Virus record (IMG/VR): IMGVR_UViG_3300046411_000115
Span: 1-37,967 of that record
Origin: a virus
Length of the DNA: 37,967 nucleotides
Direction: 5' to 3' (one strand)
Positions within the stretch are counted from its first letter, which is position 1, and every line of letters starts with the position of its first letter. This document shows positions 1 to 37,967 of this stretch, piece after piece. Position numbers and translations under genes: made by a program. The notes beneath the pieces are model-generated. The model did not search any database. It saw nothing but the letters and a program-made list of their open reading frames with translations, and was not told the DNA's origin.

Positions 1-127
1 AAAAGATGAGTCAGAAAAAACAAGCAAGAAAAAGTCAAGTAAGAAAGCAGACTCAACAAAAGAGTAATACTTTTGAGTTTGGTGTTTTTGATTTAGCAGT
101 ACCACAAAGTGTAGAAGAACCACAAGA
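1..127. repeat. Contig-end overlap, left copy
   Basis: Identical base for base to 37841-37967. It holds the start of the portal gene (ATG at 6) and, read in another frame, the last codons of the small gene that begins near the right end (its stop falls at 65-67 here). A 127-nt exact end overlap equals a k-mer size commonly used by de Bruijn assemblers, so it marks a circular or circularly permuted molecule of about 37,840 nt rather than a biological terminal repeat. Confidence 0.95.
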
Positions 128-1346
128 TATATCAAGGGTACTTACTAAGTATATCCCTTTTGGTAACAACAATTTATTTCCACAATATTTAGCAGAGCTA
201 AAACGTAAGTCATCTACACATAGAAGTGTACTTGCACAAAAGACTGTATTTACAAGTGGTGCTAAGTTTGTTACAAGCAATCAAGAAATACAAGCATACA
301 TAAAAGATGTAAATGCTAACAAAGAAACTTTAAGACAAGTTTATAAGAAACTAGCTGATGACTATTACACTTTTGGAAATGCTTATGTAGAAGGTGTTTT
401 ATATGATGGTGGGGTAAACCTATACCATATAGATGCAACTACTGTTAGAATGGCTAAAAACAAGAAAGAAGTATATGTACACCCAGATTGGGCAAAGTAC
501 AATACTATGAAAGACAAAACACAGACTATACCTTTATATCCAAATGTAAAAGGTAAAAGATTTGTGATGCATTTTAAAGATTACGAACCAACATTTACTT
601 ACTATGGCTTACCTGACTATGTTGCTGCATTGGATCATATCGCAGTTGATTACGAAATCGGCAAGTGGAATCATACAAAATTCCAAAATGGTTTTCAGCC
701 ATCTGCAATCGTTGAAATCTCTGGTGACATGGGTGAAGAAGAAGCGAAAAAACTGGTTAAAGAAGCACAGAAAAAGTTTGTTGGAGAAGGAAACAATGGA
801 AAAATAATGTTTATTGTAAAGAATGGAGATACTTCACCTGCGAATGTTTCTATTATAAAAGATGACCAAGATGGTAGTTGGTTAGATTTACAAAAGATTA
901 CTGACCAAAATATTATTACTGCACATAGATGGCAACCTGCACTTGCAGGTATTGTTAGTTCTGGTAAGATGAACAACACAGGTAGTGAGATTAGAATTGC
1001 TTATGATATGGCAATGACAACTGTAATTAAAGATACTTCTGATTTAATTTTAGATGGTATAAAAGATATACTAAACAAAGAGATGGGTTTTATCTCAGAA
1101 GAATTATTAATACAATACGAGCCACCAGTATCATTTGCTACTCAGCTTGATCCTACTAAGATACTTACTATCAATGAGCAGAGAAAGATGTTAGATGAAG
1201 ATTTCCCAATGCTAGAAGAGGGTAATATGTTCTTGACAGATAGAGAGCAAATTATTGTTACAAGAGATGATGACCAAGATGGTATTGGAGATAGTGAAAG
1301 CGAATTACAAGTAACCGAAGTAGAATCAGAAAACCAAGAACAATAA
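6..1346 (+). CDS. Portal protein
   Basis: 446 residues, a usual size for a portal, the dodecameric ring at the capsid vertex through which DNA is packaged and ejected and on which the neck is built. Seen: a basic, Lys/Gln-rich N-terminus, the segment YYGLPDYVAALD near residues 199-210, typical of the portal clip/stem region of PBSX/P2-like portals, followed by a WNHTKFQNGFQPSAIVEI stretch, and a very acidic tail (about residues 419-446). The next gene begins one base after its stop. The start ATG lies inside the upstream small gene (its 3' end at 37907, equivalent to 67), a 62-nt overlap in another frame. No other in-frame ATG is nearby, so this start is preferred. Position next to the capsid gene and the adaptor-like gene supports the call. 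Confidence 0.88.
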   Translation: MSQKKQARKSQVRKQTQQKSNTFEFGVFDLAVPQSVEEPQDISRVLTKYIPFGNNNLFPQYLAELKRKSSTHRSVLAQKTVFTSGAKFVTSNQEIQAYIKDVNANKETLRQVYKKLADDYYTFGNAYVEGVLYDGGVNLYHIDATTVRMAKNKKEVYVHPDWAKYNTMKDKTQTIPLYPNVKGKRFVMHFKDYEPTFTYYGLPDYVAALDHIAVDYEIGKWNHTKFQNGFQPSAIVEISGDMGEEEAKKLVKEAQKKFVGEGNNGKIMFIVKNGDTSPANVSIIKDDQDGSWLDLQKITDQNIITAHRWQPALAGIVSSGKMNNTGSEIRIAYDMAMTTVIKDTSDLILDGIKDILNKEMGFISEELLIQYEPPVSFATQLDPTKILTINEQRKMLDEDFPMLEEGNMFLTDREQIIVTRDDDQDGIGDSESELQVTEVESENQEQ

Positions 1347-1347
1347 T

Positions 1348-1935
1348 ATGGCAAACGTAAATCAATACATACCTTTAGTAACTGCAGGAGAAGTTATCAG
1401 TAATAGTTTTACAAATGCTAATACTGATACTGCTTTAATATCTAATAATACTATACTACTTACAGAACTAGCACATTTAAAACCTGCTTTAGGTAAAAAG
1501 TTTTACGAAGAGTTAAAAACTCAGCATAATAATGGCACTTTAACCGTTGCTAATCAAACTTTAATGGATGACTTTCTTACAAGATGTCTTTGTTGGTTTG
1601 TAAGATTTGAGGTTATTAATGAGGTACAAAGCAATAGTAGTAGCATGGGTATTGTACACAATGTAGATGAGTTTGCTACTATAGTAGACCCTTCAGAGCT
1701 TAATGCATATAAGCAAGATACATATAGAAAGTCTGAGATTTATTTACAAGATATGCTAGACTATATGGAAGATTCTGACCAAAATGGTTTATATCCTACT
1801 TATGAATCTGATAGACCTGCTAGAGGTTATGCTTACAAGAATCATGGAATAATAATGTATGACAGTATTTACTCACGACCAAGAACGTACAATTACAATA
1901 GTTGGAAAGATTTCTGTCCATGCGATGATTGTTAA
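1348..1935 (+). CDS. Head-tail adaptor-like protein
   Basis: 195 residues directly after portal. The N-terminal part (MANVNQYIPLVTAGEVIS, then a helix around LAHLKPALGKKFYEEL at residues 46-61) is mostly helical, followed by a second helical stretch with WFVRFEVINEV. This architecture and position fit the small proteins (DUF6712-like in Bacteroidota phages) that form the ring under the portal and connect head to tail. The C-terminus is Tyr/Arg-rich and ends in CPCDDC, a Cys cluster that could bind metal. The family assignment is from memory of similar proteins; the role is inferred from position. Confidence 0.6.
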   Translation: MANVNQYIPLVTAGEVISNSFTNANTDTALISNNTILLTELAHLKPALGKKFYEELKTQHNNGTLTVANQTLMDDFLTRCLCWFVRFEVINEVQSNSSSMGIVHNVDEFATIVDPSELNAYKQDTYRKSEIYLQDMLDYMEDSDQNGLYPTYESDRPARGYAYKNHGIIMYDSIYSRPRTYNYNSWKDFCPCDDC

Positions 1936-1946
1936 AAAAAATAAAT

Positions 1947-2582
1947 ATGGCTGCTAACGAACACAAAAATTTAACAGATGTAAACAGACACAACCCAAAA
2001 GGTTTTGAGTCTGCTTTTAACGACACTTTATGTAGCAAGTCTACAGGTACAGGTGCAGGTAATACAGATGGTAGTTTAATATGGACAAAGAAAAATCTAA
2101 TAAAAACTGATACATTTGACATACAGGGTTATGCTACATTAGGAAATTCTAATTATCACTATGGTGCAAATATGACTGATGGTCAATCACCAAACGAATA
2201 TAACCAAGACTATGGTGCAGGAACTGTTGGACAAACAGGTTTAGACATAGGTGATTTTTTTAAAGTAAAATCATTTGTAATGCATAGTGCTTGTAATGTA
2301 AACACATTATATATGTGGGCAAATGCTACTACAGGAGCAACAATCACAGTAGCTTTATGTAAGATGACATTTGTAGCAGGAAATACTGGTGCTATTGATC
2401 CAGTATTATTAAATGAATTAACAATAACAGGACAGTCAAGTAACGATAATTTACAAGTAACTAGAAACTTAACTCCAGAAACAAGTTTAGCAGCAGGTGA
2501 TGTATTATTTGCAATGGTAAAAGCATCAACAGCAGCAACAACCTTTTTTAAGTTAGGCATACAAGTTGGCTATGACAATTAA
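1947..2582 (+). CDS. Virion fibre/decoration-like protein
   Basis: 211 residues. The frame is open upstream to a TTG at 1929, but ATG 1947 sits in the aaataaATGgc context used by neighbouring genes and is preferred. The N-terminus (NEHKNLTDVNRHNPKGFE) resembles the start of fibre or decoration proteins of Bacteroidota phages, whose first 30 residues anchor to the virion. The rest is Thr/Ala/Gly-rich with alternating hydrophobics (about residues 120-205), as in a beta-sandwich. There are no membrane segments. It lies between connector genes and the lysis-like block, so a head fibre or decoration protein is plausible; a host-range function is possible but not shown. Confidence 0.5.
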   Translation: MAANEHKNLTDVNRHNPKGFESAFNDTLCSKSTGTGAGNTDGSLIWTKKNLIKTDTFDIQGYATLGNSNYHYGANMTDGQSPNEYNQDYGAGTVGQTGLDIGDFFKVKSFVMHSACNVNTLYMWANATTGATITVALCKMTFVAGNTGAIDPVLLNELTITGQSSNDNLQVTRNLTPETSLAAGDVLFAMVKASTAATTFFKLGIQVGYDN

Positions 2583-2595
2583 TAAACAAAATAAA

Positions 2596-2751
2596 ATGAA
2601 AGATACAATTGAAGATACGATACAGGTGGGAATGGCAAATGCAGGAGCAATAGGAATATCGTTAGCATCATTTAATGAAATACTAACAACAGTTTCTTTA
2701 TTAATGGCAATAGGATTCTCAATTTATAAATTTACAAAAACAAGAAAATAA
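2596..2751 (+). CDS. Small membrane protein, holin candidate
   Basis: 51 residues from the ATG at 2596 (context caaaataaaATG). Longer reading from 2572 is possible but runs across the end of the upstream gene. A hydrophilic, acidic N-terminus (MKDTIEDTIQVG) is followed by a hydrophobic stretch, about residues 14-45 (ISLASFNEILTTVSLLMAIG), and a basic KFTKTRK end. One membrane helix with a charged C-terminal tail is the simplest holin layout. The M15-type endolysin gene lies about 570 nt downstream, which fits a lysis role, but two other small membrane proteins nearby compete for it. Confidence 0.5.
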   Translation: MKDTIEDTIQVGMANAGAIGISLASFNEILTTVSLLMAIGFSIYKFTKTRK

Positions 2752-2752
2752 T

Positions 2753-3196
2753 ATGGCAAGTACAGTAACAGCAGCAAACTTAACAGTAACTATAGTAGAA
2801 TCATACACTTTGAATGGTGTGGCATATGGTAATACTGTAGAGAAAACATTTACATCTAAAGGACAAGTAGATCAAAGAATAATGAATGTGGCTACTTCTG
2901 AAAAGACTTTATTTAATTGGGATGCAGCAGATGATGCAGGTACAGGGGTTGCTGCAAATTATGCTTACTTTAGAGTTACTAACTTAGATGATACTAACTT
3001 TATTACACTAAGAGTTTATAATGGTGCAGATAGTTTTTGGTATAAACTTGCAGCAGGTGAGAGCATGATGTTAATGAATAACGAAATGGATGCTATTACA
3101 GGCACAACTTTTGGAGCTTTAGCTGATATTACTTTAGTTGCAGCAAAATCAGATACAGCAGCTTGTGATGTAGAATTTATTGCAGTAACAGCTTAG
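2753..3196 (+). CDS. Probable virion structural protein
   Basis: 147 residues, start context aataatATGGC. The protein has almost no charge clusters, is rich in Thr, Ala and Val, and alternates polar and hydrophobic residues through to residue 147, suggesting an all-beta fold. It begins MASTVTAANLTVTIVESYTL and carries a W-Y-K-L-A-A-G-E-S motif near residues 98-107, typical of small cupin-like or jelly-roll appendage proteins that list a bound property then a turn. It shares its general character with the 15947-16234 protein. No family was recognised. The neighbourhood suggests a minor virion protein, possibly capsid decoration. Confidence 0.45.
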   Translation: MASTVTAANLTVTIVESYTLNGVAYGNTVEKTFTSKGQVDQRIMNVATSEKTLFNWDAADDAGTGVAANYAYFRVTNLDDTNFITLRVYNGADSFWYKLAAGESMMLMNNEMDAITGTTFGALADITLVAAKSDTAACDVEFIAVTA

Positions 3197-3197
3197 T

Positions 3198-3320
3198 ATG
3201 GCTAAAATAGTTTTTACTTTTAGAAAGACTAAGACTAAGAAACGTAAAGGAGTACATTCTAAAAATTCTAGTAAAAGTCAGAATGGTTATAAGAAACCAA
3301 AAAGAGGACAAGGTAAATAA
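3198..3320 (+). CDS. Tiny very basic protein, KRKGVHSK type
   Basis: 40 residues. About a third of the residues are Lys or Arg, spread over the whole length (TKKRKGVHSKNSSKSQ, then YKKPKRGQGK). Starts two bases after the previous stop, and its TAA overlaps the next gene's ATG as TAATG, so translation is probably coupled to the endolysin. Small Lys-rich proteins ending in YRGQG/KRGQGK are common in genomes of flavobacterial phages in the same place, but I know of no established function. Nucleic-acid or envelope binding is a guess from charge only. Confidence 0.6.
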   Translation: MAKIVFTFRKTKTKKRKGVHSKNSSKSQNGYKKPKRGQGK

Positions 3321-3679
3321 TGACATTTAGCTACTTTAAAAAAAGTGAGTTTACTTGTAAGTGTGGTTGTAAGACTAACATGATGAACTTAGATTTTATA
3401 GAAGATTTAGATAGAGCTAGGTCTTTTAGTAATATTAAATATAAAATAACATCAGGGTACAGGTGTCCAAATCACCCCCTGTCAATAAAAAATCCTTCCA
3501 GTTCACATATAAAAGGAATTGCTTGTGATATAGAATGTAAAGATAGTTATCAAAGAGCATTGATTGTAAGTGGACTAGCAGAAGCAGGATTTGTAAGAAT
3601 TGGTTTGAGTAAAGAAGGTGGATTCATTCATGTAGATTCAGATCAAGATAAGGTTCAGCCAGTTATCTGGTTGTATTAA
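3320..3679 (+). CDS. Endolysin, peptidase M15 family
   Basis: 119 residues, the length of a bare M15A/M15_3 catalytic domain. These zinc peptidases cleave peptide cross-links in peptidoglycan, so this is the likely lysis enzyme. Zinc-site residues are visible: SSSHIKGIACDIE (about 61-73; the H and the D of the SxHxxGxAxD motif) and GFIHVD (about 101-106; the second H). ITSGYRCPNHP upstream matches the family's substrate-side region. The N-terminal CKCGC at 13-17 is typical of the phage group. No signal peptide, so a holin is needed for export. Start ATG overlaps the preceding stop (TAATG). Confidence 0.88.
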   Translation: MTFSYFKKSEFTCKCGCKTNMMNLDFIEDLDRARSFSNIKYKITSGYRCPNHPLSIKNPSSSHIKGIACDIECKDSYQRALIVSGLAEAGFVRIGLSKEGGFIHVDSDQDKVQPVIWLY

Positions 3680-3702
3680 TTAATAATTAAAATAAATAAA
3701 TT

Positions 3703-3876
3703 ATGGAAATGTTAAAAAAAATGTTTGACTCAAAAAAGTTTTGGTATGCAGTATCTGCAGTATTATGTCCGTTTGCAGCAGCAAAGCTAGGTCTATCAGA
3801 AGCAGAAGTAGAGAAAGTTTACTATGCGATACTTACTTTAATTCTAGGTCAGGGAATTGCTGACATTAAGAAATAA
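3703..3876 (+). CDS. Small membrane-associated protein of lysis block
   Basis: 57 residues, ATG preceded by aaataaataaatt. A basic amphipathic N-terminus (MEMLKKMFDSKKFWYAVSAV) leads to a hydrophobic segment (about 14-27), a short acidic helix (SEAEVEKV) and a second hydrophobic segment, AILTLILGQGIADI (about 42-55). Proteins with DSKKFWY...AEV...QGIAD are frequent beside lysis genes in flavobacterial phages. Its TAA overlaps the ATG of the next gene (TAATG). It could be a holin subunit or antiholin; the sequence alone does not decide. Confidence 0.6.
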   Translation: MEMLKKMFDSKKFWYAVSAVLCPFAAAKLGLSEAEVEKVYYAILTLILGQGIADIKK

Positions 3877-4160
3877 TGAGTAAAATAGTAGATATGATTA
3901 CTGGTAGCTTGGTTAAACAAGCTATAAGTCCAATTACTGAAATTGTTAAGTCAGTTTTAGAATTGTTTAAAGACACTAAGGGTAAGTATTCTTCTAAGAG
4001 AACAATAAGTGGGGTGTTAGTTATAGCTGCTAGTGCAGATATATCGTTAAATGGCATCACATATATGAATTTGGGTTTAAGTTTTTTAGCTGTCTTACCA
4101 TTACTGTTTTCAGTATTTGAAAAAAATTGTGAAAAGTGTAATTGTAATCTAAAAAAATAG
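3876..4160 (+). CDS. Two-helix membrane protein, holin candidate
   Basis: 94 residues. The N-terminal half is an amphipathic helix region (about 1-35, ITEIVKSVLELFKD) ending in a basic patch KGKYSSKR. Two hydrophobic stretches follow, about 43-58 (ISGVLVIAASADIS) and 62-82 (YMNLGLSFLAVLPLLFSVF), and the tail is Cys/Lys-rich (CEKCNCNLKK). Two helices with a charged C-terminus and a place after the endolysin fit a class II holin. It is the last gene before a strong promoter and a terminator-like hairpin, so it closes the structural/lysis transcript. Confidence 0.6.
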   Translation: MSKIVDMITGSLVKQAISPITEIVKSVLELFKDTKGKYSSKRTISGVLVIAASADISLNGITYMNLGLSFLAVLPLLFSVFEKNCEKCNCNLKK

Positions 4161-4169
4161 TTACATTTG
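4142..4169 (+). promoter_or_regulatory. Bacteroidota-type promoter
   Basis: TTG at 4142-4144, 17 nt, then TACATTTG at 4162-4169: a full match to the -33 TTG / -7 TAnnTTTG consensus of Bacteroidota. It fires into the structured region 4169-4256 and towards the replication block. Confidence 0.65.
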
Positions 4170-4256
4170 TGCTTCTATCAACCTTTCTGGTTGGATAATT
4201 GTTTTTAGTTTCAAGAGTGGGGTGTTAATAACATCCCATTTTTGTTTTAGAAGCAC
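4169..4256 (+). ncRNA. Structured RNA candidate, three-way junction
   Basis: A perfect 9-bp closing stem pairs GTGCTTCTA (4169-4177) with TAGAAGCAC (4248-4256). Inside are a 6-bp hairpin (4178-4183 with 4189-4194, loop of 5) and an 11-bp hairpin (4216-4226 with 4230-4240, loop AAT, two G-T wobbles). The long hairpin is followed by a T-rich run, so it can also act as a terminator for the upstream lysis operon or end a ~70-nt RNA from the 4162 promoter. If transcription starts near 4173, half of the outer stem is absent from that RNA but present in read-through transcripts. Not matched to any known RNA family. Confidence 0.5.
4216..4248 (+). terminator. Terminator-like hairpin after lysis block
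   Basis: 11-bp stem (4216-4226/4230-4240) with a 3-nt loop followed by TTTGTTTT. Lies between the holin candidate and the replication block; also part of the RNA candidate 4169-4256. Confidence 0.5.
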
Positions 4257-4263
4257 CTAATAA

Positions 4264-4282
4264 TTTGCTTACATTTAGCAAA
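4264..4282. promoter_or_regulatory. Operator-like inverted repeat over a -7 box
   Basis: TTTGCT (4264-4269) and AGCAAA (4277-4282) form a perfect 6-bp inverted repeat separated by 7 nt. The spacer holds TACATTT(A), a near match to the -7 consensus (4270-4277), 21 nt before the ATG at 4299. A protein bound here would cover the promoter of the metallophosphoesterase gene. Confidence 0.4.
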
Positions 4283-4298
4283 ACTAAAAATCAAAAAC

Positions 4299-5390
4299 AT
4301 GACAAAATTAAAAGGTAAAAGATTAAGACTTTCTGCTGAAGAAGTAGAATTAATAAATGAATCTAGGGGTACAGACTTAGAAAATATAAATGGCAATACA
4401 GCTTTAGAGCTACATTTAAAAGAACGAGGTATAAACAGAGATGATGTTGTTAGTGTTAAGCATTGGCAAAACATGGGTGGAGAACTTAGATTCTCTATAG
4501 TTACAAAACAAGAGTATGGTTTAGATGAAGAGCAAATATTAGATAAAATAAAAAGTCTAATAGAGGATTACTCACCAACATACAAAAAAATAGATAGAGA
4601 TTTTGAAAACGATCACTTACTTGTTATTAATCCTGCCGACATACATATTGGCAAATATGCTAAAGAATTAGAAACAGGTAATGGATATGACTGTGAAACT
4701 GCTGTAGAGAGGGTTTTAGAGGGCATACAAGGACTTTTAGAGAAGTCTGCAGGTTTTGGTATAGAAAAGGTATTATTTTGCATAGGAAACGATATTTTAC
4801 ATATTGATAATGTGTACAACCAAACTACTGCAGGTACAAGACAAGATGTAGATGGTAAATGGTGGGAGCATTTTGAGGTTGCTCTTATGTTATATGTAAA
4901 ATGTATAGAGATGCTAAGACATATTGCACCAGTAGATGTATTACACAGTATGAGTAATCACGATTATCAATCAGGTTTTCACTTAGCCCATGCTTTAAAG
5001 AGTTGGTTTAGAAAAGATGATGATGTAGATTTTGATATTAGTGTAGCTCATAGAAAATACTACCAGTATGGTAGTAATCTAATTGGTTTAGAGCATGGTG
5101 ATGGTGCTAAGATGGTTAATCTACCTCTGCTTATGGCACAAGAAAGACCTAAGATGTGGGCAGAAACTAAGTATAGGTATTTTTACTTACATCATTTGCA
5201 TCACAAAGTAAAACACAAGTGGTTAGATGCTAAAGATTACGTTGGTGTTACTGTAGAATATCTAAGAAGTCCATCAGGCACAGACAGTTGGCATAGTCGT
5301 AAAGGTTTTACTGGTGTTCCTAAAGCTGTAGAGGGCTTTTTACATGAGAAGAATAGTGGTCAAGTAGCAAGAATCACACATTATTTTTAA
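4299..5390 (+). CDS. Calcineurin-like metallophosphoesterase
   Basis: 363 residues. Metal-ligand motifs of the metallophosphoesterase superfamily occur in order: ADIHIGK (about 112-118, the DxH block), GNDILH (about 162-167, GDxxx variant), SNHD (about 218-221, GNHD variant), LEHGD (about 263-267) and HHLHH (about 298-302, GHxH-like). The family includes nucleases and phosphodiesterases; as the first gene of the replication block it may process DNA ends, in the manner of SbcD/Mre11-like enzymes, but that is inferred. The N-terminal 100 residues (KRLRLSAEEVELI) look like a helical DNA-binding or tethering domain. Preceded by an inverted repeat over a -7 box. Confidence 0.82.
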   Translation: MTKLKGKRLRLSAEEVELINESRGTDLENINGNTALELHLKERGINRDDVVSVKHWQNMGGELRFSIVTKQEYGLDEEQILDKIKSLIEDYSPTYKKIDRDFENDHLLVINPADIHIGKYAKELETGNGYDCETAVERVLEGIQGLLEKSAGFGIEKVLFCIGNDILHIDNVYNQTTAGTRQDVDGKWWEHFEVALMLYVKCIEMLRHIAPVDVLHSMSNHDYQSGFHLAHALKSWFRKDDDVDFDISVAHRKYYQYGSNLIGLEHGDGAKMVNLPLLMAQERPKMWAETKYRYFYLHHLHHKVKHKWLDAKDYVGVTVEYLRSPSGTDSWHSRKGFTGVPKAVEGFLHEKNSGQVARITHYF

Positions 5391-5407
5391 AATATTGTTA
5401 AAAAAGT

Positions 5408-5437
5408 TTGGTAGTCTAATTCAATTTTATAATTTTG
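5408..5437 (+). promoter_or_regulatory. Bacteroidota-type promoter
   Basis: TTG at 5408-5410, 19 nt, then TAATTTTG at 5430-5437, 26 nt before the ATG at 5464. Matches the Bacteroidota consensus; likely drives the replication genes from 5464 on. Confidence 0.65.
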
Positions 5438-5463
5438 CTTATTATTAACTAAAAATAAATATA

Positions 5464-5913
5464 ATGAGTAGAAATAAAACAAACAATACAGAAAATAAAG
5501 AACCACAAATTAAAGAAACTAGAAAGGAAGCACTAACAAGACTATTTTTAGAGAATGGTTTAGTAAAAGAAGATGTGCATAAAGACCCAAGAGGTTTCGT
5601 TATTATAACAAGATCAGGCATAGATAAAATTGTAAGCAAACAAGGTATTACTGTTGCATACGAACCTTTATTGTTAGAATTAAAGAAAGACAATATTAAT
5701 GTTGTTATTAGAGCTGCTGCATCAATGCAAAGCAAAAATAATAAACCAATTAACATGATGTCTTTTGGTGAAGCATCTGATAATAATTTAATGGGTGGTG
5801 CAAAAAAGTTTCCTGTTGCTATGGCAGAAAAGAGAGCTATGAGTCGTGTTGTCCTTAAGATAGCAGGGTTCTATGAGCAAGGTGCTTTTGGTCAAGATGA
5901 GATGGTAGATTAG
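5464..5913 (+). CDS. Putative single-strand annealing/recombination protein
   Basis: 149 residues. After a charged leader (1-40), a compact domain includes RGFVIITRSGIDKI (about 43-56) and IAYEP-like TVAYEP. It ends with FPVAMAEKRAMSRVVLKIAG (about 116-135) and an acidic FGQDEMVD. The GEAS...FPVAMAEKRA.SR..LK.AG pattern is shared with small phage proteins often listed as Erf/Rad52-like or ssDNA-binding, and the acidic end recalls proteins that contact SSB or the replisome. It sits between the metallophosphoesterase (possible nuclease) and the replication genes, which suits an exonuclease-annealing pair. No catalytic motif is expected for this class, so the call is tentative. Confidence 0.45.
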   Translation: MSRNKTNNTENKEPQIKETRKEALTRLFLENGLVKEDVHKDPRGFVIITRSGIDKIVSKQGITVAYEPLLLELKKDNINVVIRAAASMQSKNNKPINMMSFGEASDNNLMGGAKKFPVAMAEKRAMSRVVLKIAGFYEQGAFGQDEMVD

Positions 5914-5919
5914 TCAGTA

Positions 5920-6081
5920 ATGGAAAGTGAACACACAGGGATTCCTGCAGTAGACAGAGTTATAGCAACAATCTTAGAAGAAAAGAAAGAAGAAGAAGTT
6001 GAATATACTTGTTGTGGAGATGAAGTCGTTGGTTGGGTAGAGGACTATAGAATATGTCCAACCTGTAAAGAACACATATAA
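5920..6081 (+). CDS. Small zinc-ribbon-like protein
   Basis: 53 residues, ATG six bases after the previous stop. An acidic helix (IATILEEKKEEEVE) leads into TCCGDEV, then ICPTCKEHI: a Cys-Cys pair and a CxxC knuckle about 15 residues apart, the layout of a short zinc ribbon. No partner or enzyme domain. The following gene starts two bases after its stop with GTG, so the three genes are probably co-translated. Confidence 0.55.
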   Translation: MESEHTGIPAVDRVIATILEEKKEEEVEYTCCGDEVVGWVEDYRICPTCKEHI

Positions 6082-6082
6082 A

Positions 6083-6349
6083 GTGAACGATGATTGGTTA
6101 GATGAGGTTCTTGATGGTAAGCCATCTGAGATAACATTATTTCAAATGGCTACCATTGAAACCAGATTACATAGGTCTGCAATACCTTTAGAAGAACAGT
6201 CGTATATTATAAATAATTTAGCAAACTTTACAGAACAAGAAGCTGATGAGATTATTTTAGATATATTACAAAACCAAGTACCATCAGACCCTAAAGACCA
6301 ATACAAATTAATGGCTAGAAACGGAATGTTTGATGACAAAGAAATATAA
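6083..6349 (+). CDS. Small acidic helical protein, unknown
   Basis: 88 residues with a GTG start at 6083 placed right after the preceding stop; the only ATG close by is in another frame and closes at once. The product is strongly acidic and helical (LHRSAIPLEEQSYIINNLAN, EQEADEIILDILQNQ), with no Cys and no membrane segment. Its 3' end overlaps the next gene by 17 nt. Acidic helical proteins of this size near replication genes can be regulators or inhibitors of host proteins, but nothing here identifies it. Confidence 0.6.
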   Translation: MNDDWLDEVLDGKPSEITLFQMATIETRLHRSAIPLEEQSYIINNLANFTEQEADEIILDILQNQVPSDPKDQYKLMARNGMFDDKEI

Positions 6350-6575
6350 ATTTTCACATATTAGGGAAGCTCATAATGAATTTGAAGCATTTTTAAGAAT
6401 TAAAGGAATGTCTACAAGACAGTTTTCTTTTTTACTTGATGTAAGTGAGGTAACTGCCAGAAAATATATACTTGACACAACAATGCTCAGATACTATCAC
6501 ATGAGTATAATTGCATTACATTTTAATATGACTGTAAAAGATGTAATAGATATAATTGAATACGATTTAAAATAA
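6333..6575 (+). CDS. Small helix-turn-helix DNA-binding protein
   Basis: 80 residues from ATG 6333, overlapping the previous gene by 17 nt. The region MSTRQFSFLLDVSEVTARKY (about 26-45) has the spacing of a helix-turn-helix, with the recognition helix starting at SEVTARKYI, and is followed by YHMSIIALHFNM-TVKDVIDII, a second helical pair. The size and single domain fit a Cro-like or small regulatory protein. With no integrase in the genome, it is more likely an early gene regulator than a lysogeny repressor. The inverted repeat at 4264-4282 would be a candidate target. Confidence 0.6.
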   Translation: MTKKYKFSHIREAHNEFEAFLRIKGMSTRQFSFLLDVSEVTARKYILDTTMLRYYHMSIIALHFNMTVKDVIDIIEYDLK

Positions 6576-6580
6576 TAAAT

Positions 6581-7021
6581 ATGAAAGAAGAAAACAAAAC
6601 AAAATTAAAATTTAGTCATTACTTTCATGAAGTAATAATTAAAGAATTAGTAAAGAAATTTAATGTTGCCGAAGATGAAATATTTTTAGGATCAAGAAGG
6701 AAAAACTTTATACAAGCTAAACGTATGTATATTTTTGTTCTTAAAACAATATTTGATTTAACACTACATGAGATTGGAGATATAACAAATCTGCATCATG
6801 CATCTGTACTGTATCACTACAGACAAGTAGAATTTTACCAAAAAATCTATGTTCTTGACTCAGAACTGTATAAGAAAATTTTAAGTAGAATAGAAAGTGT
6901 AACCTTAGATGAAAAGATTGATGCTCTGGAAAAACAAAACAGAGTAAACAATTTAGAATTAACCAAATTATATAACCTAAAAAAACGTAGAAATGACAAA
7001 AGAGAAAAATTATTTGCCTAG
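6581..7021 (+). CDS. DnaA domain IV-like DNA-binding protein
   Basis: 146 residues. Residues 28-83 follow the DnaA C-terminal (domain IV) pattern: NVAEDEIFLGSRRK (cf. V..ei...sR), a basic helix with AKRMYIFVLKTIFDL, then LHEIGDITN and LHHASVLYHYRQV, corresponding to the DnaA signature (IG..F..RDHTTVLHA..KI) that reads the DnaA box. No AAA+ ATPase domain is present, so this is the DNA-binding half only, joined to a C-terminal coiled coil (about 105-146, KIDALEKQNRVNNLELTKL). It may mark an origin for the DnaC-like loader encoded at 7964, or compete with host DnaA. TTTTCCACA sites exist at 15916-15924 and 34803-34811. Confidence 0.72.
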   Translation: MKEENKTKLKFSHYFHEVIIKELVKKFNVAEDEIFLGSRRKNFIQAKRMYIFVLKTIFDLTLHEIGDITNLHHASVLYHYRQVEFYQKIYVLDSELYKKILSRIESVTLDEKIDALEKQNRVNNLELTKLYNLKKRRNDKREKLFA

Positions 7022-7247
7022 TAGTATTAAAGAAATTAAAACTAAATATGGCTCTATGCTTGTAGCTAACTTTAAAATGGATGAGCTAAAAGCAATAGAA
7101 AAAAAAGGATGGAGTTCAATTGTAATATGCCAGAGAAAAGAAGCATCTGAGAAGGGTGCTACTCACTATGCATATGAGAATACATACGAGCCACCTAAAC
7201 AAGAAACAGTAGACAATACTGATACTAAAGATGACTTACCATTTTAG
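6993..7247 (+). CDS. Small protein with SSB-type acidic tail
   Basis: 84 residues, starting inside the end of the DnaA-like gene (29-nt overlap). The body (about 8-65) alternates strands and short helices (YGSMLVANFKMDELKAI, WSSIVICQRKE), and a low-complexity acidic linker ends in DDLPF, the exact hallmark of the bacterial SSB C-terminal tip that docks helicases, exonucleases and DnaG. The protein is much shorter than a full SSB (about 110 residues for the OB fold alone) and I cannot confirm an OB fold. Alternative: a protein that mimics the SSB tip to recruit host factors. Confidence 0.5.
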   Translation: MTKEKNYLPSSIKEIKTKYGSMLVANFKMDELKAIEKKGWSSIVICQRKEASEKGATHYAYENTYEPPKQETVDNTDTKDDLPF

Positions 7248-7254
7248 ATAATAT

Positions 7255-7322
7255 AGAGAGGGAAGGTTGGCAATTTTGCCTTAAATGATATTAAATGTTT
7301 TTTGCCTTCTCTCTCTTTTTTT
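7255..7322 (+). terminator. Long hairpin with T-tract
   Basis: 12-bp stem pairs AGAGAGGGAAGG (7255-7266) with CCTTCTCTCTCT (7305-7316; one G-T wobble), followed by seven T. The 38-nt loop holds a further small GGCA/TGCC hairpin (7269-7280). It stands between the SSB-tailed gene and the replication protein and may act as a terminator or attenuator. Confidence 0.6.
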
Positions 7323-7327
7323 AAACT

Positions 7328-7960
7328 ATGAAACAGAAACCAACTTACTATGCTATTATATCTGCAGAGGTTAGATATGATAAAAATTTATCAGCTAATG
7401 CGAAACTGCTGTATGGCGAGATAACTTGCCTTACTAATGAGAATGGCTTTTGCTTTGCAACTAATAAGTATTTTGCTGATCTATATGACAAGAGTAAAGT
7501 AACTATTTCTAAGTGGATAAGCGAATTAGTGTCAAGTGGTTATCTATCAACCAGTTACACATATAAGGAGGGTAGTAAAGAAATTGATAAGAGGTATATA
7601 AGTATTCTTAAAGGGGGTATTAAAGAAAACTTAAAGGGGGGTATTAAAGAAAACTTTAAGGATAATAATACAAGTATTAATAATACAAGTATAATAAAAG
7701 AAAAAATAATAAAAAGAAAAAATTTTATTGTACCTAAAGTTATTGAGATAAAAGATTATTGTCGTTTAAGGGATAATGGAATTAATGCAGAACAGTTCTA
7801 TGATTTTTACCAGAGCAAAGGTTGGATGGTAGGTAAGACAAAGATGAAAGATTGGAAGGCTTGTATGAGGACTTGGGAGAAAAGACAAAATAAAACTAAT
7901 AATAACACTACATCACACAGACATAAAAAAGGAGGAGATTATGGTGATGGTAAATTTTAA
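7328..7960 (+). CDS. Replication initiation/helicase-recruiting protein
   Basis: 210 residues. The N-terminal domain (about 1-90) is a winged helix: TYYAIISAEVRYDKNLSANA, then ATNKYFADLYDKSKVTISKW with the recognition helix and WISELVSSGYL wing, as in phage RepO/DnaD-N-like replication proteins. A linker with two exact-phase copies of LKGGIKEN (residues 94-109) and Asn/Thr repeats joins a C-terminal domain (about 128-190) with FYDFYQSKGWMVGKTKMKDWKACMRTWEK, a pattern common at the ends of phage replisome organisers that bind the helicase loader. The next gene is a DnaC-like loader three bases away. Origin binding is inferred. Confidence 0.72.
   Translation: MKQKPTYYAIISAEVRYDKNLSANAKLLYGEITCLTNENGFCFATNKYFADLYDKSKVTISKWISELVSSGYLSTSYTYKEGSKEIDKRYISILKGGIKENLKGGIKENFKDNNTSINNTSIIKEKIIKRKNFIVPKVIEIKDYCRLRDNGINAEQFYDFYQSKGWMVGKTKMKDWKACMRTWEKRQNKTNNNTTSHRHKKGGDYGDGKF
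7607..7654 (+). repeat. Tandem 24-nt repeat with G tracts
   Basis: Two head-to-tail copies (7607-7630, 7631-7654) encode LKGGIKEN twice in the replication protein. Each copy contains a poly-G run (5 G at 7613-7617, 6 G at 7636-7641) followed by TATTAAAG. The run lengths differ while the frame is kept by codon choice (CTTAAAGGG vs TTAAAGGGG). Confidence 0.8.
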
Positions 7961-7963
7961 ACT

Positions 7964-8539
7964 ATGAGAACAATAGAAGATACATTTAAAAATGCAGACT
8001 TCCTGCAGCCAAAGGTTTACAACAGATATAAACTTGGAGTAAGAGAAGAAATAAAAGAAATGTTCATTAAGTCTTTTGAGTATTACGATAGAACAGTTGA
8101 TAAGTATGAGCATTTACCTGCTTATGATGAGATTATTGACTGGATGGTAGATACAAAAGGTAGAGGTTTGATGTTGATGGGAGAGTGTGGATTAGGTAAA
8201 TCAACTATCTTAAACTTTGTTATTCCTGCTATATTCAGGACTAGAACAAATAAGATATTAAGAAGCGTTCCTGCAAAAGAATTAGGTGCAGTTGATAGAA
8301 ACAAAGCACCATTCATTATCATTGATGACTTAGGAACTGAGAGTATTAAAAATGATTATGGCACTAAGATAGATGCAGTTGCTGATGCAATTTCTTATGC
8401 TGAGGATAGTTCTAAAACATTACTAATAACTACAAATTTAACACCTCAAGCACTTAAAGAAAGATATGATGAAAGGACTTTAGATAGGCTGAGGAAGTGT
8501 AAAGTGGTGATTATCAAGGGAAAAAGTTTTAGGAATTAG
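7964..8539 (+). CDS. DnaC-like helicase loader, AAA+ ATPase
   Basis: 191 residues. Walker A GECGLGKST (about 73-81), Walker B FIIIDDLG (about 117-124), sensor-1 region LLITTNLT (about 153-160) and an arginine-finger-like RTLDRLRKC (about 170-178) occur in the order seen in DnaC/DnaI loaders, which open the replicative helicase ring onto DNA. The N-terminal ~60 residues (FLQPKVYNRYKLGVREEIKE) are the part expected to grip the helicase. No helicase gene was found in the phage, so it probably loads the host DnaB. It follows the replication protein with three bases between them. Confidence 0.85.
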   Translation: MRTIEDTFKNADFLQPKVYNRYKLGVREEIKEMFIKSFEYYDRTVDKYEHLPAYDEIIDWMVDTKGRGLMLMGECGLGKSTILNFVIPAIFRTRTNKILRSVPAKELGAVDRNKAPFIIIDDLGTESIKNDYGTKIDAVADAISYAEDSSKTLLITTNLTPQALKERYDERTLDRLRKCKVVIIKGKSFRN

Positions 8540-8540
8540 T

Positions 8541-8572
8541 TTGTATAAAATTGAAATATTTTTATATCTTTG
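8541..8572 (+). promoter_or_regulatory. Bacteroidota-type promoter, leaderless layout
   Basis: TTG at 8541-8543, 21 nt, TATCTTTG at 8565-8572. The ATG at 8577 follows after only four bases, so the predicted transcription start coincides with the start codon. Confidence 0.6.
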
Positions 8573-8576
8573 GCAA

Positions 8577-8675
8577 ATGAAAACAATATTGATAATATGG
8601 GGAGTAGTAATAATCGCTTGTATTTTAGAGGGTTATTTCTGTTCTGAATTTATAGATGATGAGTGTGGTGGGTAA
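8577..8675 (+). CDS. 32-residue membrane peptide
   Basis: Starts at ATG 8577 directly below a promoter. Residues 3-17 are hydrophobic (TILIIWGVVIIACIL), followed by EGYFCSEFIDDECGG: one membrane helix with a short acidic, Cys-containing outside or periplasmic end. No family recognised. The promoter placed to start the RNA at the ATG supports that it is translated. Confidence 0.5.
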   Translation: MKTILIIWGVVIIACILEGYFCSEFIDDECGG

Positions 8676-8725
8676 AATAATAATTTTAATAATGGTTAAA
8701 GTTCCTTGTTTTTTACTGACCCACC
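8667..8725 (+). other. Inverted repeat GGTGGGT/ACCCACC
   Basis: GGTGGGT (8667-8673), overlapping the stop of the 32-residue ORF, pairs perfectly with ACCCACC (8719-8725). The adjacent A and T runs can extend the stem past a 4-nt bulge. The ~45-nt loop is AT-rich. It may shape the 3' end of the short transcript; no long gene lies within it. Confidence 0.35.
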
Positions 8726-8747
8726 AAACTTATTGTCCTAATTAAAA

Positions 8748-8834
8748 TAAAACAATAGATATGAGTAATCCAAAAAGAACAAGAAAAGAAATTAGAGAAG
8801 CGATAAAAAAAATAAAAATAAAAAGAGAATTAAA
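8748..8834 (+). repeat. 87-bp direct repeat, copy 1
   Basis: Matches 9465-9551 with one mismatch (8827 G versus A). Includes the pre-start sequence TAAAACAATAGAT and the first 24 codons of the ORF at 8761. Copy 2 is the start of the gene at 9478. Confidence 0.9.
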
Positions 8835-8841
8835 ACAATAA
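8761..8841 (+). CDS. 26-residue basic peptide, truncated duplicate
   Basis: Reads MSNPKRTRKEIREAIKKIK then IKRELKQ and stops. Its first 22 residues are identical to those of the 62-residue protein at 9478 because of the 87-bp duplication; after that the two diverge and this one stops. It ends in ELKQ plus TAA in a TTAAAACAATA context, like the ends of the genes at 8845 and 9185. Either a degenerate leftover of a gene duplication or a functional short basic helix. Confidence 0.45.
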   Translation: MSNPKRTRKEIREAIKKIKIKRELKQ

Positions 8842-8844
8842 GAT

Positions 8845-9138
8845 ATGAAAGAGTATTATTCAATAATAAAAATAGATGAATCATTAGATGAACAAATAGA
8901 AATACCAAAAAAGGTATTAGAAAGCGAGGTATATAAAGTTGCTATTGATATTTTACACGAGGGGGAATATTGGCTACATACTCACAGGAAGAAAACATTA
9001 GATGACAGTATGGAACTGATAAAACATTACGCCAACCAAAGAGTAATAGAGGAGTTGGAAGATTTAAAACTTTGTCATGGTGTATGTATTGATTTGGAAA
9101 TTGAAATTGATGAAATTATTAAAGAACTAAAACAATAG
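8845..9138 (+). CDS. Acidic hypothetical protein
   Basis: 97 residues, four bases after the preceding short ORF. Mixed sheet/helix start (YYSIIKIDESLDEQIEIP) then helices rich in Glu, Leu and Ile; ends EIIKELKQ. Contains YWLHTHRKKT near 42-51 and two Cys near 77-81. No family recognised. Its end (ACTAAAACAATAGAT) is the same junction sequence that precedes the ORFs at 8761 and 9478, suggesting cassette-like shuffling. Confidence 0.6.
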   Translation: MKEYYSIIKIDESLDEQIEIPKKVLESEVYKVAIDILHEGEYWLHTHRKKTLDDSMELIKHYANQRVIEELEDLKLCHGVCIDLEIEIDEIIKELKQ

Positions 9139-9184
9139 ATAATAACAGAGTAAAGACCTTCTCACTAATATAGGCATTATAAAG

Positions 9185-9475
9185 ATGGAATTAACATTAA
9201 GACAACAAACAAAAAAATGGGATGTATGCTTTTGGTTAGGATATACAAAAGACATTAACTTTACTATTGATTGGGATAGTGGATTTACTTTTAAAGTATC
9301 ATTCATATTCTTTCAATTCTTTGTAGATTATGGAGATGTAGTAGAAGATAAATTACCAAAAACTTCAATAGATGAAGAATTACTTTACTTTGCAAATATG
9401 TTATATGCTACAAGTAAAGACGACACTAAAAGAGTAAACTCCATTGTAGATGGTATACATAAATTAAAACAATAG
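9185..9475 (+). CDS. Hypothetical protein, aromatic-rich
   Basis: 96 residues. The first half is unusually rich in Trp and Phe (KKWDVCFWLGYTKDINFTIDW..., FKVSFIFFQFFVDYG around 36-50), giving an all-beta look; the second half is helical (EELLYFANMLYATS, then IVDGIHKLKQ). The Phe-rich stretch is too short and too interrupted by charged neighbours to call a membrane helix with certainty. No known family. The next ORF begins two bases after its stop. Confidence 0.6.
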   Translation: MELTLRQQTKKWDVCFWLGYTKDINFTIDWDSGFTFKVSFIFFQFFVDYGDVVEDKLPKTSIDEELLYFANMLYATSKDDTKRVNSIVDGIHKLKQ

Positions 9476-9551
9476 ATATGAGTAATCCAAAAAGAACAAG
9501 AAAAGAAATTAGAGAAGCGATAAAAAAAATAAAAATAAAAAGAAAATTAAA
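9465..9551 (+). repeat. 87-bp direct repeat, copy 2
   Basis: Second copy of 8748-8834 with one mismatch. Covers the last codons of the 9185 gene, its stop, and the first 24 codons of the 9478 gene. Confidence 0.9.
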
Positions 9552-9666
9552 CAGCAAGAACCCTAAGTATAAAAAGGGTGAAGAAGAAAAATTAGTTGTA
9601 CTTAAAAAAGTTCCATTTACAGGCAAGGCAAAAGGTTATGGAGTTTGGTATAAAAATGAAAAATAA
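9478..9666 (+). CDS. Small basic protein, full-length copy of duplicate
   Basis: 62 residues; residues 1-22 equal the peptide at 8761. About a third are Lys/Arg; the C-terminal half reads LVVLKKVPFTGKAKGYGVWYK, a short beta-like segment. The helix KRTRKEIREAIKKIKIKRK could bind nucleic acid. Ends KNEK with a sequence that also contains the next gene's ATG (11-nt overlap), the same arrangement as the end of the DUF3310 gene at 10368. Confidence 0.55.
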   Translation: MSNPKRTRKEIREAIKKIKIKRKLNSKNPKYKKGEEEKLVVLKKVPFTGKAKGYGVWYKNEK

Positions 9667-9844
9667 CATGGAGGAAAGAACTTACAAAACAATTAAGTGG
9701 GTGTTAAAGAGGCATATTAAAGGTGGAGTTAAGAGTTTATGGACTTGGAAGAATGACAACTTCACAATGATATACGAAAATTATAGTGGTCAGGATAGAA
9801 TATATACCTCACATCAACTTTTAAAACTTTTGGATAATGAATAG
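9656..9844 (+). CDS. Small hypothetical protein, MKNNMEE start
   Basis: 62 residues from ATG 9656 (a second ATG at 9668 would give 58). The frame is open further upstream but without an ATG in a plausible context. Begins MKNNMEERTYKTIKW and contains KSLWTWKNDNFTMIYENYSGQ. The first seven residues and the DNA around the start recur at the start of the 10358 gene. The product looks beta-rich; no family recognised. Overlaps the upstream gene by 11 nt and the next by 8 nt. Confidence 0.55.
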   Translation: MKNNMEERTYKTIKWVLKRHIKGGVKSLWTWKNDNFTMIYENYSGQDRIYTSHQLLKLLDNE

Positions 9845-9983
9845 CGTAACTATTGGTGCAAGTATGATTGTTGGTGTTGTGATTGTATATATATTTGCTT
9901 TATGCTATGTTGAGGGTAAGATAGCAAAACAAGAGAATGAGAAGTTAGAAAAAAATATAGATAAATTAGATGACAAAGCATAA
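9837..9983 (+). CDS. 48-residue single-helix membrane protein
   Basis: Begins at ATG 9837 inside the end of the previous gene. Residues 3-25 are hydrophobic (VTIGASMIVGVVIVYIFALC), then a charged helix EGKIAKQENEKLEKNIDKLDDKA of heptad character. An N-out membrane anchor with a cytoplasmic coiled coil is the likely layout. Overlaps the DUF3310 gene by 14 nt. Spanin-like or toxin-like roles cannot be excluded, but nothing supports them. Confidence 0.55.
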   Translation: MNSVTIGASMIVGVVIVYIFALCYVEGKIAKQENEKLEKNIDKLDDKA

Positions 9984-10368
9984 TAAATATTATTACGAGA
10001 AAGGTAGGAATGGGTGGACTCCAACTACTACTTGGCAAGATGAAGTGATAGAAGATAAAGATAATAAATGGAGTGGTGGTGAAGTTAATCCTAAGATGCT
10101 ATTAACAAAAGAAGAATTAAATATGAAAAGGGATAAATATGAAGAAGTTGATTATAGTAAAGATAAAATACCTTCTTATTATGTTGGAAGAATTTATGGA
10201 TATGAGGCGAGAAAAGTTGTAGAAGATTTTGATTTATCTTATAATATTGGTACTGCCACTACATATCTCCTGAGAGCAAAGCGTAAGCACGAAACAAGTG
10301 TTGATTGCATACAGAAGGCTATTAACCACCTAGAGTTTGAGTTAGATAAAATTAAAAATGAAAAATAA
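9970..10368 (+). CDS. DUF3310 / T7 gp1.7-like protein
   Basis: 132 residues. The C-terminal two thirds match the DUF3310 pattern: PSYYVGRIYGYEARKVVEDF (about 67-86), YNIGTATTYLLRAKRKHE (about 91-108) and IQKAINHLEFELDKI (about 114-128). The family includes T7 gp1.7, a nucleotide kinase that also confers dideoxy-nucleotide sensitivity, so a role in nucleotide metabolism is possible; no P-loop is present in this family. The N-terminal ~60 residues are hydrophilic and not conserved. The last codons share a 25-nt repeat with the end of the following gene. Confidence 0.72.
   Translation: MTKHNKYYYEKGRNGWTPTTTWQDEVIEDKDNKWSGGEVNPKMLLTKEELNMKRDKYEEVDYSKDKIPSYYVGRIYGYEARKVVEDFDLSYNIGTATTYLLRAKRKHETSVDCIQKAINHLEFELDKIKNEK
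10336..10360 (+). repeat. 25-nt direct repeat, copy 1
   Basis: Identical to 10514-10538. Encodes FELDKIKN at the end of the DUF3310 protein and ends with the ATG of the next gene. Confidence 0.9.
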
Positions 10369-10555
10369 TATGGAAGAGAATGTTATTGAAAGGTTAAAAT
10401 TAACAGATGCTGAGGTAATTAGTATTGTTAGTGAATGGTATCTAAATGGAATGTATCCAGATATATTGCAAGATGAGGATGGTAACGAGTTGTGTGAAAT
10501 CACTCATAATCTTTTTGAGTTAGATAAAATTAAAAATGCAAAAGCCAATCTTTAG
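10358..10555 (+). CDS. Small hypothetical protein, MKNNMEE start
   Basis: 65 residues from ATG 10358, or 61 from ATG 10370. Begins MKNNMEENVIERLKL, sharing its start DNA with the gene at 9656. Acidic and helical with WYLNGMYPDILQDEDGNEL; the region up to residue 53 shows no family resemblance. Its end repeats FELDKIKN from the DUF3310 protein, as if the 3' end was copied from its neighbour. Overlaps the next gene by 20 nt. Confidence 0.55.
   Translation: MKNNMEENVIERLKLTDAEVISIVSEWYLNGMYPDILQDEDGNELCEITHNLFELDKIKNAKANL
10514..10538 (+). repeat. 25-nt direct repeat, copy 2
   Basis: Identical to 10336-10360, 178 nt downstream. Again it codes FELDKIKN and ends at the ATG of the following gene (10536). 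Confidence 0.9.
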
Positions 10556-10781
10556 AGTATTTGTAAAATACAATATTAGAAACAAAGGTACAGCCAGTAG
10601 AGGTAAGAATGGTATTATAGATACATTTGCATTAACAGACAATATAAAAACGATAGAGAAAGATGAAGAGATACATAATCGCATCTGCTATCTAAACAAA
10701 AAGAAATTAGAAAAAGTAGTAATAACAATAACAGATGTTGAGGTAGAAGATCAGTATGGGTTTACAACAGATAGATTTTAA
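10536..10781 (+). CDS. Hypothetical protein
   Basis: 81 residues, starting within the repeat that ends the previous gene. Basic first half (FRVFVKYNIRNKGTASRGKNG) then KKKLEKVVITITDVEVEDQYG: alternating strands and one helix, consistent with a small alpha/beta or ubiquitin-like fold, but no family was recognised. The next gene follows after two bases. Confidence 0.6.
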   Translation: MQKPIFRVFVKYNIRNKGTASRGKNGIIDTFALTDNIKTIEKDEEIHNRICYLNKKKLEKVVITITDVEVEDQYGFTTDRF

Positions 10782-10783
10782 TT

Positions 10784-10993
10784 ATGCCTAAAATAAGAAA
10801 AATAAGAACATCAGATAGAAAGGATAACAGAGGTGGTGGTTATTCTAAAAGAAAGTTTACCTTTCAAGAAGCAGAGGGGATAAGGGGGGAGTACCATAGG
10901 GGGGGTATATCAGTTTCAGCACTTGCTCGTAAATACGAAGTATCACAACCTCTCATGTACCAACTAATCAAAGGTACAACCTACAATGAATAA
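10784..10993 (+). CDS. Small HTH protein with poly-G codons
   Basis: 69 residues. A basic, Gly-rich N-terminus (TSDRKDNRGGGYSKRK) precedes a homeodomain-like HTH: FTFQEAEGIRGEYHRGG (about 26-42), ISVSALARKYEVSQPLMYQL (about 43-62) and IKGTTY, like the resolvase/RNA polymerase sigma-4-type HTH in small phage regulators. Gly and Arg codons here form runs of 4, 6 and 7 G (10876-10905), exceptional in this AT-rich genome and prone to slippage. Overlaps the VRR-NUC gene by 8 nt. Confidence 0.68.
   Translation: MPKIRKIRTSDRKDNRGGGYSKRKFTFQEAEGIRGEYHRGGISVSALARKYEVSQPLMYQLIKGTTYNE
10876..10905 (+). other. Poly-G tracts within HTH gene
   Basis: Runs of G4 (10876-10879), G6 (10884-10889) and G7 (10899-10905), the last followed by TAT as in the other tracts. 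Three runs in 30 nt could pair with a fourth in an intermolecular or imperfect quadruplex and are potential slippage sites in the reading frame. Confidence 0.7.
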
Positions 10994-11333
10994 AGAAGCA
11001 ACAGTACAGTCTGCATTTTGTACATATATACAACTTCAATACCCTACTCTTAGATACTGTGCCAGTTTAGGTGGTATAAGAACATCCATGAAACAGGCTA
11101 TACTCGCTAAAAAGACTGGCTATGTCAAGGGTTTCCCTGATATGCAGATACTAAAAACAAACAAACAATATGCAGGACTCTTTATAGAAGTCAAAGCAGA
11201 TAAGAAATGCTACCCATCTAAACATCAGAAGGAATGGATAGAAGATCTAAACAACGAAGGGTACTATGCTGTTGTTTGCAAAGGTCTTGATGACTGCATT
11301 GAAACTTTAGAATGGTACATGAAACTGCTGTGA
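10986..11333 (+). CDS. VRR-NUC domain nuclease
   Basis: 115 residues, the size of a stand-alone phage VRR-NUC protein. PD-(D/E)xK site: E4 in the first helix (KEATVQSAF), GFPDMQIL (about 48-55, the catalytic D) and GLFIEVKADK (about 64-73, the ExK). A KHQKEWIEDLNNEGYYAVVC stretch completes the fold. These enzymes cut branched or flapped DNA, so a role in resolving replication or packaging intermediates is likely. Ends in MKLL with stop TGA inside the first unit of the 11-nt repeat array; the CTG-CTG leucines are unusual here, where TTA dominates. Confidence 0.85.
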   Translation: MNKEATVQSAFCTYIQLQYPTLRYCASLGGIRTSMKQAILAKKTGYVKGFPDMQILKTNKQYAGLFIEVKADKKCYPSKHQKEWIEDLNNEGYYAVVCKGLDDCIETLEWYMKLL

Positions 11334-11352
11334 AACTGCTGTGAAACTGCTA
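11320..11352 (+). repeat. Three 11-nt tandem repeats TGAAACTGCTR
   Basis: Units at 11320-11330, 11331-11341 and 11342-11352, identical except for the final base. The array overlaps the VRR-NUC stop codon and continues into non-coding sequence. Same core as the array at 13725-13783. Confidence 0.9.
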
Positions 11353-11458
11353 GGTATTTTGCATAGGGTATTTTGATCCCGATTTTTCTAAATCACTTAT
11401 TATCATACACTTATATTTTCTGACAAATTGTCTTATTAACATTTTTATAAACATTATG

Positions 11459-11488
11459 TTGAATATTAAATATTTTTTTATATATTTG
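11459..11488 (+). promoter_or_regulatory. Bacteroidota-type promoter
   Basis: TTG at 11459-11461, 19 nt, TATATTTG at 11481-11488, 19 nt before the ATG at 11508. The best promoter in the accessory region; drives the methyltransferase operon. The ~175-nt gap before it (11334-11507) otherwise holds only the 11-nt repeats and AT-rich sequence. Confidence 0.75.
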
Positions 11489-11507
11489 TCAAAAAAAACA
11501 ATTACAT

Positions 11508-11735
11508 ATGAAAACATCTTATAGCACCTACGATTATTTATTATCTAAAAACAATAACATAATTGTACATTACGAGCTCTATCAACAAGAAGAATCTTTA
11601 GACAGATTAACACCATCAAGAAAAGAAATAATAATAAATAAATTAGTTCTTAATGGCGATGAAGTTCAAGATGAACTAGAATGTTTATTAGAAAATATAG
11701 AATCTGATATGCAATTAAACTACGAAAAATTATGA
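11508..11735 (+). CDS. Acidic hypothetical protein before methyltransferase
   Basis: 75 residues, the first gene after a strong promoter. Helical and acidic (ELYQQEESLDRLTPSRKEII, then DEVQDELECLLENIESDM). Its TGA overlaps the methyltransferase ATG (ATGA), so the two are translationally coupled. No family recognised; coupling suggests it works with, or is regulated together with, the methyltransferase. Confidence 0.6.
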   Translation: MKTSYSTYDYLLSKNNNIIVHYELYQQEESLDRLTPSRKEIIINKLVLNGDEVQDELECLLENIESDMQLNYEKL

Positions 11736-12490
11736 AGATATTAGAATTATTTAGTGGTAGTCGTTCTATTGGAAAGGTTGCTGAAGATAAAGGACATGAA
11801 GTTTTTTCTGTAGATAATATAGATTATCCAAATACTAATTGGGTGGGTGATATCTTAGATTGGGACTACCGACTTAATGAAATGAATGTAGGTGAATTAG
11901 ATGAGCTCTGGATTCCAGATGTTATATGGGCATCACCACCTTGTACTGATTTTTCAGTAGCTTGTATAGGTAAAAAATGGGTAAGTGGACATGAGTATAA
12001 ACCAAGAGATCCAAATCTTTTAGGCATAAAAATATTAAATAAAACTTTAGAAATTATAGCTTTTTATTTAGAGGAAAATCCAAATCTTGTTTGGTACATA
12101 GAGAATCCTCGTGGTAAGATGAGAAAATCTCCAGAATGGACTAATTTTAATCACATAAGACAAACTGTATCTTATTGTTCTTATGGTGATTCACGTATGA
12201 AGCCAACAGACATATGGACAAATGCTTTAAATTGGCAGCCAAAACCATTATGTAAAAATTACAAATATGATGCTTATGGTAATGTAATAAATAGACATTG
12301 TCACCACGATTTATCTCAACGTGGTAGCACAGTAAGAAAACTTAGAGCTCAAGGTTTAGATGTTAACAAAGGTGGTACTGAGTCACTTAAAAATAATCAT
12401 GAACGTAGTAAGATTCCAACAAAGCTATGTGAAGAAATTGTAGATAATATGCAATATGAAACGAAGATAATAATAGATGAGCTCAAATAA
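11732..12490 (+). CDS. DNA (cytosine-5) methyltransferase
   Basis: 252 residues. Motif I LELFSGSRSIGK (about 3-14) binds S-adenosylmethionine, motif IV ASPPCTDFS (about 66-74) carries the catalytic Cys, and motif VI is IENPRG (about 123-128; ENP in place of ENV). It is short for a C5 enzyme (usually over 300 residues), with a reduced target-recognition region rich in Cys/His (NRHCHHDLSQRG, about 188-199). No restriction endonuclease partner is nearby, so it is an orphan that probably protects phage DNA from host restriction. The specificity cannot be read from the sequence. Confidence 0.8.
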   Translation: MKILELFSGSRSIGKVAEDKGHEVFSVDNIDYPNTNWVGDILDWDYRLNEMNVGELDELWIPDVIWASPPCTDFSVACIGKKWVSGHEYKPRDPNLLGIKILNKTLEIIAFYLEENPNLVWYIENPRGKMRKSPEWTNFNHIRQTVSYCSYGDSRMKPTDIWTNALNWQPKPLCKNYKYDAYGNVINRHCHHDLSQRGSTVRKLRAQGLDVNKGGTESLKNNHERSKIPTKLCEEIVDNMQYETKIIIDELK

Positions 12491-12710
12491 ATGCAACGTG
12501 ATTAAAGAATTAAAACAACAACAAGAACTAGATAAATTGTATAAACAAAATACAATAGAATTGAATGACTATTTTGCATATAGTGGTAAGCAAGAAGTAA
12601 AAAATAAATTTACTAGAATTTATGAAGATTATAACTTTAGTAAAAATATTTCTGTAAACAACGATATGACTAAATATGTGCTGAAGGATTATAAAAAAAG
12701 TAAAATTTAA
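12477..12710 (+). CDS. Hypothetical protein
   Basis: 77 residues, overlapping the methyltransferase by 14 nt. Mostly helical, Lys/Asn-rich (VIKELKQQQELDKLYKQN then YFAYSGKQEVKNKF and YVLKDYKKSKI). No family recognised. The overlap and shared promoter place it in the methyltransferase operon. Confidence 0.55.
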   Translation: MSSNKCNVIKELKQQQELDKLYKQNTIELNDYFAYSGKQEVKNKFTRIYEDYNFSKNISVNNDMTKYVLKDYKKSKI

Positions 12711-12720
12711 AATAAATAAA

Positions 12721-12891
12721 ATGGATATTATATTAACAGTAGGACTAGCAATTGCAACTTATGGATTTGGTTTTTTTAGTGGTGTTATAAATAGCACAGA
12801 AACTAAAGAGATCAAAGAAAATAACAAGCCAATAAACGAAGATAGAAAACAAGCATTTGAGTTTGCTTTTAAAAACTTTATAAATAAATAA
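12721..12891 (+). CDS. 56-residue membrane-anchored protein
   Basis: ATG 12721 in an aaataaaATG context. Residues 2-23 form a hydrophobic helix (DIILTVGLAIATYGFGFFSG), followed by a charged segment and an amphipathic helix QAFEFAFKNFINK. One membrane pass with the tail probably in the cytoplasm. Function unknown. Confidence 0.55.
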   Translation: MDIILTVGLAIATYGFGFFSGVINSTETKEIKENNKPINEDRKQAFEFAFKNFINK

Positions 12892-12916
12892 TAACTAACT
12901 AAAAACAATTAAACAA

Positions 12917-13207
12917 ATGAAATTAAATGAATTTAAAAACAAATTAAATGATATGTTAGGCGATAAACATATAAATGTAGATGATAACGAAGATAAAAAA
13001 CTATATGAATATTGGTTAAAGAATAAGCCAAAACATCATTTAACAGATGAATTCTTAACATATGATGAATTTAGAGCAGATATGTTAGAAACATTCCCAA
13101 ATTTATTAGTATCTAAAAAAGAAGATAATTTATTACAACAAAGAAATGTATTAAATAATATCTTTGATATACATAGCGATGCTTTATTAAGAAAAATAAA
13201 AGAATAA
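12917..13207 (+). CDS. Acidic helical hypothetical protein
   Basis: 96 residues, start context taaacaaATG. Entirely helical in appearance and rich in Asp, Glu, Lys and Leu (FKNKLNDMLGDKHIN, YDEFRADMLETFPNLLV, IHSDALLRKIKE). No motif identified. Sits between two small genes in an early-type operon. Confidence 0.6.
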   Translation: MKLNEFKNKLNDMLGDKHINVDDNEDKKLYEYWLKNKPKHHLTDEFLTYDEFRADMLETFPNLLVSKKEDNLLQQRNVLNNIFDIHSDALLRKIKE

Positions 13208-13209
13208 TT

Positions 13210-13296
13210 ATGAGTGGCAAATTACCAGTAACTAATTACTCAGATACTACCTTAACATTCTTATGTATACTAGCTATTCTCTTTGGGGGGTGCTAG
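13210..13296 (+). CDS. 28-residue peptide ending at a G tract
   Basis: ATG 13210 two bases after the previous stop. Hydrophilic start (MSGKLPVTNYSDT) then hydrophobic TLTFLCILAILFGGC. Its last two Gly codons are the first G6 run of the quadruplex cluster and the stop TAG precedes the next run. A change of one or two G in the run would extend the frame. Weak evidence that it is a real gene; it could be a leader peptide. Confidence 0.35.
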   Translation: MSGKLPVTNYSDTTLTFLCILAILFGGC

Positions 13297-13331
13297 GGGG
13301 GTATAGGGGGTACAGGGGGGGTGCCAGGGGG
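13285..13331 (+). other. G-quadruplex cluster, five poly-G runs
   Basis: Runs of 6, 6, 5, 7 and 5 G at 13285-13290, 13296-13301, 13306-13310, 13315-13321 and 13327-13331 with loops of 4-5 nt (TGCTA, TATA, TACA, TGCCA). This satisfies an intramolecular quadruplex with a spare run and is extraordinary in an AT-rich genome. Lies between a short ORF and the SH3-like gene, on the coding strand, so it would also form in the mRNA leader of the gene at 13369. Confidence 0.85.
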
Positions 13332-13368
13332 TATCTCTTATAAATAATTAACTAAAAACAATAATAAA

Positions 13369-13647
13369 ATGAATACAATAACAACAAATCAAGCTAAAGA
13401 GCTCATATACAATAATAAATCTCAAATATTTAATGTAGAGTTTATAAAAAAAGATGGTACACATAGACTAATGAACGCAAGACTAGAAGTTAAGAAAGGT
13501 GTTAAGGGTGTAGGCTTGAGGTTTAATCCATCTGAACATAATCTTATAACTGTATTTGATATGAAGAAAAAAGCTCATAGAATGATTAATTGCAACAACT
13601 TAGTGTCTTTATCAGCTAATAAGCAAAAGTATCTTATAAGCGATTAA
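13369..13647 (+). CDS. SH3 beta-barrel fold protein
   Basis: 92 residues. The central pattern LMNARLEVKKGVKGVGLRF (about 34-52), HNLITVFDMKKKAHRMINC (about 57-75) and NLVSL corresponds to the SH3-barrel-fold family common in Bacteroidota phages and conjugative elements. Function not established; a nucleic-acid or protein-binding role is usual for such barrels. The ATG follows taactaaaaacaataataaa. Its 5' leader contains the G-quadruplex cluster, and a terminator follows its stop. Confidence 0.7.
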   Translation: MNTITTNQAKELIYNNKSQIFNVEFIKKDGTHRLMNARLEVKKGVKGVGLRFNPSEHNLITVFDMKKKAHRMINCNNLVSLSANKQKYLISD

Positions 13648-13668
13648 AAAGCTATTCACAGCAATATT

Positions 13669-13700
13669 AAAGAGTATATTAATTTATACTCTTTTTTTTT
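13669..13700 (+). terminator. Rho-independent-type terminator
   Basis: Ten perfect base pairs (AAAGAGTATA 13669-13678 with TATACTCTTT 13685-13694), 6-nt loop and a run of T to 13700. Ends the SH3-like operon. Confidence 0.8.
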
Positions 13701-13724
13701 ACAAAATTTTAAAAAATATTTTTG

Positions 13725-13783
13725 TAACTGCTACGAAACTGTTACGAAACTGCCGAAACTGTTGCGAAACTGTTGGAACTGCC
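13725..13783 (+). repeat. Degenerate 11-nt repeat array CGAAACTGTTR
   Basis: Units: TAACTGCTA (13725), CGAAACTGTTA (13734-13744), CGAAACTGC (13745-13753), CGAAACTGTTG (13754-13764 and 13765-13775) and GAACTGCC (13776-13783). Non-coding. Iteron-like spacing of 9-11 nt, one helical turn. The 304-nt gap 13648-13951 otherwise holds the terminator and the promoter box at 13915. Confidence 0.88.
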
Positions 13784-13914
13784 TGAGATCTAGAAAAATT
13801 TTTAGTGATTTTCTTCTAGTGCTTTATATAGTAAGTTGTTAAATGTCAATATATTACATGACAAATTAACCGATTATTTTCTTAACAATATTAGTATTTT
13901 AATGTTAATAGTTA

Positions 13915-13922
13915 TATATTTG
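13915..13922 (+). promoter_or_regulatory. -7 promoter box TATATTTG
   Basis: Perfect TAnnTTTG match 29 nt before the ATG at 13952. No TTG at the expected upstream distance. The iteron-like array ends 130 nt upstream, so the promoter may be controlled by the repeat-binding factor. Confidence 0.5.
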
Positions 13923-13951
13923 TCAATATTAATTAACTTAAAAACAATAAA

Positions 13952-14206
13952 ATGCAAACATTTAAAAATATATATTGGAGAAAACACAAAATTTGCGAAG
14001 GTATACAAGGAAATCTAATTTTAGATAGTGGATTAGAAATGTCTATTGTTGCAGGTGAAAACTTATATTGTACGCCTAGAACATCGGGCAAATCTTACAA
14101 AGATTTTGTAAGTTATGAAGTTTTGATTTGGGGTGTAAATGATAACGAACCTTTTGCATATCAAAGTAAAAATGATATAAATAAACTAATTAAAAAATAC
14201 AATTAA
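13952..14206 (+). CDS. Hypothetical protein
   Basis: 84 residues. Basic start (FKNIYWRKHKICEGIQGN) then beta-type segments LILDSGLEMSIVAGENLYC, SYEVLIWGV and a helical end DINKLIKKYN. An SH3- or OB-like barrel is possible, but no family was recognised. Preceded by a -7 promoter box, and followed immediately by a membrane peptide gene. Confidence 0.6.
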   Translation: MQTFKNIYWRKHKICEGIQGNLILDSGLEMSIVAGENLYCTPRTSGKSYKDFVSYEVLIWGVNDNEPFAYQSKNDINKLIKKYN

Positions 14207-14359
14207 ATGAAATTAAATATTTTAGAAAAACAGAAACCAATTAACAGAAATAAAAAAAACATCTTTAAAAATATATTAAACAATACTTTTATTTTTATAA
14301 TATTTTTTATTGGTTCAATTGGCCTTCTAATGTTAGGTGCCTTATTAGATAAAATATAA
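14207..14359 (+). CDS. 50-residue membrane protein
   Basis: ATG 14207 overlaps no gene but begins directly at the previous stop. A Lys-rich N-terminus (EKQKPINRNKKNIFKN) is followed by TFIFIIFFIGSIGLLMLGALL (about 28-47), a single membrane helix with the positive end inside. No family recognised. Confidence 0.5.
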   Translation: MKLNILEKQKPINRNKKNIFKNILNNTFIFIIFFIGSIGLLMLGALLDKI

Positions 14360-14382
14360 ATATTAACTTAAAAACTAAAAAC

Positions 14383-15027
14383 ATGATAAACTTAAACATT
14401 AACCAGATATTGACACAAAACAGTAAATTAAAAAAGACTAGCAAATTAAATAATAAAAGAGTCTTTAATTTTGGTATAATAGCAAATAAATCTTTAGAGG
14501 GAAAAAGTACTTGTCCATTTGCAAAAGGTTGTTTGGGTGCTGACTACAAATGTTATGCACAAAAAGGAGCTTATGCGTGGCCAAAAGTAAAAGAAGCATA
14601 CAATAACAGATATTTGTTAACTAAACAAGATAACTTTGTTAACTTAATGAATGAGTCAATACAAAAGAAAAAAGTTGATATATTAAGACTTCATGACTCA
14701 GGCGATTTTTATAGTATTGCTTATCTTAATAAGTGGATAGAGATAGCAAATGCAAACAAAGAGGTTATTTTTTACGCATATACGAAAAGCATTCCTTTCT
14801 TCAAACGTACTAAAGAAAACAACAACAATTGGTTATTGCCAAATAATTTAATAATAATTTTTAGTGAAGGATCTAAAAAAGATAATTTAATAAACACTAG
14901 TAAAGACAGACACGCAAAAGTGTTTACAGACATTAACACGATGTTAAAGGCTGGATATATCAACGCAAGTAATAACGATTTAAACGCAATAACAGATAAC
15001 AAAAAAGTAGGTTTATTACTACACTAA
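14383..15027 (+). CDS. GP88-family phage protein
   Basis: 214 residues. Characteristic blocks: NSKLKKTSK (13-21), FNFGIIA (29-35), CPFAKGCLG..YKCYAQKGAY (44-64), LRLHDSGDFYS (101-111), YLNKWIEIA (114-122) and FYAYTKSIPFFKRT (129-142). These match the phage gene-product-88 family. Cysteines at the CPxxxGC...CYA motif suggest a metal or cluster site, and HDSGDF may be catalytic, but the reaction is unknown. Full length with no break. It belongs to the accessory early block between small membrane proteins and a short helical protein. Confidence 0.75.
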   Translation: MINLNINQILTQNSKLKKTSKLNNKRVFNFGIIANKSLEGKSTCPFAKGCLGADYKCYAQKGAYAWPKVKEAYNNRYLLTKQDNFVNLMNESIQKKKVDILRLHDSGDFYSIAYLNKWIEIANANKEVIFYAYTKSIPFFKRTKENNNNWLLPNNLIIIFSEGSKKDNLINTSKDRHAKVFTDINTMLKAGYINASNNDLNAITDNKKVGLLLH

Positions 15028-15056
15028 TAATAATTAATAACTAAACAATAAATAAA

Positions 15057-15224
15057 ATGAACACTTACAAAACAATAAGAGAAATATCAAAACTAATGGT
15101 TGAAAAACTAACTAAAGAAGAACTAGAAAAAGAATTAGTTCATGTATTAGTTGTACTATCTAAACAAGAGCTCAAAGAACAGCTAGAGTATATTAAAAAT
15201 AAAAAGCCTAGATTTATTTGTTAA
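15057..15224 (+). CDS. 55-residue helical protein
   Basis: ATG 15057 in an aacaataaataaaATG context. Made of two amphipathic helices (EISKLMVEKLTKEELEKEL and VVLSKQELKEQLEYIKNKK), probably a coiled-coil hairpin. No family. Followed by a strong terminator, so it ends the accessory operon. Confidence 0.55.
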   Translation: MNTYKTIREISKLMVEKLTKEELEKELVHVLVVLSKQELKEQLEYIKNKKPRFIC

Positions 15225-15247
15225 TTAAATAACTAAATAACAATATT

Positions 15248-15278
15248 AAAAAGGTGCTTTAATTAGTACCTTTTTTTT
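15248..15278 (+). terminator. Rho-independent-type terminator
   Basis: Stem AAAAAGGTGC (15248-15257) with GTACCTTTTT (15266-15275; one wobble), 8-nt loop, then T tract. Ends the early/accessory transcription unit. Confidence 0.75.
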
Positions 15279-15740
15279 ATATCTATACTTTACTATTAAA
15301 CTATTATTTAATTGCTTTAAATAGTCTTAAAATAGTGTTTATACGTTTGTTTGTATACGTTACTTTGTTTAATTAGTGTTAATCTTTGTTAATTAAAAGT
15401 ATTGTATTTTAATTTTTTTGTCTTGATTTGTATGCAAACAAAGTAAAAAAAGAAAGTATTTCAACAGTTTAGGTTCAAACTAGAACCAACTTTCAACAGT
15501 TTTTCGCAAACTTTCGCAAACTTTAAAGAGTTTTTTAAATTTATTTTTATGTCAATGTGGCAGAAATAAAATGGGAGAATTTCAATTCCGTCAATCTGAA
15601 GCCTACCTGCTTTTAGCCAAACACACCCACATAACAAAAACCAAAGTTCAATTTTATAACTAGACTATAATAGTTAGTAATAAATTTTCAAAGTTCTATT
15701 TTATAATTAGTATGTTTTGCTCAAGATTATTAGGTGCGAT
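15279..15740. other. Non-coding region, candidate origin/control region
   Basis: No ORF over 30 codons on either strand stands out. It contains, in order: an imperfect repeat TATACGTT/GTATACGTT near 15338-15360; the direct repeat TTTCAACAGTTT at 15459-15470 and 15491-15502, flanking an inverted repeat GGTTC (15472-15476)/GAACC (15483-15487); the tandem 10-mer CGCAAACTTT at 15505-15514 and 15515-15524; and a 22-nt repeat with two mismatches at 15642-15663 and 15689-15710. CAACAGTTT is the reverse complement of the AAACTGTTG core in the 13725 array. The repeats and AT-rich flanks resemble an origin or regulatory region. Confidence 0.5.
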
Positions 15741-15878
15741 ATGAGCAGCAATGATCTCTATAGAGTTACAAACGAGAAGAAGAGATTAGTTTACTTCTTA
15801 GAGTTTGTTAAGGTAGTGTTTTTTTATTTAATAAACACATGGTTTTTGGAAATAATTTTATATTTAATATTTATATAG
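15741..15878 (+). CDS. 45-residue membrane peptide
   Basis: ATG 15741. A charged start (MSSNDLYRVTNEKKR) leads to LVYFLEFVKVVFFYLINTWF and EIILYLIFI: one or two hydrophobic helices. No family recognised. It is the only reasonable ORF between the accessory operon and the adhesin operon; its start context is poor (gatATG), so it may be unexpressed. Confidence 0.4.
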   Translation: MSSNDLYRVTNEKKRLVYFLEFVKVVFFYLINTWFLEIILYLIFI

Positions 15879-15909
15879 AAATAAGGTATTAAAAAATATG
15901 TTGTTATTA

Positions 15910-15917
15910 TATCTTTG
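15910..15917 (+). promoter_or_regulatory. -7 promoter box TATCTTTG
   Basis: TAnnTTTG match 29 nt before the ATG at 15947. Overlaps a DnaA-box-like TTTTCCACA on the minus strand (15916-15924), so an initiator-type protein could control it. No clear TTG upstream. Confidence 0.5.
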
Positions 15918-15924
15918 TGGAAAA
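15916..15924 (-). promoter_or_regulatory. DnaA-box-like 9-mer
   Basis: Minus strand reads TTTTCCACA, which fits TTWTNCACA. It overlaps the -7 box of the adhesin operon. The phage codes for a DnaA-domain-IV-like protein at 6581. Confidence 0.35.
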
Positions 15925-15946
15925 TTAATTTTTAAAAAGAAATATA

Positions 15947-16234
15947 ATGAGTTCATACGATACTGACAATACCCTACTCTTTGAGATGTTAGGGAAGGGA
16001 CATGGAACTGAAGTGTTCACTACTACTGCACAATCTTCTAAAGACTTTTATGCAATCTACTTTGTACAAGAAAGTGTTATATCTGCAATCACAGCACCAG
16101 AGGTAACAAATGCTTCTGCTCTAGTAACAACTATTCCTGCAGGGATGACATTATTTATGCGAGTAACAGCTATCACTTTGACAAGTGGTCTAGCTATTGG
16201 TTACAATGAGCATGATGGAAATATAAATGCTTAA
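15947..16234 (+). CDS. Small virion-associated beta protein
   Basis: 95 residues. Begins MSSYDTDNTLLFEMLGKGHG, then Thr/Val/Ala-rich segments (TAQSSKDFYAIYFVQESVI, SALVTTIPAGMTLFMRV, LTSGLAIGYNEH) typical of compact beta-sandwich decoration or fibre-accessory proteins with an IPAGMTL turn. Precedes the giant adhesin in the same transcript. May decorate the virion or assist adhesin trimerisation; this is inferred from position only. Confidence 0.55.
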   Translation: MSSYDTDNTLLFEMLGKGHGTEVFTTTAQSSKDFYAIYFVQESVISAITAPEVTNASALVTTIPAGMTLFMRVTAITLTSGLAIGYNEHDGNINA

Positions 16235-16283
16235 TAAAGCATAAGTAGATCAACAAACACTTTAGTAACTAAAATATATAACA

Positions 16284-19200
16284 ATGCTATCATTAGGTAA
16301 TAAACTTACTCTTAATTCTGCAAAACCAATCTATCATTTTGTAAATAAGTATTCTATTGACTTTGATGGAGTAGATGACTGTATAGTTACTGATGGTGCA
16401 GATACTGTAGCACAACCTAGTACTTATTCTTTTTGGTGTAAGTCAAGTGAAACAAGTAATAATTTAGGTTTGTTTGGACACGGCTCAGGCGATAGAGGTA
16501 CTTTTCATTTAAATTTTAGTAGCAAACCTTTATTAGAATTAGGTGCTAATTATTATAAATTTTGGAATGCAACAACTAAAGTTAGTGATGGCGAGTGGCA
16601 TCATTGGGTAGTTTATTTAGAACCTAATAACTTAAATAATTGTAAGCTATATTGTGATGGGATTTTACAAAATGTAGATTCTACAGTATCTTCAGGAACT
16701 CCAAAAGCTTACACAGAATCTTTAACAATAGGTAGCGACAGACCATTAAGTGGTAATTACTTTGAAGGCAAGATAGATGAGTTTGCAGTTTACGATAGAG
16801 AACTCACACAAGCTGAGATTACTCGTATGTATAATACTTACTACTCTCCAAACAGAGTAGCTAATGGTAACTTTAGTCAGATAGGAAACGAAGAAGTAAC
16901 TAATGGAGATTTTAGTCAGATAGGTAGTGAGTTAGTAACTAATGGCAACTTTGCTACAGATAGTGATTGGGATAAAGGTACAGGTTGGAGTATTCAAAAT
17001 GGTTATGCACAAAGTGATGGTACTAATGCACCTTTAGACCAAACAAATATATTAACAATAGGAAAACAATATAAATTAGTAATAATAGTAACAGATATTA
17101 ATAATGGCAATCTTTCCGTTAGATTAGGAGATTCTAGTTCACACCAAATATTATCTATTTCTTCTAATGGTACATATACTGCTTATGGTGTTGCTGGTGG
17201 TACTAGGTTAAGATTACGTTCGCAAGGAGGTTTTGATGGTAAAATAGACAACGTATCAGTAAAAGAGGTTGGGCAAGATTGGACTTTTGGTACAGGTTGG
17301 GGTATGGGAGATGGTAAAGTTGTTGTTTCTAGTGCAGCACAATCAACTGCTATAAATCAAACAAATGTTTTACAATCTAATAAAGCATATAAAATAACGT
17401 ATGAAATATTAGATTATGTTGAAGGTGGAGTTAGAATTTTATTAGGTTCTAGTAGTAGTGCAACAGGTTCTACAAATTCATCAAATGGAGTGTTTACAGA
17501 ATATTTAATTAATACTTCTACAGGAGGAACTGATGAGTTATATTTAAGTGCTATGGGTTCATCAACGACACTATCAGTAAGAAACATATCAGTCAAAGAA
17601 GTAGGGCAGCATTGGACATTTGGTACAGGGTGGTCAACAGATGGTACTAAGGCAACATCAGATGGAACACAATCAGTTTCATATTTAAGACAAAATGGTA
17701 TAGTAAATTTAACATCAACATATAAAGTACAATTTACAGTAAGTGGTTCTTCTTCAGGAACTTTAAATTTTCTTCAAGGTAATGGTTCTACCCAAACAAA
17801 TGTTACAAGTAATAATACTTATTATTTTGATGTTGTTTGGAATGGTTCATCAGGGGATATAGTTTTTCAATCTTTAAATTTTGTAGGAAGTGTAGACAAC
17901 GTAGTAGTACAAGAACTAAAGCACGATGCTACAAACCTTATGCTTAATGCAGGTGCTTATCAGTCAGCTAATCCACTAATCACTTCTACTAAGAGTATGG
18001 AGTTTGATGGTGTTGATGATTATTTAAATGCAGGTGTACTTCCTGATGTATTTAGAAATGCTTTTACTGTATCAGCTTGGATATGGACAGATGTAGCTTC
18101 AGGTAATAGACAAATATTTTCTACAGGTCAAGGTGCTTTTTCTCAAATATATCAAAATAATACAGGTTTAAAATTAGATATAGTGGGTGGTACAGGATAT
18201 TCAGCAGTAATTGATGCAGATTATTTTGATACTGCACACCAAAACACTTGGGTTTATCTTACTTTAGTATATAATGGTGCAACTATAAAAGCATATAGAA
18301 ATGGTATTGAGGTGGGTAGTGCTGCTTTGTCAGGTACATTAAATTCAATAACAAACGAAGCTAATATAGGTAGATATCAAGGTGGTGCAGAATATTTCAA
18401 TGGTAAAATAACAGAGTTTGGTTTATACGATAGAGCATTAACATCATTAGAAGTAGCATCACTATACAATCAAGGTATGCCTACTGATCTACTTGTAAAT
18501 AGAAACAACTATCAATCAGGTAACCCTACAGTATTTAATACTAAGCAAGTTGATTTTGATGGTACTGATGATTATTTAAAAGCTAATAGTACATTAGGTA
18601 GTATGACAGGTTCTGTATCTATGTGGTTCAAAAAAAATACTGATACAGGTGGTCAATATTTTATTGATTTTAGAGGTTCAGGAAGTGGAACAGGTTATAT
18701 TGTTGCTTTTAGTCAACCTTTTATTTCAGTATCATCAGGAACATTATATATAAATGGAGTTGTAGGTAATAGTCCATCAACAGGTGTATGGAATCATTTA
18801 GTTGTAACAGGAATAACTTTAAATATTGATGAATGTATAAATATAGGAAGAAGGTACGCTAATACAGAATTTTTTGATGGAGATATGAGTCAAGTAGGTT
18901 TATGGAACTCTACACTAACTGCTAATGAAGTATCTTCTTTATACAATCACGGATTACCTATTGACTTAACGACAGATCAAGCAGCTTATGAATCTTCATC
19001 TAACTTAGTAGGTTATTGGAGAATGGGTAGTGGTACACTAGATACTTATCCATTGATTGCAGACCAAACAAATGCTACTTTAGGTAGTGAAGAAGTATCT
19101 TGTGGTAATTTTGAATGTGCTAATCCTGATGGTGTTTGGAATAGTAATGCAGGTGCAGGTTGGGGTATAAGTGGTGGAACAGCTACTTATGATGGTAGTG

Positions 19201-21563
19201 GGGGTACACAACCAATAACTCAAAATATAACAAATATACAATTTGGAAAATTGTGTAAATTAACTATTGATGTTTTAGCAAATCAAGGTGGTGGGGCTAA
19301 TACTATTTTTTTTGGTGGAACAGTTGTAAATAGCAGTCATTTAAATGTTGGTTCTTATACTTTTTATGGTTCTTTTAGTAGTAATACAAATCTTTACATA
19401 TACGGAAGAAGTGGAGAAGTTTTTCAAATAGACAACGTATCTATAAAACAAGTAAATGGCAACCCTGCAATAATGACAAACCAAACATCAAGTGATATTG
19501 AGAATGGTAGTCCTTATGCTAATGTAATAAGAAACACAGATTTTATAAATGGAGATAATTGGAGTGTAACAAGAGGTAATTGGGCAATAAGTGGTGGTAC
19601 TTTAAATACAACTTCAGAATCAGATTATTGTAATACAACTATAGGAGATTATTCAAGTAAAACTATGAGAGTAAAATTTGACATAGTTTCTAATACACAA
19701 GGTAGTGTAGCTTTTAGAATATTTGGTAGTTCATATCAAGTTGGAACTTCAAGAAGTGGTATAGGTACTTATACAGAAGATATAGTATTTCAAGCAGGTC
19801 ATAATGGAGATGTTGGTTTTATAGGAAATAATTTTACAGGTGCTATAGACAACGTAACAGTAGAAGAAGTAAACACAGGATTACAAGGATATTGGAAGAT
19901 GGGAGATGGTACTAATGATGAGTACCCTATTATCTATGACCAAACTAATCCTACACTAGGTTCTGAAGAAATTGTAAATGGAGATTTTACCACTCAAACT
20001 GATTGGTTTGTAGGAACAGGTTGGTCTTATGGTACAAATAAAATAGAATCAGTAAATGGTGCTAATTATGTTACTAGACAAAATTTAGCCCCATTTGTAT
20101 CAGGAGTATTATATAAAATAACTTATACAATTTTAGATTATGTTTCTGGTAATTTTAATTTTAGATTTCACACACTAAATGGTGCAACAAGAAATGCTAA
20201 TGGAGATTATTTTGAATATATAGTGCCAACAGGTGACCAATTATATTTACAAGGTAATAGTAATTTTAATGGTAGTATTACAAATATATCATTAAAAAGA
20301 GTAGAAGGAAATCCTGCCACTATGACCAATATGGTAGAGGGTAATATCACTAACCAATTTCCACTAACAAAGATTAGAAACTACTATAGAATGGGAGATG
20401 GTATATTAGATGGTTATCCTATCATACAAGACCAAACAAGTCCTAATCTTGCACATATACCTACTACTAATATAGCAGAATATTCAGAAAACTTTACTAA
20501 TGGAAATTTTTGGAGTTTTCAAGGTGTAACACAAATAGACAATTCTATTATATCTCCTGATAGCACACAAAATGCAGATAAATTTTATCCATCAGCTACA
20601 GGTAGTTATAAAGGTCTTACTAATCATTTTGGTTCTTCTTTAAATGCTGCTGCATACAATCTTTCGGCTTTTGTAAAAAAAGGTGGTAAAGATTTCTTTT
20701 TCTTTTATAATATAGGAAGTCCACAAGGAACTAATGGTTGTTGGTTTAATTTAAGTACAGGTGTTATTGGTCATATAGGTGGTGCATATAGAAATGTTAA
20801 AATAGAAAGTGTAGGTAATGATTGGTTTAGATGTTCTGCTACTTTAAATTATAGTGGTACAGATGATTATGTTTATTTCTTAATGTCTGATTCTAATAAC
20901 AGTAATATTTCAACTGTTAATGGAACTGATGGTATTTATTTATGGGGTATTCAAATAGAAGAACAATCACAAGCTACTGCATACATAAAGTCAGATGGTA
21001 TAGCAGCAGTAAGAAAATCATCTACTACTAACTTAATACCTTATAGTGAAGATTTTAGTACATACGACCAAATACAAAATATTACACTAATACCTAATGC
21101 AACTACAAGCCCAACAGGTACAAGTAATGCAACAAAAGTTTTAAGTACAGCTAATAATAGTAAAGTTAGAGATAACATCTCTGTAGTAAATGGTACAACT
21201 TACACTTTTAGTATTTATTGTAAAAACATAGATGCGACAATGATTAAATTATTAGCTTTTGATGGGGTAACAGAATATCAAAGCGCACTTACATCACAAG
21301 TAAGCACAACTCAATGGGCTAGAATATCTATAACTTTTACATCAGGTAGTACGGGAACAGGTCAGGTACAATTTGCTAGAGATATGCCTAACGGAGAATC
21401 TGCTTTCTTTTGGGGCGCACAATTTGAAGAACAAACACAAGCAGAAACTTATGCTAAAACAACAGGATTACCTGTAACAATAGATTTATTTACAGAAAAT
21501 AATTACGGAACAATGACAAATATGAGTGCTTCTGATATTATAGAGGACACTCCAAACAATTAA
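16284..21563 (+). CDS. Giant LamG/CBM adhesin, tail fibre-like
   Basis: 1759 residues, the largest gene. Three concanavalin/LamG-like domains are seen: about 24-190 (SIDFDGVDDC ... GKIDEFAVYDRELT), 570-732 (MEFDGVDDYLNAG ... FGLYDRALTSLEV) and 754-890 (VDFDGTDDYLKAN ... VGLWNSTLTANEV). Between and after them are at least eight CBM4/9-like modules, each opening NGxF or similar and closing with a DNVSVKEV-type strand (about 322, 430, 537, 1048, 1187, 1329, then 1400-1550 and 1575-1730). A motif YxMGxGxxDxYP recurs near 909, 1202 and 1366. Such proteins bind surface polysaccharides, so this is the probable receptor-binding adhesin. The modular repeats suggest growth by duplication. Confidence 0.8.
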   Translation: MLSLGNKLTLNSAKPIYHFVNKYSIDFDGVDDCIVTDGADTVAQPSTYSFWCKSSETSNNLGLFGHGSGDRGTFHLNFSSKPLLELGANYYKFWNATTKVSDGEWHHWVVYLEPNNLNNCKLYCDGILQNVDSTVSSGTPKAYTESLTIGSDRPLSGNYFEGKIDEFAVYDRELTQAEITRMYNTYYSPNRVANGNFSQIGNEEVTNGDFSQIGSELVTNGNFATDSDWDKGTGWSIQNGYAQSDGTNAPLDQTNILTIGKQYKLVIIVTDINNGNLSVRLGDSSSHQILSISSNGTYTAYGVAGGTRLRLRSQGGFDGKIDNVSVKEVGQDWTFGTGWGMGDGKVVVSSAAQSTAINQTNVLQSNKAYKITYEILDYVEGGVRILLGSSSSATGSTNSSNGVFTEYLINTSTGGTDELYLSAMGSSTTLSVRNISVKEVGQHWTFGTGWSTDGTKATSDGTQSVSYLRQNGIVNLTSTYKVQFTVSGSSSGTLNFLQGNGSTQTNVTSNNTYYFDVVWNGSSGDIVFQSLNFVGSVDNVVVQELKHDATNLMLNAGAYQSANPLITSTKSMEFDGVDDYLNAGVLPDVFRNAFTVSAWIWTDVASGNRQIFSTGQGAFSQIYQNNTGLKLDIVGGTGYSAVIDADYFDTAHQNTWVYLTLVYNGATIKAYRNGIEVGSAALSGTLNSITNEANIGRYQGGAEYFNGKITEFGLYDRALTSLEVASLYNQGMPTDLLVNRNNYQSGNPTVFNTKQVDFDGTDDYLKANSTLGSMTGSVSMWFKKNTDTGGQYFIDFRGSGSGTGYIVAFSQPFISVSSGTLYINGVVGNSPSTGVWNHLVVTGITLNIDECINIGRRYANTEFFDGDMSQVGLWNSTLTANEVSSLYNHGLPIDLTTDQAAYESSSNLVGYWRMGSGTLDTYPLIADQTNATLGSEEVSCGNFECANPDGVWNSNAGAGWGISGGTATYDGSGGTQPITQNITNIQFGKLCKLTIDVLANQGGGANTIFFGGTVVNSSHLNVGSYTFYGSFSSNTNLYIYGRSGEVFQIDNVSIKQVNGNPAIMTNQTSSDIENGSPYANVIRNTDFINGDNWSVTRGNWAISGGTLNTTSESDYCNTTIGDYSSKTMRVKFDIVSNTQGSVAFRIFGSSYQVGTSRSGIGTYTEDIVFQAGHNGDVGFIGNNFTGAIDNVTVEEVNTGLQGYWKMGDGTNDEYPIIYDQTNPTLGSEEIVNGDFTTQTDWFVGTGWSYGTNKIESVNGANYVTRQNLAPFVSGVLYKITYTILDYVSGNFNFRFHTLNGATRNANGDYFEYIVPTGDQLYLQGNSNFNGSITNISLKRVEGNPATMTNMVEGNITNQFPLTKIRNYYRMGDGILDGYPIIQDQTSPNLAHIPTTNIAEYSENFTNGNFWSFQGVTQIDNSIISPDSTQNADKFYPSATGSYKGLTNHFGSSLNAAAYNLSAFVKKGGKDFFFFYNIGSPQGTNGCWFNLSTGVIGHIGGAYRNVKIESVGNDWFRCSATLNYSGTDDYVYFLMSDSNNSNISTVNGTDGIYLWGIQIEEQSQATAYIKSDGIAAVRKSSTTNLIPYSEDFSTYDQIQNITLIPNATTSPTGTSNATKVLSTANNSKVRDNISVVNGTTYTFSIYCKNIDATMIKLLAFDGVTEYQSALTSQVSTTQWARISITFTSGSTGTGQVQFARDMPNGESAFFWGAQFEEQTQAETYAKTTGLPVTIDLFTENNYGTMTNMSASDIIEDTPNN

Positions 21564-21567
21564 AATT

Positions 21568-21816
21568 ATGATATATACAACACCAAACACAAGTTTATTG
21601 ACTGAAGTAGATGCAGAGGGAAACCCTGTATGCGACTTTTCACAAATCGTAGAGGATAGTCCTGCAACTGTAAGAAAGTCTTTAGATGGTACATTATTTA
21701 TTGCTAAATTTATGGGCGAAACTCCTACTTTTTTAGAAGGACTAGACCAATATACTCACGAGGAGATATTAGCAATAGTAAGAGGTACTGACTGGACACC
21801 TGCTGATCCAGAATAA
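21568..21816 (+). CDS. Small protein following adhesin
   Basis: 82 residues, four bases after the adhesin stop. Acidic; begins MIYTTPNTSLLTEVDAEGN and contains VRKSLDGTLFIAKFMG (about 35-50) and YTHEEILAIVRGTDWTP. Similar short proteins often follow tail fibre genes in Bacteroidota phages, possibly as chaperones or tail-fibre caps; I cannot name the family. Last gene before the terminase promoter. Confidence 0.6.
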   Translation: MIYTTPNTSLLTEVDAEGNPVCDFSQIVEDSPATVRKSLDGTLFIAKFMGETPTFLEGLDQYTHEEILAIVRGTDWTPADPE

Positions 21817-21833
21817 TATTTATTTAATTTTAT

Positions 21834-21841
21834 TATATTTG
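21834..21841 (+). promoter_or_regulatory. -7 promoter box TATATTTG, leaderless layout
   Basis: Ends four bases before the ATG at 21846, so transcription would start at or next to the start codon of the small terminase gene. No TTG at the usual distance upstream. Confidence 0.55.
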
Positions 21842-21845
21842 CTTA

Positions 21846-22262
21846 ATGAGTGAACAAGAAAGCAAAGAGCTTGGTGGTCTTGCCAGAACCAAAAGAGGTA
21901 AAATTAATGAAGTATATAATAACACCCCAAAAGCTAATCTACCAAAAAAATCTCATGCTAGAGAGATGGCAAAGATTAGCAGGACTTCTGTAGCATATGC
22001 TTTAGAAGGACAGCCAGTAAAGATAAAGATGGCTTTAGACTTGTTGTTTGATGAAGACCCTAGAGCTTATATAGATGCTATAGCGAAACTGCTGAACTAT
22101 GCAGTACCTAAACTTTCTTCTACAGAAATAAAACACGAAGGAGATAAGAAAATTGAAATCAAATTAGAAGATGGTGCTACTCTTGAAGATATTAAAAGAC
22201 AACTAAAAGAAATAGAGCAAGATAGTGCTAGTGATATTGATTTTGAAGAAATAAATGAATAA
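21846..22262 (+). CDS. Terminase small subunit-like protein
   Basis: 138 residues. Lies immediately before the large subunit, overlapping it by 8 nt. An N-terminal basic segment (ARTKRGKINEVYNNTPKANLPKKSHAREMAKIS) may bind DNA, a central helix pair (ALEGQPVKIKMALDLLFDEDPRAY, then AIAKLLNYAVPKLS) fits the oligomerisation core of small terminases, and the C-terminus is acidic and helical, the part that usually contacts the ATPase. Residues KPAKLSSTEIKHEG precede the tail. Its role in recognising the pac/cos site is inferred from position. Confidence 0.75.
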   Translation: MSEQESKELGGLARTKRGKINEVYNNTPKANLPKKSHAREMAKISRTSVAYALEGQPVKIKMALDLLFDEDPRAYIDAIAKLLNYAVPKLSSTEIKHEGDKKIEIKLEDGATLEDIKRQLKEIEQDSASDIDFEEINE

Positions 22263-23688
22263 AAAGCAAGAGCTTAAATATGCACTTAACAAAACTCTAT
22301 GTGAGATGTCTTTCTATGAGTTTTTTAAACAAGCATGGCATATTGTAGAACCTGCTATAGACTTATCTAGTAATTGGCATCATAAATATATATGCGATGC
22401 TCTGCAAGAAGAAGCAGAGAGAATAATTGCTAAAAAACCCAAAACAAAGGATATAATAATAAACGTACCCTTTCGTTCTACTAAATCACTTATTGTTACT
22501 GTGATGTTTCCAGTATGGTCATGGATAAAAGACCCTAAGCTAAGATTTATAACCTCATCATATTCTGCTAACCTTTCTATAGAACTTGCTACTAAGAGCA
22601 GAGATATAATATTTAGTGAGTGGTTTAAGTCAAGGTGGGGAACAATATTTCATATTAAGAAAGACCAAAACCTAAAAGAAAGATACGAGAATAATCATAT
22701 GGGTATGCGAAGAGCAACATCTGTTGGTGGTACTGTAACAGGACAAGGGGGAGATTTTCTTATTGTAGATGATCCTTTATCACCACAAATGGCAAACTCA
22801 GCAACAGAGAGAGAAAATGCTAACGAGTGGTATAGAACAACATTTTATTCAAGACTTAACAGTCCAAAAATTGGTGTAAGAATAATTATTATGCAAAGGG
22901 TACACGAAGATGATTTAAGTGGTTTTTTGCTTGATAGAGAAACAAGACTAAACTATAATCACATATGTATACCTGCAACTATAGATGGTGAGGTAAAACC
23001 AAAGAAGTTAGAAAACTTTTACGATGAAAATGGTTTGTTTTGGGATGAAAGATTTGGTCAAGATGTTTTAGATGACTATAAGAAAGCATTAGGTAGTTAT
23101 GGCTATGCAGGTCAGCTTATGCAAACTCCAACACCCTTAGATAGTGGTATGATACGACAAGAGTGGTTTAAGATAGATAGATATAGGGAAGATGGTGTAG
23201 TAAACTTTGTAATAGACCCTGCATATACTGCAAATCAAAAAAACGACCCTTCAGCACTACTTGCATACATTTATAAAGACAATAAGTGGCAAATAATTGA
23301 TTGTACTAATGTTTACAAAGAATTTCCTGACTTAGTTAAGTTTATACCACAATGGGTAACTAAAAATGGCTATACAAACAAGAGTAGAATATTTGTAGAA
23401 CCAAAAGCATCAGGTAAGTCTATCGTACAAACACTAATTAGAGAAACTGGTCTAAATGTTAGAGAAGATAAACCACCAACTAAAGATAAGGTAGCAAGGG
23501 TAGCAGATATTTCTGCAACACTAGAATCAGGTAGAGTAGGACTGTTACAAGGTAAGTGGAACAATGAATTTTTAGATCAATTGACTAAGTTTCCATCTGC
23601 TAAACACGATGACATGGTAGACTGTCTTGTAATGGCTGTAAACAAAGAAATCTGGACAGGAAAAGGCAAAGTAGTATACTTTAGTTAA
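22255..23688 (+). CDS. Terminase large subunit
   Basis: 477 residues, standard length. ATPase domain: NVPFRSTKS (about 70-78, Walker A variant), FLIVDDPL (about 167-174, Walker B and catalytic acid), and a coupling motif region with IIIMQRVHEDD (about 217-227). Nuclease domain: FVIDPAYT (about 317-324), VEPKASGKS (about 380-388) and KHDDMVDCLV (about 449-458), the metal-binding acidic residues of the RNase H-like fold. It packages DNA through the portal and cuts the concatemer. Gene order TerS-TerL is conserved, but here it is far from portal and capsid. Confidence 0.92.
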   Translation: MNKKQELKYALNKTLCEMSFYEFFKQAWHIVEPAIDLSSNWHHKYICDALQEEAERIIAKKPKTKDIIINVPFRSTKSLIVTVMFPVWSWIKDPKLRFITSSYSANLSIELATKSRDIIFSEWFKSRWGTIFHIKKDQNLKERYENNHMGMRRATSVGGTVTGQGGDFLIVDDPLSPQMANSATERENANEWYRTTFYSRLNSPKIGVRIIIMQRVHEDDLSGFLLDRETRLNYNHICIPATIDGEVKPKKLENFYDENGLFWDERFGQDVLDDYKKALGSYGYAGQLMQTPTPLDSGMIRQEWFKIDRYREDGVVNFVIDPAYTANQKNDPSALLAYIYKDNKWQIIDCTNVYKEFPDLVKFIPQWVTKNGYTNKSRIFVEPKASGKSIVQTLIRETGLNVREDKPPTKDKVARVADISATLESGRVGLLQGKWNNEFLDQLTKFPSAKHDDMVDCLVMAVNKEIWTGKGKVVYFS

Positions 23689-23736
23689 ATTTTTCTGAAA
23701 TTCTAAAAATTGTGTATCAATTTATGCACTTGTATG

Positions 23737-23744
23737 TAATTTTG
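23737..23744 (+). promoter_or_regulatory. -7 promoter box TAATTTTG
   Basis: TAnnTTTG match 33 nt before the ATG at 23778; a TTG lies 24 nt upstream (23710-23712), slightly longer than usual. Could drive the tail operon. Confidence 0.45.
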
Positions 23745-23777
23745 CATAGATTTGAAGAAATTATAATAAAATAAGGT

Positions 23778-24191
23778 ATGGAGTCTGAAAATAAGTACAT
23801 AAATAAGGAACATGAAGGTATTGTTGAACAATATGTACTCTATTTAAAAAAGTTAGTATATTTTGCTACTGAAGATGCAGGTAACATGAAATTTCAGGAA
23901 TATGCAGAGATATTAGAAAGTGTGTTTATGTATTCTAATAATTTTTACGATACCATGACAAAAAAAAAGCATATGGTAGAAGAATTTATGTTTTTGATAC
24001 CAAACATGGCTTTTTACCTTAGTGTAGGGTTTTTTACAGGATTGAAGAATAAAAACAATGCAAAAGACATAGAAATGTGCATTGATCGCTTAGCAAAGAA
24101 AACTGAGAACATAACTGGTGAGCTTACTGACATTCTGATTGACAATAAAGAGAAAATAGAAATAATAGAAGAACTAAACATAGAATCATGA
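23778..24191 (+). CDS. Hypothetical helical protein between terminase and tail genes
   Basis: 137 residues, fully helical in appearance. The central part FLIPNMAFYLSVGFFTGLK (about 73-91) is hydrophobic and may be a membrane or buried helix; the C-terminal half is acidic (NITGELTDILIDNKEKIEII). It overlaps the next gene by 4 nt (ATGA), so it is coupled to the tail assembly chaperone. Could be a tail terminator or chaperone partner; there is no motif to decide. Confidence 0.6.
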   Translation: MESENKYINKEHEGIVEQYVLYLKKLVYFATEDAGNMKFQEYAEILESVFMYSNNFYDTMTKKKHMVEEFMFLIPNMAFYLSVGFFTGLKNKNNAKDIEMCIDRLAKKTENITGELTDILIDNKEKIEIIEELNIES

Positions 24192-24877
24192 TAGAAATTC
24201 AAATCAAAGAAGAAAAATACGATATACCAACTGAGTGGAAAGATATTACACTTGAATATTGGTGTGGACTATATAATATTATTAAAAAGTATACTGAAAC
24301 TGCTGAAGAAGAAGAAAAAGAAGAAGTTGTAGAGCCAAAGCTAGATGAGGTTAAGGTTTTACGAATGAATAGAGAAATATTTAAGTATGTTACTGGTATA
24401 AACGATGCTATGCTAAATCAATTAGATTTAGAAAGTGTAAATACTGCTGTTGGAACTATAGGACAAATGATGGAGGAATATAAACCTCAAGGTATAGATA
24501 GATTTGAATTTGATGGTGATGTGTACTTTTTTCCAAAGGAATTTCTAAAAAGAAACACTTTTGGAGATTACATAGAGTCTACACAGTTAGATGCTACTAT
24601 ACAAATGATGAAGCATGGTAAATTTGATGTTTTACCAGAACAAATGGCGATATTATGCAGAAAGATAGATGAAGAATACGATGATGATATTATATCCTCA
24701 AAAAGTGATAAGTTTAAGCAATTGACTATGGACATCGTTTGGGAGTTCAGTTTTTTTTTGACTATGCAAAGCGTAAAATTAACAAGGACTTTCCAAATGT
24801 TTTTGGGGAAGGAAGGGGAAGAATTGGAACAGGCAAAGGAAGAGTTTCTACAGTTGGACTCTATACCAAGCTCATAA
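24188..24877 (+). CDS. Tail assembly chaperone, zero frame (G-like)
   Basis: 229 residues. Acidic protein with YDIPTEWKDITLEYWCGLYNI at the start, like chaperones that escort the tape measure protein. A poly-Glu linker (TAEEEEKEEVVEPK) and a helical core follow. At 24754-24760 the zero frame reads T TTT TTG, a classic -1 slippery heptamer within nine T (24751-24759); the -1 frame continues to 25074. Beyond this point the zero frame still reads as normal protein (39 more residues), so both forms may be made, in the G/GT manner. Confidence 0.7.
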   Translation: MIEIQIKEEKYDIPTEWKDITLEYWCGLYNIIKKYTETAEEEEKEEVVEPKLDEVKVLRMNREIFKYVTGINDAMLNQLDLESVNTAVGTIGQMMEEYKPQGIDRFEFDGDVYFFPKEFLKRNTFGDYIESTQLDATIQMMKHGKFDVLPEQMAILCRKIDEEYDDDIISSKSDKFKQLTMDIVWEFSFFLTMQSVKLTRTFQMFLGKEGEELEQAKEEFLQLDSIPSS

Positions 24878-25074
24878 AACCCTATGGTTGGCTAAACAGC
24901 TTATATATGGTTGCAGAGAAAGGTATTTTTAGGGTAGATGGAATGAATGATGTAGATAGTGTAAAGAATACTAATCTATATAAAGTTTTAACATATTTGA
25001 GTTGGAATACAGCGAAGAATGATTATGAGATAGCAGTAAATGACAAGATTCACAACCCAAATAAAGTAATGTAA
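24760..25074 (+). CDS. -1 frame extension of tail chaperone (T-like)
   Basis: 105 codons read in the -1 frame after the slippery site at 24754-24760. The frame has no ATG until 24908, deep inside, which argues against independent initiation. Its later part, LIKPYGWLNSLYMVAEKGIF then VLTYLSWNTAKNDYEIA, has the typical GWL..iy.iAe..iF pattern of T-type chaperone extensions. A second slippery candidate is T TTG GGG at 24801-24807. If the nine-T run is a sequencing error the two frames might simply be one gene, but the good coding in both frames over 24760-24877 favours programmed frameshift. Confidence 0.65.
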   Translation, partial: DYAKRKINKDFPNVFGEGRGRIGTGKGRVSTVGLYTKLIKPYGWLNSLYMVAEKGIFRVDGMNDVDSVKNTNLYKVLTYLSWNTAKNDYEIAVNDKIHNPNKVM

Positions 25075-25081
25075 TATATAT

Positions 25082-26218
25082 ATGGCAATAACAAGATTAA
25101 AAGACATAGTAACAGTATTTGAGAGTAAATGGACTTTCGGTGATAGTAAGTTTGGTTATGATGGTGAGGTAAACGAATCACATAGCACACAATACCCTCT
25201 GTTACTAATTAACCCACCACTATCTACTATGCCAGAAATATATTCTGGTAGAGAAGAGTACGAATTTGAAATAAACTTTTACAACCTATACCCACAAGCA
25301 GCTCAGTCTGCAGTAACACTACAACATAGATGGGATAACCTACAAGATTTAGCTATGGAGTGGTTTGACATGGTTTTAAAGAACTATCAAGACAATGTGG
25401 TAGATGTATACCTAAATGATGAAAGTATAGAGATAGAGAGAGTAAAAGAGGTTGCTAACGATAGATTAGTACAGATCAAATTTACTTTTACTATGAGTGC
25501 ATTTTCTAAATGTTTCAGACCAACCTCTACATATCCTTCTGATATTGCTAATTTAGTAACATGGCTAAGAGCAGATAGTGGGTTGACATTTGACATACCT
25601 ACTAAAAAGATTTCTGCTTGGGCAGATTATTCAGGTAGCAATAATGGTTTATTACAAGCTACAAAATCTAAACAACCACTAAGATATGGTTATGATGGTG
25701 CTAATGACAAAGCAAGAATAGAATTTAATGGCACAACAGATTATTTTGATTCTGTAAATAATTTACCTATAACAACAGAGTTTACAATATTCCAAGTAAG
25801 TCAAAATATTGGCAATACATTAACAAATATTTTATCATATACTAATGGAACTAATATTATAAAATTATCTTATGCTGCTAATTCAGAGCTATTAGCTCAG
25901 GTTAGTGATGGCACAACAGCAATTAACGTAACACTTACAGGTTCTAATGCATCCAACTATCATATTGGTACATATAAATTACACAATAAAAGATTATATG
26001 TAGACTACGATTCTTTAGGAAGTTCTTTATCAACAAGTGTGCAAGAATCTGGATATGACAATACAACAGTATTTAATGATGCTGTATATACACTAAGCAG
26101 TTTGTCAGCACCTATAAAAGGTAATTTACAAGAATTTATAATTTTTAATTCTGTTTTATCTAATGCTGAAATTGCTAATGTAAAATCTTACTTAAATACT
26201 AAATACAAAATATATTAA
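25082..26218 (+). CDS. Tail protein with C-terminal LamG-like domain
   Basis: 378 residues. Residues 1-145 form a conserved-looking tail domain (ITRLKDIVTVFESKWTFGDSK, INPPLSTMPEIYSG, FTFTMSAFSKCFRP). A second domain, about 150-378, is a concanavalin/LamG-like sandwich: LVTWLRADSGLTFD, ISAWADYSGSNNGLLQAT, RIEFNGTTDYFDS and LQEFIIFNSVLSNAEI. The fusion suggests a virion tail component that displays a carbohydrate-binding domain. Position, between the chaperone and tail tip genes, fits a distal tail or tail-terminator role for the first domain. Confidence 0.65.
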   Translation: MAITRLKDIVTVFESKWTFGDSKFGYDGEVNESHSTQYPLLLINPPLSTMPEIYSGREEYEFEINFYNLYPQAAQSAVTLQHRWDNLQDLAMEWFDMVLKNYQDNVVDVYLNDESIEIERVKEVANDRLVQIKFTFTMSAFSKCFRPTSTYPSDIANLVTWLRADSGLTFDIPTKKISAWADYSGSNNGLLQATKSKQPLRYGYDGANDKARIEFNGTTDYFDSVNNLPITTEFTIFQVSQNIGNTLTNILSYTNGTNIIKLSYAANSELLAQVSDGTTAINVTLTGSNASNYHIGTYKLHNKRLYVDYDSLGSSLSTSVQESGYDNTTVFNDAVYTLSSLSAPIKGNLQEFIIFNSVLSNAEIANVKSYLNTKYKIY

Positions 26219-26220
26219 TT

Positions 26221-27930
26221 ATGGCTACAATAAATGGAAATATTTACGATTCTTTTGCTCCTGTTTCTTTTACACAATCAGCAAAAGATTTAAGTAGAAC
26301 TGAAAGGTCAAATTATTTAACAAGTGCTAATGTACCTAAAAGATTTCAAGTGAGATGGGCAGGAACAGGTTATAATGGTGTTACTATAAACGAAGCATAT
26401 GTGCCAACAAAGTTAAACGGAACTTCTAGCACAGGTGATATAATTAATATGGTTTTTTATGTTTATGCAAGTACAAGATATGAAAATGCTAATTCTGGTT
26501 ATCCATCAAATTTAAACAATTGGGACTTAGTAGCTACAATAAAAAAATCAAGAGATATAGCTAATAAACAATACAATAGCAATGCAATACTAAACAACCA
26601 AAGATTTACAGTAGATATTAGTCAGGTGTGTCAAGACTTATTATCATATAGTTTAGTGCCGATAAACAAAGGCACATGGCAAAACTCACAATGGGGAGGT
26701 ATGAATGGTGGTCAAACTAAACAAGACAATGTAACACAAAGTGTAAGTTTATTTAATGTTACACCAAATGGATCATATAGATATATTAAGGTAGTTGCAA
26801 AACCTGAAATACTTTTAGATAGTGGTTTAGTAGTAGAAGCTACAAATAAAGTTAATTTTCAACCAATAACAGTTATAAACTCAGTTCACCAATACGAAAA
26901 AGATGAGGTGTTTTTATTTAGTAGGTTTTTAGTTGGTAGTGGTAGTGGTGGTTTTTTAAGTTACTGTCCAAACAACAATAATAGCAATACAAATAAACCA
27001 ACACTTGTAAAACCTGTAAGAACTGATGAAACTGCTGAGTGGCTATACTTTTATATAAGACAAGCAAAAGCAGGTGGTTTTAATGTAGAAAGAGTAAACT
27101 TAAAAATAGAAACATCAGATGGGAACACTTTTTATGTAGATGACTTTTCTAGTAACTTAGAATATAATTCAAGCATAAGTCAATATTACATTGACCAAAA
27201 TAAAATGTGTGTTCAAAATGTATCAATTGATTACTTAAATAATAATGCTAAACAAGCTGATGGCACAACATATTCTGGTAATAAAATTACTGCATCTACA
27301 GATACATATACAATAAGTTTGTTTTTTGACAAAGTTGGTAGCACACCATTATTAATGTCAGAATTTAGATGGTACAAGGTAGATAGAGAAGATGAAAAAC
27401 TACCATACGATTTTGTAAGATTTCATTGGCTAAATAGAATGGGTGGTATAGATAGCTATACAGCTAAAAGAAGTGTACTAGAAAGTATTTCTATAAACAG
27501 AGATACTATAGAAACAAAAAGTGCAGATAGAACATGGTATCAAAATAGTGTAGATGGTTTAGGAACAACAATACCAGATGCAGACTACATATCTAATACT
27601 ATGAGAGGTGGTAATTTATACAAGGGTGGTAGAGAAGTATTAAATGTAAATGCACAAAAAAACAATAGTGTATATACAGAACCATTAAATAAAAACACAG
27701 CTAAATGGTTAAAAGAAATTATGACTTCGCCAAATGTATGGATAGAAATGGACACAGATGCTACTGCAAGAGGTAATAGTATTAATCCTTATCAAAGACC
27801 TTCTACAAAAGAATACATTCCTGTAATAATAACAAATAGTGATGTTGAAACTGTTAATCAAGAAGCAGGGTTAGTAAAGTTTAATATAGAATATACACTA
27901 TCGCATAAAGTACAAACACAAAGAAACTAA
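26221..27930 (+). CDS. Tail tip/baseplate structural protein
   Basis: 569 residues. Ser/Thr/Asn-rich and beta-dominated; an N-terminal region with RFQVRWAGTGYNGVTINE, a Gly/Ser hinge (LVGSGSGGFLSY, about 237-248), a middle region WLYFYIRQAKAGG and a C-terminal domain with FVRFHWLNRMGGIDSYT (about 400-416) and SVLESISINRDTIETKS. The last motif is common in tail tip proteins of flavobacterial phages. Ends TAATG with the next gene. Whether it is the distal tail protein or a baseplate shell cannot be told from sequence. Confidence 0.62.
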   Translation: MATINGNIYDSFAPVSFTQSAKDLSRTERSNYLTSANVPKRFQVRWAGTGYNGVTINEAYVPTKLNGTSSTGDIINMVFYVYASTRYENANSGYPSNLNNWDLVATIKKSRDIANKQYNSNAILNNQRFTVDISQVCQDLLSYSLVPINKGTWQNSQWGGMNGGQTKQDNVTQSVSLFNVTPNGSYRYIKVVAKPEILLDSGLVVEATNKVNFQPITVINSVHQYEKDEVFLFSRFLVGSGSGGFLSYCPNNNNSNTNKPTLVKPVRTDETAEWLYFYIRQAKAGGFNVERVNLKIETSDGNTFYVDDFSSNLEYNSSISQYYIDQNKMCVQNVSIDYLNNNAKQADGTTYSGNKITASTDTYTISLFFDKVGSTPLLMSEFRWYKVDREDEKLPYDFVRFHWLNRMGGIDSYTAKRSVLESISINRDTIETKSADRTWYQNSVDGLGTTIPDADYISNTMRGGNLYKGGREVLNVNAQKNNSVYTEPLNKNTAKWLKEIMTSPNVWIEMDTDATARGNSINPYQRPSTKEYIPVIITNSDVETVNQEAGLVKFNIEYTLSHKVQTQRN

Positions 27931-30659
27931 TGAGTAATATTACAATTGAATTATTAGATTATGTATATGATGGTGCTAGTATAGACTGGGATAAGAGTGT
28001 AGTTGGTGAGCTAGAAGTGTCTACACATTCTGAGTTCCCACTTTCTTTAACTTTTTCTATTTCAGATATTAGAGATATAAATGCTCGTAAAGGTAGCTTT
28101 AGTAAGACTTTTAAAATACCTGCAACAAAAAATAATAATCAATTATATAAGAGTGTATATATTGTAAATTCTACAACAACAAATAATTTATCAAGTAAAA
28201 AACCTTGTAGAATATTAATTAACAACTTATATTCTATTACTGGTTTACTACAACTTAAATCAGTTGGCTTAAGTGATAAACCACAATTTTATTCTTGTGT
28301 TTTTTATGGCGATAATGTTGGTTGGGCAACTGCTATTGGTGAAAAACTACTTAAAGATTTAGGAACAGATGGTGATGCTTGGGATAATTTAAAAGGTACA
28401 GATACTGGCAAAGATTTAGTAATAAACAAGACTGGCATAACATCTACTTGGGTACAAGATAGTGCTATTTATAAAAATCAAAACAATACAGCTAATGACA
28501 TACCTTTAGTTTATCCTGTAACTTCTTATGGTGATTTTAATGTATCTGGTATTGGAAGAACTATACAACTGCTTGAAACTGCCAAAGAATATTTAGGACA
28601 GTCTAATAATAAGGTTGGTTATGTAGGAACAAATAACTCAGGGTTTGACTATGGAACACCTGATCCTGTAGTAGATTGGCGACCTTGCCTATGGGTATAC
28701 GATGTATTTAAAGAAATATTTTTACAGTCAGAATACACATTAGTTTCAAACTTTGTAGAAACAGATATGTTTAAGAGATTGTTGTTTGCCTTACCTAATT
28801 TTAAGTATAATAATCCTGATGTTAGATATGATGCTAATTCTCTACAAGGTAGGTTTAATGCAAATCGTAGTGCAAATTCTGCTAGAGTTTTTAATAATAA
28901 CAATAATCCTAAAACTACATCTTTTACAAATAGTGCTGAAGCATTAGTATTTGATGAGGTTATATATCCTTATGGAACAACAGCAGGTAGTGGTGGTGGT
29001 ACAGGTGGTTTTAATACACCTTTAAATGGTGGTAATGCTTATAATACTGGACAAGATATATGGTATGCACCAGAATATGGAAGATATGATATAAAGCTAG
29101 AAAATTGGTCAATGAATTTTAAAGATTTTTATAACACACCAAATTCAGGAACTTTTAATAGTATGGACTTGTTGTTTAAATATGTTAGGGTACAGGTACA
29201 AAAACTAACAGTAGGTCAAACACATTGGCAAGATTTAGGTTTTGCAGAAGGTGCAGTAGACTTGGCATTGTCAGCAGGAGGAACACAGGGTAGTGGTGGT
29301 TCAGGTTCTTTAATAGACTATACAGCAGAAATAGATTCTTTTGAAATAGCACAGTATTTAAACAAAGGAGATCAAGTTAGACTTCATGTAAAAGTTTTAG
29401 CAGAGCCAGTTACAAGTGGTTCTTCTTTTACAGGTACTATTACAGGTACATATCAATTATTTGCTCAACACAATACTAACATAGAAGCTAGAAATGGTAT
29501 TTATGATATAGCTTTCCAACCTGACTTTACACAATATGGACAAACATTTGATTTAAAAAATGTCATTAATAAAGACTATAAACAAATAGATTTTATTAAA
29601 GGTGTTGCTCATGCTTTTAATCTACAATTCACTTCTGATGAAGCATCTAAAACTATTTACATAGAACCATTTGACACTTTTTATCAGCCATTGTCTGAAG
29701 CTATAGATTGGACAGATAAATTAGATATTGGTCAAGAAATACAAGATAAGTGGCTAAATGTAGATATAAAAAGAGATGTGGTTTTTAAATACAAAACAGA
29801 TAGCAATGATGAAAAAGTTAGACAAAGAAGTATAGATTACTTTAAAGAAATAGAAGATGAGTACCCATATTTTGAAACATTATCTGATGAGTTTGAAAGA
29901 GGTACATCTACTTTTGAAAATCCTTTTTTTGCAGGTACTTTTAATGCTAAAGATTTAGATACATCGCCAAATTCTTTTACACCACCATACATATCTTGCT
30001 TGTGGCAAGAAAAAGAAGAGAAGGGTTTTATATCACCAAATGATTATGCTAGACCAGATAAAGGTTTTGAGTTTTTACCTAGACTTTTATATTGGAAAAA
30101 CTATACTGCAAGTGGATTGAATTTTGATACTGGTAAAATTGCAACAGCACAGTTATGGACAGGTAAAACAGAAACTATAGCAGCAAATTTAGGTTTATCA
30201 GGCACTAATGTATTGTCTGATAGATACCCACAAGCAACATCTGTAAATAGAGATGACAGTACAAGTCCTATTTTAACATATGGTAATGTCTATGTAAGAG
30301 ATTTTGATGATGTTAATGATACTTATAGTGCATATGAGTATGGTAAAGGTTTATACGAAACGTATTATAAGCAAATGATTGAAATGTATAAATACAATCC
30401 AAGAGTAAGAGTAGCAAATCTTAATTTAAAGATTAGTGATATAGCTAATTTAGATTTTAGAAAGTTAATTTATTTAGATGGTGTATATTGGAGAATAAAT
30501 AAGATTTCAGATTATATGCCACAATCTAACTCCACAACAAAGGTAGAGCTAATAGAGTTTCCTCTTTTAGGTGATTTTGCTGCATCTATACCAACTGTAA
30601 ACTCTAATGATGGTAGTTGGTCAAATAGTCCAACATCTTTTAATATTTATGAATTTTAA
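27930..30659 (+). CDS. Tail tip hub / tail-associated protein
   Basis: 909 residues. Residues 40-65 carry LSLTFSISDIRDINARKGSFSKTF followed by KIPAT, the signature opening of Bacteroidota phage tail hub-like proteins. The middle part is rich in Gly/Ser/Asn loops (GGTGGFNTPLNGGN, about 353-366), and the C-terminal half (YKQIDFIKGVAHAFNLQFTS, about 551-570, and WTDKLDIGQEIQD) resembles phage tail-lysozyme hub domains in layout, but no lysozyme motif is present. It follows directly in the tail operon (TAATG overlap). Likely forms the central tip that meets the cell. Confidence 0.65.
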   Translation: MSNITIELLDYVYDGASIDWDKSVVGELEVSTHSEFPLSLTFSISDIRDINARKGSFSKTFKIPATKNNNQLYKSVYIVNSTTTNNLSSKKPCRILINNLYSITGLLQLKSVGLSDKPQFYSCVFYGDNVGWATAIGEKLLKDLGTDGDAWDNLKGTDTGKDLVINKTGITSTWVQDSAIYKNQNNTANDIPLVYPVTSYGDFNVSGIGRTIQLLETAKEYLGQSNNKVGYVGTNNSGFDYGTPDPVVDWRPCLWVYDVFKEIFLQSEYTLVSNFVETDMFKRLLFALPNFKYNNPDVRYDANSLQGRFNANRSANSARVFNNNNNPKTTSFTNSAEALVFDEVIYPYGTTAGSGGGTGGFNTPLNGGNAYNTGQDIWYAPEYGRYDIKLENWSMNFKDFYNTPNSGTFNSMDLLFKYVRVQVQKLTVGQTHWQDLGFAEGAVDLALSAGGTQGSGGSGSLIDYTAEIDSFEIAQYLNKGDQVRLHVKVLAEPVTSGSSFTGTITGTYQLFAQHNTNIEARNGIYDIAFQPDFTQYGQTFDLKNVINKDYKQIDFIKGVAHAFNLQFTSDEASKTIYIEPFDTFYQPLSEAIDWTDKLDIGQEIQDKWLNVDIKRDVVFKYKTDSNDEKVRQRSIDYFKEIEDEYPYFETLSDEFERGTSTFENPFFAGTFNAKDLDTSPNSFTPPYISCLWQEKEEKGFISPNDYARPDKGFEFLPRLLYWKNYTASGLNFDTGKIATAQLWTGKTETIAANLGLSGTNVLSDRYPQATSVNRDDSTSPILTYGNVYVRDFDDVNDTYSAYEYGKGLYETYYKQMIEMYKYNPRVRVANLNLKISDIANLDFRKLIYLDGVYWRINKISDYMPQSNSTTKVELIEFPLLGDFAASIPTVNSNDGSWSNSPTSFNIYEF

Positions 30660-30661
30660 TT

Positions 30662-30841
30662 ATGTCTAAAGTAAAAGAAGAAATAACAAATAGTGGTGTA
30701 CCAAATAGAAGTGGTTTAGAGGTTTATATGACTGTAACTATAAACTCTCAAGAATTTCTAATACCAATTGTAGCTGAAGATAAGTTTGGCAATGCACATA
30801 AAGTATTAAGAAGAAACTTAAATAACAAAGTGTCAAGCTAA
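30662..30841 (+). CDS. 59-residue protein between tail tip and neck genes
   Basis: ATG 30662 two bases after the tail hub stop. Hydrophilic, with a strand-rich middle: LEVYMTVTINSQEFLIPIVAED (about residues 19-40) then NAHKVLRRNLNN. Its TAA overlaps the ATG of the next gene (TAATG). No family recognised. Translation coupling on both sides suggests a small virion or tail-assembly component. Confidence 0.6.
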   Translation: MSKVKEEITNSGVPNRSGLEVYMTVTINSQEFLIPIVAEDKFGNAHKVLRRNLNNKVSS

Positions 30842-31350
30842 TGAAGTTTAATAATACATATAAAGAATTTAGTAAAATATCAAAACTTATTATTAAAGAT
30901 TTAAGAAATCAACTAAAAGAACAAAAACACATAGCTTCTGGTAAATTAAGTAGAAGTTTTACTGGTGTTCAAGAAAAAATAAGTGGCGATAATATAATTT
31001 TAAATATAACATCTAGTAAGGATTATTGGAGAGTTGTAAATGATCCAAATGTAGCTTTTACTGTAAATAAACAAAACATTATTAGATGGGTTAATAAAAA
31101 AGGACTAGATAGAAATTTTGCTAATGCTATATATAAAAGATTAGCTAGAGGTATATATGGTAAAGAAAAAGAAAAATACGTTTATTGGAAAGAGGGTAAC
31201 AATATACAAAGAACAAACTTTGCAGGTATTGTTGCAAAAGAAAATTCACAAAAAATAGGAGAACAACTTGCGCAATCTATTGGAGATGATGTAGCAGATA
31301 TGATAAGAAAAAAATTAAGAGAAACAAAAACACAAGCACAAATAAGTTAA
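30841..31350 (+). CDS. HK97 gp10-like neck/tail completion protein
   Basis: 169 residues. Pattern IASGKLSRSFTGVQ (about 31-44), IILNITSSKDYWRVVNDP (about 51-68) and FTVNKQNIIRWVNKKG (about 72-88) corresponds to HK97-gp10-like proteins, which cap the tail tube and join it to the head. In that family T/SG-K/R-L-x-x-S begins the fold and the Y...V..G turn follows. It is more basic and longer at its C-terminus (MIRKKLRETKTQ). Precedes the tape measure gene, a usual place. Confidence 0.7.
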   Translation: MKFNNTYKEFSKISKLIIKDLRNQLKEQKHIASGKLSRSFTGVQEKISGDNIILNITSSKDYWRVVNDPNVAFTVNKQNIIRWVNKKGLDRNFANAIYKRLARGIYGKEKEKYVYWKEGNNIQRTNFAGIVAKENSQKIGEQLAQSIGDDVADMIRKKLRETKTQAQIS

Positions 31351-31353
31351 ATT

Positions 31354-33993
31354 ATGGCAACAAATACAGAAAAGATAGTAGTACAGGTAGTCGTTAAAGG
31401 ACAAGGAGATTTAAAAAATTTAGAAAGTCAAACAAATAAAACAACTTTAGGTTTTAATAAAATGACTGCAGGTATAGTGGGTGCAGTTGCAACATTTAGA
31501 CAAATAAATAAAATTGTTTCAGATTCTGTAAAAACCTTCAGAGATTTTGAGTTTCAAATGGCAAAAGTAAAGGCTATAACAGGAGCTTCTAATAAAGATT
31601 TTTTAAAGTTAAGTAAAACTTCACAAGAATTAGGTAGATCAACTTTCTTTACAGCTCAACAAGTAGCACAACTGCAAACAAACTTTGGTAAATTAGGTTT
31701 TTCTACTAAAGAAATATTAAAAGCACAAAAAGCTACTCTTAATTTAGCAACAGCAACTGATACAGATTTAGCAAGAGCTGCTATTGTGGCAGGAGCTGCT
31801 GTAAGGGGTTTTTCATTAGATGCTAGTGAAACACAAAGAGTAGCTGATGTTATGGCAGTAGCATTTACAAGTTCTGCTTTAGATATAGAAAAGTTTCAAA
31901 CATCTATGACAAAAGTTTCTCCAATTGCAGCAGGGGCAAATATTAGTTTAGAAGCAACAACAGCAGTTATGGGAACATTGACTGATGCAGGTATTGAAGC
32001 ATCTATTGCAGGTACATCATTAAGAAACATATTTTTAAAAATGCAAGACCCTGCTTCTGATTTGTCAAAACATTTAGGTTTTACAGTAAACAGTTCAGAT
32101 GATTTACAAAAAGCATTAAAACAACTTAATGATGAGGGTTTGTCAAATGCTCAAATGATGCAGCTTGTTGATTTAAGACAAGTAGCAGCTTTTCAAACTA
32201 TGATAAATGGTTCAAAAAACATTTCTGATTTAACTTTTGAATTAGAACAAGGCACAGGTGCTGCTGATGAAATGGCAGGTATAGTAGGAGATAATTTAGA
32301 AGGAGCATTTAAAAGATTAACATCTGCATTTCAAGGTTTACAAATTGTAGTTACTGAATCTGTATTTGGTAAAGGTTTGCAGGAATTTATAGATGGTACA
32401 GCTAAATTATTTAACAATTTTACTTCTTTTATAGAAGAACCAATAGAAGAAACTTTGGATAAAGATAGAATTGCTATGAATGCTTTAGCAATGGAAACTA
32501 TGCAACTAGCAGAAGGAACTGATGAAAGAAGGTTAGCCATTATAGAATTACAAAAAAAATATCCTGAATATTTTGCTAATTTAGATTCTGAAAAAACAAA
32601 AAACGATGAATTAAAAACTTCATTAGAATCAGCAAATGAACAATACATACAAAGAATTGTTTTAAGAAAAAAAGAAGCAGAGATGGCTGCTGTTGCTGAA
32701 CAAGCAGCAGAACAATTTAACATAGCTGATGAGGAAAGTAATAAAGCAAGACAAGCAGCAATTAAATTAAACGAAGACTATAGTTTAGGTTTAGACATTT
32801 CATCAATGTCTTTAGAAGAAGCTAGAAAAGCTGTTACAAACTTGATGGTAGCACAAAGTGATTACACAGATGATGCTGATCCTACACTATTGACTTTAAC
32901 AAAATCTGCAAAAAAAGCTGAAGTTGCTAAAAAAAGATATGATGATTTAACTGTTGCAACAGGAGATTTAAGAGATGAATATAAAAAATTAAAAGATGAA
33001 TTTGGTTTTAAAGATGATGAAGAAACTACAACTACTACAAATAATGGTGGTGGTGATGGCTCAATAATAGACAAATTTGCTGAAGAAACTGCATTATTAG
33101 AACAAAAACTAAGACAAGATTTAAACTTAGAAAAAGAAGCATTACTTGAAGGTACAATAGATAAGGAGTTGTTTGATTTAATTAAATTTGAACTAGAACA
33201 GGCACATTTGCAAAAAATGTTAGATTTAAGTCTTAAGTATGGTGAAGATACTTCTGCAATACAAAGTCAAATGTTAGACAACGAAATAAACAGAATTGAA
33301 ACTGTTGCTAAAGCAGAAGCAAAAGCAAATTCAGATGCAGAAAAAGACAGAAAAAAACAAATAAGCGACTTAGATAGTTTAGGTAAATCTCTTATTACAA
33401 TGGCAGGAGAAGAGAAAAAACTTCAAGGTATTAAAAAACTTGGTATTAAAGTTACTGCTGCAGCTACATTAGCTACAAATTTAAACACTATAGCAAATGC
33501 AAAAAATGCTATTACTAAAGCAGCAGGTGAACCTTTTCCTGCTAGTTTAATTGCAATAGTATCTGTTTTAGCTGCTATGTTAAGTGCAACAAAATCTGCT
33601 CAAACCATAGCTGAATTTGCTAAAGGTGGTATGATTGAAGAGTTTGCAAATGGTGGTATGGTTCATGGCAAATCTCATGCAAATGGTGGTGAGAAGTTTG
33701 CAGTAGGTGGTAGAGTAGTAGAGTTAGAAGGTGGTGAAGCAGTAATAAATAAACGTAGTACATCTATGTTTAGAAATCAATTATCTGCAATGAACGCAGC
33801 AGGTGGTGGAGTAAAGTTTGCTGATGGTGGTTTAATGAATATGCCATCGTTTGCACAATCACAATTTAGTGCAACAAGTCAAGCAGGTATGATGGGTGCA
33901 ATAGGACAAGGAGGAAGGGTAGTAGTAGTAGAATCAGATATTTCTACTGTACAAAATACTGTTTCAGTTATAGAAGCAGAAGCAACAATTTAA
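31354..33993 (+). CDS. Tape measure protein
   Basis: 879 residues. TP901-type core: FEFQMAKVKAITGASNKDF (about 67-85), STFFTAQQVAQLQTNFGKLG (about 97-116), AAGANISLEATTAVMGTLTDAG (about 191-212). Extended coiled-coil regions with a Thr/Gly break (TTTTNNGGGDG, about 554-564), a hydrophobic helix (ATLATNLNTIANAK... AMLSATKSAQTI, about 705-755), and C-terminal Gly-rich motifs KGGMIEEFANGGMVHG, typical of phage tape measures. Length controls tail length; at roughly 1.5 Å per residue this would suggest about 130 nm (inference). Longest gene of the tail module. Confidence 0.88.
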   Translation: MATNTEKIVVQVVVKGQGDLKNLESQTNKTTLGFNKMTAGIVGAVATFRQINKIVSDSVKTFRDFEFQMAKVKAITGASNKDFLKLSKTSQELGRSTFFTAQQVAQLQTNFGKLGFSTKEILKAQKATLNLATATDTDLARAAIVAGAAVRGFSLDASETQRVADVMAVAFTSSALDIEKFQTSMTKVSPIAAGANISLEATTAVMGTLTDAGIEASIAGTSLRNIFLKMQDPASDLSKHLGFTVNSSDDLQKALKQLNDEGLSNAQMMQLVDLRQVAAFQTMINGSKNISDLTFELEQGTGAADEMAGIVGDNLEGAFKRLTSAFQGLQIVVTESVFGKGLQEFIDGTAKLFNNFTSFIEEPIEETLDKDRIAMNALAMETMQLAEGTDERRLAIIELQKKYPEYFANLDSEKTKNDELKTSLESANEQYIQRIVLRKKEAEMAAVAEQAAEQFNIADEESNKARQAAIKLNEDYSLGLDISSMSLEEARKAVTNLMVAQSDYTDDADPTLLTLTKSAKKAEVAKKRYDDLTVATGDLRDEYKKLKDEFGFKDDEETTTTTNNGGGDGSIIDKFAEETALLEQKLRQDLNLEKEALLEGTIDKELFDLIKFELEQAHLQKMLDLSLKYGEDTSAIQSQMLDNEINRIETVAKAEAKANSDAEKDRKKQISDLDSLGKSLITMAGEEKKLQGIKKLGIKVTAAATLATNLNTIANAKNAITKAAGEPFPASLIAIVSVLAAMLSATKSAQTIAEFAKGGMIEEFANGGMVHGKSHANGGEKFAVGGRVVELEGGEAVINKRSTSMFRNQLSAMNAAGGGVKFADGGLMNMPSFAQSQFSATSQAGMMGAIGQGGRVVVVESDISTVQNTVSVIEAEATI

Positions 33994-34003
33994 AATTAAA
34001 CAA

Positions 34004-34198
34004 ATGTTTGTTAATAAAAAAACAAAGTTAGAAAGATTATCTATTTGTAAAAAATGTACTTTTTACAGAAATTTTTTGATGCTTAAAAAACCAGTAATAA
34101 ATTGGGGATCAAGATGTGCTAAATGTTCTTGTTTTCTAGATGCAAAGACATCTCTCTCTGCAGACTGGTATGGTAAGTGTCCAGAAGGCAAATGGTAA
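34004..34198 (+). CDS. Small Cys-rich zinc-binding protein
   Basis: 64 residues. Cys pairs SICKKCTFY (about 13-21) and RCAKCSCF (about 37-44) plus a late C near residue 60 (KCPEGKW) make two zinc knuckles; family resembles DUF6171-like phage ribbons. Ends in W. No membrane segment. Its position after the tape measure is common for such proteins in flavobacterial phages; function unknown. Confidence 0.65.
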   Translation: MFVNKKTKLERLSICKKCTFYRNFLMLKKPVINWGSRCAKCSCFLDAKTSLSADWYGKCPEGKW

Positions 34199-34211
34199 TT
34201 AAAATAACAAT

Positions 34212-34493
34212 ATGAATTTACAAGAAATAGCTAAATCTGTTGATAAGACAGACAGAGAGCTTATGATAAAAGCTGTTGAAGAAAACAGAAGTTACAAAGC
34301 AAATTTTAGCCAACACAAAGGAGAATGCATAAACAATATGTATAGTTTGTGGCATAAATATTTTCCTACACAAAAACAAGACATAAATTGTTCATCATGT
34401 AGAAATGCAGTCGTAAAGTTCTGGAACACAATGTGTGAGGTATGGCTAACAGAAAACACTAAGAAAAAAAAGAATGTCAAAAAGACAAAATAA
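34212..34493 (+). CDS. Hypothetical protein with CxxC and Lys tail
   Basis: 93 residues. Helical N-terminus, Cys residues at C39 and in INCSSCRNAVVKFWNTMC (about 58-75), and a Lys-rich end KKKKNVKKTK. The pattern CSxCRNxxxxFW is seen in small phage proteins of unknown role. Overlaps the HTH gene by 20 nt. Confidence 0.55.
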   Translation: MNLQEIAKSVDKTDRELMIKAVEENRSYKANFSQHKGECINNMYSLWHKYFPTQKQDINCSSCRNAVVKFWNTMCEVWLTENTKKKKNVKKTK

Positions 34494-34797
34494 AGTAGAT
34501 GTAGTTTTTGATTATTTAGAGTTATTAGATATTGAAATTTCTAAAAGGTTCGGTGAAACTGCCACACCTAAAGATATTTTAAAACACTTAGTAGAGAGGG
34601 GTATGGTAGAACCTAAGCGACTAAGAAACTATATGATTATAGCAGACTTTGACAGAAGGTTATCTTTTAATAAAGGCAACAGAACACACACCTTTATGGA
34701 CTTATCACATAAATATAAGATAAGTGAAAGTCAGGCACAAAATATAGTATATAAATACAGAAAAAAATCAAGAGCATCTGAGAATATCTCTTACTAA
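34474..34797 (+). CDS. HTH protein before capsid operon
   Basis: 107 residues. C-terminal THTFMDLSHKYKISESQAQNI then VYKYRKK (about 70-98) is a helix-turn-helix with the recognition helix SESQAQNIVY, like Mor-type activators; the N-terminal part (VVFDYLELLDIEISKRFG) could dimerise. It lies just above the leaderless promoter and DnaA-box-like site of the prohead protease gene, so a late transcription activator is plausible. Confidence 0.6.
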   Translation: MSKRQNKVDVVFDYLELLDIEISKRFGETATPKDILKHLVERGMVEPKRLRNYMIIADFDRRLSFNKGNRTHTFMDLSHKYKISESQAQNIVYKYRKKSRASENISY

Positions 34798-34802
34798 AAG
34801 TT

Positions 34803-34811
34803 TTTTCCACA
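34803..34811 (+). promoter_or_regulatory. DnaA-box-like 9-mer
   Basis: TTTTCCACA, fitting TTWTNCACA, 30 nt upstream of the -7 box at 34842. Second copy (minus strand) at 15916-15924, also beside a late promoter. Confidence 0.35.
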
Positions 34812-34841
34812 AATTAGGTAGATAAAGTGTCAATTAGATTC

Positions 34842-34849
34842 TAATTTTG
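34842..34849 (+). promoter_or_regulatory. -7 promoter box TAATTTTG, leaderless layout
   Basis: Ends five bases before ATG 34855. No TTG at the usual upstream distance, so an activator is likely needed. Drives the prohead protease-capsid operon. Confidence 0.5.
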
Positions 34850-34854
34850 CAGGT

Positions 34855-35886
34855 ATGAATAAGAAATGGTTTAATATACAAGGAAAAGCAACAGATGCTG
34901 TTGCAGAGGTTTACATCTTTGATGAGATTGGTGCTTATGGTATTACTGCACAAGACTTTATTTCTGAGATGAAAGAGTACAAAGATACTCCTGTTAATTT
35001 ACGAATCAACTGTATTGGTGGTGATGTATTTGATGGGATGGCAATGTACAACGTAATAAAAAAGAGAGAAGCAAAAACTACTGCTTATATTGAGGGTATA
35101 GCTGCTAGTATGGGTAGTGTTATAGCTTTAGCTGCTGATGAAGTTGTCATGGCTGAAAATTCTCTTTTTATGATACACAATGCTTGGGGTGGTGCAATGG
35201 GTGAAGCTGAAGATATGAGAAAGACTGCATCTATCTTAGAAAAGATTAGTGGTGAAATTGCTAATATTTACGAGAGAAAAACAAGATTGTCGTTAAATAG
35301 AATTGTTGAAATGATGGATAAAGAAACTTGGCTAAATGCTGCTGAAGCATATGAGTTAGGTTTTATTGATCTTATTTCTGATTCTATTAAAGTAGCAGCT
35401 AAGTATGATGTTTCTAAATTCAAAAACATTACTACTGAACAAATACATAATAAATTAAATATTAACGTAAATAACAAAAAAATGACTGAAGAGTTAAAAA
35501 ATTGGTTTAACAACAAAGTTGATGAAATTGTAAATTCTGTAAAAGGAGCTGACAACAAATCAGAAGATGTTGTAACTGAGGTTAATGTTATGCTTTCAGA
35601 TAATGAAGAAATATCAAACAAATTATCTTCTTTTGAAGCAAGTGTAACTGACTTAAATGGAAAAATTGTTTCTCTAGAAGAAGAATTAACTTCTACTAAA
35701 GGAGAAAACGAAACTCTTTCTACTGAAATAGAAAGATTAAATGCTTTATTAAACAAAGCAGATGCTAAAGGTACTGAAGTAGTTACTGATGGTGATCCTG
35801 CTGTGGTTGAAAATAAAACTGTTGATGCTAATGCAGGGTTTTACAATGCAATGGCAGAAAGAGTTAGAGCAAAATTTAATAATTAA
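34855..35886 (+). CDS. ClpP-like prohead protease with scaffold-like C-terminus
   Basis: 343 residues. Residues 1-185 are a ClpP/S14 fold: LRINCIGGDVFDGMAMYNVI (about 49-68), GIAASMGSVIALAADE (about 81-96; Ser of ASMGS is the likely nucleophile) and MIHNAWG (about 106-112; His). The C-terminal 130 residues form a charged, Glu/Lys-rich helical and coiled region (ISNKLSSFEASVTDLNGKIV, about 259-278) like a scaffold. The Met at 35482 (MTEELKNWF) lies in a start-like context and could begin a separate scaffold protein. Followed by the major capsid protein. Confidence 0.82.
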   Translation: MNKKWFNIQGKATDAVAEVYIFDEIGAYGITAQDFISEMKEYKDTPVNLRINCIGGDVFDGMAMYNVIKKREAKTTAYIEGIAASMGSVIALAADEVVMAENSLFMIHNAWGGAMGEAEDMRKTASILEKISGEIANIYERKTRLSLNRIVEMMDKETWLNAAEAYELGFIDLISDSIKVAAKYDVSKFKNITTEQIHNKLNINVNNKKMTEELKNWFNNKVDEIVNSVKGADNKSEDVVTEVNVMLSDNEEISNKLSSFEASVTDLNGKIVSLEEELTSTKGENETLSTEIERLNALLNKADAKGTEVVTDGDPAVVENKTVDANAGFYNAMAERVRAKFNN

Positions 35887-35906
35887 TAATCAAAAAATAA
35901 ATAAAA

Positions 35907-36911
35907 ATGGCAAACGTAGCAAATAATAGTATAGCAGCAACTTATAGTGGTGCTAACTTAAATGAAATCTTTTATGAGCCAGTATTTAGAAGTGATGATT
36001 TAATGCGAAACTACAGAGTTATACCTAATGTGAAGCATAAAATGAACGTATACACTTCTGCTGCTCTAACAAAAATAGTACAACCATATACAGCTTGTTC
36101 ATCAACAAGTGGTTCTACTCAATTTAACATTGATGACAAAGTAATTACTGCAGGTAGATGTAGAGTAGCTTTAGAGCAATGTACTGATGAGTTCTTTGGA
36201 ACTTACATTGAGGAAATGTATAGAAGTGGTGTAGATGTAATGAATTTAGAAGGTACTCAATTAGCTGATGCAATTGTAAATCGTGCAGTTAAGGGTATTG
36301 GACAAGATGTAGTAAGATTAGCTTGGGGTGGTGATTCTGCTACTGCAAACTATACTGCATTTGATGGATGGATGAAGTTAATGGGTGCAGATGCAACTGT
36401 ATTAGCAGCTAGAACTGAATATGCAGGTGTAGAAGCAGCTCCAACAGCAGCAGATGCAATTGGTCTTTTAAGAACAATGTATGATACAGCTCCTGCAAAC
36501 TTACAACAAGTTCCTGCATCTGATAAGAAGATGTTTGTAACTCCAAAAATCTTTAATGCTTACTTAGCAAACTTAGAAGGTTCTTCTGCAGATTTAGCTA
36601 TTGTAAACACAGTAGATGGTTACACAAGAGTTAGCTTTAGAGGTGTACAAGTTGTACCTATGTATGAGTGGGACACTATCTTAGCTGATACTAACCCTGC
36701 TATATTTTTAGAAGCAGGTGCTAACTTAACTAATGGTGCTTGTTACTGTGCAGTAGAGAACTTAATTTTAGGTTCTGATGTAACTGATCCAGAAGGTTCT
36801 TTCAAAGTATTCTATGATGATTTAGAAGAAAAAATGTTCTTCAGAGGCTACTTCAAGTTAGGTGTACAATTCTTGTACTCTTCACTTGTACAATGGGGAG
36901 TTATTAAGTAA
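35907..36911 (+). CDS. Major capsid protein
   Basis: 334 residues. Follows the prohead protease; abundant Ala/Gly codons and smooth composition. Segments ANLNEIFYEPVFRSDDLMRNY (about 16-36), RCRVALEQCTDEFFGTYIEEM and a C-terminal region VFYDDLEEKMFFRGYFKLGVQF fit HK97-fold capsid proteins, including a beta-hinge and a P-domain. Cys residues at 63, 84 and 92 and others are more numerous than usual for a capsid. No clear N-terminal delta scaffold domain is seen; that role belongs to the protease's C-terminus. Confidence 0.85.
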   Translation: MANVANNSIAATYSGANLNEIFYEPVFRSDDLMRNYRVIPNVKHKMNVYTSAALTKIVQPYTACSSTSGSTQFNIDDKVITAGRCRVALEQCTDEFFGTYIEEMYRSGVDVMNLEGTQLADAIVNRAVKGIGQDVVRLAWGGDSATANYTAFDGWMKLMGADATVLAARTEYAGVEAAPTAADAIGLLRTMYDTAPANLQQVPASDKKMFVTPKIFNAYLANLEGSSADLAIVNTVDGYTRVSFRGVQVVPMYEWDTILADTNPAIFLEAGANLTNGACYCAVENLILGSDVTDPEGSFKVFYDDLEEKMFFRGYFKLGVQFLYSSLVQWGVIK

Positions 36912-36926
36912 TAACAATAATGTAGA

Positions 36927-36960
36927 TAGAGAGAGTGTAAAAGCTCTCTCTAATTTACTT
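36927..36960 (+). terminator. Terminator-like hairpin after capsid gene
   Basis: Nine perfect base pairs, TAGAGAGAG (36927-36935) with CTCTCTCTA (36944-36952), 8-nt loop, followed by AATTTACTTTTTAA. May reduce read-through from the capsid to the downstream tail tube and portal genes. Confidence 0.7.
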
Positions 36961-36989
36961 TTTAATAATTTATAAAAAATAATAATAAT

Positions 36990-37571
36990 ATGGCTATAGA
37001 TACAGGTTTAAGTGTTACTTGTGCAGATTTACAAGCAACAGGTGGTATTAAGCAAATTCTTCTAAGATCATGGGCAACTACAGATGCAGTAGTTTATGGT
37101 AATGCAGCAGGTGAGCATGACATTGACAGTATACTTACTGGTGGTTCTCCTGCAGCTTGGTTTGTTTTTGAATTTAAAAACGAAACTCCTGCAATGACTA
37201 TAAATGCAACTAAAGAAAATGGCTCAACAGCTTTTGAATGTGGTTTATCATTTATGCTACCAAAATTAGACAATACAAAATTTGCAGAATTACAAGCATT
37301 ATTAGATACTTGTATGATGGGAATTGCTATTGATACTAATGATAATGCAATGGTTTTAGGTGTAAGTGAAAAATATGCAAACGAAGATGTTCCTTCAAAA
37401 AATCAAACATTCTTGAATTTAGCAAGTATGGAAGGTGGAACTGGAGCAGCTTATTCAGATGAGAATGGTATAACAGTTAGTTTAATGGCTAGACAGTTTG
37501 AGTTACCTAGAAAATATATAGGAACAATTACTGTTGATACAGCAGCTCTAACTGCAACTACTGCAGCTTAA
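36990..37571 (+). CDS. Probable major tail (tube) protein
   Basis: 193 residues, start context aataataATGGC. Repeated beta pattern: GGIKQILLRSWATTDAVVYG (about 18-37), AWFVFEFKNETPAMTINATK (about 56-75), FECGLSFMLPKLDNTKFAEL (about 82-101), and MVLGVSEKYANED, then GITVSLMARQFELPR. This fits tail tube proteins of Bacteroidota phages, which form stacked hexameric rings. High expression is suggested by Ala/Gly/Thr-rich codon use. It lies between capsid and portal genes, separated from the other tail genes. Confidence 0.68.
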   Translation: MAIDTGLSVTCADLQATGGIKQILLRSWATTDAVVYGNAAGEHDIDSILTGGSPAAWFVFEFKNETPAMTINATKENGSTAFECGLSFMLPKLDNTKFAELQALLDTCMMGIAIDTNDNAMVLGVSEKYANEDVPSKNQTFLNLASMEGGTGAAYSDENGITVSLMARQFELPRKYIGTITVDTAALTATTAA

Positions 37572-37586
37572 TAATAATTAGATAAA

Positions 37587-37634
37587 TAATAGGTAGAAAC
37601 TGAGGTTTTGTAAATCCTATTAATATCTTTTTTT
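37587..37634 (+). terminator. Nested hairpin with T-tract after tail tube gene
   Basis: Outer stem TAATAGG (37587-37593) with CCTATTA (37616-37622), inner hairpin AAAC-TGAG-GTTT (37597-37608), then a run of T (37628-37634). Precedes the small gene before portal. Confidence 0.5.
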
Positions 37635-37637
37635 AAT

Positions 37638-37907
37638 ATGTGTGATTGCAACAAAAAAATTGTAGATTTATCACACTTAAAAATTTATACAATTATGGCA
37701 ACATACAAAGCAAAATTATCTTCTGGCACAACTTACAAAGGAGATTTTAGTATTTCTTGGGCAAAAGCTACACAAGAAGAATTGGCTTATGCTTATGAAG
37801 AAGCAGGTTTAAGTAATTTAATAGAAAAACTAACAAAAACAAAAGATGAGTCAGAAAAAACAAGCAAGAAAAAGTCAAGTAAGAAAGCAGACTCAACAAA
37901 AGAGTAA
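37638..37907 (+). CDS. Small protein preceding portal
   Basis: 89 residues from ATG 37638, or 70 from ATG 37695 (attATGgcaaca, more like the start contexts of neighbours). The longer reading begins MCDCNKKIVDLSHLKIYTI. The core ATYKAKLSSGTTYKGDFSISW then EELAYAYEEAGLSNLIEKL suggests a small alpha/beta protein; the C-terminus is Lys/Ser-rich (KKKSSKKADSTKE). The last 62 nt overlap the portal gene in another frame across the contig join. Likely a head completion or minor virion protein; role unproven. Confidence 0.6.
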   Translation: MCDCNKKIVDLSHLKIYTIMATYKAKLSSGTTYKGDFSISWAKATQEELAYAYEEAGLSNLIEKLTKTKDESEKTSKKKSSKKADSTKE

Positions 37908-37967
37908 TACTTTTGAGTTTGGTGTTTTTGATTTAGCAGTACCACAAAGTGTAGAAGAACCACAAGA
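37841..37967. repeat. Contig-end overlap, right copy
   Basis: Exact copy of 1-127. Contains the end of the small gene 37638-37907 and the first 41 codons of portal again (from 37846), cut off by the window end. Join at 37840/1 to obtain the circular sequence. Confidence 0.95.

Follow-up and report, generated by a model that had tools for sequence, protein, structure and literature searches.

A sense-strand array of G-runs, predicted to fold as a G-quadruplex, is conserved at differing gene boundaries in related AT-rich phages

The pilE quadruplex of Neisseria gonorrhoeae acts only with transcription (PMC3547852); it is a short, conserved and strand-specific cluster of G-runs adjoining a gene at a fixed chromosomal locus, where it starts gene conversion. 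In mitochondria, hybrid quadruplexes terminate transcription at CSB 2 by stopping the mitochondrial RNA polymerase; this long non-template G-tract of naturally variable length lies in a transcribed region and couples transcription to replication priming (PMC5027508). Quadruplexes of mRNA leaders, i.e. located on the sense strand ahead of a start codon, alter (raise) translation in E. coli, as studied with engineered reporters (PMC11087576). A survey of double-stranded DNA viruses placed Bacteroidetes phages among the poorest in quadruplexes, with a mean of 0.41 per kb; the part of it used here gives G4 counts in phages, i.e. statistics only, and describes no conserved relocating element (PMC8036883). 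Searches of the open-access literature brought up no conserved quadruplex in a phage comparable to the one presented below. To our knowledge, few conserved quadruplexes of bacteria and phages have an evolutionary history that can be traced.

The array analysed in this study resembles pilE in being a short, conserved, strand-specific cluster beside a gene, CSB 2 in being a long non-template G-tract of varying length in a transcribed region, and the reporter leaders in that a start codon is preceded by a quadruplex, here a predicted one, on the sense strand. Unlike pilE, it belongs to phage genomes, has runs of 4-8 G and a clade-dependent position, and shows no sign of recombination; unlike CSB 2, it usually comprises at least four runs at a gene boundary within an operon, with an O/P-type replication module elsewhere; unlike the reporters, it is natural, lies between cistrons and can be coding.

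The DNA studied (hereafter the window) is the whole 37,967-nt stretch of the virus record IMGVR_UViG_3300046411_000115. It closes as a circle through a 127-nt end repeat, giving a unit of 37,840 nt with about 31% GC, and its main genes are carried by the + strand (Table 1). The nearest terminase is that of Croceibacter phage P2559Y (44%), a phage without such a G-run array, and the small HTH protein has no relative among 84,980 bacterial and archaeal genomes nor in INPHARED. The host of these AT-rich phages is probably flavobacterial.

Table 1. Coordinates of the features of the window discussed in the text
Feature	Position	Strand	Remarks
24-bp direct repeats CTTAAAGGGGGGTATTAAAGAAAA, within the replication initiator gene	7607..7661	+	candidate origin iterons
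Small HTH gene	10784..10993	+	weak phrog HTH match; sister-clade orthologue has a G array at its 3' end
Secondary cluster of three G-runs (4, 6, 7), within the HTH gene, coding EGIRGEYHRGGI	10876..10905	+	
VRR-NUC nuclease (Holliday-junction-resolvase-like) gene	10986..11333	+	PF08774, E 9e-9; phrog_5702
Three GAAACTG direct repeats, end of the VRR-NUC gene	11321..11349	+	
Tiny ORF, 28 aa, MSGKLPVTNYSDTTLTFLCILAILFGGC then stop, hydrophobic stretch, C-terminal FGGC	13210..13296	+	TAG stop within the array
G-run array, G6 TGCTA G6 TATA G5 TACA G7 TGCCA G5	13285..13331	+	predicted five-tetrad quadruplex, sense/RNA strand
WYL_2 gene (Sm-like SH3 beta-barrel), next gene after the array	13369..13647	+	Pfam PF10902, E 2.3e-9; phrog_2267
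Terminator-like hairpin GAGTATA/TATACTC, then T-run, after WYL_2	13670..13700	+	read from sequence
Four GAAACTG direct repeats, after the WYL_2 gene	13735..13771	+	

A previous sequence-only reading had described five runs of 5-7 G separated by 4-5 nt, and this is exactly what the window holds (runs of 6, 6, 5, 7 and 5 G; loops of 5, 4, 4 and 5 nt). The array fits the canonical motif of an intramolecular G-quadruplex, which asks for at least four runs of at least 3 G on a single strand, separated by loops of 1-7 nt. The view that such a cluster is improbable by chance was borne out: among 1000 second-order Markov simulations of the window, none produced a cluster of at least four runs of at least 4 G, and 2 produced a three-run cluster. 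With the quadruplex term of ViennaRNA, the site gains about 29-31 kcal/mol (a 67-nt RNA of the array is predicted at -50.3 kcal/mol with the quadruplex vs -21.7 without), and the gain does not exceed 2.4 kcal/mol in any other 80-nt window of the genome; the array is thus the sole stable predicted G-quadruplex of this genome and by far the strongest. The window gave no match to Rfam at gathering score, a scan for the exact array sequence gave none either, and a short-motif search of bacterial genomes returned 17 scattered matches, none of them beside genes of this phage. An assembly artefact was ruled out because the same arrays are present in many independent metagenome assemblies. Chance, coding need, assembly artefact and simple slippage all fit the array poorly.

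As had been read from the letters, the array lies ahead of an SH3-like gene, identified here as WYL_2, at a distance of about 37 nt from its start codon, and at the end of a tiny ORF. The first G-run overlaps the GGC codons of this ORF, and the G of its TAG stop is the first G of run 2. Read-through of the tiny ORF, or decoding of TAG as Q, was considered and rejected: the Gly-rich frame that is open after TAG in the window is not conserved among relatives. The hairpin that follows WYL_2 shows compensating variants in relatives and falls under the G-C threshold of the scan used; between the GAAACTG repeats and the next gene lies an AT-rich stretch with a TATATTTG box. Given this hairpin with its T-run, the repeats and the AT-rich stretch, the array looks to be directly ahead of the last gene of an operon whose limits are read from the sequence.

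Relatives were gathered using the WYL_2 protein as query, a search blind to the array, which yielded 19 loci; all the relatives studied here are uncultured phages. All 18 close WYL_2 relatives carry 4-6 uninterrupted runs of at least 4 G just ahead of WYL_2, and the loss of the runs at this position, which the sequence-only reading had named as the observation that would speak against it, is not seen among them; one distant locus (50% identity) is without array. Considering the window and 17 relatives, 22% of cells at WYL_2 fourfold sites are off consensus, while not a single G-run is interrupted and the loops are variable. The first loop is TGCTA in 17 of the 18 sequences of the window's clade. 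The reading frame of the array is not kept within this clade, as run lengths vary, and in one locus (L016) the array is present though the small hydrophobic ORF upstream is a different one. Comparison of these orthologous sites shows that the G-runs are kept beyond neutral expectation.

A pattern scan revealed similar arrays in other AT-rich contigs, which turned out to be relatives. An HTH-anchored scan, also blind to the array, was then considered, from which the best 80 of 165 loci were used. When these best 80 loci, the window and ten VRR-NUC-anchored loci are tallied, the array is at the HTH 3' end in 51 loci, just ahead of WYL_2 in 21 (window included) and after VRR-NUC in 3, a reduced form of it occupying this last place in one more; 10 loci are without array and 5 are cut by a contig end. 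None of the best 80 HTH loci has both main positions occupied. In the sister clade, the WYL_2-front site is empty and a similar array is located at the 3' end of the small HTH gene, about 2.4 kb upstream; it is represented by 39 distinct arrays, mostly coding (counts were made on distinct arrays, since some loci may be one phage species sampled twice). In a more distant third clade, the array is found just after the VRR-NUC gene. On a tree of HTH plus VRR-NUC, every position is restricted to one part. This pattern is consistent with few relocations or replacements, and both a single moving element and independent origin with loss would fit. The array is on the sense strand in every case. Since related phages have the same kind of element beside different genes, the proposal that it regulates translation of the gene at 13369 finds no support as a general rule. 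One derived subclade (L210, L212, L231 and L233) has lost the array and several distant relatives are also without it; it is therefore not indispensable, which counts against the explanation favoured below.

The array had been read as mostly non-coding; this stands for the window and fails for the sister clade, in which translation of most of it gives the HTH protein a Gly/Arg-rich tail. There, 26 of the 39 distinct arrays lie wholly within the HTH reading frame, and 1-2 runs extend beyond the HTH stop in the other 13. The HTH frame crosses the array without a stop in 26 of 39 cases vs 8 and 4 for the other two frames, so that translation through it is tolerated or favoured in this clade. The glycines of these tails are mostly written GGG (165/273, i.e. 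60% of Gly codons), a codon rare in the window's genes (27/646, i.e. 4%), so it is the nucleotide runs, not the glycines, that are favoured. The property common to all positions is a sense-strand array of G-runs.

Because it is kept through changes of position and of coding or non-coding status, the array is very probably a real functional element and not an accident. The earlier suggestion of a functional structure is hence well supported, with runs uninterrupted in 18 relatives and persisting elsewhere in sister clades. We infer that the predicted fold would form in the cell and that the array affects transcription, the transcript or gene expression in these phages. Our preferred reading, held tentatively and at a little less than an even chance, is that of a selected cis-acting element whose function resides in the G-runs, likeliest as an intramolecular G-quadruplex on non-template DNA and/or nascent RNA, acting co-transcriptionally at a cistron junction. 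The array lies where two small genes meet, close to what reads as the 3' end of an operon, and either precedes the last gene or directly follows it. On passage of RNA polymerase, the G-rich strand or the transcript would fold, or a persistent R-loop or hybrid quadruplex would form; the fold might slow the polymerase and block ribosomes or exonucleases, and the output of the cistron after the array would thereby be set relative to the cistrons before it. Two further observations count against this co-transcriptional quadruplex. Four or more runs are found throughout the window's clade (4-6), but 7 of the 39 sister-clade arrays have three runs of at least 4 G, for which a normal quadruplex is predicted to be weak or restricted to two tetrads; such arrays would be tolerable for a hybrid DNA:RNA quadruplex or for a set of binding sites. 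Moreover, ribosomes translating the sister-clade array would melt an RNA quadruplex.

It is possible, if not yet probable, that these arrays form a new class of phage cis-element. Each genome would have a single G-quadruplex array, under selection for its structure whatever the gene context, which has moved between coding and non-coding places within one region and which affects transcription, the formation of R-loops or the fate of the transcript in these AT-rich and probably flavobacterial phages. Since the G-runs persist where their position, the adjoining genes and the coding status differ, selection acting on the runs can be told apart from selection for a protein or for the gene next to them, and arrays that are present, moved, three-run or lost offer natural comparisons for testing the role of a quadruplex in a phage operon.

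The main rival, unlikely in our judgement, is an array of binding sites, in which a protein (the phage HTH protein, WYL_2 or a host factor) would read AGGGGG(T) in duplex or single strand, site number setting affinity with no need of a quadruplex. Of 209 loops, 204 end in A, the base ahead of the next G-run, and 139 begin with T, the first base after a run; this loop-end A is tighter than a pure quadruplex needs and is suggestive of sequence recognition, being the best argument for it. The 9-12 nt spacing of runs in the window, the tolerance of three-run arrays, the adjoining HTH or WYL_2 gene and the presence of AAGGGGGTATT in the initiator-gene repeats point the same way. However, runs of 4-8 G (mostly 5-6) and loops of 2-9 nt overall (3-5 nt in the window's clade), without fixed phase, are unusual for a sequence-specific duplex site; interrupted or degenerate runs are absent from the window's clade; and the shared motif is a G-run plus A, with nothing beyond.

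Rather less likely still is a DNA-level R-loop or quadruplex starting recombination or replication, as for pilE G4 and CSB 2, with participation of the neighbouring VRR-NUC nuclease. A constant G-rich non-template strand whatever the coding status, the differing positions among clades and the contact of the array with the VRR-NUC gene in the sister and third clades agree with such a role, but VRR-NUC lies 2 kb away in the window's clade, no pilE-type silent donor copies, variable cassette or long repeats were found near the array, and the GC skew of the window shows no switch. Replication itself looks O/P-like, with genes for an O-like initiator and a DnaC-like loader in the genome; the initiator gene with its own direct repeats (7328-7960) lies about 5.6 kb from the array, which makes the suggestion that the array marks the origin unlikely. 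The array was accordingly rejected as the phage origin, the candidate iterons being in the initiator gene and not at the array.

A G-rich microsatellite growing by slippage at Gly-Gly codons, with little or no function, is improbable. Copy number and run length do vary, some clades are without array, run 1 and the GGC codons of the tiny ORF overlap, and a near-perfect TATAGGGGG tandem array exists in an unrelated Bacteroidetes MAG (L269). Against this, single loops can be matched in place from locus to locus (as for the first loop) and neighbouring units differ, so the array is old and not freshly copied; its units, differing in loop and run length with their order kept, are not near-identical (TRF matches of 71-81% only), and the runs stay uninterrupted despite the neutral divergence given above. 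The orthologous tiny ORF of the sister clade also encodes the same kind of peptide without any G array, its ending being written GGAGGT or GGCGGC.

We regard as very improbable a coding feature, i.e. a Gly/Arg-rich C-terminal HTH tail in the sister clade or a read-through or frameshift product of the tiny ORF in the window: the open HTH frame and the composition of the tails would suit it, but the window's clade has no common frame, the GGG bias concerns nucleotides, and fusion to WYL_2 is impossible because every frame is stopped ahead of 13369. Tandem Shine-Dalgarno-like decoys recruiting or stalling ribosomes are the least credible, for although AGGGGGU resembles AGGAGGU and can pair with the anti-SD via one G-U, and the last run is 1-2 nt ahead of the VRR-NUC start in 10 of 39 sister-clade arrays, none of the arrays in the window's clade contains AGGAGG and the run-to-start distance ranges over 1-35 nt in the sister clade, against the longer spacing of the window.

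Several minor observations were made on the same genomes. Tiny hydrophobic peptides, mostly FGGC-ended, recur across the clade in different gene orders. The secondary cluster of the HTH gene, only a weak predicted quadruplex, is confined to the window's clade, with different residues there in the sister clade. In most of the clade, the VRR-NUC gene is followed by 3-6 variably spaced direct repeats of GAAACTG(CTG); the window's clade has such repeats after the WYL_2 gene as well, just ahead of a promoter-like stretch. A tight coupling of the G array to these repeats was rejected: they are neighbours, yet L210 and L231 have the repeats and no array. In two distant loci (L254, L255), G-runs upstream and C-runs downstream of the GAAACTG repeats could pair as a long hairpin, and more G-rich stretches lie nearby. 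The initiator-gene repeats read AAAGGGGG(G)TATTAAAGAAAACTT, G-runs included, and are kept in many, not all, relatives. Finally, a 92-nt direct repeat, 98% identical, is present at 8743-8834 and 9460-9551, 717 nt apart.
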